IMG/VR virus record: IMGVR_UViG_3300044673_000097
Coordinates: 1 to 64,000 of that record
From: a virus
Reading direction: 5' to 3' (one strand)
DNA length: 64,000 nt
Shown: positions 1 through 64,000 of the stretch, piece after piece
How the letters are laid out: each line of letters opens with the position of its first letter
Position numbering within the stretch: position 1 is the stretch's first letter
Notes under the pieces: generated by a model
What the model was told of the DNA's origin: nothing
What the model saw: the letters and a program-made list of their open reading frames with translations, nothing else
Databases searched by the model: none
Program-made: the position numbers and the translations under genes

Positions 1-2
1 GG

Positions 3-56
3 GTAGGGGCGGGGGTGGCTGTCGTCAGTCCTCAACCGAGTGGGAGTGCTCCATGA
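3..56 (+). CDS. C-terminal fragment of an unidentified upstream gene
   Basis: An open frame enters from the left window edge and ends at a TGA that overlaps the ATG of the next gene in the ATGA arrangement typical of this genome. Only 17 codons are visible, rich in Gly, Val, Pro and Ser, so no function can be given. The coupling to the next gene is the only support for calling it real. Confidence 0.35.
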   Translation, partial: VGAGVAVVSPQPSGSAP

Positions 57-409
57 CATCACCCGTGCAAACGCTCGCATTGATCGCTGGCATGCTGGCG
101 GCGCTGGAGCCGCGCAGGCCGGTTGTCGTCATCGAAGACGAGCCGCCGAAACCGCCGCCGCCGAATCCACTCGACACGATCATTGTGCCAGCCGTATCAG
201 GCCCCCGACGCAACGGCCACAAGCGCAGGCCAGCGATCGTCTCGTGTTCGTGTGGCGCCGAGCTCGACCTGAGCCGATTCCGAGGGTTGTCGCCCAAGGC
301 ATTCCGACTCGCCACGGGATGGGCGCGGGTGCGGGGCGATTGGACGTGCGCGAAGTGCTTGGGCGCGGGCGTCGCGGCGGCGGGGAGTGCGAGTGGGGGT
401 GGGAGATGA
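53..409 (+). CDS. small zinc-ribbon-like phage protein
   Basis: 118 aa. After a proline-rich N-terminal third, the C-terminal half carries a CxC pair (CSCGAEL, about residue 65) and a CxxC pair (CAKCLG, about residue 99), the pattern of a treble-clef or zinc-ribbon fold. Its stop overlaps the start of the DUF5131 gene (ATGA), so the two are probably translated together. The family is not recognised; nucleic-acid or protein binding through zinc is an inference. Confidence 0.6.
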   Translation: MTSPVQTLALIAGMLAALEPRRPVVVIEDEPPKPPPPNPLDTIIVPAVSGPRRNGHKRRPAIVSCSCGAELDLSRFRGLSPKAFRLATGWARVRGDWTCAKCLGAGVAAAGSASGGGR

Positions 410-1494
410 GCGGACCATATTGGGACCAAGCATGGAACCCTGTGCGCGGATGCACGCCAATCAGCGCGGGCTGCCTGAATTGCTGGGCTCGCACGATGCA
501 CGAGCGATTCCGCAGCGAGCCGTTTTCGGACGTGCGCACGCTGCCCGATGTCCTGAGCAAGCCGCTGCGCTGGCGCAAGCCCCGCGTCGTGTTCATCGAT
601 TGCGCGGACTTGTTCCACCCCGAGGTGCCGGACGAATTCCTCTTCCGGGTATTCGACACGCTGCGAATGAACGAGAACAGGGAACAGCCTCACACGATCC
701 TGTTACTCACCAAGCGCGCCGAACGCATGCGGGACTTTGCGTCGCGGCTGATGTGGGATGGCCGCGGTGCAGGCAGCATCTACCTGAAAGAAGCTGGGCC
801 GGCGAACCTAGCGCGCATGCTGGGGCATGTTTGGTGGGGCGTCACCGCGGAGAACCAAGCCATGGCCGACCTGCGCATTCCGCTCCTGCTCGCCACGCCC
901 GCGGCGCATCGGTGGGTCAGCGTCGAGCCGATGCTGTCCGCCATCGACTTGGATCAGTACCTGTCTCGCGGGACCATCTGTGAATGCGCGGGCGGTCCAA
1001 AGTCCGAACGGTGCGACGGGGAGTGGATCCGATGCAACGCCGGCACGCGACGGCTCGACCAGGTGATCGTCGGCGGCGAATCCGGGGCCGGGGCGCGTGC
1101 GTGCGATGTCGAGTGGCTGCGGGGCATCGTGAGCCAATGCGGCGACGCGGGGACGCCGTGTTTTGTCAAGCAACTGGGTAGCGCGTCCCACGATCGTGCC
1201 CGGATGCGATGGGTCAATCCGACGTGGGACAAGTCGGGCGAATCCAAGCTCATGCTCGAAGATCGTCACGTCGCATCCGCGTGGCCCACCGGATGCTGGC
1301 ACACGTGGGATTTCGACGGGATCGGCGGCTGGAATTCGGAGTCGCCCAACCTCGAAGCTGCGAAGCACGACGCGGAATCGGCAGTCATCGGCCAAGGCTA
1401 TGCGCCGGTTCGCCACCGTTCCCGCTCCGGCGCCGACCCCACCGAATGGCCCGAGGATCTCAGGATGCGCAATCTCGCGTGGAGGGCAGCATGA
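406..1494 (+). CDS. DUF5131 (phage Gp37/Gp68-type) protein
   Basis: 362 aa from the ATG at 406, chosen because it overlaps the preceding stop and begins the conserved family motif W-D-x-x-W-N-P-V-x-G-C. The N-terminal cysteines C16, C23 and C26 (C-x6-C-x2-C) are the family hallmark and could hold a metal or Fe-S cluster. Later blocks such as VSVEPML and VIVGGESG fit a TIM-barrel-like core. The family is common in phages and mobile elements; a distant radical-SAM relationship has been suggested for such cysteine patterns, but the reaction is unknown. The gene sits in a short plus-strand operon leading into the integrase. Confidence 0.85.
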   Translation: MSGPYWDQAWNPVRGCTPISAGCLNCWARTMHERFRSEPFSDVRTLPDVLSKPLRWRKPRVVFIDCADLFHPEVPDEFLFRVFDTLRMNENREQPHTILLLTKRAERMRDFASRLMWDGRGAGSIYLKEAGPANLARMLGHVWWGVTAENQAMADLRIPLLLATPAAHRWVSVEPMLSAIDLDQYLSRGTICECAGGPKSERCDGEWIRCNAGTRRLDQVIVGGESGAGARACDVEWLRGIVSQCGDAGTPCFVKQLGSASHDRARMRWVNPTWDKSGESKLMLEDRHVASAWPTGCWHTWDFDGIGGWNSESPNLEAAKHDAESAVIGQGYAPVRHRSRSGADPTEWPEDLRMRNLAWRAA

Positions 1495-1841
1495 CCCCCG
1501 GATACAAGTGGCGCCTACTCGCCCACGGGCAGCGGCCGAACAAGATCGCCGGACCGCTCAGCATCGAATCGGGCGGGGCAACGCAATTCGACGAGCTAGT
1601 TGTCGACGACTGGCTCCACATCGAGCAGATGGACACGCGCGTTTGGTGGATGCGCGTTGGCGAGACGACGTTCGACATTCGGATCGACCGCAAGGGGCAG
1701 GCGCGCATCACCTTGACCGAAGGGCCCGTCGAAGGGCTGACGGGTGGGTGCCAGGCATGCCACGGTACCGGGGCCGTTTTGAACTACGCAGGCGCGCCGA
1801 TCGAGTGCCCGGCATGCAAGAGGGAGGGGGCGAAGGGATGA
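1491..1841 (+). CDS. hypothetical protein with C-terminal CxxCxGxG zinc motif
   Basis: 116 aa from the ATG at 1491, which overlaps the DUF5131 stop. The first 80 residues look like a compact beta-rich domain. The last 30 hold CQACHGTG and CPACK, a DnaJ-type zinc finger half. Its stop overlaps the next ATG. No named family recognised. Confidence 0.7.
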   Translation: MTPGYKWRLLAHGQRPNKIAGPLSIESGGATQFDELVVDDWLHIEQMDTRVWWMRVGETTFDIRIDRKGQARITLTEGPVEGLTGGCQACHGTGAVLNYAGAPIECPACKREGAKG

Positions 1842-2113
1842 CCGATCTCGCACGGCTCACAATCGCGGAACTGGCGGACGCCCTCCGACCATCCGAATAT
1901 TACACGCCGGAGCACAACCCGCTTGGTAGCAAGAGGGATTGGGCACGCATGTGCCGGGATGGTTTGTTCCCGTGCGCGAAGATCGGCAAGAGGTGGATTG
2001 CTCGCCGGGCAGACTTCGACCGTTGGTTCGATGCGCAGACCCAGCGACCGGAGGAAGACCCGATCGAATCGCTCGCCCGATCCGCTGGCGTGAAGGCCCG
2101 GAGATGTGCGTGA
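1838..2113 (+). CDS. excisionase-like small HTH protein
   Basis: 91 aa. The middle (about residues 25-70) reads as a winged-helix domain of the MerR/excisionase class: a helix, then CAKIGKRWIARRADFDRWF, the usual 'K-I-G-x-x-W-x-x-R-R-x-D-F' wing pattern. Size and position directly before the integrase fit a recombination directionality factor (Xis), which bends attachment-site DNA and tips the integrase toward excision. It is in the same frame as the integrase, separated by one TGA and 16 non-start codons. It could instead be a transcriptional regulator. Confidence 0.65.
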   Translation: MTDLARLTIAELADALRPSEYYTPEHNPLGSKRDWARMCRDGLFPCAKIGKRWIARRADFDRWFDAQTQRPEEDPIESLARSAGVKARRCA

Positions 2114-2161
2114 ACATCCGTTCCGCTTGCCGCGAAACTCGATTACCACTACCCCGCCGGC

Positions 2162-3286
2162 ATGCCGGTTCTACCTGACGGCGACGGCTTCAAGTCTCGC
2201 GTGGTCATGCCCGACGGATCGCGCCCGTGGGTCCACGTTGACGCGCGCACGCCAGAGGAAGCGACCGACATCTTCGACCGAATGCGCCAAGCCTCACAGG
2301 CACAGCGAGCAGCCACGAGGGTAAGGCGGCCATCCGCATCGATCACGGTTGAATCGTGGGTGCGCGATCGCTGGACACCATCCCGCCGAAGCCGCGGGCT
2401 CGTCAACGTCGACTGCGACCTTGGCCGGCTCGCGAAACACATATTCCCCGCCATCGGGCCGACGCCCATCACGCAGGTGTCAACCCCGCAGCTCGAGCGC
2501 GTCGTGGCCGAGCTCGACGACAAGGTGCGCGCCGGGACGCTCTCGTGGAAGTCGGCGACCTGCATATGGGGGCTCGTGACCAAGGCCTTCGACGATGCCG
2601 CACGAGCCAAGGACTCGACGCTGCGGGTGCGCCCGGACAACCCGGCGGCAGATGTGCGAGGGCCCGATCGCGGGGTCGCGCGCGGCAAGTCGATCCTGTA
2701 TCCGGACGAATGGCTCCAGGTGTGGAGATGCGAGGCGATCCCGATCCGGTGGCGACGAATGATCGCGGTCGCGATCTACACCGCCCTGCGCGTGTCGGAG
2801 CTGCGAGCGCTGCGATGGCCGGACGTGGACCTGCATCGCGGGCTGATCCACGTGCACGCGCAGCAACGACGGACAAGCGGGGACGCGCGACGACTCAAGT
2901 CCGGCGCCGTCGCGCACCATGTCGAGATCGAGCGGTCGCTGTTGCCCGTTCTCCGGCAGCTCCACAAGCAACGCGCCGACGACCGCGTGATCCCACTGCC
3001 ACCGCTGCATGCGCTATCGTCGCGCCTGCGCAAGTACCTATGGCTCGCCGGCGTGCGCCGGGAGGAACTCCACGTCCCCGCCAAAGACGCCGCTCGAAAG
3101 CCGTTCTCGTGGCACGATCTGCGGGGGACTGGCCTCACATGGTGGGCCGCACGCGGAGATCCGCCCGCGGCTCTGATGCAGCGCGCGGGGCACGTGGTCA
3201 TGAGCACGACGATGGGTTACGTGCAGCTCGCCGAGGCGGTGGGGCGTGGGATCAAGCGCCCGTTTCCTGCCCTGACCAAGCCCTGA
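2162..3286 (+). CDS. int: tyrosine site-specific recombinase (phage integrase)
   Basis: 374 aa. An N-terminal arm- and core-binding region (to about 165) precedes a catalytic domain with all expected residues: R210 (ALRVSELRALRW), K246, H318 and R321 (WHDLRGTG), H344 (RAGHV) and the nucleophile Y353 (MGYVQ). It would integrate and excise the phage at a host tRNA gene through a covalent 3'-phosphotyrosine intermediate. The ATG at 2162 has no strong ribosome binding site. The gene ends next to a tRNA-3'-end-like core flanked by CCTGACCA repeats, the standard int-attP layout. Confidence 0.95.
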   Translation: MPVLPDGDGFKSRVVMPDGSRPWVHVDARTPEEATDIFDRMRQASQAQRAATRVRRPSASITVESWVRDRWTPSRRSRGLVNVDCDLGRLAKHIFPAIGPTPITQVSTPQLERVVAELDDKVRAGTLSWKSATCIWGLVTKAFDDAARAKDSTLRVRPDNPAADVRGPDRGVARGKSILYPDEWLQVWRCEAIPIRWRRMIAVAIYTALRVSELRALRWPDVDLHRGLIHVHAQQRRTSGDARRLKSGAVAHHVEIERSLLPVLRQLHKQRADDRVIPLPPLHALSSRLRKYLWLAGVRREELHVPAKDAARKPFSWHDLRGTGLTWWAARGDPPAALMQRAGHVVMSTTMGYVQLAEAVGRGIKRPFPALTKP

Positions 3287-3405
3287 CCAGCCTGACCAGA
3301 ACATCGAAATCACCGAGACATTTTGCGTCCCCAACGAGATTTGAACTCGTTTCGATATCGCGGAATATGCCTGTTTTTTGGCTGCGTTTCGGTTTCTTGG
3401 TCAGG
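3271..3405. other. probable attP: tRNA-3'-end-like core with integrase arm-type repeats
   Basis: On the minus strand 3321-3351 reads as the 3' end of a tRNA gene: a perfect 5-bp T-stem (ACGAG/CTCGT) around loop TTCAAAT, then TGGGGAC as an acceptor 3' strand, but no encoded CCA. Outside this core the octamer CCTGACCA occurs at 3271, 3282 and 3291, and its inverse TGGTCAGG at 3398-3405. Direct repeats on one side and an inverted copy on the other match arm-type binding sites of lambda-like integrases. The int reading frame overlaps the left arm. Confidence 0.8.
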
Positions 3406-3449
3406 GATGGCGACCGATGGCGACGACGTGATAGCGTTGGGGCCATCCC

Positions 3450-3863
3450 ATGCCCTCCCTGATCACCCTCGACCACTACACGATCACGACAGGCCACCTG
3501 CGCGAGTCGCCGCGCGCCGAGGTGACGATCCCGCTCGACATGCTGGCCGACCAGCTCACCACGGGCGTGCACCCGATGCCGAACTTCGAAGGCTACTCGG
3601 TGCGCTCGACGGTCGCCGGAACCATGCTTGCCGCGACCGTGTTCTATGGCCCGGCGCCGCTTGTGACGGCTCTGTGCGTCGTCGACGCGGCGGGATTGGC
3701 CGAAGCCCTCAGGCTCACAGGCGCGAGGCCTCCGAGGCGACTGGAGGCCCCGGCGTGCCTGGTGACGGTGCACCCGACGATCATGGCGGCGCCCGACGCG
3801 CAGTCGTGGATCGGGGATTGGGAGCGTTGCCTTGCGTGGGCGTGGGTGGAGAAGATGGGCTAG
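3450..3863 (+). CDS. hypothetical protein
   Basis: 137 aa, first plus-strand gene right of attP. It reads as a soluble alpha/beta protein without motifs I recognise. The C-terminal stretch (SWIGDWERCLAWAWVEKMG) is tryptophan-rich. It is tail-to-tail with the GIY-YIG-like gene. The codon pattern matches the rest of the phage, which is the main support for it. Confidence 0.55.
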   Translation: MPSLITLDHYTITTGHLRESPRAEVTIPLDMLADQLTTGVHPMPNFEGYSVRSTVAGTMLAATVFYGPAPLVTALCVVDAAGLAEALRLTGARPPRRLEAPACLVTVHPTIMAAPDAQSWIGDWERCLAWAWVEKMG

Positions 3864-3878
3864 GCCGCCTGGTCATTC

Positions 3879-4331
3879 TCAGAAGTCGGCGATGGGCCGC
3901 AAGGGTAGCGGCAGCGGATTCGGGTCGGCGCGCATCATGTCGCGCCCACGGATCGAACTCATCCGCCGAAAGTGGAACTGCTCAGCCGCGCGCCCTTCCA
4001 GTACCCTACGGGCGCATGACGAAAGGTACTCCCAACTGTAGCGCCGAGGGTCCCCTTCCCTGCCATGCTTTGGGATTTCGAGCGACTCCAGAGCGCGCCC
4101 GAAAGTGATGAGTCGCTGCGACGGATAAAACCACTCCCGATCTATCCACAGGTAGCTGAACATCTCCTGGATCATCTCCTCTTGCCTCACGTGGACAACG
4201 CGAGGATCCACCCCCAGCACTTCCAGGTCTTCCCCGCGTTCGGCGCAGATCTGCTCAATCCTGCGCTCGACCACGGTGGAGAACCCAATCTTGACCATCC
4301 CGGTCATTGACGAGCGAATCACGTAGAGCAT
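3879..4331 (-). CDS. GIY-YIG-like (MUG113/T5orf172-type) protein
   Basis: 150 aa. It begins MLYVIRSSMTGMVKIGFST, the degenerate 'Y-V-I...G..KIG.S' core of the MUG113/T5orf172 branch of GIY-YIG nucleases, and continues with an arginine-rich helix and an E-x3-H/Q-like region near W62 (DREWFYPS). These proteins are common in phages and mobile DNA, either as homing-type nucleases or as domains of uncertain activity. The C-terminal third is unrelated and basic. Activity cannot be judged from sequence. Confidence 0.7.
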   Translation of the reverse strand: MLYVIRSSMTGMVKIGFSTVVERRIEQICAERGEDLEVLGVDPRVVHVRQEEMIQEMFSYLWIDREWFYPSQRLITFGRALESLEIPKHGREGDPRRYSWEYLSSCARRVLEGRAAEQFHFRRMSSIRGRDMMRADPNPLPLPLRPIADF

Positions 4332-4349
4332 GTCGCCTCGTGCGCCGAA

Positions 4350-4374
4350 GCCCCGCCTTGTTTCAGAGCGGGGC
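4350..4374 (-). terminator. weak hairpin terminator candidate
   Basis: A perfect 7-bp stem (GCCCCGC/GCGGGGC) with an 11-nt loop lies just downstream of the minus-strand gene ending at 4392. No clear U-tract follows, so termination is uncertain. Confidence 0.4.
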
Positions 4375-4391
4375 CGGTCGGCTTGTCGTGC

Positions 4392-4844
4392 TCAGTCGCA
4401 CCACTCGCAGTTGCGCTTCCAAGCCGCGTCGGCGTCGAAGTCCCAGTTGCGCCAGTTGAACTCATGCAGCTCGAGACGATGCACCCGGCCGCCGTGGTCT
4501 TCGACGATGGTCACGGTCTTCGCGGTGATGCTCGTGATCGTGCCCATGTAGGTCATGTTGTAGCCACCGTAAGACGCCGTGTCGCCGAGGATGAAGGTGC
4601 GCGAGTAAGTAACGGGCCCGCCGACGCGATTGCCGTAGACGCCGTGCAGCGTGATCGACTTGCCGGGAACGATCGTCGCGTGCTGCCCGACGGCGGCATC
4701 GCGCTCGATGATCCGCCCGAAGCGCTTGTAAGGCTTCGCGGGGATGTCGCGGATCTCGATGATCTTGGCAGCGCGCGGGGCGGCGGGCATCGAAACGCCG
4801 TTGTCGTTCGCGGTGTCGGTGGTGGTGGTGTCGATGAGCATCAT
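4392..4844 (-). CDS. hypothetical protein divergent from the regulatory promoter
   Basis: 150 aa from a double-ATG start at 4844, preceded by AAGGTG at good spacing. The N-terminal 25 residues are Thr-rich and probably unstructured. The remainder looks like a small beta-barrel domain (SITLHGVYGN, GTITSITAKTVTIVEDHGGR) of the kind that measures or binds basic ligands. It is transcribed away from the operator and promoter at 4864-4904. No HTH is seen, so it is not an obvious repressor. Confidence 0.65.
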   Translation of the reverse strand: MMLIDTTTTDTANDNGVSMPAAPRAAKIIEIRDIPAKPYKRFGRIIERDAAVGQHATIVPGKSITLHGVYGNRVGGPVTYSRTFILGDTASYGGYNMTYMGTITSITAKTVTIVEDHGGRVHRLELHEFNWRNWDFDADAAWKRNCEWCD

Positions 4845-4863
4845 GACCGAATCACCTTGCAGA

Positions 4864-4887
4864 GAACGTGCCACGCTTGACATGTTC
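4864..4887. promoter_or_regulatory. operator copy A (24-bp imperfect palindrome)
   Basis: Arms GAACGTGCCA and TGACATGTTC with a 4-bp centre (CGCT). The right arm covers the -35 box of the rightward promoter, so a bound dimer would block it. Three further copies with the same 10-4-10 geometry lie within 550 bp. Confidence 0.7.
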
Positions 4888-4904
4888 CGTGGCGCATCTA
4901 TTAT
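4877..4904 (+). promoter_or_regulatory. near-consensus sigma70 promoter, rightward
   Basis: TTGACA at 4877-4882 and TATTAT at 4899-4904 with a 16-bp spacer. It points to the Fis-type HTH gene at 4946, giving a leader of about 35 nt with an AAAGGTG ribosome binding site at 4933. The overlap with operator A suggests repression. Confidence 0.7.
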
Positions 4905-4945
4905 GGCAGGAAGCTCCCGGCACGGGACGCGCAAAGGTGCCAGAC

Positions 4946-5185
4946 ATGCCCGCTCCAAAGTCCCCATTGGGCAGCGCCATTCGCGCGTGCCTCGAATCGA
5001 AAGACCATGTTTTTCGCGCGGTTGCGATCGAGCGAATCCGCAGCTCCCTTCGTCATCATGGGGGCAACCGGAAGGCCGTGGCCGAAGAGCTCGGGGTCGG
5101 ACTTCGCACTCTTCTGCGACTGCTTCACGATGAATCCGTGAGGAAGGAACTGGGCCTTCCACCCCCGAGGCCGGGGAGGGCATGA
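4946..5185 (+). CDS. Fis-type helix-turn-helix protein
   Basis: 79 aa from the ATG at 4946 (AAAGGTG six bases upstream). The region HHGGNRKAVAEELGVGLRTL (about 40-60) is a classic Fis/NtrC C-terminal HTH: 'G-N-x-x-x-A-A-x-x-L-G-V-x-x-R-T-L'. As a stand-alone protein without an AAA+ domain it could bind DNA as a dimer. It follows a promoter overlapped by operator A and is followed by operators B-D, so it is the best candidate in the window for a regulator acting at these sites, though sequence does not show which protein binds them. Confidence 0.75.
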   Translation: MPAPKSPLGSAIRACLESKDHVFRAVAIERIRSSLRHHGGNRKAVAEELGVGLRTLLRLLHDESVRKELGLPPPRPGRA

Positions 5186-5213
5186 TCCAAATGTCATGGG
5201 TGGACCACTGCTC

Positions 5214-5237
5214 GCAAGTGCCACGCGTGGCACGTGT
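5214..5237. promoter_or_regulatory. operator copy B
   Basis: Arms GCAAGTGCCA and TGGCACGTGT around CGCG. The inner 16 bp (GTGCCACGCGTGGCAC) are perfectly palindromic, the best copy of the set. Confidence 0.7.
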
Positions 5238-5334
5238 TTTTCGACGAAGCGAGCCAGTGTTCCGGCGTTCTTGGCTGTTCAGTATGACACCGGGCGCTTG
5301 CAGAATCTCCGAGGAAACTGCGGGTCGGCCTGTT

Positions 5335-5358
5335 CAGCGTGTCACGCCTGTCATGCCA
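5335..5358. promoter_or_regulatory. operator copy C
   Basis: Arms CAGCGTGTCA and TGTCATGCCA around CGCC, same 10-4-10 geometry as copies A, B and D, more diverged. Confidence 0.6.
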
Positions 5359-5403
5359 CGGCGGGTTCACGATGGGTGGCTCAACGGGTTTATGCGGGTT
5401 TGC

Positions 5404-5427
5404 GAACGTGTCACCCGTGGCACGTTG
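5404..5427. promoter_or_regulatory. operator copy D
   Basis: Arms GAACGTGTCA and TGGCACGTTG around CCCG. It ends 18 bp before the ATG of the 65-aa gene at 5446, so binding would affect its transcription or early elongation. A weak promoter (TTCACG, 17 bp, TTTATG at 5389) lies just upstream. Confidence 0.65.
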
Positions 5428-5445
5428 CCTGCATCATCGGCTGGC

Positions 5446-5643
5446 ATGAACACGACGACGACCAACACCGCGACCGACCTCGTGACCTTCTTCGCCTCCA
5501 AGATCGCCCAGTGCGAAAGCATCATGGACGACCACCGCGCCGCCGGAGAGCTTGGCAAGATGCTCGAGGCGTCCGGGGAACTGGACTACTACCAGCGCCG
5601 CATGAACGAGGCGCTTGCCGCCACGGTGGCGCTCGCCGCCTGA
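5446..5643 (+). CDS. small hypothetical protein under operator control
   Basis: 65 aa. After a Thr/Asn-rich start it is predicted to be two helices (LVTFFASKIAQCESIMDD and ELDYYQRRMNEALAATVALA), acidic overall. The ATG lies just after operator D, which argues that this is an operator-controlled gene. Function unknown; small early phage regulators or inhibitors look like this. The ribosome binding site is weak. Confidence 0.55.
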   Translation: MNTTTTNTATDLVTFFASKIAQCESIMDDHRAAGELGKMLEASGELDYYQRRMNEALAATVALAA

Positions 5644-5713
5644 CCCCACCCCAACCAGCTCCGGCCCGGTAGCCCTCGCGGTTCCGGGCCTGAAGGCGTA
5701 GGAGGAACCCAAC

Positions 5714-6115
5714 ATGACGACCCAGAACCCGACCGACACCGAGATCGCCACGTATCAGGACCGTCTCGCCCGCGAGGGCGACCATGCCGGGGTGGAGCTG
5801 TGCGAGATCGCGCTCCAGTGCGGCGAGCACACCACCGCGTCGGCTCTCGACGCATCCCGCGCCCGTGACCGGCTCTGGCAGATGATGCAGGATGATGCCG
5901 AGCCCTCGCAGCCTCACGACGCCTCGACGATTTGGGTCACGTGCTTCGGAAACGACACGGTCGAGGAAGTGTTGCGGGAAGCCAAGCGCCAGAGCGTGAC
6001 GCCGCAGGACTACGCGCGGGACGCCGTCCGCCAAGCCGTCGAGCAGGGCGCCGACCTCGGCGGCATCGACGCGTACAAGTCGCTTTGCAAGTCGCTCGGG
6101 ATCGATTGCTGCTGA
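5714..6115 (+). CDS. hypothetical early protein
   Basis: 133 aa from the ATG at 5714 with a strong GGAGG at 5701-5705. It is acidic and mostly helical, with a central short beta segment (STIWVTCFGNDTVEEVL). It ends with a CC pair and is directly followed by a rho-independent terminator, so it is probably the last gene of the operator-controlled transcript. No family recognised. Confidence 0.65.
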   Translation: MTTQNPTDTEIATYQDRLAREGDHAGVELCEIALQCGEHTTASALDASRARDRLWQMMQDDAEPSQPHDASTIWVTCFGNDTVEEVLREAKRQSVTPQDYARDAVRQAVEQGADLGGIDAYKSLCKSLGIDCC

Positions 6116-6128
6116 CCCTCACCCTCTC

Positions 6129-6168
6129 AGCCCCGCCCGAACCCAGGTAACGCTGGGGCGGGCTTTTT
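6129..6168 (+). terminator. rho-independent terminator
   Basis: GC-rich stem (AGCCCCGCCC with GGGGCGGGCT, one bulged base), 16-nt loop and a run of five T at 6164-6168, placed 14 bp after the stop of the gene at 5714. Confidence 0.85.
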
Positions 6169-6328
6169 GGGCAGATGCAGCGTTCCGCGGTTGCGACAAT
6201 CTACAGCGGTACCGGTCGCCGGGGAATCGTGGCGGTAGGGATGGCCCCCGAAGGCAGGCCGTACCGAGGCCGGGGAATCGGGCCTGCTCTCGGGGCTGTG
6301 AAAGGCAACGGGGGCGCCAGAGGGAATC

Positions 6329-6580
6329 ATGAGCGACCCAATCACCGCCGCGTCGTTGCTCGCACGAGCCCGCTACGTCGTCACGTCGATGACGCTCGAA
6401 GCGTACGCCGAGACGCTGCCCTTCGACACCGTCGCCCGCGTGAGGTTCGACGGATGGCAGGTCACCGAGGTGCGCCGGTACGCCGACTCGACGCAGGCCT
6501 GGCGCGACAAGCGCGAGGGGGAAAGCGTCGTGCATCGACGGCGCCCGTGGAAGGGCGTGCAATTCGAGGCTACCCCATGA
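6329..6580 (+). CDS. small hypothetical protein
   Basis: 83 aa starting after GAGGG. N-terminal helical, C-terminal half beta-rich and basic (ending RRRPWKGVQFEATP). Its stop overlaps the start of the DUF4942 gene (ATGA), which suggests a functional pair. Not recognised. Confidence 0.6.
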   Translation: MSDPITAASLLARARYVVTSMTLEAYAETLPFDTVARVRFDGWQVTEVRRYADSTQAWRDKREGESVVHRRRPWKGVQFEATP

Positions 6581-7362
6581 CCGACACCACCCTCGCCCGT
6601 CGCAGCACCGTCCGAGAACTCGTCGCCGCGTTCCAGGTTGCAGAACAGACCGTGCGGCGCTGCTTTTCGCAACTGGCCGAAGCAGAGCGAGAGGTCAACC
6701 TCGCGTTCACTGCGTCGAACAGGAGCGAGATCAGCATCGACGCGAACGAGCACTGGGGCAGCCGGTGGGACGACGCCGACGCGACCATCGAGAAGATGCA
6801 GCGTCAGGCGTGGCGCGTGATCGTCGATCGGCTCGAGCTGCGGCGGGCGATGTCGATTGCGCGCTACGACGAGCTGGTGCGCACGCTCGACCACGAGAAG
6901 CTCCCACCCATCACCGAGGAGAACGTGAGCGCGTTCGTCGACAGGTTCGCCCAAGACTTGCCCGCCATGATCAGCGAGGCCGTGCGCGAGGTCTTCGAAT
7001 GGCTTCGACCTCGCAACAGCAAGCTCAAGACCAACAGCGAATACGAGGTCCCGGCGAAGGTCATCTTGCCGAGCATGGTCGAGATGACGTTCGGCCGCTG
7101 GCACGTCAACCACTACCGGCAGCAGAACCTCGTCGCGCTCGAAAACGTCTTCAATTCGTTGGCGGGCAATGGGCAAGTGGCGAAGGCGTACCAGTCGCAG
7201 CTCCAGACCGCGATCGAGGCGTCGAGCGGTGAGGGGGAGACGGAGCTGTTTCGCTTCAAGGCATGCGCGAACCGCAACCTCCACCTGTGGTTCAAGCGCG
7301 GCGACCTGCTCGCGCGATTCAACCGGATCGCGGGCGGGAAGCGATTGCGACCGGCGGCGTAG
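6577..7362 (+). CDS. DUF4942 domain protein
   Basis: 261 aa from the ATG at 6577, overlapping the preceding stop. It matches the stand-alone DUF4942 type: an N-terminal helical section (RRSTVRELVAAFQVAEQTVRR), a central 'W-x-x-I-x-x-R-L-E-L-R-x-x-M-S' helix, and a C-terminal beta part ending in 'F-K-x-x-x-N-x-N-L-H-L-x-F' (FKACANRNLHLWFKRGDLL). In other phages and plasmids this domain is often fused or adjacent to DNA methyltransferases. No methyltransferase is seen here. Biochemical role unknown. Confidence 0.8.
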   Translation: MTDTTLARRSTVRELVAAFQVAEQTVRRCFSQLAEAEREVNLAFTASNRSEISIDANEHWGSRWDDADATIEKMQRQAWRVIVDRLELRRAMSIARYDELVRTLDHEKLPPITEENVSAFVDRFAQDLPAMISEAVREVFEWLRPRNSKLKTNSEYEVPAKVILPSMVEMTFGRWHVNHYRQQNLVALENVFNSLAGNGQVAKAYQSQLQTAIEASSGEGETELFRFKACANRNLHLWFKRGDLLARFNRIAGGKRLRPAA

Positions 7363-7414
7363 GCGTCAACCGTCGCGTTGACATCCTGCGTTCGGCGTCA
7401 ACAGAGGAGACACC

Positions 7415-7714
7415 ATGAGCAGGCTGGACAAGAACGTGCATCTGTCCGAATACCGCACATGCGACGAATGCGGCGGCGGAGATCGGGCCACCGTCTGCTT
7501 CTACGCGTGGTACGAGTCTGGCAGTTACAACTGCTCGACCACGCACAACGTCTGCGCCGAGTGCTTGCGGAAGGCGCTGGCCATCATCGAGACCGCCGAG
7601 AAGCGGCAAGTGCAACTGACCACGGATGCGGCCGGAATCCCGCTATGTGGCCGAGCCACAGACGGCGGCACCGCGTGTCGAAGGCCCGAGGGCCATGGCG
7701 GCAGGTGCTGGTAG
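7415..7714 (+). CDS. cysteine-rich zinc-binding small protein
   Basis: 99 aa preceded by AGAGGAGA. It has CDECGG near the N-terminus, a CAECL pair near residue 50, and a C-terminal 'CGRATDGGTACRRPEGHGG' block that resembles a short CxxxxxxxxxxC...H motif, about eight Cys/His in all. Last plus-strand gene before convergent transcription from the endolysin side. Function unknown. Confidence 0.65.
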   Translation: MSRLDKNVHLSEYRTCDECGGGDRATVCFYAWYESGSYNCSTTHNVCAECLRKALAIIETAEKRQVQLTTDAAGIPLCGRATDGGTACRRPEGHGGRCW

Positions 7715-7744
7715 TGCCATGGGGCCTCGCACAAAACGCCGAAA

Positions 7745-7773
7745 GCCCGACCCCCGCGAGGGAGCCGGGCCTT
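7745..7773. terminator. bidirectional terminator between convergent operons
   Basis: Inverted repeat GCCCG/CGGGC closing a GC-rich loop with a second CCC..GGG pairing, flanked by AAA on one side and TTT on the other. It lies between the plus-strand gene ending at 7714 and the minus-strand endolysin ending at 7795. Confidence 0.6.
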
Positions 7774-7794
7774 TGCACACTAAACCCAGCCGCT

Positions 7795-8355
7795 TTATCG
7801 AGCATCCGATGGGTTTATCGACGCCTCGATATTCGGCGTCATCGCCTCCACCACCATGCCGAGCAGCGCGTCCCATGGGAAGCTAGAGCCGGGGTCGACG
7901 TGGTTCGTACCGCCGAGCGTGCGGGTGATGTCCCAATGCCCCACGACGCCGCCCACGCCTGCCCGTATCGCGTCGAGCGTGGGGCGGACGGGCGCGACGT
8001 TGTGCCGCGCGCACAGACCCGCGACGAGGCCAGCGGCGAGCCGTAGCATCGCCTGCGCGTCGGGCGTCGCCCATTGCTCGGGCGTCATGGCGGCGCGGCC
8101 GGCGAGCTCGATGCCGATTGATTCCCCGTTGGCCTTCCCGCCCACGTGCCACGCGACGTTGTGATCCTCGACGCATTGGACGACATCGACGGGATCGATG
8201 CAGTAGTGAGCCGACACGGGACGCGAGAAGAACCCCCGCGCAACGGCTCGAGCCATGCCCCGCGCGAGCGGAACCTCGGCGGTATGGATGACGACGAATC
8301 GGATCGGCCGGGGGCCAGCGTGGGGAGAAAAGTGGGGCGAGGCAATCCAGATCAT
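7795..8355 (-). CDS. N-acetylmuramoyl-L-alanine amidase (endolysin)
   Basis: 186 aa, Amidase_2/PGRP fold covering almost the whole protein. Zinc ligands fit H24 (VVIHTAE), H140 (VGHWDITR) and D154 (NHVDPG), with the SAHYCIDPVD and HNVAWHVGG blocks typical of the family. It cuts the amide bond between muramic acid and the stem peptide at lysis. No signal peptide or binding domain, so it needs a holin for release. The ATG overlaps the previous stop; GGAGG lies upstream. Confidence 0.92.
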   Translation of the reverse strand: MIWIASPHFSPHAGPRPIRFVVIHTAEVPLARGMARAVARGFFSRPVSAHYCIDPVDVVQCVEDHNVAWHVGGKANGESIGIELAGRAAMTPEQWATPDAQAMLRLAAGLVAGLCARHNVAPVRPTLDAIRAGVGGVVGHWDITRTLGGTNHVDPGSSFPWDALLGMVVEAMTPNIEASINPSDAR

Positions 8356-9071
8356 GGGTCCTCCAACGCCGCGCCAGGCTCGACCCACGTGACGCCGGGG
8401 TGACGCACGAACGGCAGCACGCCTTCGTGGCTGACGAGCGTTGCGAGTTCCTTCGACCGAAGCACGTTGTCGAGTGGCATGCGGACGCCGTCGACCTCGC
8501 AGGTTCGGCACACGAGACGAACCCCCTCCGAATAGTCGGTATGGCCAAGGTCGTGCGCCAATCCAACCGGCTGCCATGGCTTGCCGTCGCGCAACCTGTG
8601 CCACCCGTAGTTCGCCGCGCGGTCGGGCACAAGCTGCTTGGTCAGGACCCAATCCTTGCCGACGCTGGACACGAGCCCTTTGCGACCGGCGATCAGCTCG
8701 TCGACCATGCGCGAGATCTCGACCATGCGATCGGTGTGCGACATGGTCCCATCCACCACCCATCCGTACTGAGGCAGCGGGGCGACTCGTACGGTTGCCT
8801 GCGCCCACGTCATGTCGCTGATTCGAGCGGTGGGGAGTCGGGCATCGAAGTAGTCGGCGACCTGTTGCGCGGTCCGGTGCGTCATCGTCAGGCGAATGCC
8901 GCCAACCTTCAGAGCATCCTCGGCAACCCACAGCTTGCAGACGTGATTGCCCTTCGCGCTCGTGATCGGGCACCACACGATCGGTTCGGCCTGCCCGCCG
9001 ATGATCGCTTCGAGGATCAGCCGCTCGCGTTCTTGCGATGGGGCGTTCGGGATCGTCGTCACGTCAACCAT
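8352..9071 (-). CDS. conserved phage hypothetical protein before the endolysin
   Basis: 239 aa from the ATG at 9071 (AAAGGG upstream); an upstream in-frame ATG at 9152 lacks support. It has mixed alpha/beta character with recognisable blocks (GKDWVLTKQL, AANYGWH, AHDLGHTDYS) that I associate only with uncharacterised phage proteins. The tight coupling to the amidase suggests lysis or virion-entry context. No catalytic motif can be assigned. Confidence 0.65.
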   Translation of the reverse strand: MVDVTTIPNAPSQERERLILEAIIGGQAEPIVWCPITSAKGNHVCKLWVAEDALKVGGIRLTMTHRTAQQVADYFDARLPTARISDMTWAQATVRVAPLPQYGWVVDGTMSHTDRMVEISRMVDELIAGRKGLVSSVGKDWVLTKQLVPDRAANYGWHRLRDGKPWQPVGLAHDLGHTDYSEGVRLVCRTCEVDGVRMPLDNVLRSKELATLVSHEGVLPFVRHPGVTWVEPGAALEDP

Positions 9072-9208
9072 GCAACCGCCCTTTCGATTCGTCGCCACAA
9101 CCACGCAAGCCACCACCGGGGATCCCACGGCGAGACGTGGATGATTCGCCACGTGTACCGGCCCGCCGATGGGCGCACATTACGAACCAGCACGAATCGA
9201 GGCTTCAT
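9059..9208 (-). CDS. small Trp-rich amphipathic protein
   Basis: 49 aa. The C-terminal half (WDPRWWLAWLWRRIERAVAWL) is an amphipathic, Trp/Arg-rich helix likely to lie on a membrane. It overlaps neighbours at both ends (13 nt with the 239-aa gene, 29 nt with the zinc-ribbon gene) and is preceded by GAAGGCGAG. Position before the endolysin allows a lysis role, but this is inference. Confidence 0.5.
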   Translation of the reverse strand: MKPRFVLVRNVRPSAGRYTWRIIHVSPWDPRWWLAWLWRRIERAVAWLT

Positions 9209-9395
9209 CGTTGCTCGCCTTCGCGGTGTATCGTTCGGGGTGCTTTCTGATTCCGTGGACCACCCAACATGCGGGGCACACCACGTCATCGCACCATGAG
9301 CAGCGCCAGCCGTCGTTGCCGCGCACGGGGTGGATCTGTGGCTCGGCGGCCATGGCAATCACACGCCCACACGAGCAACGACGGGGAAGCTGCAT
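9180..9395 (-). CDS. small zinc-ribbon protein
   Basis: 71 aa. CxC near the start (CSCGRVIA) and CSWCDDVVCPACWVVHG in the middle give about six zinc-ligand candidates. Its ATG overlaps the TGA of the fibre gene by one base (TGATG), so it is co-translated. Function unknown. Confidence 0.6.
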   Translation of the reverse strand: MQLPRRCSCGRVIAMAAEPQIHPVRGNDGWRCSWCDDVVCPACWVVHGIRKHPERYTAKASNDEASIRAGS

Positions 9396-11497
9396 CACGA
9401 CCTCATGGCGAGCACGGTCCAGCCCGCACCCGCGCCCGAGATTGTGCCCGCGCCACCACCACCGACCGACGCGGCAATCGATGTCCCGGCACCTTCGTGC
9501 ATCGGGTAGATCGCCGTCGCGGGGAGCGTGGGAGACGCAGGCGTGGCGTCGTAGTAATCCGCCATCACGTCGAGGTCGCTTGCGGCGTACCCCGCGGCGA
9601 AGTGCAACTCGCACGCGCGCCCGCGGAATGCGGGGCGTGATTGCGCCGCGCCGACGAGCACACCAAGCGCCGTCGCGAAGTTCCACGCAGCCGTTGCCTC
9701 GCCACCGAATTGCCCGTTGACGTAGATCCGTGCCTTCGAAGTGCTGGCGTCGAGCACGAGCATGACCCGATGCCACGCCCCGGCGACAAGCCGCAATGGG
9801 AGCGAGAAGGTGGAATTGGCGTCGTGCACGCAGACGATCGCCGTGCCGAGCGTGCCCGATTGCGCAATCAGGATCCCGTCGGCGTACGGGTCTCCGGCCT
9901 GCATGATCGGTCGGAATGCCGCGGGCGCAGGATCGTCGAGACTGTCGACGTAGACCCATGCCGCGAGCGTGAGCGAACCCGAGCCGGCGGGGATCACCGT
10001 GGCGTGAGCGGGAATCGACACGCCGTCGGCATCCTGCGTCAGCCGCAAGATCCGATTCTCGGCGGTCGCTGCGAAGGCACGCGGAATCACCTTGCCGTTG
10101 TACGAGCCGAAGTATTGTGTCAGCACGGCGAGCCATGCGGCGGTGAGCTTGACGTAACCGGCGTTGCTCGGGTGCACGCCGTCTGCGTCGAGGTCGCCAT
10201 TGACGAGCGAGCCGCCACAATTGACGTACGTGCAACCCTTCGACGCACAGAGCGCCGCAAGGCCCGCATTGAACCCGACCCGAATGACTTCGCGCGCGGC
10301 CCTCGTCGGCACGTCATCGGCCGCCGCATTCCAGGGCGTGATCGTCGATGGGAAGATTCGCTCGGGCCTCATGCCCGCAGCAATGATCGCGTCGAGCTGC
10401 GTGCCCATGAGCGCGAGCATCGCGTTGGCCGTCTGCCCCACAACCGGCACATCGTTCGTGCCAGCCTGCAAGAAGATCGCATCGGGCGCGCCGTTCGCGG
10501 TGATGTAGTCGACGACCTTGCCGCCGATGTATTCGATCGTGCGGCCGGAGTGGCCTTCGTGCGACCAATCGCCGAGCGTGTAATCACCAAACTGCGCATA
10601 GCCGAGCGACTGCGACCCGACGTAATCGAGGCACAGCCCGTGACGTGCGAGCGCAGAGCCCCACAGCCCCGTGCGATACCCGCCCGTGTTGCCGCCGACG
10701 GTGATCGAATCGCCAGCGGGCATGAGCCGGATCCGACGGAATGGCCTGCGCCACGCCGTCAGCATGTAGTGCGTCAGCTTGGAGACCTCGGCATCGGTCG
10801 CGTAGTGCGCGGCGATCCCGATCTCGGGCAGCAATCCCTGCGCGGTGAATCCCGCCCCACCGAATGCGAGCGTCCCCCAGGACAGGCCGAACGTGGCGGG
10901 GTCGCCCGACGGTGCGCCAACGTACGCGGCGGCGATGACCGAGACGCCGTCCACGAAGACCTGCACCTGATTGGTGACGCCGGCGGTCTTCGTCCGAACC
11001 ACGATCGCGTGCGGGACGTTGTCCTTGAGCACGCCCGCGGCTGACGTGGCGTCGACCATCATGACGCCCGAGCCATTGCCGATCGTCAGATGGATCGCCT
11101 TGGTCGCGGTCACCGACAGGTCGAAGCCGATCCGGTTGTTCGCGAGCCGCTGCGTCGAGGCAATCCACGCCTCGGCGGTCGATGTCTCGGCGGCGTACAC
11201 GATCCACAGCGTGCCGCCCGTGCCGTCGTGCATGCACTGGTATGCCGCCGCGGCACCACCGAACACGAGCTGCTGCGTCGTGCCGCCGGAATAGCGTCCA
11301 GCCGTGGCCCCGTTGCATTCGGTCGCGACTGCGCCCACGGCATCGGCGAAGGTTGCGCCCGCCGTTCCGCGCGACGGCACCGACACGATCGCGCCGCCAG
11401 AGATCGTGGGCGTGTCATTCGTGCGCGACCAGATTCGGACATCGGTCCAGCGCGACGGCGACCAGGGCCGCTTGTGCTGTCGTCGAGTCGGGGTCAT
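9395..11497 (-). CDS. tail fibre/receptor-binding protein with SGNH esterase between two LamG-like domains
   Basis: 700 aa from the ATG at 11497, overlapping the previous stop. Residues about 15-230 and 470-690 look like concanavalin/LamG beta-sandwiches (LWIVYAAE..., LTLAAWVYVDS...). Residues about 255-465 are an SGNH/GDSL hydrolase: S264 in AGDSITVGG, N348 in AGTNDV, D439 and H442 in DGVHP. Such enzymes remove acetyl or acyl groups from surface polysaccharides during adsorption. A paralogue with the same three-part design lies at 19608-21797. Confidence 0.85.
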   Translation of the reverse strand: MTPTRRQHKRPWSPSRWTDVRIWSRTNDTPTISGGAIVSVPSRGTAGATFADAVGAVATECNGATAGRYSGGTTQQLVFGGAAAAYQCMHDGTGGTLWIVYAAETSTAEAWIASTQRLANNRIGFDLSVTATKAIHLTIGNGSGVMMVDATSAAGVLKDNVPHAIVVRTKTAGVTNQVQVFVDGVSVIAAAYVGAPSGDPATFGLSWGTLAFGGAGFTAQGLLPEIGIAAHYATDAEVSKLTHYMLTAWRRPFRRIRLMPAGDSITVGGNTGGYRTGLWGSALARHGLCLDYVGSQSLGYAQFGDYTLGDWSHEGHSGRTIEYIGGKVVDYITANGAPDAIFLQAGTNDVPVVGQTANAMLALMGTQLDAIIAAGMRPERIFPSTITPWNAAADDVPTRAAREVIRVGFNAGLAALCASKGCTYVNCGGSLVNGDLDADGVHPSNAGYVKLTAAWLAVLTQYFGSYNGKVIPRAFAATAENRILRLTQDADGVSIPAHATVIPAGSGSLTLAAWVYVDSLDDPAPAAFRPIMQAGDPYADGILIAQSGTLGTAIVCVHDANSTFSLPLRLVAGAWHRVMLVLDASTSKARIYVNGQFGGEATAAWNFATALGVLVGAAQSRPAFRGRACELHFAAGYAASDLDVMADYYDATPASPTLPATAIYPMHEGAGTSIAASVGGGGAGTISGAGAGWTVLAMRS

Positions 11498-11853
11498 CGC
11501 GCACCCGAGATGCCCGTCGCGGTCGTGGCGGCCATGACCTTCCGAATGTCGAGGAACGTGATCTTCTCGCCAGCGTCGACCGGAATCGTCACGACGTTGG
11601 CCGTATCCCCGGCGAGCATCAGGGCGAGATTGCCAGCGCCCGTGACCCAAATCGCACGCAGCGGCGGGTCGTAGACGGTGGCATCCGACTTCGTGATCGT
11701 GCCGTCGGCCGTCGGGGTCGAGGTGATTCCAGACGGCATCACCTGCGCACGTCCCGCGGCATCCTTGCCCACCATGACGACGGGCTGCGAGTTGTTGGCG
11801 TTGAGCGTCGGAAGGTCTGCGGTCATGGATTGCATGTCAGCGACGAACGTCAT
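11494..11853 (-). CDS. spike-base-like small virion protein
   Basis: 119 aa. The C-terminal 70 residues (PPLRAIWVTGAGNLALMLAG...TGI) match the pattern of the spike base protein family seen in gene transfer agents and phages, where a small beta domain attaches the fibre to the virion. The N-terminal 40 residues look like a linker. Coupled by ATGA to the SGNH fibre, which it may anchor. Confidence 0.65.
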   Translation of the reverse strand: MTFVADMQSMTADLPTLNANNSQPVVMVGKDAAGRAQVMPSGITSTPTADGTITKSDATVYDPPLRAIWVTGAGNLALMLAGDTANVVTIPVDAGEKITFLDIRKVMAATTATGISGAR

Positions 11854-11902
11854 GGTTCGGTTCTCCTGTAATCGTTTGACTCGGGCGCGAATGAACGGCG
11901 GT

Positions 11903-13171
11903 TCACGCGATCTCCCTGGGTGCTTCGTTTTCGTAATAGGCCGACCGCTCGACAGCCACGCGCCGAAGGGTTCCGTGCTCGGTCGTCTCCCATGAGATCA
12001 GGGTTCCGCCGATCGACGGTGCGCCACCGAGCGACTTCGAGAATGCCGACCCCCCACCCTGGAACGTGCCGCATGCGAGCGCATGCACGCCGCGCTGCTC
12101 AAGGTACACACTCGTGTGCCAATGGCCCGCCAACAATAGGTCGGGCTTTCGACCGACAGACGTGTCGCGAATCTTGTTCTGCAATCTGTACGACAGCGAA
12201 TAGGCGGCGCTCGTCTGCCGCGGGTGCCAGAGCTCGATCCGCACGCCGCCGAGCCGGAGCATTGCCCCGCGTGGCCCGACGTACTCCAGATCGGTTCGGC
12301 CTTCGCTGCGGAATCGATCGACGATTGCGCGCCCGGTATCCATGCCCGTCGACTTCGTGAAGGTCTCGTCATGGTTTCCAGAGATCGCGACGTATCGCAA
12401 TCCGTCGAGCCGGGGCAGCGTTTCGATCGCGTCGTCGATCTGCTTGTCGAGCCCGTGGTGGGATAGTTCCCATCGGCCGTGATCGTAGCAGCCGTCGAGA
12501 ATGTCGCCCGCATGCAGCACGTGCCGAGCCCCGCGCGAATAGGCGTATTCGATGAACTCGCGCAATTGCTCGCGCAAGCAGTAGCTCGAGCCGAAGTGCG
12601 TGTCGCTGATGACCGCGATGATCTGCCGCCCGCCAACGGTCGGGGCCACGCCCACGTCTTGCGCCGCGTCGAGGTTCGGCTCCGGCTCTTTCCAGCCGAT
12701 TGCGTTCCCCGCAACGTTGACGTGATAGCCCTTCGACTGCGCGTCATCTACTAGATGACGGACCCGCGAGGGGGGCATGTCGAGCGCGTCGCACAGGTCG
12801 GAGAATTGCACCGTGCGCTTCTGCGTCAGCTTGATCAGCCTTGCGATCTCGCCCACGCAATCAGCATCGCCAGCGCTGACAGGGTGTCCCACAGCGACGG
12901 CCGGTCGCACAGCAGGATTGGATACCGCAGACCAGACGGTGGTGCTCGCGTGCCCGAGGTATCCGACGATTGGGGCGCCGTCTCGTCGCAGGTCTGAGAG
13001 CGCCTCCCCGACATGCTTCGGCGAGATCTCGTCGTCGCCGATGTTCCGAATGCGGCAGACCTCGGCGGCAAGTGCGGGCGCTTCACCACGGGCAATCGCC
13101 TCCATGATCTTGGCGGCAGTCACGCCGCGGGTGCCACGCGTCATGCGCGCGAGTTCGTCGACGAATTGCAA
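11903..13171 (-). CDS. calcineurin-like metallophosphoesterase with N-terminal wHTH
   Basis: 422 aa. The C-terminal 235 residues carry every metallophosphoesterase motif: D190-x-H192 (SDTHFGS), G222-D223-xx-D226 (GDILDG), G265-N266-H267-D268 (SGNHDE) and G349-H350-x-H352 (AGHWH). Residues about 105-160 look like a winged helix (FSDLCDALDMPPSRVRHLVDDAQ). The substrate could be nucleic acid, nucleotide or phosphoester. Its place among host-recognition genes rather than replication genes is odd. Confidence 0.88.
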   Translation of the reverse strand: MQFVDELARMTRGTRGVTAAKIMEAIARGEAPALAAEVCRIRNIGDDEISPKHVGEALSDLRRDGAPIVGYLGHASTTVWSAVSNPAVRPAVAVGHPVSAGDADCVGEIARLIKLTQKRTVQFSDLCDALDMPPSRVRHLVDDAQSKGYHVNVAGNAIGWKEPEPNLDAAQDVGVAPTVGGRQIIAVISDTHFGSSYCLREQLREFIEYAYSRGARHVLHAGDILDGCYDHGRWELSHHGLDKQIDDAIETLPRLDGLRYVAISGNHDETFTKSTGMDTGRAIVDRFRSEGRTDLEYVGPRGAMLRLGGVRIELWHPRQTSAAYSLSYRLQNKIRDTSVGRKPDLLLAGHWHTSVYLEQRGVHALACGTFQGGGSAFSKSLGGAPSIGGTLISWETTEHGTLRRVAVERSAYYENEAPREIA

Positions 13172-13180
13172 GGTGCCTCC

Positions 13181-13633
13181 TCAATCGTCTTCCGCGTCGG
13201 ATTCGGCGTCGGCCTGCTTGTTCGCAAGCCACTGGTCGCGACCGTATCGAATCCACCGCGCGTGCTGTTGAAGCGAGCGCCATCCGTCAGGCAATGGCGG
13301 GAAGTGCATTCCGTTTCGGATCAGGATCGGCATGATGTTCGGCGTCAGAACGGTGACGGCCTTTTCCTCGAACGCCTGCGTCACGCGGCGCTCATAGGTC
13401 ATGCCAAGGTGCATCAGTTCGTGGAGCGTCGTATCGAGCAGATCCTTGCGAGACTGCCCCGCCCACAGGTAGATCGTGCGCTTCTGCCTCACGGTGATCC
13501 CGAGCGTCCGCAGCCCGCGATCGGTGCCCGCGATATCCGGCGTCAGGTCGTCGCTCGTGAGGATGATCGGCCATTCGTTGCCCGCCTCGCAGCGTTCGAC
13601 CCACCACGTCAGCGGCTCCCATATCCTCCCCAT
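13181..13633 (-). CDS. predicted HExxH zinc metallopeptidase-like protein
   Basis: 150 aa. The helix LLDTTLHELMHLGMTYE contains H71-E72-x-x-H75, preceded by short beta strands (ITVRQKRTIYLWAG), the arrangement of minimal zincins such as SprT- or ImmA-like domains. A third ligand is not obvious. The acidic C-terminus looks disordered. It may process virion or host proteins; activity unproven. Confidence 0.65.
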   Translation of the reverse strand: MGRIWEPLTWWVERCEAGNEWPIILTSDDLTPDIAGTDRGLRTLGITVRQKRTIYLWAGQSRKDLLDTTLHELMHLGMTYERRVTQAFEEKAVTVLTPNIMPILIRNGMHFPPLPDGWRSLQQHARWIRYGRDQWLANKQADAESDAEDD

Positions 13634-13651
13634 GGTCCCGCTCCTTTGGTG

Positions 13652-13939
13652 TCAGCCGTCGAGCCCGCCGTCCTCTGTGTCGCCCATCGCGGGCATTGGG
13701 ATCGTGTCCCGCAGCTCCTCGCGAATGTCGCCCATGATGTCGTAAACGGCCCGGTCGCGTGATTCCATGCGAGCCTCGCGTCGCAGGTCGCGGGAATCTT
13801 TCGCGGGCTCCCACGGGCCATACACGAGCCGACCGACGCGCAGACCTTCGGCCATGTCCTCGGCGTTGCGCACAATCACCTCGCGCTCGTGATCGTTCAG
13901 ACCTTCGAGGCAATCGAGCAGACGCGATGCGTGCGTCAT
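13652..13939 (-). CDS. small charged helical protein
   Basis: 95 aa from the ATG at 13939, whose ATGA overlap with the previous stop fixes the start. It is strongly charged and helical (LNDHEREVIVRNAEDMAEGL, RREARMESRDRAVYDIMGD). No family recognised; possibly a virion assembly adaptor. Confidence 0.55.
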   Translation of the reverse strand: MTHASRLLDCLEGLNDHEREVIVRNAEDMAEGLRVGRLVYGPWEPAKDSRDLRREARMESRDRAVYDIMGDIREELRDTIPMPAMGDTEDGGLDG

Positions 13940-14220
13940 GTCCACTTGTCCTGCATGACGAATCGATGCGTTGCCGAGCCCGTGACGGTGCCGGTTGCCC
14001 GTGCGAAGGCGACCCATTCCCCGGCCGTGTCGTTTTCGAGCGTGGTGACGAGGAGCCGATACGTGCCGAGCGAGACGCGCGTCAGGTCGGCAAGGTCGTA
14101 GTCGCGCACGACGGTCCCGGCATCCTTGACCTGCACGACGACGGTGTCAGGGTCGACGAGCAATCCTGTGACGATGCTGGTGAAGGTGAGCGGGATCGCC
14201 ACCGTGTCGCCGATTCTCAT
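13936..14220 (-). CDS. small beta-sandwich phage protein
   Basis: 94 aa, ATGA-coupled on both sides. Alternating beta strands (TVAIPLTFTSIVTG, TVVVQVKDAGTVV, TYRLLVTTLENDTAGEWVAFA) suggest an Ig-like or jelly-roll adaptor domain. Phage proteins of this type often sit next to fibre genes and may link or terminate them. Exact role unknown. Confidence 0.6.
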   Translation of the reverse strand: MRIGDTVAIPLTFTSIVTGLLVDPDTVVVQVKDAGTVVRDYDLADLTRVSLGTYRLLVTTLENDTAGEWVAFARATGTVTGSATHRFVMQDKWT

Positions 14221-16289
14221 GCAGCCTCCGCGGTGATCGAGATCGCCAGCGATTCGACGGCGCCGATCACGATGTTGGTGTTGTCCGTGGACGCCGCGCT
14301 GATGCCGATTGCGAGCGCGGGTGATGCGCCGACGGTGATCTGCGCGGTGTCGGTCGATTCGGCCCCGACGGTGATTGCGAGCGCGGGCTGTGCGTCGATG
14401 TCGATCGTGAGCGGGGCTGGTTCGGCGTTCCACGTCGGGGTGAGCGCCGATGCGGACGCAGCCGCCACGATGGCATCGATCGATACGGCCCCGGCTTCGA
14501 GCGTTGGCTCGAGCGCCTCGGGTGAAGCGCCGACGGGATCGATGTCCTTGGTCTGGTCGCTGCCCTGCCCCGTCGTCGGATCGTATGCCGCGGGGTGCGC
14601 CTGAGGTGCCGTGATCGGAATGACCACGCCACCGGGGACCATGCCGGGCGCGAATGCGGAAGGCGTGGCAGATGCCGCCGGGATCGAATGCTCGACGGGA
14701 CCGCCGACGAGCTCGGGCGCATACCCCGCGGGTGCCGCCGTGCCGGGGCCGACATCCTGCGTTTGCTCGCCCTGCGTGATGGTCGGGTCGAGCGCCTGTG
14801 CGGACGACGCCGGGGGGCTGACGGATGCTTCGACGGCCCCTGGTGACGCCGTGGGGGCCCATGCCGCCGGGGATGCGTCGACGACCATGACCGACGCTTC
14901 GAGCGCGCCTGCGGCCATCGTGGGGGCAATGGCGGCCGGTGCCGCCGACCCCGGTGATACGTCGCGCGTCTGCTCCCCCTGCGCGCCGAGCGGGTCGTAT
15001 GCGGCGGGGGAGGCCGATGCCGAGAGAGCATCGCCTGAGATTGCGCCGGGGCTTGCTGTCGGTGTGTACGCCGCCGGGGCTGCCGCGGGCGCGGTCGGTG
15101 ATGTGGATGCCTCGCCAGGCGCCCACGTTGGCACGTACGCGGTCGGGGACGCACCCGGAGGATTCGTGGGCCACGCCCACGCGCCAGGGCTGAGCGTGGG
15201 GGCGTATGCTGCCGCTGTGCTCGTCGGCGCCGTCGTCGACGCTGACACCGCACCCGGGGTGATGGCCGGGTCGAGCGCCGACGGTGCCGCCCCGATCGCC
15301 GTGACGGATTGCTCGACCGCTCCGGGTGATGCCGTGGGCGCGTAGGCTGCGGGCGATGCGGCTCCCGGCGTCACGTCGCGCGTCTGCGTCTGCGTGACGG
15401 ATTCGATGCCGGGATCGGGAGCCGTGGGCGACGCCGCCGCTGCGGTGACGGATTGCTCGACGGCCCCGATCGTGTAGGTCGGATTGTACGCCCCGGCGCT
15501 CGACGATGCGGGTGCGGGTGATGCCGCTACGGCTCCCGCTGTCGTCGTCGGGGTGTATGCGGCGGCCGATGCGGCTGCGGCTGCGGGCGAGGTGTTGACC
15601 GCGCCGATCCCGTTCGTCGGAGAATACGCGGCGGGGGATGCGGCACCGGGAGACGGTGAAGCGGATTGTGCGCCGGGCGTGAAGTCGGTCGTCGCGACGT
15701 AGGCATTGGCCCCGACCGACAAGTGAATGTCGCAAGTCGAGTTGCCGCCGGCGGTCGAAAGCTTGTACTCGATCTGAAGAAAGAGATATTCGTCCGTCAG
15801 CGTCCAGCCGCCAACCGGACACGACGGCGACGCCGCGCATTGCTGCGTTGCTGAGTTCGCGAGGTTGGTGAATCCCGACGTGGTCCCGTACGTCAGGCGC
15901 GTTGCCCCGGCGCCCGTCGGATCCGTGCCACGCCAGAGCGCATAAACGAATGCGCCGCCAGTCGTGGAGGTTGCGCGGGTCTCACCCTGCGCCAACAACG
16001 AAACCGTCCACGACCCGGCGCCGAACGTGCCGCTCAGCTTGTTTTCAGAGCGCCAGCAATCCCCGACCGTGTTGTTGATCGACGACGTGCCGATCGTGGA
16101 GGATGCCGCCCACGTATTCGCCCGCTCGGTGCCGAAGTCTTGGATCTGATATTTGGTGGCAGCCGTCGTGCCGTTGATGATGCCTGTGACCGAACGGGCA
16201 TTTGTCGGAGCCGAACCCCCGTCCTGAAGCGAGCCGTGATTGGACCCCGAGGCCGCAGCGTCCTTCAAATAGAACGTCTTGGTCGCCAT
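14217..16289 (-). CDS. long repeat-rich tail fibre-like protein
   Basis: 690 aa. Residues 1-210 form a distinct N-terminal domain (ATSTTGGAFVYALWRG, YLFLQIEYKLSTAGG). From about 210 to the end come some 19 imperfect repeats of 20-25 residues built on A-A-Y-x-P-T...P-G-A-V, with very little Lys, Arg or aromatic content. Some repeats insert QTRDV or QTQDV. Such Ala/Pro/Thr/Ser repeats suit an extended beta-solenoid or flexible stalk. Repeat number probably varies between relatives. Role as a side fibre is inferred from position. Confidence 0.7.
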   Translation of the reverse strand: MATKTFYLKDAAASGSNHGSLQDGGSAPTNARSVTGIINGTTAATKYQIQDFGTERANTWAASSTIGTSSINNTVGDCWRSENKLSGTFGAGSWTVSLLAQGETRATSTTGGAFVYALWRGTDPTGAGATRLTYGTTSGFTNLANSATQQCAASPSCPVGGWTLTDEYLFLQIEYKLSTAGGNSTCDIHLSVGANAYVATTDFTPGAQSASPSPGAASPAAYSPTNGIGAVNTSPAAAAASAAAYTPTTTAGAVAASPAPASSSAGAYNPTYTIGAVEQSVTAAAASPTAPDPGIESVTQTQTRDVTPGAASPAAYAPTASPGAVEQSVTAIGAAPSALDPAITPGAVSASTTAPTSTAAAYAPTLSPGAWAWPTNPPGASPTAYVPTWAPGEASTSPTAPAAAPAAYTPTASPGAISGDALSASASPAAYDPLGAQGEQTRDVSPGSAAPAAIAPTMAAGALEASVMVVDASPAAWAPTASPGAVEASVSPPASSAQALDPTITQGEQTQDVGPGTAAPAGYAPELVGGPVEHSIPAASATPSAFAPGMVPGGVVIPITAPQAHPAAYDPTTGQGSDQTKDIDPVGASPEALEPTLEAGAVSIDAIVAAASASALTPTWNAEPAPLTIDIDAQPALAITVGAESTDTAQITVGASPALAIGISAASTDNTNIVIGAVESLAISITAEAA

Positions 16290-16320
16290 GGTTCCCTCGG
16301 GGTGCTATTCGCCGCGCCGC

Positions 16321-16746
16321 TCAGATGGTGAAGACTTCGCCCGCCGAGCTGCCGCCATTCCACTTCAGGGTCACGTCGCCGCCGTTCGTGACCAAATCGG
16401 CGGGGTCGAGCACGCCGAGCACGAGCGCAGCGGCATCCGAGACGTTGTACAGATAGACCCAGACCGTGGCGATCGTGCCCGCATTCAAAGCGGTCCACGT
16501 CGTATTGTCGGCGAGCAACTTCGCGCGGTGATTCGTCGCATCCTCGCTCACGGCCTTTCCCGCGAGCTGCTTGCGCACGTAATTGCCGCCGGTGCACTCG
16601 TTCGTCATGCTCGACAGGTACACGCTCCCATCGGTGCTCGGCATCGTCGCCGAGGTCGAGAGCGCTACACGCACGTCGTCGGTCGCCCAATTCAGCAGGG
16701 CGGATGCCGCACGGATCTTGGTGATGGTCTGCATCTGAGAGGCCAT
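16321..16746 (-). CDS. small virion protein
   Basis: 141 aa, beta-rich (ATVWVYLYNVSDAAALVLGVL, VTLKWNGGSSAGEVFTI). The C-terminal motif is common among small phage proteins that precede fibre genes. It may be a trimeric fibre connector or head decoration. No family named. Confidence 0.55.
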   Translation of the reverse strand: MASQMQTITKIRAASALLNWATDDVRVALSTSATMPSTDGSVYLSSMTNECTGGNYVRKQLAGKAVSEDATNHRAKLLADNTTWTALNAGTIATVWVYLYNVSDAAALVLGVLDPADLVTNGGDVTLKWNGGSSAGEVFTI

Positions 16747-16799
16747 GAGAATCTCCCCGGCAGCAATGGCCGCCGCGATTGAAGGCTGTGGATGTGGAA

Positions 16800-17057
16800 T
16801 CAGCGACCCGAGGAATCGGGCAGAATTGGCTGTGACGGTCGAAGGATCTTCGCGTGTGGCATGACGCCTGCGCGACGGGCGGCGAGGTCTGCTGCGTCGT
16901 CGATGCTCGCGCCTTGACTCATGCGCGGCTGGTCGTCACCGAAGGAAAACGTCGCGCCTTCGTCGAGCAGGTTGCGAATGGTGATTCGCTCGCCACGCTC
17001 GAACAGTGCACGCACGATGCGCCCGAGTTCGAGATCGGCGCGGTCCTGGTCGTTCAC
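16800..17057 (-). CDS. small hypothetical protein, GTG start
   Basis: 85 aa. The GTG at 17057 overlaps the preceding TGA (GTGA) and has an upstream GGGGGCCGAAA. The N-terminal half is a charged helix (DRADLELGRIVRALFERGER). The C-terminus is Pro-rich. Coupling to the lipoprotein gene is the only clue to function. Confidence 0.5.
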   Translation of the reverse strand: MNDQDRADLELGRIVRALFERGERITIRNLLDEGATFSFGDDQPRMSQGASIDDAADLAARRAGVMPHAKILRPSQPILPDSSGR

Positions 17058-17422
17058 TTTCGGCCCCCGCACACGATGCGCGAACAACGGCGCACGGCGA
17101 ACACGTCGGAAGCGCCGATGATGCACCACGGGTCGAAGGGCACGAGCTTCGTCGCCATGATGTGCTCACAGGTCGGCTCACAGGTCGGTCCCGCTTCCTC
17201 GCATCCGAGAGCGGCGAGACGGGAGCACGCCCGGCCACAGGAGGTCGCAGGCGCATCGGTCGGGGCCACATCGGGCTGTGAGGCGTCCACGATCGCGGGC
17301 GCGTCAGGAGCCGATTCCGCGGCGGCGTCGGCCTCGACTGGAACCGGCGGCACCGGGGCGGGCGGGATGCACATCGGTGAGCTGACGATGAGCGTGGCGA
17401 GGATCAGGCCGAGCCGGTTCAT
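17054..17422 (-). CDS. cysteine-rich predicted lipoprotein
   Basis: 122 aa. MNRLGLILATLIVSSPMC is a lipoprotein signal with C18 as the acylated residue, followed by a Pro/Ala-rich linker and a module with nine cysteines (CGRACSRLAALGCEEAG, CEPTCEH and others). The spacing resembles disulfide-rich modules in periplasmic proteins. It is coupled to the papain-like protease. It could act in lysis, superinfection exclusion or as a protease partner; none is proven. Confidence 0.65.
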   Translation of the reverse strand: MNRLGLILATLIVSSPMCIPPAPVPPVPVEADAAAESAPDAPAIVDASQPDVAPTDAPATSCGRACSRLAALGCEEAGPTCEPTCEHIMATKLVPFDPWCIIGASDVFAVRRCSRIVCGGRK

Positions 17423-18279
17423 GATGCCCTCCCAACGATCGCGAACGCCTCGTCGATCTGCTTGACGAATTCCTCGGAGCACTCGAAGTCGCCCGAATTG
17501 CCCCAGCCGGTGCCCCAGGAATTGCGCCCGATGAAGATCCGCTTTCCCGTCGCCGGGTCGGTCCGATAGCCGAGGAGCACCATGCAATGGCCTCCGCCGT
17601 CGGGGTCGCGTCGATTCTGCGCGCCGATGACGGTCCCGCCCGTGTACCGCAGGAAGTTGGAATCGATGAGCGTGCCGAACACGATCGGGTGCTTGGCGTC
17701 GAGCGCAAGGCAGTATTCGGTGACCCGCTGCGGACCCGAGCTGACGATCTGGTGCGGCTCGGGCAGAAGGTTGGCGGAGTCGGTTTGGAGCTCGGCGAAG
17801 GTCGGCTCGTCGTTGACGTTGCTCGGCACGCAATCCGAATCGGCGTCGTAGGCGTCACCGCTCACGGGATCGACCGCACGCATCGGCATCGGGCCAATGG
17901 CACGCACTCCCCACTCGCGGGCGTACTGGACCACGGACAGGACTTCGGTTCCGTCGTCGGACAGCGGGGTGGTATTCGGCAGGCCGGCGAGCATTCGATC
18001 GGTGCACCGGGCGCCCGCATACAGATCGCGCGGGGAGCAGGCGACGGTGAGATCGTCGGCGTCGAGGCCGAACAGGCAAGCGCCAGCAGCATCGGCCGCG
18101 GTGGCGATTCCGGTTGCGGCACCATGGCCCACACAAGACCCGCAGGCGTTCTGCGATAAAACACGCGGCGCATGCGATCGCAGGTCGGCCCAGCCGACGG
18201 GCGTCCCGGTGGTGTTGACCGCCGCCGCGAGCAGCTTGCGCGGGATGCGCCCCGAGTCTGGTTTCCATCCGAATCGCAT
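17419..18279 (-). CDS. papain-like (C1 family) cysteine peptidase
   Basis: 286 aa. The oxyanion Gln and nucleophile lie in SQNACGSCVGHG (Q43, C49, six residues apart as in papain), the catalytic His in GGGHCMVLLGY (H231) and the Asn in GRNSWGTGWG (N253, with W255). There is no signal peptide or pro-domain. C1 peptidases are unusual in phage genomes. Position between holin-like and lipoprotein genes suggests a role in lysis, surface-protein cleavage or entry. Confidence 0.85.
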   Translation of the reverse strand: MRFGWKPDSGRIPRKLLAAAVNTTGTPVGWADLRSHAPRVLSQNACGSCVGHGAATGIATAADAAGACLFGLDADDLTVACSPRDLYAGARCTDRMLAGLPNTTPLSDDGTEVLSVVQYAREWGVRAIGPMPMRAVDPVSGDAYDADSDCVPSNVNDEPTFAELQTDSANLLPEPHQIVSSGPQRVTEYCLALDAKHPIVFGTLIDSNFLRYTGGTVIGAQNRRDPDGGGHCMVLLGYRTDPATGKRIFIGRNSWGTGWGNSGDFECSEEFVKQIDEAFAIVGRAS

Positions 18280-18281
18280 GG

Positions 18282-18704
18282 TCAGCCTCCGTTCAACTTC
18301 GCGAGCACGAGAGGCTCAGGCACCCTGCGCGAATTCGGCCCGGCGGCGAACAGCGTCGTCAGCGCGATTACGTCCCGAATCAGCGGGCCCGCCGCGCCGA
18401 ACAGCGAGGCAATCGTCGGCGCCGAACACGTTGTGATGGCAGCGGCTTCGAGGTCATACGCCGATCGCGCGATCGCCGTGATCTTGTCGAGGTTCGTCTG
18501 AATCGTCGCGAGCTTGTCCGGGGGCAACGGAAGCGTGGCGATGCGCTGGCGAATGTCGCCGACCCATTGCAGCAGGTCGTCGGTGTAGATCTGCGACGCG
18601 GTGATCGCCGGAATGGCCTTCGCGCATGCGGACTCGAACATCGAGCAGCCGCACGAGAAGACCGACATGACGACGGCGAACAACAATGCGTAGAAGCGAA
18701 TCAT
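18282..18704 (-). CDS. predicted lipoprotein, possible outer spanin
   Basis: 140 aa. The N-terminus is a lipoprotein signal (FYALLFAVVMSVFSCGCS, Cys at 18 or 20). The mature part is helical (LQWVGDIRQRIATL, DKITAIARSAYDLEAAAI). Its ATG overlaps the stop of the coiled-coil membrane protein upstream, the close pairing seen for two-component spanins. The partner's membrane segment is C-terminal rather than N-terminal, so the spanin reading is only tentative. Confidence 0.55.
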   Translation of the reverse strand: MIRFYALLFAVVMSVFSCGCSMFESACAKAIPAITASQIYTDDLLQWVGDIRQRIATLPLPPDKLATIQTNLDKITAIARSAYDLEAAAITTCSAPTIASLFGAAGPLIRDVIALTTLFAAGPNSRRVPEPLVLAKLNGG

Positions 18705-19234
18705 GGGTGCCTCGTTTTCAGGTAGACTTCGACGACGGTTGCTGCGGCGACGAGCACGGTGGCGACCGACGCGACGATCTTCGTCATGCGCTCGGCCTTT
18801 GCCTTGGCCGCTTCGGCAGCCTGCTTGTCGGCTTCGGCTTCAGCCTTCGCTCGCTCGGCGTCCTTCATTCGGCGCACGACAATCGGAGCCGGTTGGATGC
18901 GCGTGATCTCGCCCACGTCCGGGCCCCAATCGGGCATCGGAGGCGATGAGATGGGGCGCTCTTGTTCGATTGCCCGCTTGAGCGCGAGCACGGTATTTGT
19001 GTTCTCGATCACGGCCGCGGTGAGGCTGTGGGGCGTCACGGTGCCGTCGTCGCGGATCAGCCCCACCCGATTCGATACGAGCACGGCAGCGGCTTTCGCC
19101 TCGGCGGTTTCGCTCATGAGTCGGCCAAGGCCGTCGTCGAGGATCTCGAACCGGGCATCGATGCGATCGAAACGGTCGCCACGATCGCAGAACGCGCCGC
19201 TGACGGCCTGCGTCCCGCCATTGCCGCCGCTCAT
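18701..19234 (-). CDS. coiled-coil protein with C-terminal membrane anchor
   Basis: 177 aa. Residues about 120-150 are an Ala/Lys/Glu coiled coil (DAERAKAEAEADKQAAEAAK). Residues 151-172 form one transmembrane helix (TKIVASVATVLVAAATVVEVYL). The layout resembles XhlA-type holin accessories, in which a soluble domain precedes a C-terminal anchor. ATGA-coupled to the holin-like gene upstream and to the lipoprotein gene downstream. Confidence 0.6.
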   Translation of the reverse strand: MSGGNGGTQAVSGAFCDRGDRFDRIDARFEILDDGLGRLMSETAEAKAAAVLVSNRVGLIRDDGTVTPHSLTAAVIENTNTVLALKRAIEQERPISSPPMPDWGPDVGEITRIQPAPIVVRRMKDAERAKAEAEADKQAAEAAKAKAERMTKIVASVATVLVAAATVVEVYLKTRHP

Positions 19235-19596
19235 TTCGGTTCCTCGCTCTCGACGATGACGGGCACCGGGGGCGCCTTCGGAATCACGACGGGAGCGGGC
19301 GCGTCGAGGTGAGCGACGGGCGACGGAAGCACGGCGAGCAGAGCGGGAAGGGCCGACACGATGCCGCCGATGAGCGCGGGAAGCCACGGTTGCGATGTCG
19401 ACAGCGCCTCGGCAACACCGGACAGCACACCGAGCGCGACAGGCACGAGCGGTCGATACGCCGCCGGAATGCGCGCCCATTGTGCCGCGACGACGGGCAG
19501 CCGCGCGAGGTAGACGATGAGCAGGATCGCGAGCCCGACGACGACGGGCCACTGATGCGATTGGATTGCGACGAGCAAAGCGTTGATGTCGGGCAT
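19231..19596 (-). CDS. holin-like small membrane protein
   Basis: 121 aa with two to three hydrophobic helices: about 17-38 (PVVVGLAILLIVYLARLPVV), 48-62 (PLVPVALGVLSGVA) and 71-92 (WLPALIGGIVSALPALLAVL), then a Pro-rich soluble tail. Size and topology fit a phage holin, which would open the inner membrane for the amidase. The tail is longer than usual. No named holin family recognised. Confidence 0.65.
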   Translation of the reverse strand: MPDINALLVAIQSHQWPVVVGLAILLIVYLARLPVVAAQWARIPAAYRPLVPVALGVLSGVAEALSTSQPWLPALIGGIVSALPALLAVLPSPVAHLDAPAPVVIPKAPPVPVIVESEEPK

Positions 19597-19607
19597 TTTC
19601 TACTCCT

Positions 19608-21797
19608 TCAACCGCCGGGCATAGCGGCGGCCCACCACATGCCTCCAGATTGGACAGCGTTTCCACCGCCGCCCGTTGCTGCAGCGAGCGACGAGTCGTG
19701 GAGCGGGTAATACGCGGTGACGCCTTCGAGTCGGCAGTCCCCAGGCATGCTTCCGTAATAGTCCACCATCGTCTCCTGGTAGGTCGCCGCGCGCCCGGCG
19801 CAGCAGACGAAATCGGCTATGACCCCGCGGAATGCTGGGCGGGAGTCGCGCGTCCCGATGATGATGCTGTCGCCCGCGTCGAGATTCCAGGTCGTCGAGA
19901 ACGTCCCGCAGAATTGCCCGTTTGCGTACAGGGTCGCCGTGCCTGCGACGGCATCGAGGGAGAGCACGAATCGGGTCCACTCGAATTGAGTGAGCCGCGC
20001 CGGTAGGTCAAATTGGGCGGTGCCGTTATCGACGCAGACGATGACCTCGCCTGTGGTTCCCACCTGAGCCACGGTGATGCCTGCCGAGTAGGGCGAGCCA
20101 CGCTGCCAGAGCACGCGGAAGGCCGACGGCGTGGGGTCGACGAGCGCAATCGGGTAGGCCCACCAGGCGTACGTCATCGACCCTGAGCCGCTGGGCGTCA
20201 TGGTCGCGTGCGTCGGAATCGTCAGCGTGTCCGAGTCGTCGGTCATGCGGAAGTGGGTCACGCCGCTATGGGCCGCGAAGGCCCGCGGGACGACGTCGTA
20301 GGCGTCGCCACCGAGCCGGAATCCGCCGAGGTCACGGTCGAACAGGCTCGCCCACTTCGTGGCCATCTTGGGATAGCCGGTGCTGTCCTGAGGGTGCACG
20401 CCGTCGGTGTCGAGGTCCGACGTGGTGAGCAGGTCAGCGACGACGACCCGTGTCGCCCCGTATTCAGCGCACACGGCGTCGAGGCCTGAATTGACGGCCA
20501 CCCGAACGACCTCGCGAGCAGCTCGCACTGGTGCCGAATCCACGGCGCAATTCCAAGGGACCATCCCCGTCACGTACACGCGATGCATCGGGATTCGCCC
20601 GGTAGCCTTGACCGCGGCAAATAGCGTCTCGAATCGCGCCAGGATGGTCGCCGACGACTCGTCGCGCCCGACGTTGTTCGTGCCGAGGCCGAGGTAGATG
20701 GCATCGGGCCGGTACGTCTCGATATCGGCGAGCAGGTACGGCTGAACCTCCTCGATGGTGTAGCCGGCAAAGGCGCACTCGTCCCAATCGCCGAGGGTGT
20801 AATTCCCGCTGGCGACGTAGCCGAACGACTGGGAGCCAACGAAGTCGACCGCGAGGCCGTGGCGAGCCAGGACGGCCGTCCAGAGCAGGGGACGATATCC
20901 GCCAGTGTTGCCGCCCTTGGTGATCGAGTCCCCGCACAGCATCACCTTGGCCTTGTGAAACCGAGGCTGCCATCGCCGGTAGAAATACTGCTCGATGTCG
21001 ACAGCGAGCACGCCGCGATCGGGCTCGAATCCGAACGCCCAGTCCGTGTACGCGAGGACCTCGAGGATGTCCCCCTGCGCGGTGTACGACGCGATGTTGC
21101 TTGGGTCGTACGCGATGTTACCGACCATCAGGTCGAGGTCCGAATTGCCTCCCGACGGCGCATTTGCAAAGTTGCCGCTGGCCTCCTCGATGCCGTTGAC
21201 TCGCACCGACACGTCAGGCGCGTTGGTGGCCTTCCACTCGACCACGATGACGTTCAGCCGGTGGTCGTGAATCACGCCGTCCGCCGTCGTCAGGTCAATC
21301 ACGTACGCGCTGCCGTTGGCGATCTGGACCTTGACGGCCCCCGCTGATGTCACCGCGATCGAGAAGCCGATGCGCCCGGACGACAGGCGCAGCTCGTCGA
21401 GGAGCATCACGTCCTGGGTCGTCGTCTCGCAGAAGTAGGCGATGCCGATCAGCGCGGCCGTGTGCAGCGCCGCGTAATTGGCCTTCGTCATCGTCGATTC
21501 GAGCCGGGTGCCAGACGAATCCGTCCACTCAGCCGAGTCGCGCGAATTCATGCGAGACACAAAGGGCCCCGCCGTTGCGTGAGCCACGGTCCCGCCTGCC
21601 GTTCCCTGATTCGGAATCGCCGTGACGCGGCCTCCACTCACCGTGCGCCCAGGGTCGTCTACGCGAATCCAGACCGCCGGGACCGCCGTCTGTCCCACCC
21701 AATTCGGAGACCATGGCGGCCGCCAGCGCTCCGTCCAAATGGCCGGTGGCACCGTGCCGGGCCTGATTCCAGTGAGGTCGTCGCCGGTCGTTCCCAT
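19608..21797 (-). CDS. second LamG/SGNH/LamG receptor-binding protein
   Basis: 729 aa with the same order as the protein at 9395-11497: N-terminal LamG-like sandwich (about 40-260), SGNH hydrolase (S291 in CGDSITKGG, N374 in GLGTNNVG, D465 and H468 in DGVHP) and a C-terminal LamG-like sandwich (about 500-725). The two share long stretches such as GGNTGGYR and DFVGSQSFGY but are clearly diverged. Likely an esterase active on host surface glycans, with altered specificity. Confidence 0.83.
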   Translation of the reverse strand: MGTTGDDLTGIRPGTVPPAIWTERWRPPWSPNWVGQTAVPAVWIRVDDPGRTVSGGRVTAIPNQGTAGGTVAHATAGPFVSRMNSRDSAEWTDSSGTRLESTMTKANYAALHTAALIGIAYFCETTTQDVMLLDELRLSSGRIGFSIAVTSAGAVKVQIANGSAYVIDLTTADGVIHDHRLNVIVVEWKATNAPDVSVRVNGIEEASGNFANAPSGGNSDLDLMVGNIAYDPSNIASYTAQGDILEVLAYTDWAFGFEPDRGVLAVDIEQYFYRRWQPRFHKAKVMLCGDSITKGGNTGGYRPLLWTAVLARHGLAVDFVGSQSFGYVASGNYTLGDWDECAFAGYTIEEVQPYLLADIETYRPDAIYLGLGTNNVGRDESSATILARFETLFAAVKATGRIPMHRVYVTGMVPWNCAVDSAPVRAAREVVRVAVNSGLDAVCAEYGATRVVVADLLTTSDLDTDGVHPQDSTGYPKMATKWASLFDRDLGGFRLGGDAYDVVPRAFAAHSGVTHFRMTDDSDTLTIPTHATMTPSGSGSMTYAWWAYPIALVDPTPSAFRVLWQRGSPYSAGITVAQVGTTGEVIVCVDNGTAQFDLPARLTQFEWTRFVLSLDAVAGTATLYANGQFCGTFSTTWNLDAGDSIIIGTRDSRPAFRGVIADFVCCAGRAATYQETMVDYYGSMPGDCRLEGVTAYYPLHDSSLAAATGGGGNAVQSGGMWWAAAMPGG

Positions 21798-21800
21798 GGG

Positions 21801-23906
21801 TCACTCCAGGATTCCGACGATTTGCACGGAGAGCGTGTCGTCCCCGGTCGAGGTCTCCGTTGCCGTCACCTCGCAGCGAGCATCGCGCTCCCACCGGCAT
21901 CCGGCCGGGTCGATGGTCGTCGTGGTCTTGCCCCATGAGCCGCCCGACAGCGGCTCGATCCCCTGGTAGCTGTTCGACGTGCAGACCTTCGCCGTCCAGG
22001 CGCCGAGCTGCACGTTGAGCTTTGGAGGATTTGCCGAGAGCGCACCGGCCGCGAACCGCAGCTGCGCCACGCGCAACGCGGGGCCGGTATTCTCGACGTA
22101 CGCGCCCAGGGACGACTCGAAGACCGTGGTCGTTCCGGGGAACGAATACGGCCCAGGGACGCCGCGCTTCTCGACGACGACCCTCGTCGAATCCCCGTAC
22201 CACACGGCGAGGATCTTGGCCGAGCCCGTATCCAATGCAGGCCCGACGAGGTCGAGCTGCGTGGTCGTGATGGCGTCGCACAGCATCCACTTGAAAAAGC
22301 ACACGTCCACGTAGCCCGCCGAGAAGGTGTCCCCGCTCACGACGATATTGCCGCCGAGTCCCGAGGTGTTGTCCGCGGTGATCGTGTGCGTGCCGAATCC
22401 TGTGATCGTGCCGGTGTGGCCGATGAGCTGCGCAGTCGTCGTGTTTGCCCCGCGGTACAGGTCGATCCTATAGTCCGACCCTCCGAGCGAGACGCAGTTG
22501 CACCGAATGATTCCGTCGGACCGAAGCGCCGCGGCGACCAGGCCAGTCAGGCCCGAGGTCACCGTCCACGCGCCGCCGCCCGTGTTCGCTCGCTGCTCGT
22601 AGCCCGTCGAGTCGAGCACCCGAATCGGCGTACCCGGCTGCACCGACGCCATGTAATCGGCGCCGAGGGTGAGGCGCCCGGCATTGGCCGCGGTCGTCGT
22701 GAAGCTCGCGATCGAGGTCCAGGTCTGGGCGCCGCTCGACGGCGTCGACCAATCGATCGCGTTGGCCGCTCCCACCGTCAGGACTTTGCCCTCGGTGCCA
22801 ACCGCGAGCACGACCCAACTCGTTCCGTTGTGCCAGAGGATCTGTCCCTTCGTCCCGCTCGGCAGGCTGGCGCCGGTCGGTGCCGTCCAGCCGACAGCGG
22901 ACGCTGCTCCGACGGTGAGCACGTCGCCCTGTGAGCCGACGCCGAGCCCCGACCATCCCAGCCCGTCGTGCCAGACGATCGTGCCCTTGACCCCCGCGGG
23001 GAATTGCGAGGGGATATTCTCCCAGAGGATCGTGCTCGACCCAGACGTCCGCAGCACCTGGCCCGTGACGCCCGAGTGCGAGATCGCGACCCACGACGTG
23101 CCATTGTGCCAGACCAGGTCGCCCTTGACGCCGGAGGGGAGAAACCCCGCCAGCGTGCCACCGTTCGCCGCGTTGGTGTGATTGTGCTGCGCGTTGGTGA
23201 AGTTGCCAATCGTGGGCGTCGTGAGGGTCTTATTGCTGAGGGCCTGGGAGCCCGTGAGCGTGACCACGTCCGAGCCGATGTTGAGCGTGACCGAGCCCGC
23301 AGCGTTCGTGACGGTGATCGCATTCGTCGTGCCTTGCAGCGTCTTCCACTCCATCCCCACGCCGCCCGCATTCATGCCGGGGATCTGATTCGCCGCGGCA
23401 CCCGCGAAGGTGTGCGTGTTCGAGGTCATGCCGTGGGCGACGGCACCCCCAGCACCCGCACCTTCGATTGCCGCGTTGAGCTTGGCGCAGTGGCCCGACG
23501 TGCGGTTGTATTCGTCCGTCTCCCCGACAGCCATGACGCGCAATCCACCGGGCGTCACGACGTTCACCTGAAGCGCTCGCGTGTATTCGATCCGCGATTG
23601 CCCGTTCGCATCGATGCCGCGGTTGATCGTCACGCACACGTTGACGCAGCGGCTCGACGCATTCGGCATGCGGAAGGTCGCGGTCTTGGTCGCCTGGTCG
23701 ACGGTCACCGTAGGCAGCGGGGCGGCGAGCGTGAGCGGGTCCGCGGTGGGAATCGTCACGTCGATCACGTCGACCCCCGCCGTGGATTGCAGCTCGATCT
23801 TGATGTAGTCGTTCGCGGTGCAATCGATCGACGTGTCGTATGCGCCGAAAGACCAAGGCGCCGCGCCCGTCGCGGAATTGCCGAGGCGGAAGATCGGGGA
23901 AGGCAT
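21801..23906 (-). CDS. tail fibre protein with W-rich tandem repeats
   Basis: 701 aa. Residues about 265-390 contain three imperfect repeats of about 43 residues built on G-x-x-x-W-H-N-G-T-S-W-V followed by G-x-V-L-x-x-x-x-x-W, as in many trimeric phage fibres. A HNHTNAANGG stretch before them resembles the H-x-H metal sites of fibre needles. The C-terminal 150 residues form a separate beta domain, probably the receptor-binding tip. Host recognition is inferred. Confidence 0.75.
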   Translation of the reverse strand: MPSPIFRLGNSATGAAPWSFGAYDTSIDCTANDYIKIELQSTAGVDVIDVTIPTADPLTLAAPLPTVTVDQATKTATFRMPNASSRCVNVCVTINRGIDANGQSRIEYTRALQVNVVTPGGLRVMAVGETDEYNRTSGHCAKLNAAIEGAGAGGAVAHGMTSNTHTFAGAAANQIPGMNAGGVGMEWKTLQGTTNAITVTNAAGSVTLNIGSDVVTLTGSQALSNKTLTTPTIGNFTNAQHNHTNAANGGTLAGFLPSGVKGDLVWHNGTSWVAISHSGVTGQVLRTSGSSTILWENIPSQFPAGVKGTIVWHDGLGWSGLGVGSQGDVLTVGAASAVGWTAPTGASLPSGTKGQILWHNGTSWVVLAVGTEGKVLTVGAANAIDWSTPSSGAQTWTSIASFTTTAANAGRLTLGADYMASVQPGTPIRVLDSTGYEQRANTGGGAWTVTSGLTGLVAAALRSDGIIRCNCVSLGGSDYRIDLYRGANTTTAQLIGHTGTITGFGTHTITADNTSGLGGNIVVSGDTFSAGYVDVCFFKWMLCDAITTTQLDLVGPALDTGSAKILAVWYGDSTRVVVEKRGVPGPYSFPGTTTVFESSLGAYVENTGPALRVAQLRFAAGALSANPPKLNVQLGAWTAKVCTSNSYQGIEPLSGGSWGKTTTTIDPAGCRWERDARCEVTATETSTGDDTLSVQIVGILE

Positions 23907-23909
23907 GGG

Positions 23910-25550
23910 TCAGCCCTTCTTCGTGAATCCGTTGAGGAGAATCAGCTTCGTCGTGGCGACGTTCTCGCGGACATTCGTCGTGCCCGTGCTCGCGGTGAGC
24001 GCCGAGCGGAACGCATCTGAAACACCGGCCACGCCGTATCGGGTCGTCAGATATCCGCCTGGGTACACGGACGCATGGACGTTGCCCGTGCGCGAGACGT
24101 GCTGCCCGAATGCCCACACGAGCACCTCGTGATACCGCACGGCGCTCTCGAAGTCGGTGGGCTGCCCGGCAAGCAACGTCGTCAGCGTGGTGTCCACGGA
24201 TGCGTGGAATGACGTGGGCGCGCCCGAGTCGTGCATCCGATTGCCCACGTGATCGCGGAACACGGACCACAATTCCTGCACCGCCGAGACGTAGGAATCG
24301 CGGTCGGACGGGTACGCGATGACGTATTGCGAATGGGCATCGCCCGTGATCGCGTGGTAGTCGATGCCCGTGTCGGCGTTCTGAAGCGAACGGTGCGTGC
24401 CGTATCGCAGCTTCATGTTGTTCATGCGCGCGACGGCGGTCGCCTCGCTGGTCGCCTTCGGGTACGTGACCGAGTCCAGCCGGTTCTCTCCCGGCGCGTA
24501 GTGGATTCCAGCCAGTCCCGCCGCGCCATACGTGCGCCCGATGTGCCCGTCGAAGACGCGCCACAGGAGATTGGTGCGAGCAATGCGGTCGGCCAGCGTC
24601 GCCCCGCCCGCGAGGTCTGCCACGCCTGCCATGTCGGCCGCGACGAACGGGTCGGCACCGCCGTGTAGCACGCCGCCGGGGTCGCCAACGGTCTTCGCGG
24701 CGTGCCCGACGATTGCGTCGCGCAGGTCGTTCAGCAGGGTCACCTGTGAGGCTGCATTGCCCGCGGCGGCATCGGGTGAAACGACGGTGTTCGTGTTGTC
24801 CACCGCCGCATGTACCGCGAGCGGGTACTCGATCACGATGTGCTCGTTGATCTGCGCGATCAAGTGCACGAGGTCGAGCAGGATATTCGACGAGCCGATC
24901 TCGTCCCAATCGATGATCAGCGAGGTTTCGCCATACGCCGCGTCACCGTATCGGTGGTAGTCGTCGCCCCAGCCGCCCATGTCTTGCACGGCCTGCGCTA
25001 CGGTGGCGGCCATTGCCGCCGACTTCGCCGCGTCGCTGCTCGCCGTCGTGTCGAGCACGGGGCAGCGGGACGCGTCGGCGAATCGGGTCACGACGCCCCA
25101 TGTCGTCGGCGCCGTCTGGTAGTTCCAGTCGGCGTGCGTGCACAGGCGCATCACCACGTCGTCTGGTTCGATTCCGATGCGACGTTGGAGCGAATCCCCG
25201 ACCACGACGGAACACGTCGCCGTGCTCCATGGCGTGATCTCGATCGTCCCGGCTGCGGAACCAGCGTGCGCTGGGCTCGCGTCCCCTAGGTCGTTGCTGA
25301 ATCGCGGCGGGATGTTCGTCTCGGATTCCTCGACGAGCTGCACATCGTAGACGCCGCCGACATCGGGCGTGATCTGGTTGTTGGGCAGCCAATTCTCGGC
25401 GCCCGCATCCCAGATCGGCAGCGCGGATCCCGGCGGCGCGGACAGCAATCGACACCTGACGCGCGTGCCTTCGTCGAAGGTCGCGGTGATGGTGACCGTC
25501 TCGCCAGCGAATGGGAATCGCAGGTCGCGGCTGATGGAGTTGATGGTCAT
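23910..25550 (-). CDS. large uncharacterised virion/fibre protein
   Basis: 546 aa. It starts with a beta domain (FPFAGETVTITATFDEGTRV) and continues mainly helical and His/Asp-rich (HLIAQINEHIVIEYPLAVHA, TSFHASVDTTLTTLL). No enzyme motif seen. Lying between baseplate and fibre genes, it may be a baseplate-to-fibre adaptor. Confidence 0.6.
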   Translation of the reverse strand: MTINSISRDLRFPFAGETVTITATFDEGTRVRCRLLSAPPGSALPIWDAGAENWLPNNQITPDVGGVYDVQLVEESETNIPPRFSNDLGDASPAHAGSAAGTIEITPWSTATCSVVVGDSLQRRIGIEPDDVVMRLCTHADWNYQTAPTTWGVVTRFADASRCPVLDTTASSDAAKSAAMAATVAQAVQDMGGWGDDYHRYGDAAYGETSLIIDWDEIGSSNILLDLVHLIAQINEHIVIEYPLAVHAAVDNTNTVVSPDAAAGNAASQVTLLNDLRDAIVGHAAKTVGDPGGVLHGGADPFVAADMAGVADLAGGATLADRIARTNLLWRVFDGHIGRTYGAAGLAGIHYAPGENRLDSVTYPKATSEATAVARMNNMKLRYGTHRSLQNADTGIDYHAITGDAHSQYVIAYPSDRDSYVSAVQELWSVFRDHVGNRMHDSGAPTSFHASVDTTLTTLLAGQPTDFESAVRYHEVLVWAFGQHVSRTGNVHASVYPGGYLTTRYGVAGVSDAFRSALTASTGTTNVRENVATTKLILLNGFTKKG

Positions 25551-25553
25551 GGA

Positions 25554-26174
25554 TCAGCGCCACAGCGAGAAGTCGGCGCCACCCTCGGCGGTGTCGACCG
25601 TCATCTGCGCCTGAATCGAGCACAGCTTCGCGTCGAGCGCATTCGCCCCGCCTTCGGGCATGATCTGCGCGACGTAGTGGTAAGCGGCGTTGTTGACGAC
25701 TTCGTTGAGCCCGAGCACGTCGAGGTACACGCCGCCCACGTCCTCGTAGACCGGGACGCTCACCCACGTGTACGTCACCGAGCCGAGCGAGGTCAGGGTG
25801 CCTTGGATCGAGATCTTCGCGATCGAGAGCGATGGCAATGTCGCGGGCTGCGCGCCGTGTACGCCGCCGGGCATCAGAACCACGCGCACGCCCGTGAGCG
25901 TGTGCCCGTGCAGAAGGTTGAGCGAGAACACCGCGCCGATTGCCCCGCCGACAATCCCCTTGAGGTAGTGCGCCCCGTTGAAGTACAGCGGCGTCTTATC
26001 CCCGGCGCTGTCGGTGCTGCCGCAGTACGTGATCGGCAGTGCCTTGAGCCCGCCAACTGTCGACGAGCGCTTGATTGCCGCCGCCGCATTCGTGTCGATG
26101 GTGTTCGCCTGCGTCGGGGTGAGCAGGTCGCCTTGCGCCCAATTCGCAGCATTCGCGCGGACATTCGCAGCCAT
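25554..26174 (-). CDS. virion-associated protein
   Basis: 206 aa. The N-terminal 40 residues (LTPTQANTIDTNAAAAIKRS) are typical of small tail-associated phage proteins. The rest is beta-rich with VPVYEDVGGVYLDVLGLNEV. It follows the gp48-like gene and precedes the adaptor and fibres, so a fibre-attachment or chaperone role is possible. Family not recognised. Confidence 0.55.
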   Translation of the reverse strand: MAANVRANAANWAQGDLLTPTQANTIDTNAAAAIKRSSTVGGLKALPITYCGSTDSAGDKTPLYFNGAHYLKGIVGGAIGAVFSLNLLHGHTLTGVRVVLMPGGVHGAQPATLPSLSIAKISIQGTLTSLGSVTYTWVSVPVYEDVGGVYLDVLGLNEVVNNAAYHYVAQIMPEGGANALDAKLCSIQAQMTVDTAEGGADFSLWR

Positions 26175-26182
26175 GTTCTACC

Positions 26183-26857
26183 TCAGAGGACAGCAAGACC
26201 GAGTTTCGAGACGCCCACGCGGAATCCGTACGTGCCGCCCTCGGCGGTCTCATGGAAGTTGAACGTGCACCACGCGGGCAGGTATTCGTCGAGCGAGGCT
26301 CGAGCGGCATCGACCCGGCCACGCGCATCGTCGTCGGTGGCGCCAGCGGGGCGCACGTATTCGATCGTGATGTTCGCGACCGAGCTCGTCCACGCCGTCG
26401 GCTCGCTCGTCACCGGCCAATGCATCACAGCCGTCGCTGCGTCGTTGTAGTGCGCAACAGCGGTCCACGGGGCGAACGCTTCGGTGATCATGCGCGAGAT
26501 CGAGCCCGAGCCGCCGGAGTAGTACGCGAGCAGTCGAGCCGCGACGCGATTGCGCCGGATCTGATCGGAGTCGTTGACGCTCGCCGTGATGCCGAGGATC
26601 GCTTCCCATCGCGACAGGCGGGGTTCCGTCAGCTTGCGCGGGTCGGATCCCTGAATGACGCGGCGGTCGATTGCCCGGTCGGCAAGCGAAAGCAGGCGTG
26701 CGGCGGCCACGTTCTCCGCGTCGGCAAGCGTCCCGGGTTCGGTGGCAAGCGCGGTCCCCAGCTCGGACTTGATCGAATCGTAGATCTTCGTGATTCGCCG
26801 CGTGCTGTTCGCCCCGAATTGCCGGGGGAATGGCGAGCGCCAGGTGCCGAATGCCAT
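26183..26857 (-). CDS. Mu gp48-like (DUF2313-type) baseplate protein
   Basis: 224 aa. The pattern of an N-terminal helical part, a central 'R-L-S-R-W-E-x-I-L-G-I', then repeated R-R-N-R-V-A-A-R and a C-terminal beta domain resembles phage tail protein I / Mu gp48, which joins the wedge to the fibres. Its position downstream of baseplate J fits, although a 164-aa gene has been inserted between them. Confidence 0.6.
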   Translation of the reverse strand: MAFGTWRSPFPRQFGANSTRRITKIYDSIKSELGTALATEPGTLADAENVAAARLLSLADRAIDRRVIQGSDPRKLTEPRLSRWEAILGITASVNDSDQIRRNRVAARLLAYYSGGSGSISRMITEAFAPWTAVAHYNDAATAVMHWPVTSEPTAWTSSVANITIEYVRPAGATDDDARGRVDAARASLDEYLPAWCTFNFHETAEGGTYGFRVGVSKLGLAVL

Positions 26858-26858
26858 C

Positions 26859-27353
26859 TCAGTACACCGTCACGAAGACGCGCTTGTCGGCCACGACGTT
26901 GCCGTCGTATCGGTACACGAGCACCTGCACCTGATTCGGCGCAATGGCCTCGGCAGGGGCGAAGAAGTACGGGAATGCGAGCGACGTTGCGGCCACGGTT
27001 GCGTGCGCACCCATGAAGTTCGGCGCGCGCTTGACCCTGCGATCGGGCGTCGGGTTCAGATCGTAATACCCATCGACCGCCCACGTCAGGGTGTAGTCGC
27101 CCATGGCATTGCGCGTGACGGTGGGGCGCACCGAAACATCGTTTCCCCACACGCTGTCGTACTTCAGGATCGTCTGGTCGGAATCGATCAGGATGATGGC
27201 CTTGGGCGTCACGTGCGTCATGGCGGCGCAGTCGACGGCGTGCTTCTCGTAGGTCGCTGCGGTCTGCTCAGTCGTCGGATCGACGACGCCCTGGGTGTCG
27301 TAGTCGCTGAACGGCAGCCCGTACTCTACGGGGTCGCTTACATTGGGGAGCAT
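26859..27353 (-). CDS. hypothetical baseplate-region protein
   Basis: 164 aa. Mostly beta strands (AIILIDSDQTILKYDSVWG, DYTLTWAVDGYYD, VQVLVYRYDGNVVADKRVFV), probably one Ig-like domain. It sits between baseplate J and gp48-like genes with only short gaps. No equivalent in Mu; no family recognised. Confidence 0.55.
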   Translation of the reverse strand: MLPNVSDPVEYGLPFSDYDTQGVVDPTTEQTAATYEKHAVDCAAMTHVTPKAIILIDSDQTILKYDSVWGNDVSVRPTVTRNAMGDYTLTWAVDGYYDLNPTPDRRVKRAPNFMGAHATVAATSLAFPYFFAPAEAIAPNQVQVLVYRYDGNVVADKRVFVTVY

Positions 27354-27360
27354 GCGGACC

Positions 27361-28842
27361 TCACAGCTTGTGAATGGCGAGCTTGCCGAGGGTCAGAATA
27401 TTGGGGGCCGTCGCGACGGTGGGGATCGCGGGGAGCGACGGGGCAATCGTCGCCACGTGCGTGATCTCGGTGTGCGCCGTCGACAGCGCGCCGATCTGCA
27501 CCGACGTGAGCGCCGACGGCCACGATTCGGTCACAAGCGGGCGACGGTACGAGCGGGGCAAGAGGAGCGCCGATGACGTTTCCTCGCCGGGCCCGAGCGT
27601 GGCGAACTGCTCGATCAGCGTCGATGCGTAGTCGTCGAGCTTGTCGGCATCGGGCGAGATGTAGTCGCCACTCTGCAGGATCGAGGTGTCGATCGGGTCG
27701 AGCAGCGTCAGGTTGTAGACGAATCCAGCGGACAGCGCGACGGTGGCAATCCTCGTGTGCACGAACTTTCGTCGCGACCGGCTCCAGATTGCGATACGGC
27801 TTCCGACGAGCGGGGTGTTGCCACCGGCCACGGTGTCGACCTGAATCGTCATCGCGTTCGTGGGGGCGGCCTCGAGATGCGCCGGGGTCGTGGCGACGTA
27901 CTTCGGCCAGTGCAGAGCCGTGCCGTCAATCCACCCGCCACCGCTTCCGCCGTCTTCGACCGGGAGCGGGATCGTCGCGCGCAGGTAGACGTTCACGTCT
28001 TCGTCCGTCACCGATTGCGTCAGCACGTCAGCGTGTTCGGGGTCGGCCGCGACGACGGCGAGGGCAACGGAATTGACGAGCGCCACGGACGCCTCGCGGG
28101 AGTAGTACGTCTCCGCGGTGGGCTCGACAGCGATGACGACATCGACGGTCGACGGACCGCGGCGCGCCGGGTAGCAGAACGCTTTTTGGACGGCCGCATT
28201 CGCCTCGGCCCATTCGACGTAATGCGCCCACGAGCCCGACTGCGCGGGATGCCTGAGCGAGTCCTGGAACCGGCGTCGAAGGCGCGCGTTGTTGTCGGGG
28301 TCGGCGCCATTGGTCAGGCCGCCCGGCCCAACCTTGCATTTGGTGTCGCTGCCAGCCGGGGGAGAAGTCCAGGTGAGCTCAACGCCTTCGACGCGCTCGG
28401 TGCGCTTGCCCACGTCGACGCCAATGACCGGAACGAGCCCGCCATTGTTCGTCGTGGTGGAGGTCACGACCTTGTAGCGCAACCCGTCCGCAGCCCGGCA
28501 TTCCGAGTCTTTCGCGTACGTGACGACGCCGCTCGTCGTGACCCTGACGTTGCCCTGCGCTCCAGCCCCCAGCGAAGGCTCCATGCCGCGCCACACCCGG
28601 GCCAATCGGATGAGGTCGTCGCCAAGTGCGGAGTCGGGCATCGTCGCGTCTTGCAGCGCCACGTTGCGGGCCATGATCTCGAGCACTGGGCTGGCGTACG
28701 CGTCGCCACGGATCGCAATCTCGGAGCCCGGTGCGACATTGGGATTGGTCACGCCAGCACGGATTCTCCCGAGCCTCACGTCTCGGCAGAAGCGATCGGA
28801 CAGCGCGTTGAGCGAAGGCAGTTCGATGCGAGTGATCGCCAT
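27361..28842 (-). CDS. baseplate J-like protein (Mu gp47)
   Basis: 493 aa from the ATG at 28842, two bases after the previous stop. It has the baseplate J pattern: N-terminal helix 'L-x-x-L-x-D-R-F', a beta core with TTSGVVTYAKDSECRAADGLRYKV, then the long 'V-G-P-G-G-L-T-N-G-A-D-P-D-N-N-A-R-L-R-R-R-F' segment and the W-A-E-A-N-A-x-V region. Baseplate J forms the wedge that contacts hub and fibres in contractile tails. Confidence 0.88.
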   Translation of the reverse strand: MAITRIELPSLNALSDRFCRDVRLGRIRAGVTNPNVAPGSEIAIRGDAYASPVLEIMARNVALQDATMPDSALGDDLIRLARVWRGMEPSLGAGAQGNVRVTTSGVVTYAKDSECRAADGLRYKVVTSTTTNNGGLVPVIGVDVGKRTERVEGVELTWTSPPAGSDTKCKVGPGGLTNGADPDNNARLRRRFQDSLRHPAQSGSWAHYVEWAEANAAVQKAFCYPARRGPSTVDVVIAVEPTAETYYSREASVALVNSVALAVVAADPEHADVLTQSVTDEDVNVYLRATIPLPVEDGGSGGGWIDGTALHWPKYVATTPAHLEAAPTNAMTIQVDTVAGGNTPLVGSRIAIWSRSRRKFVHTRIATVALSAGFVYNLTLLDPIDTSILQSGDYISPDADKLDDYASTLIEQFATLGPGEETSSALLLPRSYRRPLVTESWPSALTSVQIGALSTAHTEITHVATIAPSLPAIPTVATAPNILTLGKLAIHKL

Positions 28843-28844
28843 GG

Positions 28845-29315
28845 TCAGCGTCCAATCGGTGCGGTGCTGGTGTGTTGCGTGCGCCTGCGCAGGTCGGTCC
28901 ACGTCACGAGCGCATAGACGGAGGTCCCATTGACCTCGACATCCACTGAATCAAGCCGAACCGAACGGTCGGTGATGACGGGCTGAAGGGCCACGCGCAC
29001 GAACTCGTAGACCTCTGGCTGAATGGTGTCGTTCGCCGATGCGGGAGGCGTCAGGCCGAACTCCTGCGTCGAGATTCGCGAACCACGAATCGTCTTGAGG
29101 CAGAAGTACACGCGCTGGGCGGTGTCGCTCATGCCCGTCTCAGAGCCGTTCGCGTCGAGCACCACATCGCCCGTGCGCGGGTCGAACTCGGTGCTGGACA
29201 CGGCGCCCGTGGTGCTCGTGTGATACCCAGCAGCGACGAGCGCGGGGGATTCGACGGGCACACCTACGCCGGCCGGCGCAATCCCTGCGGGGGCTGTTCC
29301 ATATCCAGCGCTCAT
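28845..29315 (-). CDS. Mu gp46 / gp25-like baseplate wedge protein
   Basis: 156 aa. It contains the conserved gp25/gp46 arrangement: disordered start, strand DVVLDANGS, then [16 protein letters not shown], the motif in which a long helix with R-x-x-F/Y precedes an 'E-F-G' turn, and a C-terminal beta sheet. The wedge component nucleates the baseplate around the tube. Its start overlaps the stop of the homing endonuclease gene. Confidence 0.8.
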
Positions 29316-30139
29316 GCCCCGAACTCATTGACGGCCAAGGCGTCGGCTCGAATGCTCTGCGCAAGGTCTTCGGTACGTTGCCCAGCCGGCTGCGGAAGAG
29401 CCCACAGTTCCAGATTGGATGGCCTATTATCGGCGCGATTGCCATTCTTGTGGTGGACGTTTTCCGTTGGCAGAAGCGCTCTCCCCAGCGTCATCGACAT
29501 GATGAGCCTGTGCTCACCCATCTTGCCGTTGCTTGCCGATCCAGGGTGCCCAGGCACGTGCACCTGAACGTAGCCATCTCTCCCAATCGCTCCAGCGTTG
29601 AGGCTCAACGCCGGAGATTCCGCGCCAAACGCAAGTTGCTCTTCATAGTGTGGCTTGCAAATGCGGCCTACGAATGCAACGTGTTCGCACCCAACGATGG
29701 AGCATCTGCAACGGCGCGACTCCGATGAGAATCTGCGCCTATCGACCAGACCAACCGGTCCGACATCGCCCGTGGCGATGGTCCTGCCGTAGTGCATCAG
29801 GCAAAACCCCTTCGATCTGGCGATTCTGCTGCACCCTTCCACCGCGCACGTGCGCAATTCTCCAGCCGCGCGTTCCCGACTTGTCAGCCCATCGAAGTTC
29901 TCTGGCTTCCCCTGCATGTACCACCTGGAAAGGTGGAGTCTGCACATCCCGTCGCTTACCATCAGTCCGTTGCAGCCGTCGAACTTGCATACACGAGGCG
30001 CGTTCGGATCTCGGCGTGGTCTTGACGCTCGTCCAGCCTTCGGGTCGCCATACCGCGTCAGGCGATGCCAATGGGGATTACACACGCCCCTGGCGACTGC
30101 CTTTCGATCGCAGCCTTCGACGCTACAATTAGCTTTCAT
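29312..30139 (-). CDS. free-standing HNH homing endonuclease with four zinc fingers
   Basis: 275 aa. Four tandem modules of about 22-24 residues with C-x3-5-C...C-x2-H spacing ([20 protein letters not shown] and three like it, at about 5, 51, 98 and 146) form the DNA-binding arm. They are followed by an HNH_3 domain: [13 protein letters not shown]210, the H229-H230 region ([13 protein letters not shown]) and NLELW. The gene sits between Mu gp45- and gp46-type genes, with ATGA overlaps at both ends. It would nick or cut a cognate site to spread itself. Confidence 0.85.
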
Positions 30140-30453
30140 GATTGAACCAAATCCAGCGGGCAAGGGGGCAGAAGCTGGTAGGGGATCGACGGCACGGGGA
30201 TCGACAGCGAAATCGAAGGCAGCTTGATGCCGATCTTGAAGCTCAGGGAGAGCGACGGAATCGACAGCGAGAACGATGGAAGCTGAATCGTCGGAAGCGC
30301 GAGGCTGATGCTCGGCAGCTTGATCGCGATTCGGAAGCTGATGCCCAGCGACGGGATCTCAAGGCTGATGACGGCCAGCGTGATGGTCGGAAGCGACAGC
30401 GAGATCGACGGCAGGCGGATGCTGAACGGCAGCTTCCACTTGCACAGGCTCAT
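30136..30453 (-). CDS. hydrophobic beta-repeat protein, spike- or fibre-associated
   Basis: 105 aa made almost entirely of short repeats of L-P-S-I-S-L-S and I-x-L with a period of roughly 8-18 residues, ending in P-C-P-L-D. A strictly alternating hydrophobic/Ser pattern without a Leu-rich helix suggests a narrow beta-solenoid or tip. Short phage proteins of this style occur beside baseplate genes. The coding DNA itself is repetitive (repeated TCGGAAGC/GATCGACGG-like units), so length variation is likely. Confidence 0.65.
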
Positions 30454-31979
30454 GTGAACGCCGCCGATGCGTAGACGGAATCAAGCCACGGCTGATGGCC
30501 AGCGAGTTGGTGATTCGAGTAGACCGAGCGCGCCCCGTCTTGAAGCGTGCACGGCCTGCCGATCACGGTGTTCGATGGCACTTCGACGCTCGCTGTGGAT
30601 CGCGCCGTCGACTTGAAGATCTGATTCTTCGTCGACCCTCCGTAGAATCCGCCGAACAGATACACCCAGCCATCGGGCGCCATCCATTGGACGGATCCAT
30701 ATTCCCCACTCGGGTGCGTCGTCGTCGAGACGACTTGCATGATCCAGGGCGTCGAGACGTTCGCCGCCCACATGGTCTGGATCGCATTGCCGCCGAACAG
30801 CCAAACTTTCCCGTCGGCGACGAACACGGATGCGCCGAACGTGGCTGTTAGTAGGCCGATTCCCGCCATGGCGTACACGGTCGCAGGGTCCGACACGTTT
30901 GCGATCCAGATCGACGATTGCGCCGCTCCATTCGTCCCGCCGTAGAACATGATCCAATTACCCACGACGGCGTAACCCGGCAAACCCAGGGCGACGGGGA
31001 TCGTTTTCGTCGTGTCGGACCACGAAAGCGGGTTGCTGACAGGGGCCGACCAAATGGTCGTGCGATAGGTGTTGGAATTGTCCGCGCCGCCGTAGATGTA
31101 TACGTAGGAACCGACGACGATCACCACGTGCGTGCGCCTTGCGGCGGGAATTGTCGCGCCCGTGTCGGTCCAGGACGACGGGTCGGAAACGGGGGCCCGT
31201 TGAATCTTGTTGTGGGTCACGCCCTGATCGTCAAGGCCCCCGAAAATGTATAGGTAGTCGCCTATCCGCACGACGGGCGACCATGCGTTCCCCCACGCCA
31301 GCCATTTGTTTGCCACCTGGGCCCAGCCCGACGTTGGCGTGCCGACGCTTGTGCGCCATATCGTAACCGTGCCGTTCGATCCCGCGCCGAGGCCGCCGAA
31401 GATCCACAGGTAGGTCCCGTCATTCCAAAACCCCGCGGCCCTGTTCGCCGTGGGGAGCGGATTCGACACGCCAGAATCGAGGAATTTGGTCAGGTCGTGG
31501 AAGTATTTCGTCTCGACCGTGACCCCGCCCACGTTCAGATTGTCGAGCGTGTCGAGCGCCTTCTGCACCGTGTCGTCGGCCGCGCTCAGGTTGCCGTTGA
31601 ACGATGCCGTCGAGGTTGACGTACCGCTCGCCGTCGGGGCGCCGGGGATCGCGATGTTGTCGATCGTGTCCAGGGCCTTCTGGACGGTATCGTCTGCGGC
31701 CGAAAGGTTGCCCGCGAATCCCGTCGTGGTGACGCTGATGTCCGACGCTGAACTGCCACCGGGAGCTGTGCCCGTGCCACCAACCCGACGCCAATGCGGA
31801 CCGCGTGTGCCGATGGTGCCACCAGGGACGATGATCGTCGTGCCGTCGTCTACCGCGCTCGAATCGCTCCAGACGAACGTCCCGCCGCCGCCATCGGCCG
31901 ATGCCGTGTCGCCGTCTGCGACGATGACGGTGCCGGCGAATGAAATCCGGCTCGTCCGCAGGTCTGCGATCGTGGTCAT
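30450..31979 (-). CDS. kelch-type beta-propeller tail fibre / receptor-binding protein
   Basis: 509 aa. Residues 1-65 resemble the phage fibre/spike N-terminus 'A-D-L-R..GGGGTFVW...GTIIVPGG..WRRV'. Next come two copies of N-L-S-A-A-D-D-T-V-Q-K-A-L-D-T (about 95 and 130), then six blades with the kelch signature Y-L-x-I-F-G-G / V-Y-I-Y-G-G and a following W (about 190-460). The propeller is probably a carbohydrate- or protein-binding head. Located inside the baseplate gene block. Confidence 0.78.
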   Translation of the reverse strand: MTTIADLRTSRISFAGTVIVADGDTASADGGGGTFVWSDSSAVDDGTTIIVPGGTIGTRGPHWRRVGGTGTAPGGSSASDISVTTTGFAGNLSAADDTVQKALDTIDNIAIPGAPTASGTSTSTASFNGNLSAADDTVQKALDTLDNLNVGGVTVETKYFHDLTKFLDSGVSNPLPTANRAAGFWNDGTYLWIFGGLGAGSNGTVTIWRTSVGTPTSGWAQVANKWLAWGNAWSPVVRIGDYLYIFGGLDDQGVTHNKIQRAPVSDPSSWTDTGATIPAARRTHVVIVVGSYVYIYGGADNSNTYRTTIWSAPVSNPLSWSDTTKTIPVALGLPGYAVVGNWIMFYGGTNGAAQSSIWIANVSDPATVYAMAGIGLLTATFGASVFVADGKVWLFGGNAIQTMWAANVSTPWIMQVVSTTTHPSGEYGSVQWMAPDGWVYLFGGFYGGSTKNQIFKSTARSTASVEVPSNTVIGRPCTLQDGARSVYSNHQLAGHQPWLDSVYASAAFT

Positions 31980-31988
31980 GACGTTGGG

Positions 31989-32636
31989 TCAGACGAACAG
32001 GTTGGGAGCTGCGAGACACGCCACGCCGACCATGGGCTTCGAAGCGGCCATGTGCAGCTTGTGCACGCCCACCTCGTCGACCATCTGTGCGGCGATGTTC
32101 TGGATCTTCGTGGTGCTCGAATTCGTCACCGGCTTGTCGCCGGCGTTGTGCGTGATGCCGTTCTTCGCGCTCCACTCGACGGCCGGGCCGCTTGGGATGA
32201 CGAACTTGAGGCTTCCGCCATCCTTGCCCGACAGCACGAGCACCATGTCTTGGCCGTTGTCGGTCGGCACGCGGAAGACGATCGATCCGTCGGCGCCGAG
32301 CTTGATCATGTTGCCGGGGAGCGCGAACAATGCCACGTCACCCTCTGCCAGTTGCCCGAACACGCGAGCCGCCACCATGACGCGGGAGGCAATCGCAAAG
32401 GTGTTCTCTCCCCAGCGCAGGAGCACCGCCTGAGCACCCTTGGGCAGACGCGAGACGAAGCCGTACTGCTGCCAGCAATCGACGGGTTCCGATTCATCGG
32501 TGGGCGATTGGTCGGCCCACTGATCGTCAGGGTGCTTGTCGGGCGTTGAGAAGAACGCGCTGATGACGTTCTTCGCGTCGCCAAGCAGCTCCGTGCGCTT
32601 GACCGTTGCGATGTCGATGAGGGCTTCGAGTCTCAT
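31989..32636 (-). CDS. Mu gp45-like baseplate spike protein
   Basis: 215 aa from the ATG at 32636, overlapping the hub stop. It shows the gp45/gpV order: OB-fold-like start (HPDDQWADQSPTDESEPV, FGFVSRLPKGAQAVLLRWG), central sheet (DVALFALPGNMIKLGADGSI), then a repeating C-terminal beta part (SLKFVIPSG, AGDKPVTNSSTTKI) for the triple-stranded spike that pierces the outer membrane. No iron-binding HxH tip is evident. Confidence 0.82.
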   Translation of the reverse strand: MRLEALIDIATVKRTELLGDAKNVISAFFSTPDKHPDDQWADQSPTDESEPVDCWQQYGFVSRLPKGAQAVLLRWGENTFAIASRVMVAARVFGQLAEGDVALFALPGNMIKLGADGSIVFRVPTDNGQDMVLVLSGKDGGSLKFVIPSGPAVEWSAKNGITHNAGDKPVTNSSTTKIQNIAAQMVDEVGVHKLHMAASKPMVGVACLAAPNLFV

Positions 32637-33754
32637 GCTGCGTGGTCGGCATCGGAGAACCGTACCGATCCTTTCGGGACCAACTTGAGGTCCGTTGTCG
32701 TCCCGCCGCTCGCACTGCGCTTGAACGTGCGCTCGCGGACCCACATGTCCTCGTGCACGTCGAGGATGTCGTCGTCCACGTGGACGATGGTGTCGACGGC
32801 GTACACGGCGCCCGTGTCTTCGTCGGTGTGCCCGCGCAGGGTGCACTCATAGACGCGGGCGTCCTTGAGCGCTTCGGACATCTCCTGCTCGGCGAAGTCC
32901 TGGCACTCAGCGTCCGTCGTCGCCTGCTCATGCAGCACGTAGCGGGGCACGTAGAACGGCGAGCGCGTGGGGTCGTTGACGAAGCCTTCGCACGTGGCCT
33001 TGTCGAATACCTTGGAGCCGCCCTTGCCGCGCACCATGACGCACGTGGGCGCCTGCAATGCGCTCTCGACCAGCGAGGCGTGCAGCACCTTGACGCGCTG
33101 CAACCCTTCACGGTGCACAATCGAGGCGCACGGGCCTTGGTCGTAGTCGGGCGACGAGACGATGATGTTGCCCTCGGCGTCGCTCCACATCCACAAGCCG
33201 AAGCGCCGCAGGTTGCGCGCGAGGAACTCGAATGCTCCCTCGTTCGGCTTGGCCTTGCAGTAGTCGAGCTCGGTCTGCGTCTTGCGGGCCTTCTTGCCCT
33301 TCTTGAATCCCTTGACGCCCGTGAGGATCTCGCGGTTCGAGTCGTTGTCCGTGATGATCTTTCGACCCATCGACGGATACAGCGAGAAGATGGTGGACTC
33401 GACGACCTCGTAGATCTTCTTGCCCTTGAGCCTGAAGTCGGGGTGGATGTTCGCGTCGCACAGAATCTTGAGCACGTCGCGACCCTGCACCTGGACCGTC
33501 AATCCTTCGGTGCCGCCAGCCGATACCTGCACGGTGTCGATGAAGCCAGTGAGCTGCAAGCAACCGTCGACAGCGATCTCGATCTTCTTGTCCTTGCGGA
33601 CCTGGCTCTTGACCTTCTTCCACTCTGCCTGCGTCGTGAACGACAGCGACCACCCATCGGTGGGCGTGAGGAACTCGCTGTTGATGGTGTAGTCGCGCCA
33701 CCTCGACAGGACGGTGCCGTCCTCGAGCGTGAGGGTGACGAGCGAATCCTCCAT
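32633..33754 (-). CDS. baseplate hub protein (Mu gpP / gp44-like)
   Basis: 373 aa, the usual hub length. It has an N-terminal split-barrel (LTLEDGTVLSRWRDYTINSE), 'V-Q-V-Q-G-R-D-V-L-K-I-L' and the 'F-E-F-L-A-R-N-L-R-R-F-G-L-W-M-W-S-D' segment that marks gpP/gpD hubs. It trimerises at the tail tip to hold the spike. Neighbour genes follow the Mu order. Confidence 0.85.
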   Translation of the reverse strand: MEDSLVTLTLEDGTVLSRWRDYTINSEFLTPTDGWSLSFTTQAEWKKVKSQVRKDKKIEIAVDGCLQLTGFIDTVQVSAGGTEGLTVQVQGRDVLKILCDANIHPDFRLKGKKIYEVVESTIFSLYPSMGRKIITDNDSNREILTGVKGFKKGKKARKTQTELDYCKAKPNEGAFEFLARNLRRFGLWMWSDAEGNIIVSSPDYDQGPCASIVHREGLQRVKVLHASLVESALQAPTCVMVRGKGGSKVFDKATCEGFVNDPTRSPFYVPRYVLHEQATTDAECQDFAEQEMSEALKDARVYECTLRGHTDEDTGAVYAVDTIVHVDDDILDVHEDMWVRERTFKRSASGGTTTDLKLVPKGSVRFSDADHAA

Positions 33755-33766
33755 CGTTGATGTTTC

Positions 33767-34675
33767 TCAGGCGTCGGAATAGACGAAGATGTCGGTGCCG
33801 GGAGGGATTGGATCGCGAGCGGCCATCGCGGGATTGAGCTTGAAGAAGTCCTCGGGAGTCTGGCCGTACCGAGCGGCGACGAGCATGGCCCCGCCCTCGG
33901 CTGTGGTCGTGCGGATCTCGATCTTCTTTCGCCCGATCTGTGCGCCGAGCGATTCGGCAGCCTGCGTGAGCGCGGACACGATCTCGTTGAGCGTGTCGAC
34001 GACGGCCCACGACTTCGGGTCTGCCACCTCGGACACCTGATCGATCATGCCATTGACGCCCACGATAACGTTGTCGACCTGCGCCGCGAGGTCGGCCATG
34101 GTGAGTTGCAGTAGCAGCATGGCGCCCTGAATCTTCTTGAGCGCGCCGAGCAGGTCCGTCCCGCTGCCGTCGTTGTACTCGGGAACTGGCGAGATGGTGC
34201 CCTTGATCTGGTCGAACTTCTCGCCCATCGAGACGGCGTGCGTGATGGGAGACGACGCGGCAAGCTCGATCGAGATGCCCTTCTCGATCGTCTCGGACCA
34301 CGTCACGTCGAGGTCGCAGCCGTCACGCCACGTCGGGTCGTAGTGGACATTGGCCGACTCGACCTTGCAGTCGATCAGCCCGAACTCCGGGTGAATCAGC
34401 GGGCCCGTGGTGCGGTCGGTGCAGGCGTTCCAGAAGTCGCGGAAGACGTACGGGTAGAGAATCTCGCTCCACGCCAGCCCGTTGCGGAACATGACGCGGA
34501 ATTGGAACTTGACCGACTTGCGGCACGTGTTCTCGATCTCGCCACCGGACACGCCGTATTGATTGTGCTCGACGGTGCTGTGTTGCAATGCCGCCGAATT
34601 GGCAAGGCACGGGACCTTGATGCCGCGCCACGTGAGCGGAAGCAGGCGTTCGAGGATGTCGAGGGTGACGGGCAT
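33767..34675 (-). CDS. Mu gpN-like DNA circularisation/tail protein with C-terminal LysM
   Basis: 302 aa. The first 130 residues fit the DNA-circularisation N-terminal domain of Mu gpN (GGEIENTCRKSVKFQFRVMF...DLDVTWSE). The last 45 (AEGGAMLVAARYGQTPEDFF...PIPPGTDIFV) are a LysM module that would bind peptidoglycan or another tail protein. The protein sits in the tail-baseplate junction of Mu-like virions. Confidence 0.8.
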   Translation of the reverse strand: MPVTLDILERLLPLTWRGIKVPCLANSAALQHSTVEHNQYGVSGGEIENTCRKSVKFQFRVMFRNGLAWSEILYPYVFRDFWNACTDRTTGPLIHPEFGLIDCKVESANVHYDPTWRDGCDLDVTWSETIEKGISIELAASSPITHAVSMGEKFDQIKGTISPVPEYNDGSGTDLLGALKKIQGAMLLLQLTMADLAAQVDNVIVGVNGMIDQVSEVADPKSWAVVDTLNEIVSALTQAAESLGAQIGRKKIEIRTTTAEGGAMLVAARYGQTPEDFFKLNPAMAARDPIPPGTDIFVYSDA

Positions 34676-34678
34676 GGA

Positions 34679-36952
34679 TCACATTCCTGGAGGCTTGCCG
34701 GAACGCGACGGGTCGTTGGGGTTGGAGACGTTTCCGCCCTTGACCTTCTCGAGCTCCGCGCTGGCATTCTTCGCTTGTGCCGCCAACGTCTCCATGGCCT
34801 TGATGGTCTCGTTCAGCCGCTCGCTCGAGCCGGCGGAACCTTCCTCGCGAGAACCCTGCTTGAACTTGTTGTAGGCGTACTCGGCGCCCATCGCCGCGCC
34901 GGGAACGATGTTGACGCCGGGGATTGCGAGCAGGGGCGCCAGAAACTTCGTGTACTTGTTGGTGCTCTTGTCGTCGGCGGCTGCCTTTTCGGCCCGAAGC
35001 TGCGGAAGCAATGCGGCGGCGGCCGCAGCCTTCTCCGGCGTCGCAGGCCCCTGCATCAGGTTCTCGGCCTTCGTCACGTCAGCGTACTGCTTCCTGCCCT
35101 CGTCCTTCGCTGACTTGTCGACGGCATCGATCACCTGCGTGCCGGTGAGGTACACCGCAGTTGCCGTGATTGCGATCGTGGACAGCGCGGCGAGATTTCC
35201 GCCCGCCTGAATGCTCTTTCCAGCAAGGATGTTCTGGAGACCGATCTCCATCACCTTGCCGATTCCGGCACCCGCGAGTTCCTTCGTCAGGTGAGCGGCG
35301 AATACACCTCCGAGCGCGGCGAACGGATTCTTGCTGGCCCACACCGCAAGCTGTGCGAGCGATTGCGTGAGCTGCACCACCTTCGGAATGAGCGCGGTGA
35401 ATGCCGGAAGCGCCTCGCCCATCTTCGCCTTGAACTGCTCGAAGTTGACGCGAATCTGCGCGGCATCCCCGCCAAGGACCGTCTTCAATCCAGCGTCGCG
35501 CTCACCGTCGGCCAACTTCGCGCCACTCGCCGCGTTGATTCGGTCGAGCACGCCTTGCTTGCCGCCCTTGTTGTAGTCGGCCATCAGCGACGCGACGACT
35601 TGCTGGCTCGTTCCGGTGAACACCTTGTTGAGCGCCTCGGCGCCCTTCAGATGCCCAGCGCCCTTCACGTCGAGGCCCTTCGTCATCGCGATGTCCATCG
35701 TCTGCGCGAGGACTTCGGCCGGGTCGTTGACGAGGTTGTTCTTGCCGTAGACGTTGACGCCCGCCTTCTTCAGGGCGCCCGCGTGCGTGTTGATGTCCCG
35801 AATCAGGTCGATCGTCGCTGTGCGGGATTGCTCCGGGCTCACGGCTGCATCGGCCGCGACTTGCGCGATCCCGACCTGCCGTCGAAGCATCTGCCCCTTG
35901 CTCAGCTCCGTCATCTTGCCGGCGCCACCAAGCCGGGCGAGCTCTGTGGCGAGGTCGGAGATTTCGATCGCGCCGTCCTTGCCCATGGCGGCGATGTCCT
36001 GGATGAGTTGCCTCATCTCCTCGCCGGGCTGGACGCCCGCTTTGAGCGCGGCCGCAACGACGCCGCCCATGTCTTCCATCGAGACGCCGAACGCTACGGC
36101 CGTCTTGGTGATGTCGTCGAGGTCCTTGCGGAATGCCGTCAGACCTTCGGCGCCACCTGCCCGGGCAGCGACGGTGCTCATGGCCTTCATCACGTCGGGA
36201 GCGGCCACGCCGTACTTGCCGGCGATGTTCTGCGACTCGCCTACGAGCCCGCCGACGCTCTGGGTCGCGTTGCCTCCCTTGTCCCGAGTCGAGTTGACCA
36301 GCAAGGCCCCCTGCTCGCGCAGAGACACGTTTTCCCACAGGGCTTGGCCGATTGCCATGCCGCCGCCTGTCAGGCCCGCAGCGCCCGCAATCCCGGTCAC
36401 GTCGCCCCACGCAGCTCGACCAGCACGACCTACCGGCTGCATCATGCCCCGAGCGGTTCGCTTGTGCTCCGCCTGAACCTGCTTGGCAATCCTCGCCGAC
36501 TCCCGCGCGGCTTGCGCATCGGCCCGAATCTTCGCACGAGCGACGCGGAAGATCTCTTTCTCCTCGTCGTCCGCAGCCTTCTTCGCAGCCTTGGCAATCG
36601 CTTCCCCGGCCTTCGTCGCAGCCTTGGCACGCGCATCGAAGTCCTTGAGGGCTGCCTGATTGGCCTTCTTGCTCGCCGCAATCTGCGCGTCGGCCGCCTT
36701 CTTCGCGTCGCGTTCCTGAGCCTTCGCCAATGCCGCGGTCGCACGTTCGGCGGCTCGAGCGGCTTGCTCCTGAGCCTTGGCGATATCCTTGGACGCCTTC
36801 TGCTCGGCCGACACCCGGCGAGCCGTGCCGCGCACGGTGTCGTTGGCGACCTGCTGGTTCATCTTCGCCGCACGTGCCGCGATCGAATCGAAGGCGGCAG
36901 AGACCTCGCGGTCACCTTGCACGCTGAATTGGATGCGGATGGGCGCGGGCAT
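34679..36952 (-). CDS. tail tape measure protein
   Basis: 757 aa. An N-terminal 150-residue Ala/Lys/Glu coiled coil leads to a Gly/Ala-rich core (GAAGLTGGGMAIGQALWE) and hydrophobic helices near 520-620 (FAALGGVFAAHLTKELAG, LAALSTIAITATAVYLTG). These are standard tape-measure features for setting tail length and for membrane insertion. It is the longest protein in the tail block. It comes right after the tail assembly protein, as expected. Confidence 0.88.
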   Translation of the reverse strand: MPAPIRIQFSVQGDREVSAAFDSIAARAAKMNQQVANDTVRGTARRVSAEQKASKDIAKAQEQAARAAERATAALAKAQERDAKKAADAQIAASKKANQAALKDFDARAKAATKAGEAIAKAAKKAADDEEKEIFRVARAKIRADAQAARESARIAKQVQAEHKRTARGMMQPVGRAGRAAWGDVTGIAGAAGLTGGGMAIGQALWENVSLREQGALLVNSTRDKGGNATQSVGGLVGESQNIAGKYGVAAPDVMKAMSTVAARAGGAEGLTAFRKDLDDITKTAVAFGVSMEDMGGVVAAALKAGVQPGEEMRQLIQDIAAMGKDGAIEISDLATELARLGGAGKMTELSKGQMLRRQVGIAQVAADAAVSPEQSRTATIDLIRDINTHAGALKKAGVNVYGKNNLVNDPAEVLAQTMDIAMTKGLDVKGAGHLKGAEALNKVFTGTSQQVVASLMADYNKGGKQGVLDRINAASGAKLADGERDAGLKTVLGGDAAQIRVNFEQFKAKMGEALPAFTALIPKVVQLTQSLAQLAVWASKNPFAALGGVFAAHLTKELAGAGIGKVMEIGLQNILAGKSIQAGGNLAALSTIAITATAVYLTGTQVIDAVDKSAKDEGRKQYADVTKAENLMQGPATPEKAAAAAALLPQLRAEKAAADDKSTNKYTKFLAPLLAIPGVNIVPGAAMGAEYAYNKFKQGSREEGSAGSSERLNETIKAMETLAAQAKNASAELEKVKGGNVSNPNDPSRSGKPPGM

Positions 36953-36955
36953 TGA

Positions 36956-37663
36956 TTACGCCTCAGAGTGAGCTTCCGGGCTGCTCTCCGGTCTGTCGCT
37001 CGTAGTATCGTCGGAGGGCAATCCAGACGAGCCAATGGCGGTCTTCGAGGCTCCAAGCCGGTACGCCATAGAAGTCGCCAATTGAACGAGCTGACCCTGC
37101 CCCAATCCAACGAAAGGGTAGTAGCCGGCCCCCGCGGTCAGCTTCTCAATCCAGGAATCCACTTCCTCTTCGGTGAGCAGGCGCCACATGGGGCCGAGCC
37201 GGAATTGCACCGACTGGTAGGCGTCGAACAGCCCGGCCAGTTCATCGGTCGTGAGCAGCCGGCGGAGTTGCGAGGGGGCGTCCCAGATGTGCTTGGAAGC
37301 GTCGTCGCTCTGACGCATCGAAGCGAACAGCACCTCGACGATCAAGGCGTCCTTGAAGATCATCTCCCACGTCTCGGCGCGCACGCGATTGGCCTGCTCG
37401 TCGGAGATCTGGAGCTGCTCGCCCAGCTTGCCGCGCGTGTACTGGTCCGCATTGGCCCGCGCGATGTCGAGCTCGTCGACGGTGAGCACGAGCATCCGAT
37501 ACGAGAACAGCGGATTGCCGTCGTCGTCGCGGCGCACGAACGGCAGCACCTCGGAGGGTCTCCGGGTATCGCCGAGCCTGCGGACCAGGTCGTTGGGCGC
37601 GATATCCTTGGGTGGGCCCTTCTGAGACCCGCGCGCAAGGGTAGCTTCGATGTCCAATGTCAC
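36956..37663 (-). CDS. tail assembly chaperone-like protein (Mu gp41 position)
   Basis: 235 aa, mainly helical (DELDIARANADQYTRGKLGE, MRQSDDASKHIWDAPSQLRRLL). It lies between tube and tape measure, where tail chaperones are encoded. Many phages make two products here by a -1 frameshift. I see one continuous frame covering both halves and no second overlapping frame, so a fused single product is likely. Confidence 0.7.
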   Translation of the reverse strand: MTLDIEATLARGSQKGPPKDIAPNDLVRRLGDTRRPSEVLPFVRRDDDGNPLFSYRMLVLTVDELDIARANADQYTRGKLGEQLQISDEQANRVRAETWEMIFKDALIVEVLFASMRQSDDASKHIWDAPSQLRRLLTTDELAGLFDAYQSVQFRLGPMWRLLTEEEVDSWIEKLTAGAGYYPFVGLGQGQLVQLATSMAYRLGASKTAIGSSGLPSDDTTSDRPESSPEAHSEA

Positions 37664-37683
37664 CTCCTATTGTCCCCGGCGAA

Positions 37684-38058
37684 TCAGGCGATCGTGTCGG
37701 GCTCGTTGCCCTGGAACGTGAAGTCCAGTTGCGCGGGCGTGCCCGTACCGTGCTTCTCGGCCACATCCATGATGAAGCCCTTGCTCGTCAGCTTCTTGCC
37801 CGAGCGGTGCAGGATCACCTCGACCTCGGTCAGGTTCTTGGCGAGCGCGTAGAAGTCGACCTCGATTCCAGCGCGCGGCATGGCGTTCTGGACCTTGATC
37901 GAGAACGTGGGCGCACCGGGCGAGACGCCTGCAAACTTCTTCGCCTGCGTCTGGATGATGTGCGCGCCGTTGGCGTAGGACGTGTCTTCGCTCTGCGCCT
38001 CGGCGAGCAGTTGCCCATCGAGGAACAGGAACGCGGCGGTGTACTTGGTAGCGGCCAT
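37684..38058 (-). CDS. tail tube protein (Mu gpM-like)
   Basis: 124 aa, the right size and place (just after sheath). Beta strands alternate as in tube subunits (TKYTAAFLFLDGQLLAEAQS, PTFSIKVQNAMPRAGIEVDF, EVEVILHRSGKKL, AQLDFTFQGNEPDTIA). It stacks as hexameric rings inside the sheath for DNA passage. Confidence 0.82.
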   Translation of the reverse strand: MAATKYTAAFLFLDGQLLAEAQSEDTSYANGAHIIQTQAKKFAGVSPGAPTFSIKVQNAMPRAGIEVDFYALAKNLTEVEVILHRSGKKLTSKGFIMDVAEKHGTGTPAQLDFTFQGNEPDTIA

Positions 38059-38177
38059 GGTCGAACTCTCCGAGTCGGCCAGCCGGCAATGGGCATTGAC
38101 CCACTACCGGCGAGGCCGCGAGTGATTGGCGATCGGAAACTGTGAGGCGGGATTGAGGCGAACCGGCGGGCCTGGAA

Positions 38178-39716
38178 TCAGGCGGCCGAATTCTCGGTCA
38201 CGAGCGCGGCGAACACGTGCGCGCACGGGGTGACGTGCAGCGGGCACGCGGCGTTGATCCGCGTCTTGTTCACCGGGTCGATTCCGGTGCGGCAGGCAAC
38301 GATGTCGCCCGTGGTCTTGTTGCGCGTCTTGTCCGATTCCAGCCAGCCGTGATCGCTGTCGGAATAGAGCAAGTACAGCGGCGCAATCGTCAGACCCTTG
38401 AGCCTCGAAGGCGTTAGGGAATTGGGCGGGGGCACGTCGTTGTCGTTGACCGGGTCGTCTTGCAGCGACGCGTTCGCCCACTGCGAGCCGTAGCGCACGG
38501 CGAGGTCATCGGCGAACTTGTCGGCCACGCTGACCTTGTTCGTGTCGCGCACGCGGATGTCGGTCGAGCAGGTGCACGACTGCACCATGTACGTCTTGCC
38601 CGTCGCCGTCGTCGCAATCGGCGTCACGCCTCCCGCAATCGCCGTGGCGATCTCGGTCGAGGTTGGGTAGGACGCTTGGCTGTACTGCTTCGGCACGTTC
38701 CAGATGTCGTTGACGCCCTTGCCGTAGGAGTCGTAATTGCGCCACGGAGAGCCGCCCTTTTCGTAGTTGTACCGAACGGCGGCCTGATGCGCGGCGAGCT
38801 CGTGGGGCTCCCATTCGCTGGTCTTCTGCCACGCGAGCTGGAACCGCGGGTTGTTGCCCGGGCCGTTGCTCGCCTCTGCCGCGAGCGAGACGGCGTTGGC
38901 CGCCGAACCCGTGTGGCCGAAGATGACCTGCTGACGAATCCCGACAGAGGGAAGCGCCTGCCCGACCACCTGCGTCTTGAGCGCGCCGATGCGCACGTTG
39001 CTGGCGCCCGTGGGATTGACCACCGGCACGATGAAGTCGTACTTGTCCGCGAGGATGGTGGCGAGCGCCGTGGTCCACACCTCGTCGGTCACGCCACCCG
39101 TGAGGGTCGCGGTGGCGCACGTCGCCGTGGTCGCCGGGGCGGTCATCGTCGAGATGCTGACCCGATGCCTGATGAGGTTGCCGTCGGTGCCCTTGTGCTT
39201 GGCCGTTACGGTCACGACGCCGAGCGCTGGCGATGCGGTGACGGGCCAATGGGTCTGAAGGTTGATCGCTGCCGCAAGGGCCGTGGCGAGGTCGGCAATC
39301 GCCGTCCCGCTCGCGAACGCGACGGTGATCGTCTCGCCGGCCAGCGTGTAGCTCACGGCGCCCGAGGCGGTCGTGTTGTTCACGAAGGTGACGGTATCGC
39401 TCGCTGCCGTCCCATTGGATTCGGTCGCGGCGATGGCGAAGACCTGCGCGCCCTTGCACACGTCGGCGAACCGGCGGATCGAACGGTGCAGATTCGAGCC
39501 CGCGCCGAACAGCGAGATCGCGTCATCGACGGTGCCGATCGGGTAGACCTGCGAATCGACCGTCGCCGAACCAGCCGATGTCTTCATGCCGATGAACAGC
39601 ACGCGCGGCACGTTCGGATCGCCGAGCATCTCGCCCTTGGCGAACTGGACCTCGATGTAGGTCCCGGGAGTGGGATAGAGCGGCAAGCCGGTCAATGCCT
39701 GCTGAAGTGTCGACAT
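38178..39716 (-). CDS. contractile tail sheath protein (Mu gpL-like)
   Basis: 512 aa. It starts with the sheath N-terminus (PLYPTPGTYIEVQFAKG), has 'D-A-I-S-L-F-G-A-G-S-N-L-H-R-S-I-R-R-F' and the C-terminal 'K-T-R-I-N-A-A-C' handshake region. A central insertion (about 110-220, GAVSYTLAGETITVAFASGT) forms the outer domain. Its presence with tube and baseplate J shows a myovirus morphology. Confidence 0.9.
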   Translation of the reverse strand: MSTLQQALTGLPLYPTPGTYIEVQFAKGEMLGDPNVPRVLFIGMKTSAGSATVDSQVYPIGTVDDAISLFGAGSNLHRSIRRFADVCKGAQVFAIAATESNGTAASDTVTFVNNTTASGAVSYTLAGETITVAFASGTAIADLATALAAAINLQTHWPVTASPALGVVTVTAKHKGTDGNLIRHRVSISTMTAPATTATCATATLTGGVTDEVWTTALATILADKYDFIVPVVNPTGASNVRIGALKTQVVGQALPSVGIRQQVIFGHTGSAANAVSLAAEASNGPGNNPRFQLAWQKTSEWEPHELAAHQAAVRYNYEKGGSPWRNYDSYGKGVNDIWNVPKQYSQASYPTSTEIATAIAGGVTPIATTATGKTYMVQSCTCSTDIRVRDTNKVSVADKFADDLAVRYGSQWANASLQDDPVNDNDVPPPNSLTPSRLKGLTIAPLYLLYSDSDHGWLESDKTRNKTTGDIVACRTGIDPVNKTRINAACPLHVTPCAHVFAALVTENSAA

Positions 39717-39720
39717 GGCT

Positions 39721-40110
39721 TCACTCCGCCTTTCGCGGCTTGGGTGCCGCTACGGTCAAGGCAGGGTGCTCCCCGCCGAATGTCGGATCGAACGGCACGC
39801 CGCACATGGCCGCCGTAGCCTGGTCAGCCGGCCACAATGCCCCGCCCTGGACCTCGTCGCGGTATTCGCGCCGGAAGGGAAGCTCCACGACAGCCTCGAC
39901 CATCGGGAAGGCGTAGTGCGGGATCGGCTTCTCGCCGGGCTCCAGAAACAGGTTGTGCGCCTCGTGACGCGGGCAGCCGGCGGGCAGCTCGTCGAGCTTC
40001 CACGCGGCCACCGCCTTGCGTCCAACGTACTTGCGCTGACCCGTGGCCTGCGCGAATTCCAGATCGAGCACGAGGAGACTTCCCCGCGCGAGCACTCGCA
40101 TCGTTTCCAT
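39721..40110 (-). CDS. small protein preceding the sheath (Mu gp38 position)
   Basis: 129 aa. It begins METMRVLARGSLLVLDLEFAQ and contains PHYAFPMVEAVVELPFRREY. It lies four bases before the sheath, like Mu gp38 (DUF2635), but it is about twice that length, and similarity is limited to position and a beta-rich start. Role unknown. Confidence 0.6.
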   Translation of the reverse strand: METMRVLARGSLLVLDLEFAQATGQRKYVGRKAVAAWKLDELPAGCPRHEAHNLFLEPGEKPIPHYAFPMVEAVVELPFRREYRDEVQGGALWPADQATAAMCGVPFDPTFGGEHPALTVAAPKPRKAE

Positions 40111-40132
40111 ATCGGGTCGCCCTCTGATGAGG

Positions 40133-40846
40133 TCAGGTGTTGTTGGTGACGAACAGCGTTTGCTCGACCGTGGTCTCGCCCGCGTCGTCCTTGCTCGTGA
40201 TGTCGGTGGCGATCTGCGTCAGGCGCTCGTATTGCTCGAGCACGAATTCCTCGCGCTCACGCATGACCCACTCCATGATCAGCGCGCCGTGATGCGAATC
40301 GATCCCAACTTCCGAGGGAATGTGGGCGTACTCCGCCGAGGTGAAGGCGAAGGATTCAACGCCCGCATCGGTCAGGATGTCGATCCCGTTCTGGTAGCTG
40401 GGATCGCCGAAGTGCTTGACGGCCAGTTGCAGGCACGTCCGCATCGCCACGCGAATGGGCCCGAGCTTGACCGTCCACTCTTCGTCGAGCGGCGGGAGCA
40501 GGAACATGAGCGTGCCGGTGCATTCGGCGTCGTCGTAGACCTGTGTGCGCTGGAACAATCGTTCCTTGTCGCGCCACATGAACAGGGCGGGGCCGCTCCA
40601 CGTGCGGTTCGCCACACCGTTGGTCGGCTCGTGCGGATAGGTGTCGGCGACGACGTTGCTTCCATCGACGACGAGGCCCTTGGCTGCGACCCATGCGGCG
40701 TTCAGCTTCGTGTTGGCGAATGCCTTGAACGCGGCGAGCAGCTTCGTCAATGCCGGGTCGCAACTGTCGGCTAGGCCAGCCCCGCCGATGCCAACCTCTG
40801 GCGGAACCACCACCGAGCCAAGCTGGTCGGACCTCGGGTTAGCCAT
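40133..40846 (-). CDS. connector/tail-completion-region protein (Mu gp37 position)
   Basis: 237 aa. A central segment is Trp/Arg-rich (WSGPALFMWRDKERLFQRTQVYDD) and strands such as WTVKLGPIRVAMRTCLQLA follow. It overlaps the previous gene by 8 nt. The neighbours suggest a tail terminator or adaptor, which caps the tube before joining the head. No family recognised. Confidence 0.6.
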   Translation of the reverse strand: MANPRSDQLGSVVVPPEVGIGGAGLADSCDPALTKLLAAFKAFANTKLNAAWVAAKGLVVDGSNVVADTYPHEPTNGVANRTWSGPALFMWRDKERLFQRTQVYDDAECTGTLMFLLPPLDEEWTVKLGPIRVAMRTCLQLAVKHFGDPSYQNGIDILTDAGVESFAFTSAEYAHIPSEVGIDSHHGALIMEWVMREREEFVLEQYERLTQIATDITSKDDAGETTVEQTLFVTNNT

Positions 40847-41300
40847 TGGATGCCACCGAATCGAGCGAGCGCTGAATCATCGCCGGAGCTCGCACGTTGA
40901 AGTGCTGCCGCGCGTGCTCAGAGAATCCGGCGCCTGCGGTCCCCGGGTGCTTGACGTGCCAGAATGCGACCCACGCGCCGACCTTGTACCAGTAGAAGCG
41001 CAACGGATGGCCTTCGCTCTTGGGGAAGATCCAGTGCGCCTTGGTGGGCTTGTCGACGAACAAGGCGTACTTCGCCGAGGTCTTCACCTCGCCAGCCCAC
41101 GAGAATGCGCCCTTGCGGGTCGTCTCGAAGGACATGGAATCGGTCAGCTTGCCGGTCTTGTTCTGGTAGCCGTATTCCTGCTGCGATTCCTTGGCGTCCT
41201 TGGTGGCACGCCAGAACGCCTCGAACCCTTCGTCGCCCATCCGTTGCTCGAGCTGCTTGAACGACTGGACGAACGGGCCGGTTTCGATTCGGACGAACAT
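40839..41300 (-). CDS. HK97 gp10-like head-tail joining protein
   Basis: 153 aa. The segment AKYALFVDKPTKAHWIFPKSEGHPLRF followed by H-P-G-T-x-G-A-G-F is the hallmark of the gp10/HI1508 family of neck or tail-completion proteins. It overlaps the DUF1320 gene stop by one base. Confidence 0.75.
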   Translation of the reverse strand: MFVRIETGPFVQSFKQLEQRMGDEGFEAFWRATKDAKESQQEYGYQNKTGKLTDSMSFETTRKGAFSWAGEVKTSAKYALFVDKPTKAHWIFPKSEGHPLRFYWYKVGAWVAFWHVKHPGTAGAGFSEHARQHFNVRAPAMIQRSLDSVASNG

Positions 41301-41749
41301 CAGAACGGCCCGTGCTCGATGTCGTCGAGGATGAATCGATCACCGACCGCGGGGGCGTAGGTTGTGCCGCCCACGGCCGCAGCGGTGGGTGCGGTCGAGC
41401 TGCCCATGCTGCGCTCGCCGCTCTTGAGCTCGCGGAGCATCTTCTGGGCGCGGTCGTAGCGCTTCTGCTCGGGGTTATCGGAGCTTTGCGGGCGTCGGAA
41501 TTCCGGCTTGCGCTCATAGCCGTAGAAGATCGCGAGGTCGACGCAGCACCGCTTGACGACACGCGGGATCGATCCCGTCATCGGCACCGTGTACCCGGGG
41601 CCGAGGATGGTATTCACGTCCGCCTCGGCGTCGGCGATCGCTTCGGTCACGAGCGCCGCGCTGATTCCGCCGCCGCCGTCGGAGAACAATTGCGCCAGAA
41701 GCGAATTGCCCACCGCGCTCACGAGGTCGGACTGGACGATGTAGGCCAC
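41300..41749 (-). CDS. DUF1320 (Mu gp36-like) head-tail connector protein
   Basis: 149 aa. It begins MAYIVQSDLVSAVGNSLLAQL and has 'A-I-A-D-A-E-A-D-V-N-T-I-L' then 'C-V-D-L-A-I-F-Y-G-Y' and 'R-Y-D-R-A-Q-K-M-L', the all-helical DUF1320/gp6-like connector layout. It would form a ring under the portal. Confidence 0.82.
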   Translation of the reverse strand: MAYIVQSDLVSAVGNSLLAQLFSDGGGGISAALVTEAIADAEADVNTILGPGYTVPMTGSIPRVVKRCCVDLAIFYGYERKPEFRRPQSSDNPEQKRYDRAQKMLRELKSGERSMGSSTAPTAAAVGGTTYAPAVGDRFILDDIEHGPF

Positions 41750-41756
41750 GGTCGGG

Positions 41757-42056
41757 TCAGCCTTCCTCGTTGTCGTCGATCAGCACGTTCGGCTCGGGCT
41801 CGATCGCGCCGAGCTTCAGGTATCCGTCTCGGTCCTCGTCGCTGAGGTCGTCGACGATTGCGCTCGTGCGCACGTCGCGCAGGTCGCCCATTCGGTTGGT
41901 GTACCGAAGGCCGGTCAGCGCAACGTATCTGTTGGGCCGCTCCACAGCGACGGCGGCCACGACGCGCCCACGATCAACCATTGCTGGCTGAGGCGCGGGC
42001 GTCGTCGGGACCACCACCGGCTGCGGTCGCGTCTGGTATCGGTTCGCCTTGCTCAT
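41757..42056 (-). CDS. small head-region protein
   Basis: 99 aa. Pro/Thr-rich first 25 residues, then a short beta domain (VALTGLRYTNRMGDLRDV) and an acidic tail. It lies between capsid and connector genes where many phages carry a small, variable protein. Not recognised. Confidence 0.5.
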   Translation of the reverse strand: MSKANRYQTRPQPVVVPTTPAPQPAMVDRGRVVAAVAVERPNRYVALTGLRYTNRMGDLRDVRTSAIVDDLSDEDRDGYLKLGAIEPEPNVLIDDNEEG

Positions 42057-42091
42057 GGCAGGTGTTTCCGATCACTCAGACCGCGTCAGGC

Positions 42092-43147
42092 TCACTGGTA
42101 CGCGGCGGTGTAGAGGTAGCCAGTCGCGGCGGCCACGACCTTGACATCCTCGTTGTACACGACGGCAACGCGCTCGCCGCCGTCCTGCCCGCGGCCCGAC
42201 TCGATCCAGCTCCGGAGGCGGAAGCCCGCGCCCGTGCTGGCCTTGCGCCAACGGAAGGTGCGCGCCGTGGGCACGTTCTCGCCGTTGGTCGTGGCGCCCG
42301 CGGGGACGTGGAGCAGCGTCACCGCATTGCCCCACAGGTACCCGTAGCTGCCGTCGGTCGTGCTCTTGCCCTTCATCCGCCCGATGACGAACGGAGGCAG
42401 GCCGAGCAGGCGGGCAATCGCCTGCGGATCGCTACCGAGCGACTGCGCGCCCGAGTAGCTGAAGTGCTTCGTCACGTTCGGGTTCTGGATGAACGCGAAG
42501 TACGTGCGCTCGCTCATCGCCACGTGGGTGATGGGCAGAAGGGCATTCTCGATGCCCGTCATGATGTCCTTGATCGGGTCGGAGCTGGCGCCGCCGTTCC
42601 ACTTGCTTCCCGCGGCGATCGCAGCGGTGAAGCCCGAGAACGCCGAGGCGCTCTGCAGGGCAGCGACCACGCGCTTTTCGTGGTGGAGCGTCACCACGTT
42701 CATGCACCGCTCGACGGCGGCCAGGCGGGGATTGACGCCCGCGTCGGCATTCGCCACGGCGCCCTGCGACACGAACGAGCTGATCCCGTACGGCTTGCAG
42801 GAGTAGTTGTCGGTCGACTTCTGCGGCGAGATCTCACTGAGCGCGGCATCCTCGCCGGCCATCTCGTCGGTGACCTCCTGGAACTTGTTGTCCTTGCTCC
42901 AGGTGTGGAAGGAATCGGAGGCCTTGTCCACCGGCAGCGGGGGCGCAACGATGTCCGCGATCGCCTCGCTCATGTTCGAGCCGTAGCCCGTCACGAAGCC
43001 TTCGAGCGCGCCGTTGATGTGCACGTCGCTGACGCTCAGCTCGCGCATCTCGAACGGCTTGCCGTCCACGTGCACGATCATGTTGTCTTCGTCGATCAGC
43101 CGAACACGGCCGTCGTCGGAGCGCAGCTTGATGAGATTGCCACTCAT
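42092..43147 (-). CDS. major capsid protein
   Basis: 351 aa. Called from its position after the protease/scaffold and cement genes, its size, and an HK97-like composition: an N-terminal arm, a long helix region (AAVERCMNVVTLHHEKRVVAAL, the spine helix), a P-domain sheet (GNAVTLLHVPAG) and a C-terminal strand YNEDVKVVAAATGYLYTAAYQ. Forms the icosahedral shell. Confidence 0.78.
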   Translation of the reverse strand: MSGNLIKLRSDDGRVRLIDEDNMIVHVDGKPFEMRELSVSDVHINGALEGFVTGYGSNMSEAIADIVAPPLPVDKASDSFHTWSKDNKFQEVTDEMAGEDAALSEISPQKSTDNYSCKPYGISSFVSQGAVANADAGVNPRLAAVERCMNVVTLHHEKRVVAALQSASAFSGFTAAIAAGSKWNGGASSDPIKDIMTGIENALLPITHVAMSERTYFAFIQNPNVTKHFSYSGAQSLGSDPQAIARLLGLPPFVIGRMKGKSTTDGSYGYLWGNAVTLLHVPAGATTNGENVPTARTFRWRKASTGAGFRLRSWIESGRGQDGGERVAVVYNEDVKVVAAATGYLYTAAYQ

Positions 43148-43172
43148 TGGGAATTTCCTTTCCTGCTCACGC

Positions 43173-43610
43173 TCACGCCGACTTCGGCAGCGTGTGAGGG
43201 TTGACGTTGATGACGAACAGGTCGTTGTCCGCAGCGGCGGCGAGCAGGCAGGTGCCCAGCTCTTCGGTCGCGGCGGCGGCGGACGCGAGAATCACGTCTC
43301 CCTCGCTGCCGGCCACGTCGCAGATCATGACCTTCTGGCCCGAGGCAATCGCCTCACCCGCCTTGGCGATGGCGGGACCCATCACGGTCACCTTGCCGTA
43401 GCCACCGGCGGGAATCGATTCGGTCGTGATGCCGGCAGTCTTGGCGCGGCCACCACCGGCGCCCGGGAGCGCGACGGCGAAGGGCTTGCCGGACACGGCC
43501 TCGAACAGGACCGCCCGATTCGCGTCGATCGCGGTCGCGGCGTTGTTGAAGCAGACGATATTGACGGGGTGCGAGCCAGCGGGCAGCGCAACCTGAGCAT
43601 GCTGTGCCAT
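43173..43610 (-). CDS. DUF2190-type capsid cement/decoration protein
   Basis: 145 aa. Gly/Ala-rich with repeating beta strands; 'A-G-I-T-x-E-S-I-P-A-G-G-Y-G-K-V-T-V-M-G' and 'A-I-A-S-G-Q-K-V-M' match DUF2190 proteins that trimerise on the capsid surface. It precedes the capsid gene in transcription. Confidence 0.78.
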   Translation of the reverse strand: MAQHAQVALPAGSHPVNIVCFNNAATAIDANRAVLFEAVSGKPFAVALPGAGGGRAKTAGITTESIPAGGYGKVTVMGPAIAKAGEAIASGQKVMICDVAGSEGDVILASAAAATEELGTCLLAAAADNDLFVINVNPHTLPKSA

Positions 43611-43645
43611 GAGATCTTCTCCTCTACGAAGTTGCGGTCAGCGAC

Positions 43646-44173
43646 TCAGGCCGACGCCTTGGCGAGTTCGTATTCGTTGAGGGCGCGCGAATACGCGTCC
43701 ATGTACGAGAGGCCGGACTTGCGCAGTTCGGCGATGCGGGCATTGAGCGGGCTCTCGCCGGTCTCCGCGGTGGCGCGCTGGGTGTTGGTGGAATCGGCGG
43801 GCTTGACCACGCGGTCGAGCAGCGCCTTGCGGGGCGGCTCTTCCTGCGCGGGGTACAGCTTGCGGAACGCCTCGGGCGCCGCCTTCGCCGTCACGAGCAG
43901 CGCATCGCGCTTGCTCTCGGGCTCGCGTCCGCTCTTGATCAGCGCTTCGACCATGTCGACGATCGCGCGCTCCTCGGCCTCGCGGTACTTCGCGACGGTC
44001 GATTCGGCATCGGCCGCACGCTGCTCGGCGGCGGTGGCCTTGTCGGTGGCGGCCTTGACCGCGAGATCGCGATCGGCAATCGCGCGCACGGCGCTGTCCA
44101 CGTCCTGGCAGCCCAGCACTGCGGCGAGTGCCGCCGGGAGCGTCTCGACCTGATGAGACTTGTTTTCGGGCAT
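43646..44173 (-). CDS. internal-start product: scaffold protein (nested)
   Basis: 175 aa if translation begins at the ATG at 44173 (M489), preceded by GGAGGAG at nine bases. The product is the helical scaffold alone (AATDKATAAEQRAADAESTV), equivalent to Mu Z or lambda Nu3, which are also nested in frame within their protease genes. Confidence 0.65.
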   Translation of the reverse strand: MPENKSHQVETLPAALAAVLGCQDVDSAVRAIADRDLAVKAATDKATAAEQRAADAESTVAKYREAEERAIVDMVEALIKSGREPESKRDALLVTAKAAPEAFRKLYPAQEEPPRKALLDRVVKPADSTNTQRATAETGESPLNARIAELRKSGLSYMDAYSRALNEYELAKASA

Positions 44174-44845
44174 GACTACCTGCTCCTCCGGCGGGGCCGG
44201 GATTGGAGACGGCGCCGCACCCTGCGACACCGTAATTGCATTGGTCGTTGTGGCTGCAGTCGCGGGAACGCCGGGGATCTCGACGTAATGACTGCGGGCC
44301 TGGAATTCTCGAAGCTGATTGGCGAGCGTGTTCGGATTGCTCGGCACCGGCACGACGCTGATCTCGACCAGCTCGGCTTCCTCGATGATGAGAACCTCGT
44401 CGGCGTTCGAATTGCCGTCGCGCTTCTCCCATCGGTACTTGAGCGGGACGAATCCGACCGACAGCCCGCGGATGATCTTCTTGACCATCTTGCGGAACAC
44501 CGTTTCGGCCTTGGGCTCGTCGTCGAATTGAAGGTCGGCGATGAGCTGCGAGCCATCGATGCGGGCGACCGTCTTGCCGAGCACGTCCTCGGGCTCTGGC
44601 GAATCCCACCCGCCGGTCTTGTGCGCCCAGATCAGGACGGGATTTCGCAGGTATCGGTCGAGCTTCCAGCCATTGGCCTTGATGATCGAACCGTGCGAAT
44701 CCTCGGTCTCGTCGGACGCGATGCAGCCGCGAATGGTGCGGGCGCCCTCGTCCACCTCGCGCGTGTCGTCCACAGCGACATAGGCGCGCAGGAACGGCTG
44801 AGGCGAGGGCCGATTCGGCTGCGTCGTCGTGGTATCAGCAGGCAT
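43646..44845 (-). CDS. internal-start product: prohead protease plus scaffold (nested)
   Basis: 399 aa if translation begins at the ATG at 44845 (M265 of the long ORF), which follows GAGAGGGAGATTGCA, a good ribosome binding site at proper spacing. It would yield a Mu I-like protease-scaffold free of the gpF domain, as needed for assembly inside the procapsid. Inferred, in frame with and contained in the 663-aa gene. Confidence 0.65.
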   Translation of the reverse strand: MPADTTTTQPNRPSPQPFLRAYVAVDDTREVDEGARTIRGCIASDETEDSHGSIIKANGWKLDRYLRNPVLIWAHKTGGWDSPEPEDVLGKTVARIDGSQLIADLQFDDEPKAETVFRKMVKKIIRGLSVGFVPLKYRWEKRDGNSNADEVLIIEEAELVEISVVPVPSNPNTLANQLREFQARSHYVEIPGVPATAATTTNAITVSQGAAPSPIPAPPEEQVVMPENKSHQVETLPAALAAVLGCQDVDSAVRAIADRDLAVKAATDKATAAEQRAADAESTVAKYREAEERAIVDMVEALIKSGREPESKRDALLVTAKAAPEAFRKLYPAQEEPPRKALLDRVVKPADSTNTQRATAETGESPLNARIAELRKSGLSYMDAYSRALNEYELAKASA

Positions 44846-45637
44846 TGCAATCTCCCTCTCGGGGACAATCAGGCCGAACGCGTACAGCGTCGTGATGCAT
44901 TGACATCGGGCGTGCGCACTCGGCCCGGGCAGCGAGAACGAAAAGCCGATCGGCCGAATCTCTCCGTGGGCCGCACGGCACTTGACGCATGCGTCCGACC
45001 GCGAATCCCAGCGAAGGCACACGACCACGATCGGCTGCTTGCCGTCGCCTTCTGCTCGCGTCTCGGCTCCGTCGAATGCGCGCAGGTCCGATTCGGACTT
45101 CGCCACCTTGAAGCCGAGTGCCGTCGTCGCCGACTCGCTCATTTCCGAGAGCGACGATTCGGCCGCGCGACGACCGTTCGTGTACGCGTTGGTCGCCTCG
45201 GATTCGATGATCGTGTCGGTGTGGTACGCGGCTCGCTCGAAAGCTGCTGCTGCGTCCGACTCGGTTGCCTTCGCAGCGGCCACCATCGATCGAGCTGTCT
45301 CGACGGCGTTGTCGATGTACTGCTCGACATCCGCGGGCGACGGGTCATCGCCGATGCTGATTGCGACGTTCCCGGCGCCGTCACCGATCATCGCTCGCAA
45401 TTCGGCCAGCACGTGGGCCAGGGCAAGCTGGTGAGCCTGCGACCTGGCCGCCTGAATCCGGATTGCGATGGCGCTTCGAAGGCGCTCGTAGACCGTCTCC
45501 GAATCGACGACCTGTGCGAGCGCCTTGTATGCGCGTGCCGTGTCTGCCTTCGCCGACTCGACGGATGCGGCGCACTCGTTGGCGTGCCTCTCCGTCAGCG
45601 CGACCATGCGCGCTCGGATGTCAGCGAGCGTTCCCAT
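43646..45637 (-). CDS. fused head-morphogenesis (gpF), prohead protease and scaffold protein
   Basis: 663 aa in one frame. Residues 1-260 are a Mu gpF/SPP1 gp7-like minor head protein (EATNAYTNGRR, CVKCRAAHGEIRPIGFSFSL, HARCQC). Residues about 280-440 are an HK97-type (U35) prohead protease: H339 in PVLIWAHK, S393 in RGLSVGF, and LVEISVVPVPSNP. Residues 489-663 are an Ala/Glu coiled-coil scaffold. Strong internal ribosome binding sites precede ATG 44845 and ATG 44173, so three nested products are likely. In Mu these are separate genes F, I and Z. Confidence 0.85.
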   Translation of the reverse strand: MGTLADIRARMVALTERHANECAASVESAKADTARAYKALAQVVDSETVYERLRSAIAIRIQAARSQAHQLALAHVLAELRAMIGDGAGNVAISIGDDPSPADVEQYIDNAVETARSMVAAAKATESDAAAAFERAAYHTDTIIESEATNAYTNGRRAAESSLSEMSESATTALGFKVAKSESDLRAFDGAETRAEGDGKQPIVVVCLRWDSRSDACVKCRAAHGEIRPIGFSFSLPGPSAHARCQCITTLYAFGLIVPEREIAMPADTTTTQPNRPSPQPFLRAYVAVDDTREVDEGARTIRGCIASDETEDSHGSIIKANGWKLDRYLRNPVLIWAHKTGGWDSPEPEDVLGKTVARIDGSQLIADLQFDDEPKAETVFRKMVKKIIRGLSVGFVPLKYRWEKRDGNSNADEVLIIEEAELVEISVVPVPSNPNTLANQLREFQARSHYVEIPGVPATAATTTNAITVSQGAAPSPIPAPPEEQVVMPENKSHQVETLPAALAAVLGCQDVDSAVRAIADRDLAVKAATDKATAAEQRAADAESTVAKYREAEERAIVDMVEALIKSGREPESKRDALLVTAKAAPEAFRKLYPAQEEPPRKALLDRVVKPADSTNTQRATAETGESPLNARIAELRKSGLSYMDAYSRALNEYELAKASA

Positions 45638-45648
45638 TCAGGCTCGAA

Positions 45649-46305
45649 TCAGGCCAGCGGCTTGCGCTTGTAGACGAGCTGCACGCGGCTCACGATCACG
45701 TCGTCGGTGCCGAGCGTGCCGTCCTTCGGCTTGATGCTCATGGTGACGTTGGACCCGGTCGCAGCGAGGTTCGCGAGCGCGAGGGTCAGCGAGACTTCCT
45801 GAAGCGTCTTGGCTGCAGCGTCGCCCGTCATCGCCGAGGTATCGCCACCGAAGTCGGCATCGGCGTCATGCAGCGCGCCGACGACGTTGTTGTAGCAAGC
45901 GATGGTGAACTTGGTCGCGTCGCCGACGGTGTTTCCGGTCTTGGACGCCTCGACCTTGAGGTAGGCATTCGCCGTGATGTCCATGTCCGCGGGCATCGTG
46001 AAGCGCGTGAAAACCGCGGTCTGCCCCGCCTGATTGTTCCAGCGAATCCCCATGCACTTCGAATCAGCGAGCGTCACGCCGGGAGCCGACGCGCCCGCAT
46101 TGTCCGCGAACGCAGCCATGGGCGTTCCCGCGGCGAGGATGGCGCCGGTCAGGTCGATGTCGAGCGTCGCGTTCGAGCTCGTCGCGCTCGTCTTGACGTA
46201 CGTCGCAACGGCCTCGAGCTCGCGGGCCATGCGCTCGACCTTGAGCGCGTTGTCTTCGATCTGCCCGAACGAGGGGACCGTAGTCGGGAATCCAGCAGTG
46301 CTCAT
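45649..46305 (-). CDS. uncharacterised beta-rich head-region protein
   Basis: 218 aa. N-terminal helix (GQIEDNALKVERMARELEAVA), then a beta-sandwich (DMDITANAYLKVEASKTG, FTIACYNNVVGAL) ending in VIVSRVQLVYKRKPLA, like carbohydrate-binding or capsid-decoration modules. It sits between the portal and the gpF-type gene, where Mu has none. Likely an accessory virion protein. Confidence 0.55.
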   Translation of the reverse strand: MSTAGFPTTVPSFGQIEDNALKVERMARELEAVATYVKTSATSSNATLDIDLTGAILAAGTPMAAFADNAGASAPGVTLADSKCMGIRWNNQAGQTAVFTRFTMPADMDITANAYLKVEASKTGNTVGDATKFTIACYNNVVGALHDADADFGGDTSAMTGDAAAKTLQEVSLTLALANLAATGSNVTMSIKPKDGTLGTDDVIVSRVQLVYKRKPLA

Positions 46306-47759
46306 TCGTCTTCTCCATCGCCCTCGTCGGGCTGGGTTGAATCGTCCTTCGCGTCGGTGGAGTCGCCCTCCATGTCGGGCATCACCGGCGGGGTATCGCT
46401 CGCAGGCTCATCCGGTTCGACAGGCTCGGGCTCGTCGTCCTCCGGGTCCTTCTCGACGGGCGCCACATAGGCCACGGCCGTGCCGTCCTTGCTCATCACC
46501 ACGTCGCCGGGGACAGCGTGCGGGATTCCGAATCGCTCGGACGCCCACACCGTCGGGACCGGCACGCCCTTGTCGACGAGCCCCGTCACCGTCTCCATCG
46601 CCAGCTTGTCGTCTTCCGCCGGCTCCACCTTCGTGTGGTAGGTCGGCAGGTACTTGTCAGCCGCAGCTCGACCGAAGTTCAGAATCACGAGCGGTCGCAC
46701 AACGAACTGCTGAACAGCCTCGTCCCACGCGCGCCCATCGACGCAGATGATCTCGTCCTGATCCTTGCTCTGCGTCTCGGCCTGCGCACCCTCGCCGCGC
46801 TTGCTCGTGCCCGTGGTCAAGTGACCGCCGAGCACGGCCTCGGATTCCTGCGCGTCGCACAGGTCAATCAGGCCCGTGTGCGGCGTGTTCGATCCAGCCG
46901 TCCCGGATTGCGAGCCCTGCCCTTTGAAGGACAGCGAGAATGCGTCCGAATGGGCGACGGCGCCGAGGCCCGATGCGACCTTCTGCGCCACGCCATGCGC
47001 GTCTTCGATGTCCTGCGCTGAGGCAGTCGTGGAGTTGCCGCTCTTCCACTCGACATCGACGAGCGACTTGCCGCGCGACTCGACGAACACCATCATGTCG
47101 CGCCACGCGAACCTCTTGAACCCCATCGGGTAGGCGATGATTCGCCCGAGGCCTTCGCGCGTCGGGTATTCGTCCGCGAGCTTCGGCTCGAAGATGAAGA
47201 ACTTCCCCTCCCACTGCGGGTCGCCGGGGAAGACGCCCGTCGAATTGCCGTAGCCGTCGCCCACGTACAGGCGGAACTGCTCGTCGTAGTCCAGCCGACG
47301 GTTGTGGATGAACTCGAGTCGGTCGATCAGCCAATCGCCATTGGTGCGCCGCCAGATGAGTTCCCGCGCGGAGACGCCGTAGAAGGTGCCCCACAGGAGC
47401 CCGCGGCAATGCGTCTGCCAATTCGGGATCTGCGCGATGGCCTCCCGTACGAACTGCGCGACCAGCTCTGCGCCTGCGCGGTCAGCCTCGTTGTCCTCCC
47501 CGAACTTCGCCGGCAGAATATCGAAAGGCTTGTTCGCGACAGACGAGAAGCGCTTGGACAGCACCGAGAACGCGTGCGGGTCGCCTTCGAGAAGCTCCCG
47601 CAATACGTCGACGTACGTCTGCCGATCGCCCTGCTCGGCGTACCGCATGGCCGAACCGATTGCGGCCACCGTCGCCCTCGCGCCGTAGTGCACAGGGAAC
47701 CGATCGTTCGGGTCCGGGCGCACATATTGGCGCTCGAGCTGTGCGAGGCGGATGGGCAT
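46302..47759 (-). CDS. portal protein, DUF935 (Mu gp29-like)
   Basis: 485 aa. It carries the DUF935 core: 'D-P-H-A-F-S-V-L-S-K-R' early, then ELIWRRTNGDWLIDRLEFIHNRR, 'Y-P-x-G-F-K-R-F-A-W-R-D-M-M-V-F-V-E-S-R-G' and LGGHLTTGTSKRGEGAQAE. The C-terminal 60 residues are acidic and disordered. Forms the dodecameric DNA gate at the capsid vertex. ATGA-coupled to the gene downstream. Confidence 0.9.
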   Translation of the reverse strand: MPIRLAQLERQYVRPDPNDRFPVHYGARATVAAIGSAMRYAEQGDRQTYVDVLRELLEGDPHAFSVLSKRFSSVANKPFDILPAKFGEDNEADRAGAELVAQFVREAIAQIPNWQTHCRGLLWGTFYGVSARELIWRRTNGDWLIDRLEFIHNRRLDYDEQFRLYVGDGYGNSTGVFPGDPQWEGKFFIFEPKLADEYPTREGLGRIIAYPMGFKRFAWRDMMVFVESRGKSLVDVEWKSGNSTTASAQDIEDAHGVAQKVASGLGAVAHSDAFSLSFKGQGSQSGTAGSNTPHTGLIDLCDAQESEAVLGGHLTTGTSKRGEGAQAETQSKDQDEIICVDGRAWDEAVQQFVVRPLVILNFGRAAADKYLPTYHTKVEPAEDDKLAMETVTGLVDKGVPVPTVWASERFGIPHAVPGDVVMSKDGTAVAYVAPVEKDPEDDEPEPVEPDEPASDTPPVMPDMEGDSTDAKDDSTQPDEGDGEDE

Positions 47760-47768
47760 GGTGTTCGG

Positions 47769-49142
47769 CTATTCGTCGTCAAAGCAGCTTGTGCGAGCGA
47801 AGGTTGAGGCGCGGGATTGGGGCGCCTGCTGAGGGCCGATCATCAGGAACGTCAGCCCCCACACGAGCGCGTCGACGCGGTCTGGTGAGCCGTCATCGTT
47901 GACGGGGTCCCATGCGCACATCTGGTCTTCGAGCTTGGCGAGCACTCCGACGTGGTGCACCCTGCCTTGCTCGTAGAGCGCCGAGATGGGCTCGGCTCGC
48001 GTCATCTTCCCGCGACTCGCGTGCACGCCCTCATACGGGATCGTGTTGCGCGCCGTCCGCACGTTGGACTCGACGAGGTCGCCGCCGTTGTTCGTCTCGC
48101 CGATGACCTTGTCGGCCCTGTGCGAATCGAATGCGGCAACGGCTCGAGCGGCCCATTGCGCCGGGGGAAAGATTCCGGACTTGTCGTCGAGCACGTAGGC
48201 GTGGCCGTCGATGCCGAGGCCCACAACCACGATGCCCGTTTCGTTGCTCTTCGGGTTCGCCGTGACCGCCGGGTCGATCGCTACGACCACCCTGCGCAGC
48301 TCTGGCGCCGTCGCAACCCTGAGCGCGTCAATCCGTGGCCGTTGCCACAGCGCGCCGGGATTGTCTTCGAGCACCTCGGCCTGAAGCTCCTGCCTGCCGA
48401 GTCGCGTCCCCTCGTACTGCCGGATGATGGCATCGAAGAACGCGGGCGCCAGGTTCGATCGATTCTCGTAGGTCGTGCCGCGCGTCACCGCAACGTCATT
48501 GCCGTTGCGAGCGAGCAGCGCCTTGACCAACGGAATCGGCCGGGGGGTCGTCGTGACGATTCCCTGCGGCGTGGCCCCCAATCGGAAGCCGAGTTGCAAT
48601 TGCGTCCACGCGTCGGGATAGCGCCATGACGCCAACTCTTCGGCCCAGAACGCGTCGCACTGCTTGCCGCGGAATCGGTCTGGCTTCTCGGCACTGATGC
48701 ACAATGCCTTCGCGCCGTTCGGCCATTCGACGCGGCCACGATTCGCCACGTACGTCGGCTTGCACCATGGCGAGGCAGTCGCGAGAATCCCCGACTCGCC
48801 TTCGATCATGATGTCGCGCAGGTCGTCCGCAGTCGGCGCGGCGAGAATGATTCTCTTCGCCTTGCCCGTCTCGACCTTCTCGCGAATCCACTCAGCACCG
48901 CACCGGGTCTTGCCGAATCCTCGACCTGCGAGAATCAGCCAGATGACCCACTGCCAATCCGGCGCAATCTGCTTGGGTCGGGCAATCAGCCCGCGCCAAT
49001 CGTACAGGAGCGAACGCGCGACAGCTTCAGGCAGGCTCGCCAGAATCTCCGCCCGCTGGTTCGCCGTCAGGCTTTCCAGCAAGCGCCGCAATTCGCTCGG
49101 CGAGCATGCTTCGGGCATCTTCGATGGGGATGGCGCCACCAT
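47769..49142 (-). CDS. terL: large terminase subunit (Terminase_6)
   Basis: 457 aa. ATPase: Walker A LAGRGFGKT (71-79), Walker B region CDAFWAEEL (D163, E168-E169) and coupling motif TTTPRP. Nuclease: D289 in VVAIDPAV, with conserved ETNNGG and YEGVHASRGKM segments. Powers DNA packaging and cuts concatemers. The N-terminus overlaps the small-terminase gene by about 90-116 bp depending on the start (ATG 49142 or 49118). Confidence 0.93.
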   Translation of the reverse strand: MVAPSPSKMPEACSPSELRRLLESLTANQRAEILASLPEAVARSLLYDWRGLIARPKQIAPDWQWVIWLILAGRGFGKTRCGAEWIREKVETGKAKRIILAAPTADDLRDIMIEGESGILATASPWCKPTYVANRGRVEWPNGAKALCISAEKPDRFRGKQCDAFWAEELASWRYPDAWTQLQLGFRLGATPQGIVTTTPRPIPLVKALLARNGNDVAVTRGTTYENRSNLAPAFFDAIIRQYEGTRLGRQELQAEVLEDNPGALWQRPRIDALRVATAPELRRVVVAIDPAVTANPKSNETGIVVVGLGIDGHAYVLDDKSGIFPPAQWAARAVAAFDSHRADKVIGETNNGGDLVESNVRTARNTIPYEGVHASRGKMTRAEPISALYEQGRVHHVGVLAKLEDQMCAWDPVNDDGSPDRVDALVWGLTFLMIGPQQAPQSRASTFARTSCFDDE

Positions 49143-49506
49143 CGGGGCCGCTCACTTCCTGTTTCGTCGGGGCGTCGAGCCCGAGCAACTTCGCTCGTCG
49201 CTCCATGATCTTCAGGGCCGTCTCGATCTTGCGCGCATCGCCCTTGTCGATGTCTTCGCGCATCGCGACGAGCATGCCGTCGAGCCGCTCCAATTCGATC
49301 TGGCGCAACTCGGCAGCCTTCTCGGCGGATTCCGCTTGCAGCTTCGCGAGTTCATCGGACACGAGCTTGTAGGCCCATCCGACACTGCAGCCCATCTCGG
49401 CGGCGATGTCCCGATACGACAGCCCCTTGACCCGAAGCGCGAATGCCCGCGTGGTCTGCTCTGCAACGGTGCAGGCATTCGGGGTAGTGGCGTTTTTGTC
49501 GGGCAT
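49027..49506 (-). CDS. terS: small terminase-like HTH protein
   Basis: 159 aa. N-terminal HTH (ALRVKGLSYRDIAAEMGCSV), then a long helical oligomerisation region (KLQAESAEKAAELRQIELER, MREDIDKGDARKIETALKIM) and a tail. The layout is that of DNA-recognising small terminases. It overlaps the 5' end of terL in another frame. The ribosome binding site is weak. Confidence 0.75.
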   Translation of the reverse strand: MPDKNATTPNACTVAEQTTRAFALRVKGLSYRDIAAEMGCSVGWAYKLVSDELAKLQAESAEKAAELRQIELERLDGMLVAMREDIDKGDARKIETALKIMERRAKLLGLDAPTKQEVSGPDGGAIPIEDARSMLAERIAALAGKPDGEPAGGDSGEPA

Positions 49507-49924
49507 TGTTCACGCCGTAGACGGCGTTCATAGTGACTCCCGCCCTCAAACCCCAGCACCGGGCCGGGATTGGTAGCGAGAGTCGAACCAAAAGCCCGCC
49601 GAGAGAGCGCATCGTCGAGAGGCGCGGCGGGATGACAGGAAGGCCCCGCCAGCGATTAGACCAGCGAGGCAGGCATCGCGAATCCGCGTGTGGAGGCGGA
49701 CTCCCCGGCGTGCGCGAAACGCGCTCGGCGTGCTGCGGGGCCTTGAAGAGCAGCCCCGAGGATTTGCAGACCGGGAGGTATCGGTCGCGGGTGCCGGGGC
49801 AGTCCACCCGTGGGCGAGCAAGGGGAGTCGCACCGAGAGACTTTGGCTACGCGTCGAGCGTAGGCGTCCTGTGGAGTTGCCGAACAATTCGTAACGCGCA
49901 AGTCTTCTACCTCGCGTGCGCGCG
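49507..49924. other. 418-bp non-coding gap before the packaging genes
   Basis: No convincing gene on either strand. The minus strand has tRNA-like fragments (GGTTCGACTCTCGC near 49580, GGTCTGCAAATCC near 49765, GGTCTAATCGCTGG near 49660), but none folds into a full cloverleaf. Likely roles are the late promoter region and/or pac/cos site beside the terminase; no element is certain. Confidence 0.4.
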
Positions 49925-50338
49925 CTAACTAACTTCCGACGCGGCAGCGTCGTCCGATCCATTCCGGGCCTTCCTCGCTCGGTAAGCCTTCTGCTTGCAC
50001 GACGGCTTGCAGTATTCCGCCACCCTCCCCGGCCGATCGTGCCGAACCCTGTCGAGCGGGTTGCCGCACCCTTTGCACGTGACGTGCTCGACAACGATCG
50101 CGTCACTGCGGTTCTTCTTCAGCGCGTGGCGCTCGCGGTCTTTCCTGGCTTGGTCGTCCCGCGCGATGTGGGCGTGCATCTCGATTCTCGCCGCCCCAGA
50201 CACGGCTTCGAAGTCCTCCCGGCATGGGCTCGCCGGGACGTTGTCATCGGCGTGCTCGGTGATCTCGGCGAACATGCAGTTGACCTCCGCCCACCGAACG
50301 AACTCCCTGTCGAGCGCGGTCATCGCTTTCGGATTCAT
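49925..50338 (-). CDS. zinc-ribbon phage protein
   Basis: 137 aa. The C-terminal CKGCGNPLDRVRHDRPGR...YCKPSCKQKAYRARKAR is the CxxCG...CxxxCxxxAYR ribbon found in many small phage proteins near lysis or terminase regulators. Start fixed by ATGA overlap. DNA or RNA binding is inferred. Confidence 0.65.
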   Translation of the reverse strand: MNPKAMTALDREFVRWAEVNCMFAEITEHADDNVPASPCREDFEAVSGAARIEMHAHIARDDQARKDRERHALKKNRSDAIVVEHVTCKGCGNPLDRVRHDRPGRVAEYCKPSCKQKAYRARKARNGSDDAAASEVS

Positions 50339-50982
50339 GCCGCCACCTGCTTCGATGCCGTCCGATACGATGCGAGCGCGCGCTCGAGCTGCTCCTGTGC
50401 CTCGACGACGATCGCGGCGAGCACCTCCCGGCCATCATCGGACGTGGCGAGGAACAAGAGCCAGTCGCGCACCGTCGATCGCCCATGGACCGGCGGCTTG
50501 CGCTTGGGCTTGATCATCGGCTTCGATCGCTCACGATGCCCGATGGCTTGGCGCTTCTCGAGATCGGCGCGGCGGCGTTCCCATGCCTTGCGGCTTTCCG
50601 ATGACGCTTTGAGGTGGGAAGAGATGGCGCCCTTCTGCGCGCAGGCAAGCGACAACGAGACGGCGCCGTTGCCCATCGTCACCACGTCGCCGAATTGCAA
50701 CTCCAAGATCTTGCGGTCGTGCGCTGACACGAGAGCAAGGCGGGCATGAATCTCGCGAGCTCGTTCCCACGATGCGAGGCGCTCGTCGGTGGCGCCGTCG
50801 TCGCGGGTGCCTTGTCGGGTTTCGTGGGGGTGGATTTGGCCTTCCTGCGCCGGGCCACACAGGGCCATTCGGTGCATGGCGGACTCGAATCCGCTGAAGG
50901 TTGAGCGGCATCCGCAGGCGGCTTCGGCCTGCTGGAAGTACCAGCCGAGATCTACAATCGCTGTCGAAGTGTCCCAATCCAT
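50335..50982 (-). CDS. hypothetical protein, possible late regulator
   Basis: 215 aa from the ATG at 50982, preceded by GGGGAGGTGG. Helical with LALVSAHDRKILELQFGDVV near residue 90 (resembling a sigma-region-4 or antiterminator helix) and a basic C-terminal half. Last regulatory-looking gene before the late block, so a late-transcription role is plausible but unproven. Confidence 0.55.
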   Translation of the reverse strand: MDWDTSTAIVDLGWYFQQAEAACGCRSTFSGFESAMHRMALCGPAQEGQIHPHETRQGTRDDGATDERLASWERAREIHARLALVSAHDRKILELQFGDVVTMGNGAVSLSLACAQKGAISSHLKASSESRKAWERRRADLEKRQAIGHRERSKPMIKPKRKPPVHGRSTVRDWLLFLATSDDGREVLAAIVVEAQEQLERALASYRTASKQVAA

Positions 50983-51082
50983 CTTGCCACCTCCCCGGAT
51001 CCCGTCCGGAGTTTTCGCTTGCCTTCCCGCTTTCGGTCGGGCACGCTTTCTGTGGCAGCGGGGGACGCTGCGGATTGTCGAG

Positions 51083-51104
51083 GGCCACTCTTGGCGGGGT
51101 GGCC
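51083..51104 (-). terminator. hairpin, possible terminator
   Basis: Perfect 6-bp stem GGCCAC/GTGGCC with a 10-nt GC-rich loop, just downstream (minus strand) of the repeat array and upstream of the gene starting at 50982. Flanked by short TTCT on the plus side only. Confidence 0.4.
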
Positions 51105-51158
51105 TTCTCGCTATTTCGTCATCCTATTCCACCCGGCGGCAATCGCCTTGTCAGTCAT

Positions 51159-51331
51159 CCTGCATCCAATCCAAGGCCGCGCATTGCAGCGACACCGCGC
51201 GGGAGTCAATCCGCCTGAGGCTCGCACTGCATCCCATAACCTTCCCACCGTGCATTGCAGCATCGACCCAGCGACCTGCGCAGCGGCGTCTCGTTCCTGC
51301 ACCCCATGGCGCTCCCGCACACGCATTGCTG
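51159..51331 (-). CRISPR. candidate degenerate CRISPR array downstream of the Cas12f-like operon
   Basis: Read on the minus strand, three repeats at 51296-51331, about 51225-51260 and 51159-51189 begin C-(T/A)-G-C-A-A-T-G-C and end G-(A/G)-T-G-C-A-G. Their GCATTGC cores lie at 51181, 51252 and 51323, exactly 71 bp apart. Spacers are 35-37 bp. The ends are inverted repeats (CTGCA..TGCAG), like Cas12f-type direct repeats, which start GTTGCA and end TGCAAC. Repeat centres diverge. More degraded copies may extend to 51468 (another GCATTGCAG at 51460). No gene fits this 541-bp gap. Confidence 0.5.
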
Positions 51332-51523
51332 CGGGTGTCGTAGGACGCACGCGGTTCCAATGCGTTGCGAGATGGTCTGCGAGCGGTACTGATCCGCGAC
51401 CCGTTGCCGGACCGCTTGGCTGTGGACCGCTCGCGGGTTGGCGAGCCAAACGCCTTTGGGCATTGCAGTATGCCCACGATGCCCCGCCAGACGAACAGAT
51501 TGTGCAGGGCTTCGTCATCGAAT

Positions 51524-52108
51524 TCACGCCGCAGGCTTGTGGAGCAATCCGTTGAGACGCTCGATCTCCGCCTTGAGTTCCCCGTTCTCCCTCTCGAGTT
51601 CCTTGACCCTCTCCTTGAGCCTTTCGACCTCCGATTGCTCCCGCGCTTCCTTGCGCACGGCCTTGACTTCCTGGCACGGCTTGCGCGCTTCGGGCGCAAC
51701 GTCGCGTACGATCTGGCGGACCTTCGGCAATCCAGGCGAGCACCCTTCCTTGTCGATGTGGTGCTTGATTGCGGCGACCAGTTCCGCCTTGCGGGCGGGA
51801 GTCGATACCACAGCGGGATGAATCATCGCATGCGCCGCATCGGGGCCGACCAACTTCGCCACCTCGATTCCGTATTCGTCGATCTGCCTGCACACGTGGT
51901 TGTACTGGTGCAGACCGATCACGTTCGGAAACTCGCGCGTCAGGAATGCTGAGAACGTGGCGTGCTGCCCGAGCTTCCACGTGCCCTCTTCCTCGATTGC
52001 CCGGAGCTGCACAAACACGTCAACGCCTGCGCTGTGCCACGTTGCCAGCAGCCCACGGACGCGATCGACAATCCCCTTGTACGCTCGCTCGTCGCTCTTC
52101 TTGCTCAT
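51524..52108 (-). CDS. coiled-coil protein coupled to the Cas12f-like gene
   Basis: 194 aa from the ATG at 52108, overlapping the effector's stop (ATGA). Residues 1-100 are helical with WKLGQHATFSAFLTREFPNV. The C-terminal 40 residues form a strong leucine zipper (VERLKERVKELERENGELKA...). It is probably a dimer. Co-translation suggests an accessory subunit or regulator of the RNA-guided protein. No known family. Confidence 0.65.
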   Translation of the reverse strand: MSKKSDERAYKGIVDRVRGLLATWHSAGVDVFVQLRAIEEEGTWKLGQHATFSAFLTREFPNVIGLHQYNHVCRQIDEYGIEVAKLVGPDAAHAMIHPAVVSTPARKAELVAAIKHHIDKEGCSPGLPKVRQIVRDVAPEARKPCQEVKAVRKEAREQSEVERLKERVKELERENGELKAEIERLNGLLHKPAA

Positions 52109-53610
52109 TGCACGACCTCCTGTTGCGGCGCCGTGAGCGCCTTGGTAACCCGGCCCTTCGTCTTCGCCTTGACCTTCTCTGCCACCTTGCCCGTGACCCC
52201 AGCGTGCCCCGCCTTCGCGAGCGCGTTGACGCATGCAACGATGTCGCGGTGTGCCTGGTGCTCGCACTTCTGGCACTTGAACCGCTTGACCACTTCGGAG
52301 CGCGTGAACCGTCGCCCGTGGTATTCGATCACCTCGACCCGCTGCGTGGCATCGAACAGATTTCCGGGGTCGGCATACCCGCACGCTGGGCACGTCTGCG
52401 AATCATACGCGACGTTCTTGATCTCGACTCGAACGCCGCGCTGCTTGCCCTCCCGATCGACGGCTTGCGCGAGTTCGTAGAACGGGAAGCTGTGAATCAT
52501 GCGCCGCACTTCCTCGTGCGCCTCTCCTCCGGTCTTGCGCTCGAATCCTTCGCGCGAGTCCGTCATGTCCGGCCACAGCAGCAGCCCGACATTGTGAGCA
52601 AGGCACCACGCGATTGCGCCCGCCGCAATCTGTCGGATGCGCGTAGTCACGAACCGGGACTCCGCGTCCTCGAGATTCGTCACCGGGCGCATTCGGCGTT
52701 TGACCCCGTGGCCCTTGGACCCGCTGCCCATCGTGTTGATGCACCGCTGGATTGATGCGCGACGGTGCGCGAATCGTTGCCTCGCGACCACGATGTCTTC
52801 GCCGGACACGTTGTGCTCGAAGCCGTCCGCTGTGACGATCTGGACGAACCTCGACACGCCGATGTGCGCAGCGGCCACGCCCGTGGAGGTCACTTCTGCG
52901 ACAGGCTCGCCAGACCATGAGATGAGGGCGAACCACTTTCGGCGGTTCTCGTCGTAGGAGATTCCCACGCGCCCGAGTTTCACCTCGCCCGAGACGAGCT
53001 TGCGCCACATTGCCTCGCCGTTCTTTCCGCACGGCGCGACGATGACGCGCGTGGCCTTCTTGCCTGCGCCCAACAGCGGGACGGTGAGCACGGCACGCGA
53101 CGGCGGCCCCTCGACTTCGCATGAACGCGAGCGGGCGTAGAATGCGGCGGACGCGTGCCACGACGGGAACGATGCCCGGTTCGCGAGCAGGTCTTTCAGG
53201 TGCTCACCCGTGAACCGGGAGGCAATGTTGTCCATCGTCTCGGCCGTCCAGTATTCGGTCACGTGGACGAAAGCATCTTCCGGCATCGGGCGCGATTGGC
53301 GCTTCGGCTTCTCCCGCTCGGATTGCTCACGAGCAAGCGCCGTCGCCATCTCGTCATTCCACATGCGCTGCAACACCGGGCCGATCTTCCCGGTGAAGGC
53401 GTACTTTGCGGAGTTCCTGTCGTCGGCGCGTCGCTTGAACGCGTCGAGCATCGCCACGGCTTCGGGATACAGCTCACGCATGGCCCGATTGAGCGCGGGA
53501 CCGAGCGTCATGCGCATGGCACGAAGGCGAGGACCAACGTCATCCCACGACGCAAGCTCGGGCTTGACGATTTCGACCTTCAGCGTTCCGGCTAGCGTCT
53601 TGGATTCCAA
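52105..53610 (-). CDS. Cas12f/TnpB-like RNA-guided effector with degraded RuvC catalytic site
   Basis: 501 aa from TTG 53610 with a perfect GGAGGTGA. The order fits small type V-F effectors: N-terminal 'L-K-V-E-I-V-K-P...V-G-P-x-L-R', a REC-like helical part, a WED-like strand set (VIVAPCGKNG, KLGRVGISYDENRRKWFALI), RuvC, a zinc finger C407-x2-C410...C446-x2-C449, and the RuvC end. The RuvC-I Asp is replaced (AAAHIGV, H249 for D). The RuvC-II Glu is replaced (LLLWPDMT, P347). Only the RuvC-III Asp (D456) remains. Nuclease activity is therefore unlikely; guided binding is plausible. Confidence 0.82.
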   Translation of the reverse strand: MESKTLAGTLKVEIVKPELASWDDVGPRLRAMRMTLGPALNRAMRELYPEAVAMLDAFKRRADDRNSAKYAFTGKIGPVLQRMWNDEMATALAREQSEREKPKRQSRPMPEDAFVHVTEYWTAETMDNIASRFTGEHLKDLLANRASFPSWHASAAFYARSRSCEVEGPPSRAVLTVPLLGAGKKATRVIVAPCGKNGEAMWRKLVSGEVKLGRVGISYDENRRKWFALISWSGEPVAEVTSTGVAAAHIGVSRFVQIVTADGFEHNVSGEDIVVARQRFAHRRASIQRCINTMGSGSKGHGVKRRMRPVTNLEDAESRFVTTRIRQIAAGAIAWCLAHNVGLLLWPDMTDSREGFERKTGGEAHEEVRRMIHSFPFYELAQAVDREGKQRGVRVEIKNVAYDSQTCPACGYADPGNLFDATQRVEVIEYHGRRFTRSEVVKRFKCQKCEHQAHRDIVACVNALAKAGHAGVTGKVAEKVKAKTKGRVTKALTAPQQEVVQ

Positions 53611-53616
53611 CTGTCA

Positions 53617-53792
53617 CCTCCAATGCTCACGCTTCGATCCTCGATCGCGAGGTCAAGGCCTGTCGTTTCCATTTCATTCTCCTGCCCTGCAATCGATGAC
53701 GCTTCGATCCGCGATCGCGAGTCGAAGGGCGCGAACGTGCACGCCACGGCATATCCCCTGCAATCGATGGCGCAACGATCCTCGATCGTCAC
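53617..53792 (-). CRISPR. candidate mini CRISPR array upstream of the Cas12f-like gene
   Basis: Three repeats at 53617-53651, 53686-53721 and 53757-53792 (35, 36 and 36 bp) with spacers of 34 and 35 bp, the geometry of type V arrays. Repeats 2 and 3 agree at 28 of the first 32 bases (CCTGCAATCGATGAC then GCTTCGATCC...GATCG); repeat 1 is more diverged. Periods of about 69-71 bp do not keep the codon frame, so it is not a coding repeat. On the minus strand repeats end in GATTGCAGG, similar to the downstream array. Repeat 1 overlaps the effector's ribosome binding site. Confidence 0.55.
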
Positions 53793-53840
53793 CGTCGTGG
53801 AGACGGTTTGCGGCGCCGCGTTTCCAGTGCCTGCACCCGT

Positions 53841-54149
53841 TCACGCTCCAACCTTTTCGCAATCGTGGATCGAAACGCAATCGTTGGCGAGGACGATGCC
53901 TCGCCTTTGCGCCTTGCAGCAGGCGCTCTCGAAAACATCCGACTGGGCATCCTCTCCCACACGCGCAAGGATGCGTTCGCATTCCGAACTGTCAACGTGC
54001 AGCGCTGTCGATTCAGCAGATTGTTCCACTTGACAATCCCCACACCCCTCAAACTCCTGCCGCTCCGGCACCCACACCCGGCCAGTGCCGCCGCATGGGC
54101 AAGGCGGCTTGTACCGGCCCAGCGCTTCGAGCTGTGCGCGGGAGGTCAT
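53841..54149 (-). CDS. small cysteine-rich protein
   Basis: 102 aa from the ATG at 54149 (GGTGGGAG upstream; ATGA overlap). CPCGGTG and CGDCQ form a DnaJ-like zinc half; more cysteines follow (SECERI, ACCKAQ, HDCEK). Last of 24 consecutive overlapping genes, before the repeat array. Not recognised. Confidence 0.55.
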   Translation of the reverse strand: MTSRAQLEALGRYKPPCPCGGTGRVWVPERQEFEGCGDCQVEQSAESTALHVDSSECERILARVGEDAQSDVFESACCKAQRRGIVLANDCVSIHDCEKVGA

Positions 54150-54442
54150 CTCCCACCATCCTTGCGTTCGACGGTGAGGCCGAACACCTGCCCGAACACC
54201 GACTCGCAACCGCACACCTGACACACGGCCTTTCGGTCCCGCCATCGGCCGTGCTCCGACAGCAACGGCACCGTGCGCCCAATGGTCGCCTCCCAGCATG
54301 TGGGCTTCATCTTGGACATGCCCAAGTGCACCGGGCACAGCCACACGGACTTACCGTCAATCGTCAGGTGGATTGGCGTGTCGTTGCCGCACCGCTCGCC
54401 GCGATGATACCCGCGAGAGATCAACCATTGGCATTGGCTCAT
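54146..54442 (-). CDS. small zinc-binding protein
   Basis: 98 aa. It has SQCQWLISRGYHRGERCGN and WLCPVHLG at the N-terminus, then CQVCGCESVFGQVFG near the C-terminus: two Cys/His clusters. ATGA-coupled at both ends. Unknown function. Confidence 0.55.
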   Translation of the reverse strand: MSQCQWLISRGYHRGERCGNDTPIHLTIDGKSVWLCPVHLGMSKMKPTCWEATIGRTVPLLSEHGRWRDRKAVCQVCGCESVFGQVFGLTVERKDGGR

Positions 54443-54645
54443 GCCAGCCTCCGTAGCAGCTCTCGGTATTTCGCGTTCACCCGCGCGAAAGCCATCTCGA
54501 CCCGGGCTCGCGCTCCGATCGGGCGCGAGTACTCCGTGCACGCATTGGCCCATTCTAGGTAGTGCCAGTCGTCCAGCCTCCGCATGAACTCCGCGGCGAA
54601 CATCCGGCTCAGTCGCGGCAGGTCCTCTTGGACAGGCTCGGTCAT
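54439..54645 (-). CDS. small helical protein
   Basis: 68 aa, helical and charged throughout (RLSRMFAAEFMRRLDDWHYL, ARVEMAFARVNAKYRELLRR). ATGA-coupled on both sides. No motif. Confidence 0.5.
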   Translation of the reverse strand: MTEPVQEDLPRLSRMFAAEFMRRLDDWHYLEWANACTEYSRPIGARARVEMAFARVNAKYRELLRRLA

Positions 54646-54848
54646 GGCTCAACCCTCCACGCAATCCGCCCCATGCCCTTGCACAGCGCGCATCGCATCC
54701 ACACGCGCTGGAACCCGATTGCGACCTGCGTATTGCACAGCCCGTCGCACGCTGGGCACTTGTCCACGAACTGCTTGGGCCCGTCGACCTCGACCTTGAT
54801 GCCAGCCTTCGCCAGTTCGGCGACGGTGAATGTCAGCGTGACGATCAT
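54642..54848 (-). CDS. small zinc-ribbon protein
   Basis: 68 aa. After an N-terminal beta-alpha unit (MIVTLTFTVAELAKAGIKVE) it has CPACDGLC and CALCKGMG, the C-x2-C-x-G pair of DnaJ-type zinc ribbons. ATGA-coupled. Confidence 0.55.
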   Translation of the reverse strand: MIVTLTFTVAELAKAGIKVEVDGPKQFVDKCPACDGLCNTQVAIGFQRVWMRCALCKGMGRIAWRVEP

Positions 54849-55084
54849 GATCCAAACCTCACCGGCCACAGGTTGATCGGAAGCGGCTTCCCGTCGTCGT
54901 CGGTGTTTCGCGTGGCGGTGATCGAAAAGGCGTGGGCGCCGTGACACCCATCGACGCTCAGCGAGAACAGCCGATCGCGGGCGATGGTGAACATGCTCGA
55001 CCGCCCATCGGCTTCCCACAACGTCAGCCGAACGGCATACCCTGCGACGATGTAGTTCAATCGGTTCGTGACACGCAACTTCAT
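54845..55084 (-). CDS. small hypothetical protein
   Basis: 79 aa, mostly beta (IVAGYAVRLTLWEADGRSSM, FSLSVDGCHGAHAFSITATR). Possibly a single small barrel. ATGA-coupled to both neighbours. Confidence 0.5.
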   Translation of the reverse strand: MKLRVTNRLNYIVAGYAVRLTLWEADGRSSMFTIARDRLFSLSVDGCHGAHAFSITATRNTDDDGKPLPINLWPVRFGS

Positions 55085-55308
55085 GGCTCTTCACTCACCA
55101 CGAATTGATGAACCGCAGCAGTCGTATTCCTCGGCACGCCCAACCCCTTGACGGCCAGCTTGAGCTTTGCAGTGAGCACGACTGGATTGTCCCATGGCAT
55201 CGGCGTGCACCATTCGATTGCGGCGCGCACGACCGGCTCCCACTTCTCGAGTCGCTGCTCCAGCTCTCGGATGCGGCTCTCCAACGTCTGCTCTCTCTCC
55301 AGATTCAT
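55081..55308 (-). CDS. small coiled-coil protein
   Basis: 75 aa from the ATG at 55308 (overlaps the DUF1643 stop). The first 33 residues form a coiled coil (LESRIRELEQRLEKWEPVVR). The rest is beta-like. Unknown function. Confidence 0.5.
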   Translation of the reverse strand: MNLEREQTLESRIRELEQRLEKWEPVVRAAIEWCTPMPWDNPVVLTAKLKLAVKGLGVPRNTTAAVHQFVVSEEP

Positions 55309-55823
55309 CCCATTGCTCCTTCGCGAATCGCGAACGGCACCGCCACCGTATCCCCCCGCACATACAGCGGGTGGCGCGGGTGGCCGTCTTTCGTCTTGCC
55401 CAAGCACTTCAGCTCGCACACGCCGCGGAGCATGTCCACCACGTGCTCGGCGCGTTCTTTCGCTTTCGGGTGCGCGCCCCAGCCCGCAATCACAATCGAC
55501 GACTCTCGGGCTGCACGCGCGATCGCCTCGTCGTTCCCATCGCCCACCGGGTCAGGGTGCGTCAAGAGCGCCTCGGGGTATGGCGAGACGAGCGCGAACA
55601 GATTGACCACGACCATGCCGCCGCAGCCCCACGCCTTCGCGAATGAACGGCAGCGTCGAAGCGTCGGGTCGAGTTGCGTTTCATTCGCGACCGAGGGGTT
55701 CAAAAGCAGAAAGCACGCGGGCATGTTCGTGCCCCATCGGCGCCACAGCCGGAACCGATGCGCACGGTCGGCGCTGAAAGTCGCCCCGGCGCCAGCGTCG
55801 TCGAAGGGAAGGGCGCAGGTCAC
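55305..55823 (-). CDS. DUF1643 family protein
   Basis: 172 aa from GTG 55823 (GTGA overlap, GAGAGGAAAG upstream). It matches DUF1643 closely: 'R-F-R-L-W-R-R-W-G...F-L-L-L-N-P-S-x-A', 'D-P-T-L-R-R-C', 'N-L-F-A-L-V-S' with a following G-D-G-N-D, and 'A-G-W-G-A-H'. The family is widespread in phages and bacteria with no known activity; the fold may bind nucleotides. Confidence 0.82.
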   Translation of the reverse strand: MTCALPFDDAGAGATFSADRAHRFRLWRRWGTNMPACFLLLNPSVANETQLDPTLRRCRSFAKAWGCGGMVVVNLFALVSPYPEALLTHPDPVGDGNDEAIARAARESSIVIAGWGAHPKAKERAEHVVDMLRGVCELKCLGKTKDGHPRHPLYVRGDTVAVPFAIREGAMG

Positions 55824-56314
55824 GATGCTTTCCTCTCCGCCCACGCGACCGCCGCTCGGGCCAATTCCCGATCGGTCACGGGCTCGTCGAATCCAATGCT
55901 CGCCCACATACAAACGCGCTGAAGGAACGCGAGTAGCGTCATGCTCGGTTCCGTCGCCCACGCCTCGCCGATTGCCTCCAGGACTTCGCACTGACGCCGA
56001 TCGATGTCCTCGTCAGGCTGCCCCGTGGCGGGCTCGGTCACCTCGGACGCCTCGTTGCCAGTCTCGGGTTCCGCCGTCACGTCCTGGGTCAAGCCTGCGT
56101 CGCGGCGAATGCCTTTGAGCCAGGCGGCGTCATCGGCTGCCGTCGCCGGGTCAACGTCGGGGAGCTGCTCGGTTGGCTTCGGGTCGCTCTTGCGCTTCTT
56201 CTCGCCCCACGGGAAGCAGGGTTGCACAGGCAAGCACACGGGGCCTGCGCCACGCCGAATGCTCTCCGGGTCCGTCAACGTCTTGCCACAGAGCGAGCAC
56301 CTCACGTCGCTCAC
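55820..56314 (-). CDS. zinc-finger protein with acidic linker
   Basis: 164 aa from GTG 56314 (GTGA overlap). It opens with CSLCGKTLTDPESIRRGAGP then VC, a compact zinc finger common in phage and host proteins that end in 'RGxGPxC'. It is followed by a Pro/Glu-rich linker and a C-terminal helical domain (LLAFLQRVCMWASIGF). Function unknown. Confidence 0.65.
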   Translation of the reverse strand: MSDVRCSLCGKTLTDPESIRRGAGPVCLPVQPCFPWGEKKRKSDPKPTEQLPDVDPATAADDAAWLKGIRRDAGLTQDVTAEPETGNEASEVTEPATGQPDEDIDRRQCEVLEAIGEAWATEPSMTLLAFLQRVCMWASIGFDEPVTDRELARAAVAWAERKAS

Positions 56315-56568
56315 GACTCCCCTCCCGTCCCGCCGATGCCGCCCTCGCGCTCGCATTCGATCGGCCCCGGCAGGCGCATATCGGGATCGTCTCGCACCAT
56401 GTCGAATCCCGCGGGCATCACGCGCGCCCGTTGCCCATCGGGCAGGCGCACGATCGTTCCGGCCTTGACGCCGCCGAGCGAGCCGAGGCGATTCTGGACG
56501 TTCTGCCACGTGACGATCTCGCTGCGGGGCAGGTCGACGTATCCGACCGACGTGCGGACCGTGATCAT
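56311..56568 (-). CDS. small beta-rich protein
   Basis: 85 aa. TIVRLPDGQRARVMPAGFDM suggests a small SH3-like barrel, with a Gly-rich tail. Start overlaps the previous stop. Not recognised. Confidence 0.5.
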   Translation of the reverse strand: MITVRTSVGYVDLPRSEIVTWQNVQNRLGSLGGVKAGTIVRLPDGQRARVMPAGFDMVRDDPDMRLPGPIECEREGGIGGTGGES

Positions 56569-56798
56569 CGCACCGTTCCCAGGATGTTCAGGCCGACAGC
56601 GTAGAGTGCATCTGCGGCCACGCGCGCTTCGTATGCGCCTTGCAGGTCGTCATTTTCGAGCGCCAGCGAAAGTGTGTGTCTGCGCTCGACGACTTCATCG
56701 AACACCACGTTCGCGCAATCCCGGCGCATGGCTCGTCGGCCCATCACGTACGCCGGGCGCATCGCTCGCGGTAGGCCACGGTGAATGCGGCTGATCAT
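56565..56798 (-). CDS. small basic protein
   Basis: 77 aa from the ATG at 56798. The N-terminal 30 residues are Arg-rich (HRGLPRAMRPAYVMGRRAMR). The remainder is helical. ATGA-coupled; possibly nucleic-acid binding. Confidence 0.5.
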   Translation of the reverse strand: MISRIHRGLPRAMRPAYVMGRRAMRRDCANVVFDEVVERRHTLSLALENDDLQGAYEARVAADALYAVGLNILGTVR

Positions 56799-57121
56799 GA
56801 TTCGCCTCCGTTCCCAAACGCCATGTGCGCGCACACGCCCGTTGCCTTCTCGCCGCACACCCCGCATTGAATCACCCGGCCGTTGTCCAGGTGGACCTGC
56901 CGCTCGGACATGTCGGCGCGCATGCGGGCGAGTTCGGCTTGGAGCCTCACCACCTCTCCGGCCAGCTCCTCGAACGCCTGCCGGATGGTCGTCGCCCGAT
57001 CGGTCTCTTCGCAATCCCACCACGACGCCTCGACCTGATCGGCAATCTCGAGTGCGTCGGGCTCGTGGTAGACCTCGCGCAATGCCGCGAGCACCCTTTC
57101 GCGTTCGTGGTACTCAGCCAT
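56795..57121 (-). CDS. coiled-coil protein with C-terminal zinc motif
   Basis: 108 aa. Residues 45-70 form a coiled coil (FEELAGEVVRLQAELARMRA). The C-terminus has CGVCGEKATGVCAHMAFG. It overlaps the previous gene by 8 nt (ATGGCTGA). No family recognised. Confidence 0.55.
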   Translation of the reverse strand: MAEYHERERVLAALREVYHEPDALEIADQVEASWWDCEETDRATTIRQAFEELAGEVVRLQAELARMRADMSERQVHLDNGRVIQCGVCGEKATGVCAHMAFGNGGES

Positions 57122-57416
57122 TGGACGCCTCGGCTTTCAGTTCCGCCGCGCAGTTGTGGCACGTCCACACCGCGTCGTCGTCCATTGCCCAGCCCGCGGG
57201 GTTGTCGGCGGGCGACTCGGCTCCGCAGCCCTCGCAGCGAATCACGTCGCCGTCGAACTCGTCGTCGGATTGCTCCATCGCCTCGGCCTTTGCAGCCATG
57301 AAGCCGCGGGCGTAGCTGTTCATGTCGAGCGTCCGCAACTCCGCGCGGGTCAGATACCCGTCGAGTAGCAGCGCGAGGAAGAAACACGACACCATCACCG
57401 ATTCCACGAGGCTCAT
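57114..57416 (-). CDS. small protein with N-terminal hydrophobic segment and zinc ribbon
   Basis: 100 aa from the ATG at 57416 (ATGA overlap). Residues 5-21 are hydrophobic (ESVMVSCFFLALLLDGYL) and may insert in the membrane. The C-terminal half carries CEGCG and CHNC. Unknown role. Confidence 0.5.
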   Translation of the reverse strand: MSLVESVMVSCFFLALLLDGYLTRAELRTLDMNSYARGFMAAKAEAMEQSDDEFDGDVIRCEGCGAESPADNPAGWAMDDDAVWTCHNCAAELKAEASNG

Positions 57417-57769
57417 TCCGTCACCTCCAACACCTTCACGCCCGCCGCCTTGCAGCACTCGACGCAGCTCGCGGTTCCAGCACCACCCGGGAACGCGACC
57501 GCGCCGTCAGGCTTGCCCATGCTCACCATGCACTGGTTGCGCTTCGGACCCGCCGCATTGCCCAGCACGACCCACACCCAATCGGGAACGGGATACGGCT
57601 CACGAAGCACATGGTGCCGTTCGGCCCATTCGTCCGCAAGCGAATCGGCTCCCGAGCACCCGCCGTGGATCAGCACGTCGATGCCCTTGGCCTTGTGCAC
57701 GTGGTCGAGCGTCGCGAACACCTTTGCGCGATCGCGGTACTCACGCCCGCCGGTTACGAGCAATCGCAT
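57413..57769 (-). CDS. SLOG-superfamily (YspA/DUF2493-type) protein
   Basis: 118 aa from the ATG at 57769 with GGAGGCGAA upstream. It shows the Rossmann-like core MRLLVTGGREYRDR, HGGCSGADSLADEWA and NQCMVSMGKPDGAVAFPGG, typical of YspA/SLOG domains that bind nucleotides or ADP-ribose derivatives in defence and stress contexts. Phages often carry a stand-alone copy; ligand unknown. Confidence 0.8.
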   Translation of the reverse strand: MRLLVTGGREYRDRAKVFATLDHVHKAKGIDVLIHGGCSGADSLADEWAERHHVLREPYPVPDWVWVVLGNAAGPKRNQCMVSMGKPDGAVAFPGGAGTASCVECCKAAGVKVLEVTE

Positions 57770-57939
57770 TTCGCCTCCTCGAACCCCGCGCAATCGATCT
57801 CCGACTCGCCCCACCACCTCGGGTTGACCAGCCCCAGCGGTTTCAGGTTCGGCAGGTTCCGCTCGTCGCAATGGCCCCAGCCCGGGATCTCGGGGTCGGG
57901 TTGGAAGTTTCGGCACTTGGAGCAGCGGACGATGTTCAT
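57754..57939 (-). CDS. small cysteine-rich protein
   Basis: 61 aa. CSKCRNFQPDPEIPGWGHC resembles the 'C-x2-C...G-x-C' zinc finger seen in many short phage proteins; CDCS at the end. ATGA-coupled upstream; overlaps the SLOG gene by 16 nt. Confidence 0.55.
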   Translation of the reverse strand: MNIVRCSKCRNFQPDPEIPGWGHCDERNLPNLKPLGLVNPRWWGESEIDCAGFEEAKCDCS

Positions 57940-58379
57940 GGCCGATACCAATCCTGCGGTGAGGTGTTGAACCGAAGGGCCACGTCGCAATGTTCCGCGA
58001 AGGTCATGTCCAAATCGGCAACGCGGAACGGGGTAGCGTCGTCCTTGCCGTGGTAGTGCCCGACGTGGCACACCACCACGTGCTCGCCCGAGCAATGCCA
58101 AACGGCACCTGCCACGCATTCCTTGATCTGCTTGCGGTGATACCACGTGGCGACGATCTCCTTGCCGTTGATGTCCAGCAATCCGATCCACGTTTCGCCG
58201 TGAGCTTCTAGAAACGCCTCGCGTGCCGCGTCAGACATCTCGCGGTCCACGGCATCGATCGCACCACGAAGGCAGAATCGGCAAAGTCGGTATGCGCAGA
58301 ACGAGACGACCGGCGTCAGGCGACCGCCGCAATGGTCGCACATCTCGTGGCGCTTTGCCTCGAATGTGGGAGCGTTCAC
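57936..58379 (-). CDS. cysteine/histidine-rich protein
   Basis: 147 aa from GTG 58379 (GTGA overlap). The N-terminal CDHCGG...CAYRLCRFCLRGA is a zinc finger. The C-terminal WHCSGEHVVVCHVGHYHG adds a Cys/His cluster. Not recognised. Confidence 0.55.
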   Translation of the reverse strand: MNAPTFEAKRHEMCDHCGGRLTPVVSFCAYRLCRFCLRGAIDAVDREMSDAAREAFLEAHGETWIGLLDINGKEIVATWYHRKQIKECVAGAVWHCSGEHVVVCHVGHYHGKDDATPFRVADLDMTFAEHCDVALRFNTSPQDWYRP

Positions 58380-58645
58380 GGCACCCTCCGCACGATCGTT
58401 CGCGTGCCCTCGTTGCTCAGGCATTGTGCAAGCAGCTTGCCGTCGCGGGACTCGCACGACGACACCCAATCGTCGCCACACGCCGAGGCACAGGCGGCGC
58501 GAACCACGCCCGCTCGCTTCTCGGCCACCGCGCAATCGTGGATTGCCCATGCTCCAAAACCAAAGCAGACGGCCATCAGCACAGTGAAGCCGGCCGCCGC
58601 CCCGATCGCGTTCCAATCCACCTTCCCATTGAAGTCGCGAATCAC
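58376..58645 (-). CDS. single-pass membrane protein, cysteine-rich
   Basis: 89 aa from GTG 58645, preceded by GGGAGGTCAGA. One transmembrane helix (about 12-34, IGAAAGFTVLMAVCFGFGAWAI) then a short Cys-rich region (ACASACGDDWVSSC). GTGA-coupled. Possibly a superinfection or envelope-modifying protein. Confidence 0.5.
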   Translation of the reverse strand: MIRDFNGKVDWNAIGAAAGFTVLMAVCFGFGAWAIHDCAVAEKRAGVVRAACASACGDDWVSSCESRDGKLLAQCLSNEGTRTIVRRVP

Positions 58646-58740
58646 TCTGACCTCCCGCGTTCGCTCTCCCACAGCACGGCGTCGATGAACCTCCACCATG
58701 CAATCCACGCCACGATAACCACGCCGATCCAGAATGTCAT
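58642..58740 (-). CDS. 32-residue membrane peptide
   Basis: 32 aa. It begins MTFWIGVVIVAWIAWWRFID, so nearly all of it is one membrane helix, with a charged end. The start overlaps the stop of the 151-aa gene and the stop overlaps the next GTG, in keeping with the unbroken chain. Short length lowers confidence. Confidence 0.5.
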   Translation of the reverse strand: MTFWIGVVIVAWIAWWRFIDAVLWESERGRSE

Positions 58741-59192
58741 CGGGAGGCATCCGAATTGTTGGGGGTTGAGGTCGATTCTTCCTCTCGCCAGAACGCGCCG
58801 ATCTCGCGCTCCAACTCCGGCACGCGCTCCCATTCGTAGTTGCTGTTCTGGCGCCAGAATTGAAGCACGCGCCGCTCCACGCTGTTCATCGTCGGGCCGC
58901 TCGGACAGCAATCGATGTTCGGCGGGTCGCCCCAGTGGATCTCGTCGCGCGCAATGCTGTCGGCGAGCTTGCTGCGCTTGCCTACCAAATAGTCGTGGTT
59001 GCTGCGGCTCATCGCCACATCGAACTCCCGCTCGCAGTTCTGGCACTCGATCCGAATCAGCGCGCACTCCATGGCGTAGATGTCCGCCGTCTCGCGCGGG
59101 CTGAACTCGCTCCATCGCGGCACGGCGTTTTCGTCCCACCACTTCGGCGGGTCTGCGATGCGTCCTCGGATGTCGGCGTAATGGTGGTTCAT
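58737..59192 (-). CDS. hypothetical protein
   Basis: 151 aa from the ATG at 59192, overlapping the RuvC-like gene's stop. CQNCEREF suggests a half zinc finger. Trp/Glu-rich elsewhere (QFWRQNSNYEWERVPELERE). Function unknown. Confidence 0.55.
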   Translation of the reverse strand: MNHHYADIRGRIADPPKWWDENAVPRWSEFSPRETADIYAMECALIRIECQNCEREFDVAMSRSNHDYLVGKRSKLADSIARDEIHWGDPPNIDCCPSGPTMNSVERRVLQFWRQNSNYEWERVPELEREIGAFWREEESTSTPNNSDASR

Positions 59193-59683
59193 GATGCGGC
59201 CTTTCTCGCCAGAAGTTTTCGCCCCACGAAGATGCCTAGCCCGCACGCGTCGCGCACGTGCGGATTGCTCCGCTTCGGCATGTCTGCCACGTGCTGAATC
59301 TCGACGAGCGCGTGTTCGATCTGCTTGTCCTTGGCGGTCGGCGTTCCCGTGATCGTCTTGCGCCAGTCATACGACGACGCAGGCACGACCTCGCACGAGC
59401 ACTTCGCCGACAGCCAGCCGCGAATGATGCCCGCCGATTGCGACGACTGCACCATCTGCTGAGCCTGCGCTGGCCCCACGTACTTGCGCGCGAAGTCCTC
59501 GATCGCGATGGCGCGGGCGATGTGCTCGACGCCAATGGCGGCGAGTTCGCCGGCGCAGTCAATCTCGCCACCGTCGGCAAGCTCGATCGTTCCGGCAGCG
59601 ACCCATCGCGCGTCATGTTCTGCGACATCGACCACGCACCAGCCAATGTGCTTGCCCGGGTCGATTGCGAGGATGCGGATCAT
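59189..59683 (-). CDS. RuvC-like Holliday junction resolvase
   Basis: 164 aa, the RuvC length. Acidic residues in the right strands: D8 (ILAIDPGKHIGW), E62-D63 (AIAIEDFARKY) and D145 (VRDACGLGIFVG). The phage-type enzyme resolves branched replication intermediates before packaging. Directly downstream of the helicase gene, overlapping by ATGA. Confidence 0.82.
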   Translation of the reverse strand: MIRILAIDPGKHIGWCVVDVAEHDARWVAAGTIELADGGEIDCAGELAAIGVEHIARAIAIEDFARKYVGPAQAQQMVQSSQSAGIIRGWLSAKCSCEVVPASSYDWRKTITGTPTAKDKQIEHALVEIQHVADMPKRSNPHVRDACGLGIFVGRKLLARKAAS

Positions 59684-61092
59684 GATTCCGCCCCGTCGTC
59701 TTCCCGCTCCTTCGGCGGCTCGTCATCCTTGGGCGGGTCGATCCTGTATTGGCTCCCGATGAACTCCAACTTCACCACCGTCGCCTCCTCGCCTCGAATC
59801 TTCGGCATGATGACCTCGAGCACGTTGTCGCGCTGATAGCCGGGGTCGTTGTAGTGGTAATGGTCCTCGCGATATAGCAGCAGCGTCGCATCGGCGAATT
59901 CCTCGAAGGCTCCCGTCTCTTTCAGGTCGGAGATCTGCGGACGCTTGTCCTTGACCGTGCGAGCCTCAAGCGCGCGGTTCATCTGCGCCAGTGCAATCAC
60001 GCACAGGTTGTGCGTCTTCGCGATGTTCTTGAAGTGCTCGATGATTCCGTTGAGCTGATCCCGTCGAGGCTGCCTCTCGTTCGTTCCATGCACGAGCAGC
60101 GTGTGATCGATGACGACCGCGAACAGGTTGTCGTGCTCCTTGATGTGCGCGACGATGCGCCGCTCGATCTCCGCCGACGTGAGCCCAGTCGCCTCGTCGA
60201 AGTGCAGCGGGATCTTCGCCATGTCGCCCGCGGCCTTCGTGAGCGCGGACCAGTGCGACGTGAATACCTTCTTCGCTTTGAGCCGCCACACGCCCACCTG
60301 AGCCCGGCAGAACAGCGCTCGCACAATCTGCTCGTCGTTGGTCATCTCGAGCGTGAAGTACAGGACGCCTTGCCCCGCCTCGGCGAATCGGAGCGCGAGG
60401 TTCAGAGCAGCGACCGACTTGCCCATTCCAGACCTGGCGCCGATGACGTACATGCACTTGCGCTTGAATCCATTGAGCGCGTAGTCGAGGCGCCGATACC
60501 CGGATGCCATGCCTTCGAGCTCGTCGCCGCGCTCGATGCGACACCTGATAGCCTCGAATGCTGTTCGGATGCCTTCCTTGATTCCGGTCTTCGTCGAGAT
60601 TCCCTTGGACGGCTGCTTGAGCAACGTCTCCAGCGTGGTGTCGGCCCGCTCGGCGTTCGGGACCGTCTCGATCAGCTTGTCGTAGTAGTCGGCCGGCGGG
60701 TCGTTGGCTGCGCCGTTCGATCGATATCCGCCTTCGCGCTTCCCCGGAGCGGGAGTGCTGAATTCTGACGCGGCCCACCTTGCAGCTTCAACCTTGTCGC
60801 ACTGCCGAAGCTCCATGATCGAATCGACGTTCGTGCGGAATCCGTTGCGACCCATCGACGCACATGACGCATGCAGGCACTTCCACCCGCCGCTGACGAA
60901 GTCCACGCCGGCATCGGCGCCGCAGTGGGGGCAATGACGAATCTTGCGGCCATCACGCTCGATGCCCAGCCGGTCGCCGACGAGCTGCGGATCGATGTCG
61001 TTGATGTCCTTCCACATGCCCGGCTCCGACCCGATCGTCGGCGACCTGTGCTGCTGCGGTTCTGCCTGGAGAATGCCGTCGGCAATGCCCAT
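59680..61092 (-). CDS. DnaB-type replicative helicase with N-terminal zinc finger
   Basis: 470 aa from the ATG at 61092, sharing one base with the primase stop. An N-terminal zinc finger (C54-P-H-C57...C72-x4-C77) resembles a primase-type domain, but no TOPRIM follows. The RecA-like core has Walker A GARSGMGKS (218-226), VLYFTLEMTNDEQIVR and VVIDHTLLVHG (Walker B), and DLKETGAFEEFADATLLLYR. It unwinds DNA at the fork; the zinc finger may contact the separate primase or template. Confidence 0.9.
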   Translation of the reverse strand: MGIADGILQAEPQQHRSPTIGSEPGMWKDINDIDPQLVGDRLGIERDGRKIRHCPHCGADAGVDFVSGGWKCLHASCASMGRNGFRTNVDSIMELRQCDKVEAARWAASEFSTPAPGKREGGYRSNGAANDPPADYYDKLIETVPNAERADTTLETLLKQPSKGISTKTGIKEGIRTAFEAIRCRIERGDELEGMASGYRRLDYALNGFKRKCMYVIGARSGMGKSVAALNLALRFAEAGQGVLYFTLEMTNDEQIVRALFCRAQVGVWRLKAKKVFTSHWSALTKAAGDMAKIPLHFDEATGLTSAEIERRIVAHIKEHDNLFAVVIDHTLLVHGTNERQPRRDQLNGIIEHFKNIAKTHNLCVIALAQMNRALEARTVKDKRPQISDLKETGAFEEFADATLLLYREDHYHYNDPGYQRDNVLEVIMPKIRGEEATVVKLEFIGSQYRIDPPKDDEPPKEREDDGAES

Positions 61093-61814
61093 CACAGAGC
61101 CTCGATTGGAATGCGCCGCACGATCGGCCGGCAAGAAAAGAACGTCCCGCGGTGCGGGCGCTCCCGGCAGTCGACGCCCTTGCGCTTGCGGGTCCCGAAC
61201 GCCGGGCACAAGCGCGCGGGATTGCACACGGTAGCGTCGACCTTCACACGGGGCGTGTTGAACTTTACAGCCATTGCCTTCAGGAACCGCTCGATTCGCT
61301 TGCGCGTGTCATCGCTCGGCATGACGGGCTTGAGCGCGACGAACAGCGAATAGCCGTTGCCCGAATCGCCACGCCCAAGGCACTCGTCGCCACCCAGCGC
61401 CGTCGCCAGAAACTCCTCGCACGCTTTGCTCACGTCATAGGCCGCCGCCTTCTCCCCATCCGTCGAGCTGATATCGCGCGGGCGCACGCAATCGAAGTCG
61501 AGGTAGACCGCCACAACCTGCGTCACGTCATTGTCGCTCGCCCTCGACGCAAACGGCGTCCACTTGCCCTCTCCGATGCGAGCATACAGGCCGTCGTGGA
61601 TTCGGTTGAATACGGTGTAGACGCCCGACACGTCCGAGCGGGAATCCGCATCGCGCATCAGCCGAATGTGGTCGGCCTCGGTGCGAGCATACGCAACCGA
61701 AACCTTCTTGCGGGAATCGAACAGGGTGAGCTCGACGGTATCGGCGGGGCCAACGACCATAAAGCGCCGGAACAGCGCGGCGTTGATCTCGGTGCTCCCG
61801 TTGTCGTCAATCAT
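61092..61814 (-). CDS. archaeo-eukaryotic-type (AEP) primase-like protein
   Basis: 240 aa from the ATG at 61814. It shows the phage AEP pattern: VAVYLDFDCVRPRDISSTDG (D106, D108), RGDSGNGYSLFVAL, and VDATVCNPARL followed by FGTRKRKG, the 'D-x-x-V-x-N-P-A-R-x-x-x-x-x-G-T-x-x-x-K-G' motif. It would prime DNA synthesis together with the zinc-finger helicase encoded next to it. Confidence 0.8.
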   Translation of the reverse strand: MIDDNGSTEINAALFRRFMVVGPADTVELTLFDSRKKVSVAYARTEADHIRLMRDADSRSDVSGVYTVFNRIHDGLYARIGEGKWTPFASRASDNDVTQVVAVYLDFDCVRPRDISSTDGEKAAAYDVSKACEEFLATALGGDECLGRGDSGNGYSLFVALKPVMPSDDTRKRIERFLKAMAVKFNTPRVKVDATVCNPARLCPAFGTRKRKGVDCRERPHRGTFFSCRPIVRRIPIEAL

Positions 61815-62823
61815 CGAAACCTCCAGCCCAGAACGGGTCGGTCGTGCTGGCCTTTCGGCCGGTTGCCGCCACGAGCAGTTCGTCGATCCGCTCGGCGGTG
61901 ATCTCGACGAGTTCCTCGCCGGGCGGGTCGGGCTCGGGTTCGGGTTCGGGAATCCAATGCCCCGGCTCGTCGTCGGGCAATGCCGGCGGTGAATCGACAA
62001 GCGCGATCGCCTTGTCGATGTGCTCGGCGTCCCTGAACACAAGGTCGACACCGACGTAGCGCTTGCCGTTCGTGCGAGGGTCTCTCCCCATGCGCCAGTC
62101 GTCGAGCAGGGTCCCGTCAACGGCCAGCCGCAACTCCTCGACGGAGTAGGTCTTGAGAGCGCGAGCGATGACGGCCCGGCGCTTGTCGTCGAGCTTGGCC
62201 TTGGGCGCTAGGTGCGCGCGCCAGTAGTCGAACACGAGCTCGACGGGCGACGGCTGGGCGGGCTTGCTCGCCACGGGCAGCGGCAAGGGCAGGTCGGCAG
62301 GCGTGACCTGCCTTCGACCCGATGACGGGGCCGCAGTCGAGTTGTCGCAACTCGACAGATCAATGGTCGGGGTCGGAGGTCCAGATCGGAGGTCGGAGGT
62401 CAGGCGCGAGGGTCTCGGCCAATCCCCGAGAGTCTCGCGAGGGTCTCGCGAGGGTCTCGCGAGGGTTTGCGTTTCTGGTTCTTTTTCGGCTAGTTCCGGG
62501 CCAGGGACTCGGGGCTTGGACGGGTGATCGATCCTCTGGTGCTTGTCCCAACCTCGGACGTGCCCGTATGGTTGGGAGGACACCCGATAAAGGGTCACCA
62601 GACCCACGTCCGAGAGTCTCGCGAGGATCTCGCGAGGGTCTCGCGAGGGTGTCGCACACCAGAATACCTGCCCAAGAAGCCACGTCGGGTTCGCCCGAAA
62701 GTTGCCGTGGTCGTCGGCGAGCAGGAGCAGCCCGACGAACAGCCGGAACTCGTCATCCTTGAGCGATGCCGTCTTTTCGTCTTCGAGCAGCTCGGGCTTG
62801 ATGGTCCGAATGCGTCCGCTCAT
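61807..62823 (-). CDS. replication initiator/organiser-like protein containing origin-type iterons
   Basis: 338 aa. An N-terminal winged helix (IRTIKPELLEDEKTASLKDD...LLLLADDHGN) is typical of phage replication organisers. It is followed by a long Pro/Arg/Ser linker and a helical C-terminal DnaD-like part (VELVFDYWRAHLAPKAKLDD). The linker region of the gene holds six 11-bp repeats, as lambda O holds its origin. It overlaps the primase gene by 8 nt. Confidence 0.75.
   Translation of the reverse strand: MSGRIRTIKPELLEDEKTASLKDDEFRLFVGLLLLADDHGNFRANPTWLLGQVFWCATPSRDPREILARLSDVGLVTLYRVSSQPYGHVRGWDKHQRIDHPSKPRVPGPELAEKEPETQTLARPSRDPRETLGDWPRPSRLTSDLRSGPPTPTIDLSSCDNSTAAPSSGRRQVTPADLPLPLPVASKPAQPSPVELVFDYWRAHLAPKAKLDDKRRAVIARALKTYSVEELRLAVDGTLLDDWRMGRDPRTNGKRYVGVDLVFRDAEHIDKAIALVDSPPALPDDEPGHWIPEPEPEPDPPGEELVEITAERIDELLVAATGRKASTTDPFWAGGFDD
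62433..62465. repeat. iteron cluster 1 (three tandem 11-mers)
   Basis: TCTCGCGAGGG in three perfect tandem copies at 62433, 62444 and 62455, each holding the palindrome CTCGCGAG. Preceded by GAGAG. Located inside the initiator gene. Confidence 0.8.
62617..62649. repeat. iteron cluster 2 (three tandem 11-mers)
   Basis: TCTCGCGAGGA at 62617 followed by TCTCGCGAGGG at 62628 and 62639, again preceded by GAGAG. It lies 151 bp beyond cluster 1 and in the same orientation. Confidence 0.8.
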
Positions 62824-63308
62824 TTCTCCGGCCTGATCCCGTCAATGGTTCGGATGCTCGCCCGAAGGATCGCTGCCGCGAGTCGAAGCGGCACGGGTCG
62901 CTCCTTCAGCCCCAAGTTGCATTCGTCGCAAAGGGCGGCCAGGTTCTCGTCGTCGTTCAATTCGGCGTCGGTCAACCCGCAATCCATGCCCACGGCGACG
63001 CTGAGCAGATGCCCGACGTGCAGTGGCTTGTCGTAGGAGTGGCAGATGGCGCACGCCTTACCGTCGCGCATGAAGACGCGGGCGCGCTGCTTCGGGCTGA
63101 TGCCATTGTGCACGGTGGTCACGGTGCGAACGGCGCGGCCCGTTTCGACACGCGGGGCGTTGTACTGGAACTTGCCGCATTCGCAGAATACGCAATCCTG
63201 GACGCCGCGGGTATCGACGCGCCCCGATGTGCTTCCGCAGAAGCGACACGGAGCGCGCATGCGGTATGCGGCGTCAACGTTGGCAAAGGGCAATGCCTCG
63301 TTGATCAC
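62820..63308 (-). CDS. HNH endonuclease
   Basis: 162 aa from GTG 63308, overlapping the small ORF upstream (GTGA). HNH core: ARVFMRDGKACAICHSYDKP, H-V-G-H (LHVGHLLS), N-D-D-E-N-L-A-A-L-C-D-E-C-N. A Cys-rich N-terminal part (CRFCGS, CVFCECG) adds a zinc ribbon. Could be a packaging or recombination nuclease or a homing enzyme. Confidence 0.8.
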   Translation of the reverse strand: MINEALPFANVDAAYRMRAPCRFCGSTSGRVDTRGVQDCVFCECGKFQYNAPRVETGRAVRTVTTVHNGISPKQRARVFMRDGKACAICHSYDKPLHVGHLLSVAVGMDCGLTDAELNDDENLAALCDECNLGLKERPVPLRLAAAILRASIRTIDGIRPEK

Positions 63309-63388
63309 TCCCCACCTCCAATCTTGGCCGCGTTGAGCTCGTGAACGCTCACCTTGACACGCGGGCCAGTCACACTATCATGGCACAT
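63305..63388 (-). CDS. 27-residue leader-like peptide
   Basis: 27 aa starting at ATG 63388 with AAGGAG nine bases upstream; its stop overlaps the GTG of the HNH gene. The peptide starts MCHDSVTGPRVKVSV and ends IGGGE. Good ribosome binding site and coupling support it despite the length. Confidence 0.5.
   Translation of the reverse strand: MCHDSVTGPRVKVSVHELNAAKIGGGE
63354..63381 (+). promoter_or_regulatory. near-consensus promoter pointing right
   Basis: TTGACA 63354-63359 and TATCAT 63376-63381, 16-bp spacer, followed at once by TGGCACATGT, which resembles one arm of the 4.8-5.4 kb operators. All genes to its right are on the minus strand, so it would give antisense RNA; may be chance. 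Confidence 0.3.
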
Positions 63389-63491
63389 GTCGAATCGCTC
63401 CTTTCGGTTCGGCCGGGCCCCGGGCGCTCCAACGCCGCGGGGCCGTTTGCAATGTGCGCACGAATCCGCCCGCCGCAAATGGAATCGGCAT

Positions 63492-63827
63492 TCATCGCTT
63501 CACCATCTCAAGCAGGCTGATACGGTTCTTTCGGGTCATGCACCGCAGCTCGTGGACCCGTCGTGGAGGCATCGCCACGCGCGCTGGCTGACGCATGACG
63601 GGCTCGGGCAACTCTCCCCGGGCCAATTCCCGTGAGCGACCCACGGCCTCGTAGCGGGCCTGCCAGGCGCGAAGATCCCACATGCGCTTGGTCTCAGGCG
63701 GCGGAGCTGGGACGTTGATGACCCAGTAATCGCTGACCGCCGTGCAGTCGTCGAGAAAGGTGACGGCGGGGCCATTGGACCACGGCGGCACATACCGATT
63801 GGGCTCGAATCCGGAGACAGCGATCAT
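63492..63827 (-). CDS. hypothetical protein
   Basis: 111 aa. Pro/Trp-rich first half (NRYVPPWSNGP, VINVPAPPPETKRMWDLR), basic C-terminus. ATG overlaps the stop of the next partial gene (ATGA). No family recognised. Confidence 0.5.
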   Translation of the reverse strand: MIAVSGFEPNRYVPPWSNGPAVTFLDDCTAVSDYWVINVPAPPPETKRMWDLRAWQARYEAVGRSRELARGELPEPVMRQPARVAMPPRRVHELRCMTRKNRISLLEMVKR

Positions 63828-64000
63828 CGTCCCATCTCCTTCCGCCTCTCATCGCGCCACATGAGCCAGCGGGCGAGGCGTTGGATCGCCTTGATGCGAT
63901 AGGCACGTCGCACTGGGTCGGGGATTGGCTCGTGATACCCATCGCCGAGCGGGTCATACACCGTGGCGTGTTCTCGGCAGTAGATGAGCCCGCCGTCGCC
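63824..64000 (-). CDS. C-terminal part of an unidentified gene cut by the window end
   Basis: An open frame of 58 codons runs in from the right edge and ends with TGA overlapping the next ATG. Visible part: YCREHATVYDPLGDGYHEPI, then a basic helix ending RWLMWRDERRKEMGR. Unknown function. Confidence 0.5.
   Translation of the reverse strand, partial: GDGGLIYCREHATVYDPLGDGYHEPIPDPVRRAYRIKAIQRLARWLMWRDERRKEMGR

Follow-up and report, generated by a model that had tools for sequence, protein, structure and literature searches.

The window analyzed here is a 64,000-nt stretch of a virus record of 85,379 bp, which extends past it. A tyrosine integrase is encoded at 2162..3286 (plus strand), and a probable attP core resembling a tRNA 3'-end (ACGAGTTCAAATCTCGTTGGGGACGCA, 3324..3350, minus strand) was located by eye beside the integrase; ARAGORN finds no whole tRNA there. 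A simple codon-based gene call, from which our gene map derives, places accessory genes at 3450–7714, between the attP core and the lysis and structural genes on the minus strand, which include those for an endolysin (7795–8355), the major head protein (42092–43147), the portal (46302–47759) and the terminase (47769–49142). The array of palindromes described below is some 1.5 kb in from one predicted end of the prophage and is followed by the lysis genes; this attP/lysis end is the usual place for accessory ("moron") genes. Since the putative target genes of the array have no assigned function, we call them accessory on account of their position.

Several other features of the record were seen in passing. 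At 496–1494, beside the excisionase-like and integrase genes, a DUF5131 protein matches the candidate defence models PDC-M41B/M30B (3e-34 and 8e-32). By eye, an ORF resembling a cytosine DNA methyltransferase (78713–81007) has an apparent intein right after its ENVEEF motif (CFPGDTTVLTKRG...). Both ends of the record (85332–85379 and 1–100) carry GGGTAGGGG, and a lipoprotein-like frame seems, again by eye, to span the joined ends, so that a circular or terminally redundant record is possible.

At the locus itself, a stand-alone HTH protein of the Fis/NtrC type (79 aa), our candidate regulator, is encoded at 4946..5185 (plus strand), preceded by the ribosome site AAAGGTG at 4933–4939. Divergent to it is the gene for a 150-aa protein (4392..4844, minus strand; ribosome site AAGGTGA), while on its other side a 260-bp gap leads to a 65-aa ORF (5446..5643, plus strand) and then to a 133-aa ORF (5714..6115, plus strand), likely the second gene of the same unit. 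A hairpin with TTTTT resembling a Rho-independent terminator (6135..6168, plus strand; −26 kcal/mol, z −2.9) closes this 5446–6115 unit.

Around the HTH gene are four copies of a 24-bp palindrome, at exactly the positions given in an earlier sequence-only reading (4864, 5214, 5335, and 5404). Copy A (4864..4887; GAACGTGCCA-CGCT-TGACATGTTC) is strong and sits between the two divergent genes, just upstream of 4392–4844, whose start is 19 bp away. It covers the −35 box of a promoter, as had been noted: the sequence TTGACA-16-TATTAT (4877..4904, plus strand) agrees with the sigma-70 consensus at 11 of 12 bases, is the sole sigma-70-like match in 4.7 kb (3200–7900) and reads into the HTH gene. Copy B (5214..5237; GCAAGTGCCA-CGCG-TGGCACGTGT), 28 bp after the HTH gene, is good and has a perfect 16-bp core palindrome, whereas copy C (5335..5358; CAGCGTGTCA-CGCC-TGTCATGCCA) is degenerate and marginal. 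Copy D (5404..5427; GAACGTGTCA-CCCG-TGGCACGTTG) is strong and stands directly upstream of the 65-aa ORF, 18 bp separating its end from the ATG at 5446, which bears out the earlier remark that it lies just before an ORF. The copies are confined to about 560 bp, in two non-coding stretches that flank the HTH gene, with B, C, and D all in the 260-bp gap. Copy A read on the minus strand and copy D read on the plus strand share 20 of 24 bases, stand at matching distances before two gene starts and are both followed by CTGCA.

Copies A and D each have one mismatch to the 24-mer GAACGTGYCA-N4-TGRCACGTTC, for which the chance expectation in the window is 0.01. When the record was scanned with a position weight matrix (PWM) based on a half-site model, the array copies were the top four (29.9, 29.6, 23.2, and 19.5, with the next hit at 10.7), although this ranking is not independent, as the model was derived from the same four copies. 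Leave-one-out scoring, a fairer test, puts A and D far ahead in first place; B also comes first, but narrowly and with a score that a random genome can attain, and C ranks 8th and may be a chance occurrence. Copy B gains support of its own from its core (GTGCCACGCGTGGCAC), which fits GTGYCAN4TGRCAC without a mismatch; in the whole record this is true of B and D only, while three sites including A have one mismatch and nine sites including C have two. Based on the leave-one-out ranks and the core matches, therefore, we accept A, B, and D and regard C as doubtful, so that the four-copy array of the sequence-only reading is real but its third copy is marginal. The genome-wide motif scan which that reading had proposed finds no comparable copy elsewhere in the 85,379-bp record, and the scattering through coding regions which it had set against its own claim is not seen, all four copies being in non-coding DNA. 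Palindromes of 10-4-10 shape with up to 3 mismatches number 490 in the record, and the shape alone is ordinary in this GC-rich DNA; what is unusual about the array is the common sequence of its copies, their clustering and their non-coding position, not their palindromy.

Other explanations for the repeats were considered and set aside. A location within coding DNA is ruled out by the codon-based scores of the upstream extensions of 5446 and 4844, both of which are non-coding. Copy B, after which GTGTTTTT comes, could double as a weak terminator hairpin, but it is not a terminator only, since the hairpin is no better than those of shuffled sequences and the core sequence is common to A and D. 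A known RNA element is ruled out by the absence of an Rfam match, and integrase arm sites were rejected by inference, the distance of 1.5 kb from attP being too great.

The 79-aa protein belongs to the HTH_8 (Fis) family, PF02954, with 30.7 bits against a curated cut-off of 22 (29.6 bits in a second search; E-value 2.5e-7). Its ORF has atypical codon usage, with poor codon scores for this phage. A single-sequence structure model has a mean pLDDT of 78, and the nearest solved structures are Fis and the DNA-binding domains of NtrC-type activators (NtrC1, 4l5e; NtrC4, 4fth), all with E-values >0.5; sequence searches point to the C-terminal ends of NtrC-type and PrpR-type proteins at low significance, and identity to Fis is weak (26% at best among the Fis rows of the structure search). 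Fis and the NtrC-type domains are the nearest neighbors by both sequence and model. The protein consists of the HTH only and is not itself an NtrC-type activator, as it lacks the AAA+ sigma-54 interaction domain of these, and the site in the array is unlike that of Fis, which is degenerate and A/T-centered. Contrary to the sequence-only reading, it is not the only DNA-binding candidate, for the phage also encodes an XRE repressor, an excisionase-like HTH_17 protein (1838–2113) and a second HTH_8 protein. This last, also small and stand-alone (77 aa; 67384–67617, minus strand), lies directly upstream of a gene whose product has a weak HTH_31 match.

Taken together, we hypothesize, with confidence a little above even, that the array supplies the operators of a small self-contained regulatory module at the accessory ("moron") end of a temperate phage, with the 79-aa HTH protein as its binder. 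The protein would be made from the promoter whose −35 box lies in copy A and would most likely bind each palindrome in dimeric form, the half-sites being one turn of the helix apart. Through A it would shut off its own promoter and the divergent gene 4392–4844, and through D the two-gene unit 5446–6115, while B and C would act as auxiliary sites. The layout is that of an autoregulated repressor–operator module, with copies over the regulator's promoter and at the starts of the target genes, and the earlier pairing of the array with the Fis-type protein beside it is supported. Binding as a dimer is established for DNA-binding domains of the Fis and NtrC type, and the centre-to-centre half-site spacing of 10 bp fits a dimer of this kind; against this reading, the site is 24 bp long, which is more than is typical of NtrC-type sites. 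We infer the binding, the repression and the autoregulation alike, the sign of control being read from the position of copy A only.

Relatives were sought for the protein and for the sites. No related viral contigs were found for the HTH, 150-aa, integrase, DUF4942, and 133-aa proteins, and neither the HTH protein nor the 150-aa protein, for which the predicted structure model is too poor for use, has a match in the annotated phages or plasmids searched. Against 297 genomes of one phylum, which may not be that of the host, the HTH protein gave three matches only, all in open frames of about 450–530 aa resembling the ends of activator proteins. Terminase relatives are widespread and include six viral contigs, short fragments in which no HTH match was found. 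A search of viral contigs for the palindrome returned 15 single matches, which we take to be roughly at chance level, and none of the six contigs checked has an array with a relative of the HTH protein; the extended pattern common to A (minus strand) and D (plus strand) had no match in the site searches. In one viral contig (L012, 5574–5613), two copies of a very similar palindrome overlap (CATCGTGTCAGTTTTGACACGTGTCAAAATTGACACGTTC). No HTH homolog with similar sites was found that would link protein to site by comparison, which keeps our confidence in the module near even.

Alternatively, the copies might be bound by a host transcription factor, for example one that is TetR- or CRP-like, which would couple the accessory genes to the physiology of the host. 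Arms of 10 bp in a 24-bp palindrome are suitable for larger dimeric regulators as well. However, the HTH gene flanked by the sites is the phage's own and its promoter carries one of them, as is usual for autoregulation, and the spacing of the core differs by 2 bp from that of a CRP-type site. We consider a host factor unlikely, although it is the best of the alternatives.

Less probable still is binding by the phage's own CI/XRE-like repressor, with the copies as dispersed operators like those of P1 C1, so that the accessory genes would be silent in the lysogen along with the early genes. The repressor gene (70738–71289; phrog_4, E 1e-10; HTH_3, 4e-7) and that of a BRO-N antirepressor (69607–70350; phrog_130, E 2e-42) both lie at 69.6–71.3 kb, outside the window, together with a small divergent ORF that has no family match and may be Cro-like. 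The sequence-only reading had found no CI-like repressor, which is correct beside the array but not for the record; the gene lies beyond the window's edge and was for that reason missed. Two copies of the half-site GCTGTCA (70648 and 70664) cover or adjoin a leftward TTGACA in this part of the record, and two more are found at 73121 and 73142, the latter covering a rightward TTGACA; 70560–73200 looks like a CI-type immunity region with two operators flanking the repressor unit. In favor of the CI repressor as binder, one of the better non-array PWM hits, at 70652 (containing GTTACAGCGCTGTCAC), falls in the intergenic DNA ahead of the repressor gene and shares the 6-4-6 shape. However, the half-site repeated over both early promoters is GCTGTCA, and neither exact GCTGTCA nor ACAGCGCTGT was found in the array; the overlap is partly due to the TTGACA −35 box common to both.

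A further possibility is that the strong copies belong to sigma-54-type promoters (TGGCACG-N4-CTGCA) before 4844 (minus strand) and 5446 (plus strand). The two sequences concerned, TGGCACGTTCTCTGCA (4858..4873, minus strand), which overlaps copy A, and TGGCACGTTGCCTGCA (5418..5433, plus strand), which overlaps copy D, both have GG-N10-GC spacing, 11 of 12 consensus bases and a near-equal distance to the ATG, and nothing else in the 85 kb matches as well. However, chance would yield 0.45 such sites in a genome of this size, against the two observed with no more than one mismatch, and this number is not significant; the two are not independent either, since the −24 element is also a palindrome arm. 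Further, the predicted starts would give leaders of 2–3 nt, excluding the ribosome site AAGGTGA of 4392–4844, and no AAA+ activator was seen among the phage genes examined. We therefore regard such promoters as quite improbable. A marginally more remote idea combines them with the HTH protein: the phage would have made a stand-alone repressor, with operators over sigma-54-type promoters, out of the DNA-binding domain of an NtrC-type activator, so that the accessory genes would answer to host sigma-54 and be held off by a "headless" activator.

Least probable of all is the proposal of the sequence-only reading that the array is the phage's immunity or lysis–lysogeny switch. An HTH gene set among divergent units and palindromic operators, as if autoregulated, would suit it, but the CI-type region with antirepressor is at 69.6–71.3 kb and has a repeated site of its own, no CI-like gene stands beside the operators as in a CI/Cro-type switch, and the array lies beside integrase/attP and the lysis end with no replication or early genes under it.

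The array is thus most likely a local self-controlled switch for accessory genes rather than the main decision switch. A comparable layout is the immunity I region of P22, an "ant moron" with mnt, arc, and ant that forms a second regulatory region in a variable accessory stretch (PMC2629481). What the two have in common is a position apart from the main immunity region, in variable accessory DNA, and a small stand-alone DNA-binding protein that controls its neighbors or, here, would do so; the comparison is one of layout and not a claim of sequence kinship. The array is no member of the P22 kind, since repressor family and target differ. In P22 the target is an antirepressor; in the present phage the antirepressor gene is a neighbor of the CI-like repressor gene, and in place of Mnt or Arc homologs controlling an antirepressor the region has an HTH_8 protein. 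Mnt and Arc are ribbon-helix-helix proteins, not HTH_8 proteins. Dispersed operator systems, such as P1 C1 and the stoperators of cluster A mycobacteriophages, likewise have several copies of one operator in non-coding DNA, but here all copies fall within 560 bp of DNA surrounding a single regulator gene, and their sequence is not that of the half-site recurring in this phage's CI region.

If the module reading is right, an uncultured temperate phage with no close relative in the collections searched has a secondary self-controlled module, and a Fis/NtrC-type HTH protein is suggested as a local phage repressor. The effect would be modest, since this kind of circuit is already known from P22-like phages; it would mean that the accessory genes of a prophage can carry their own switch.
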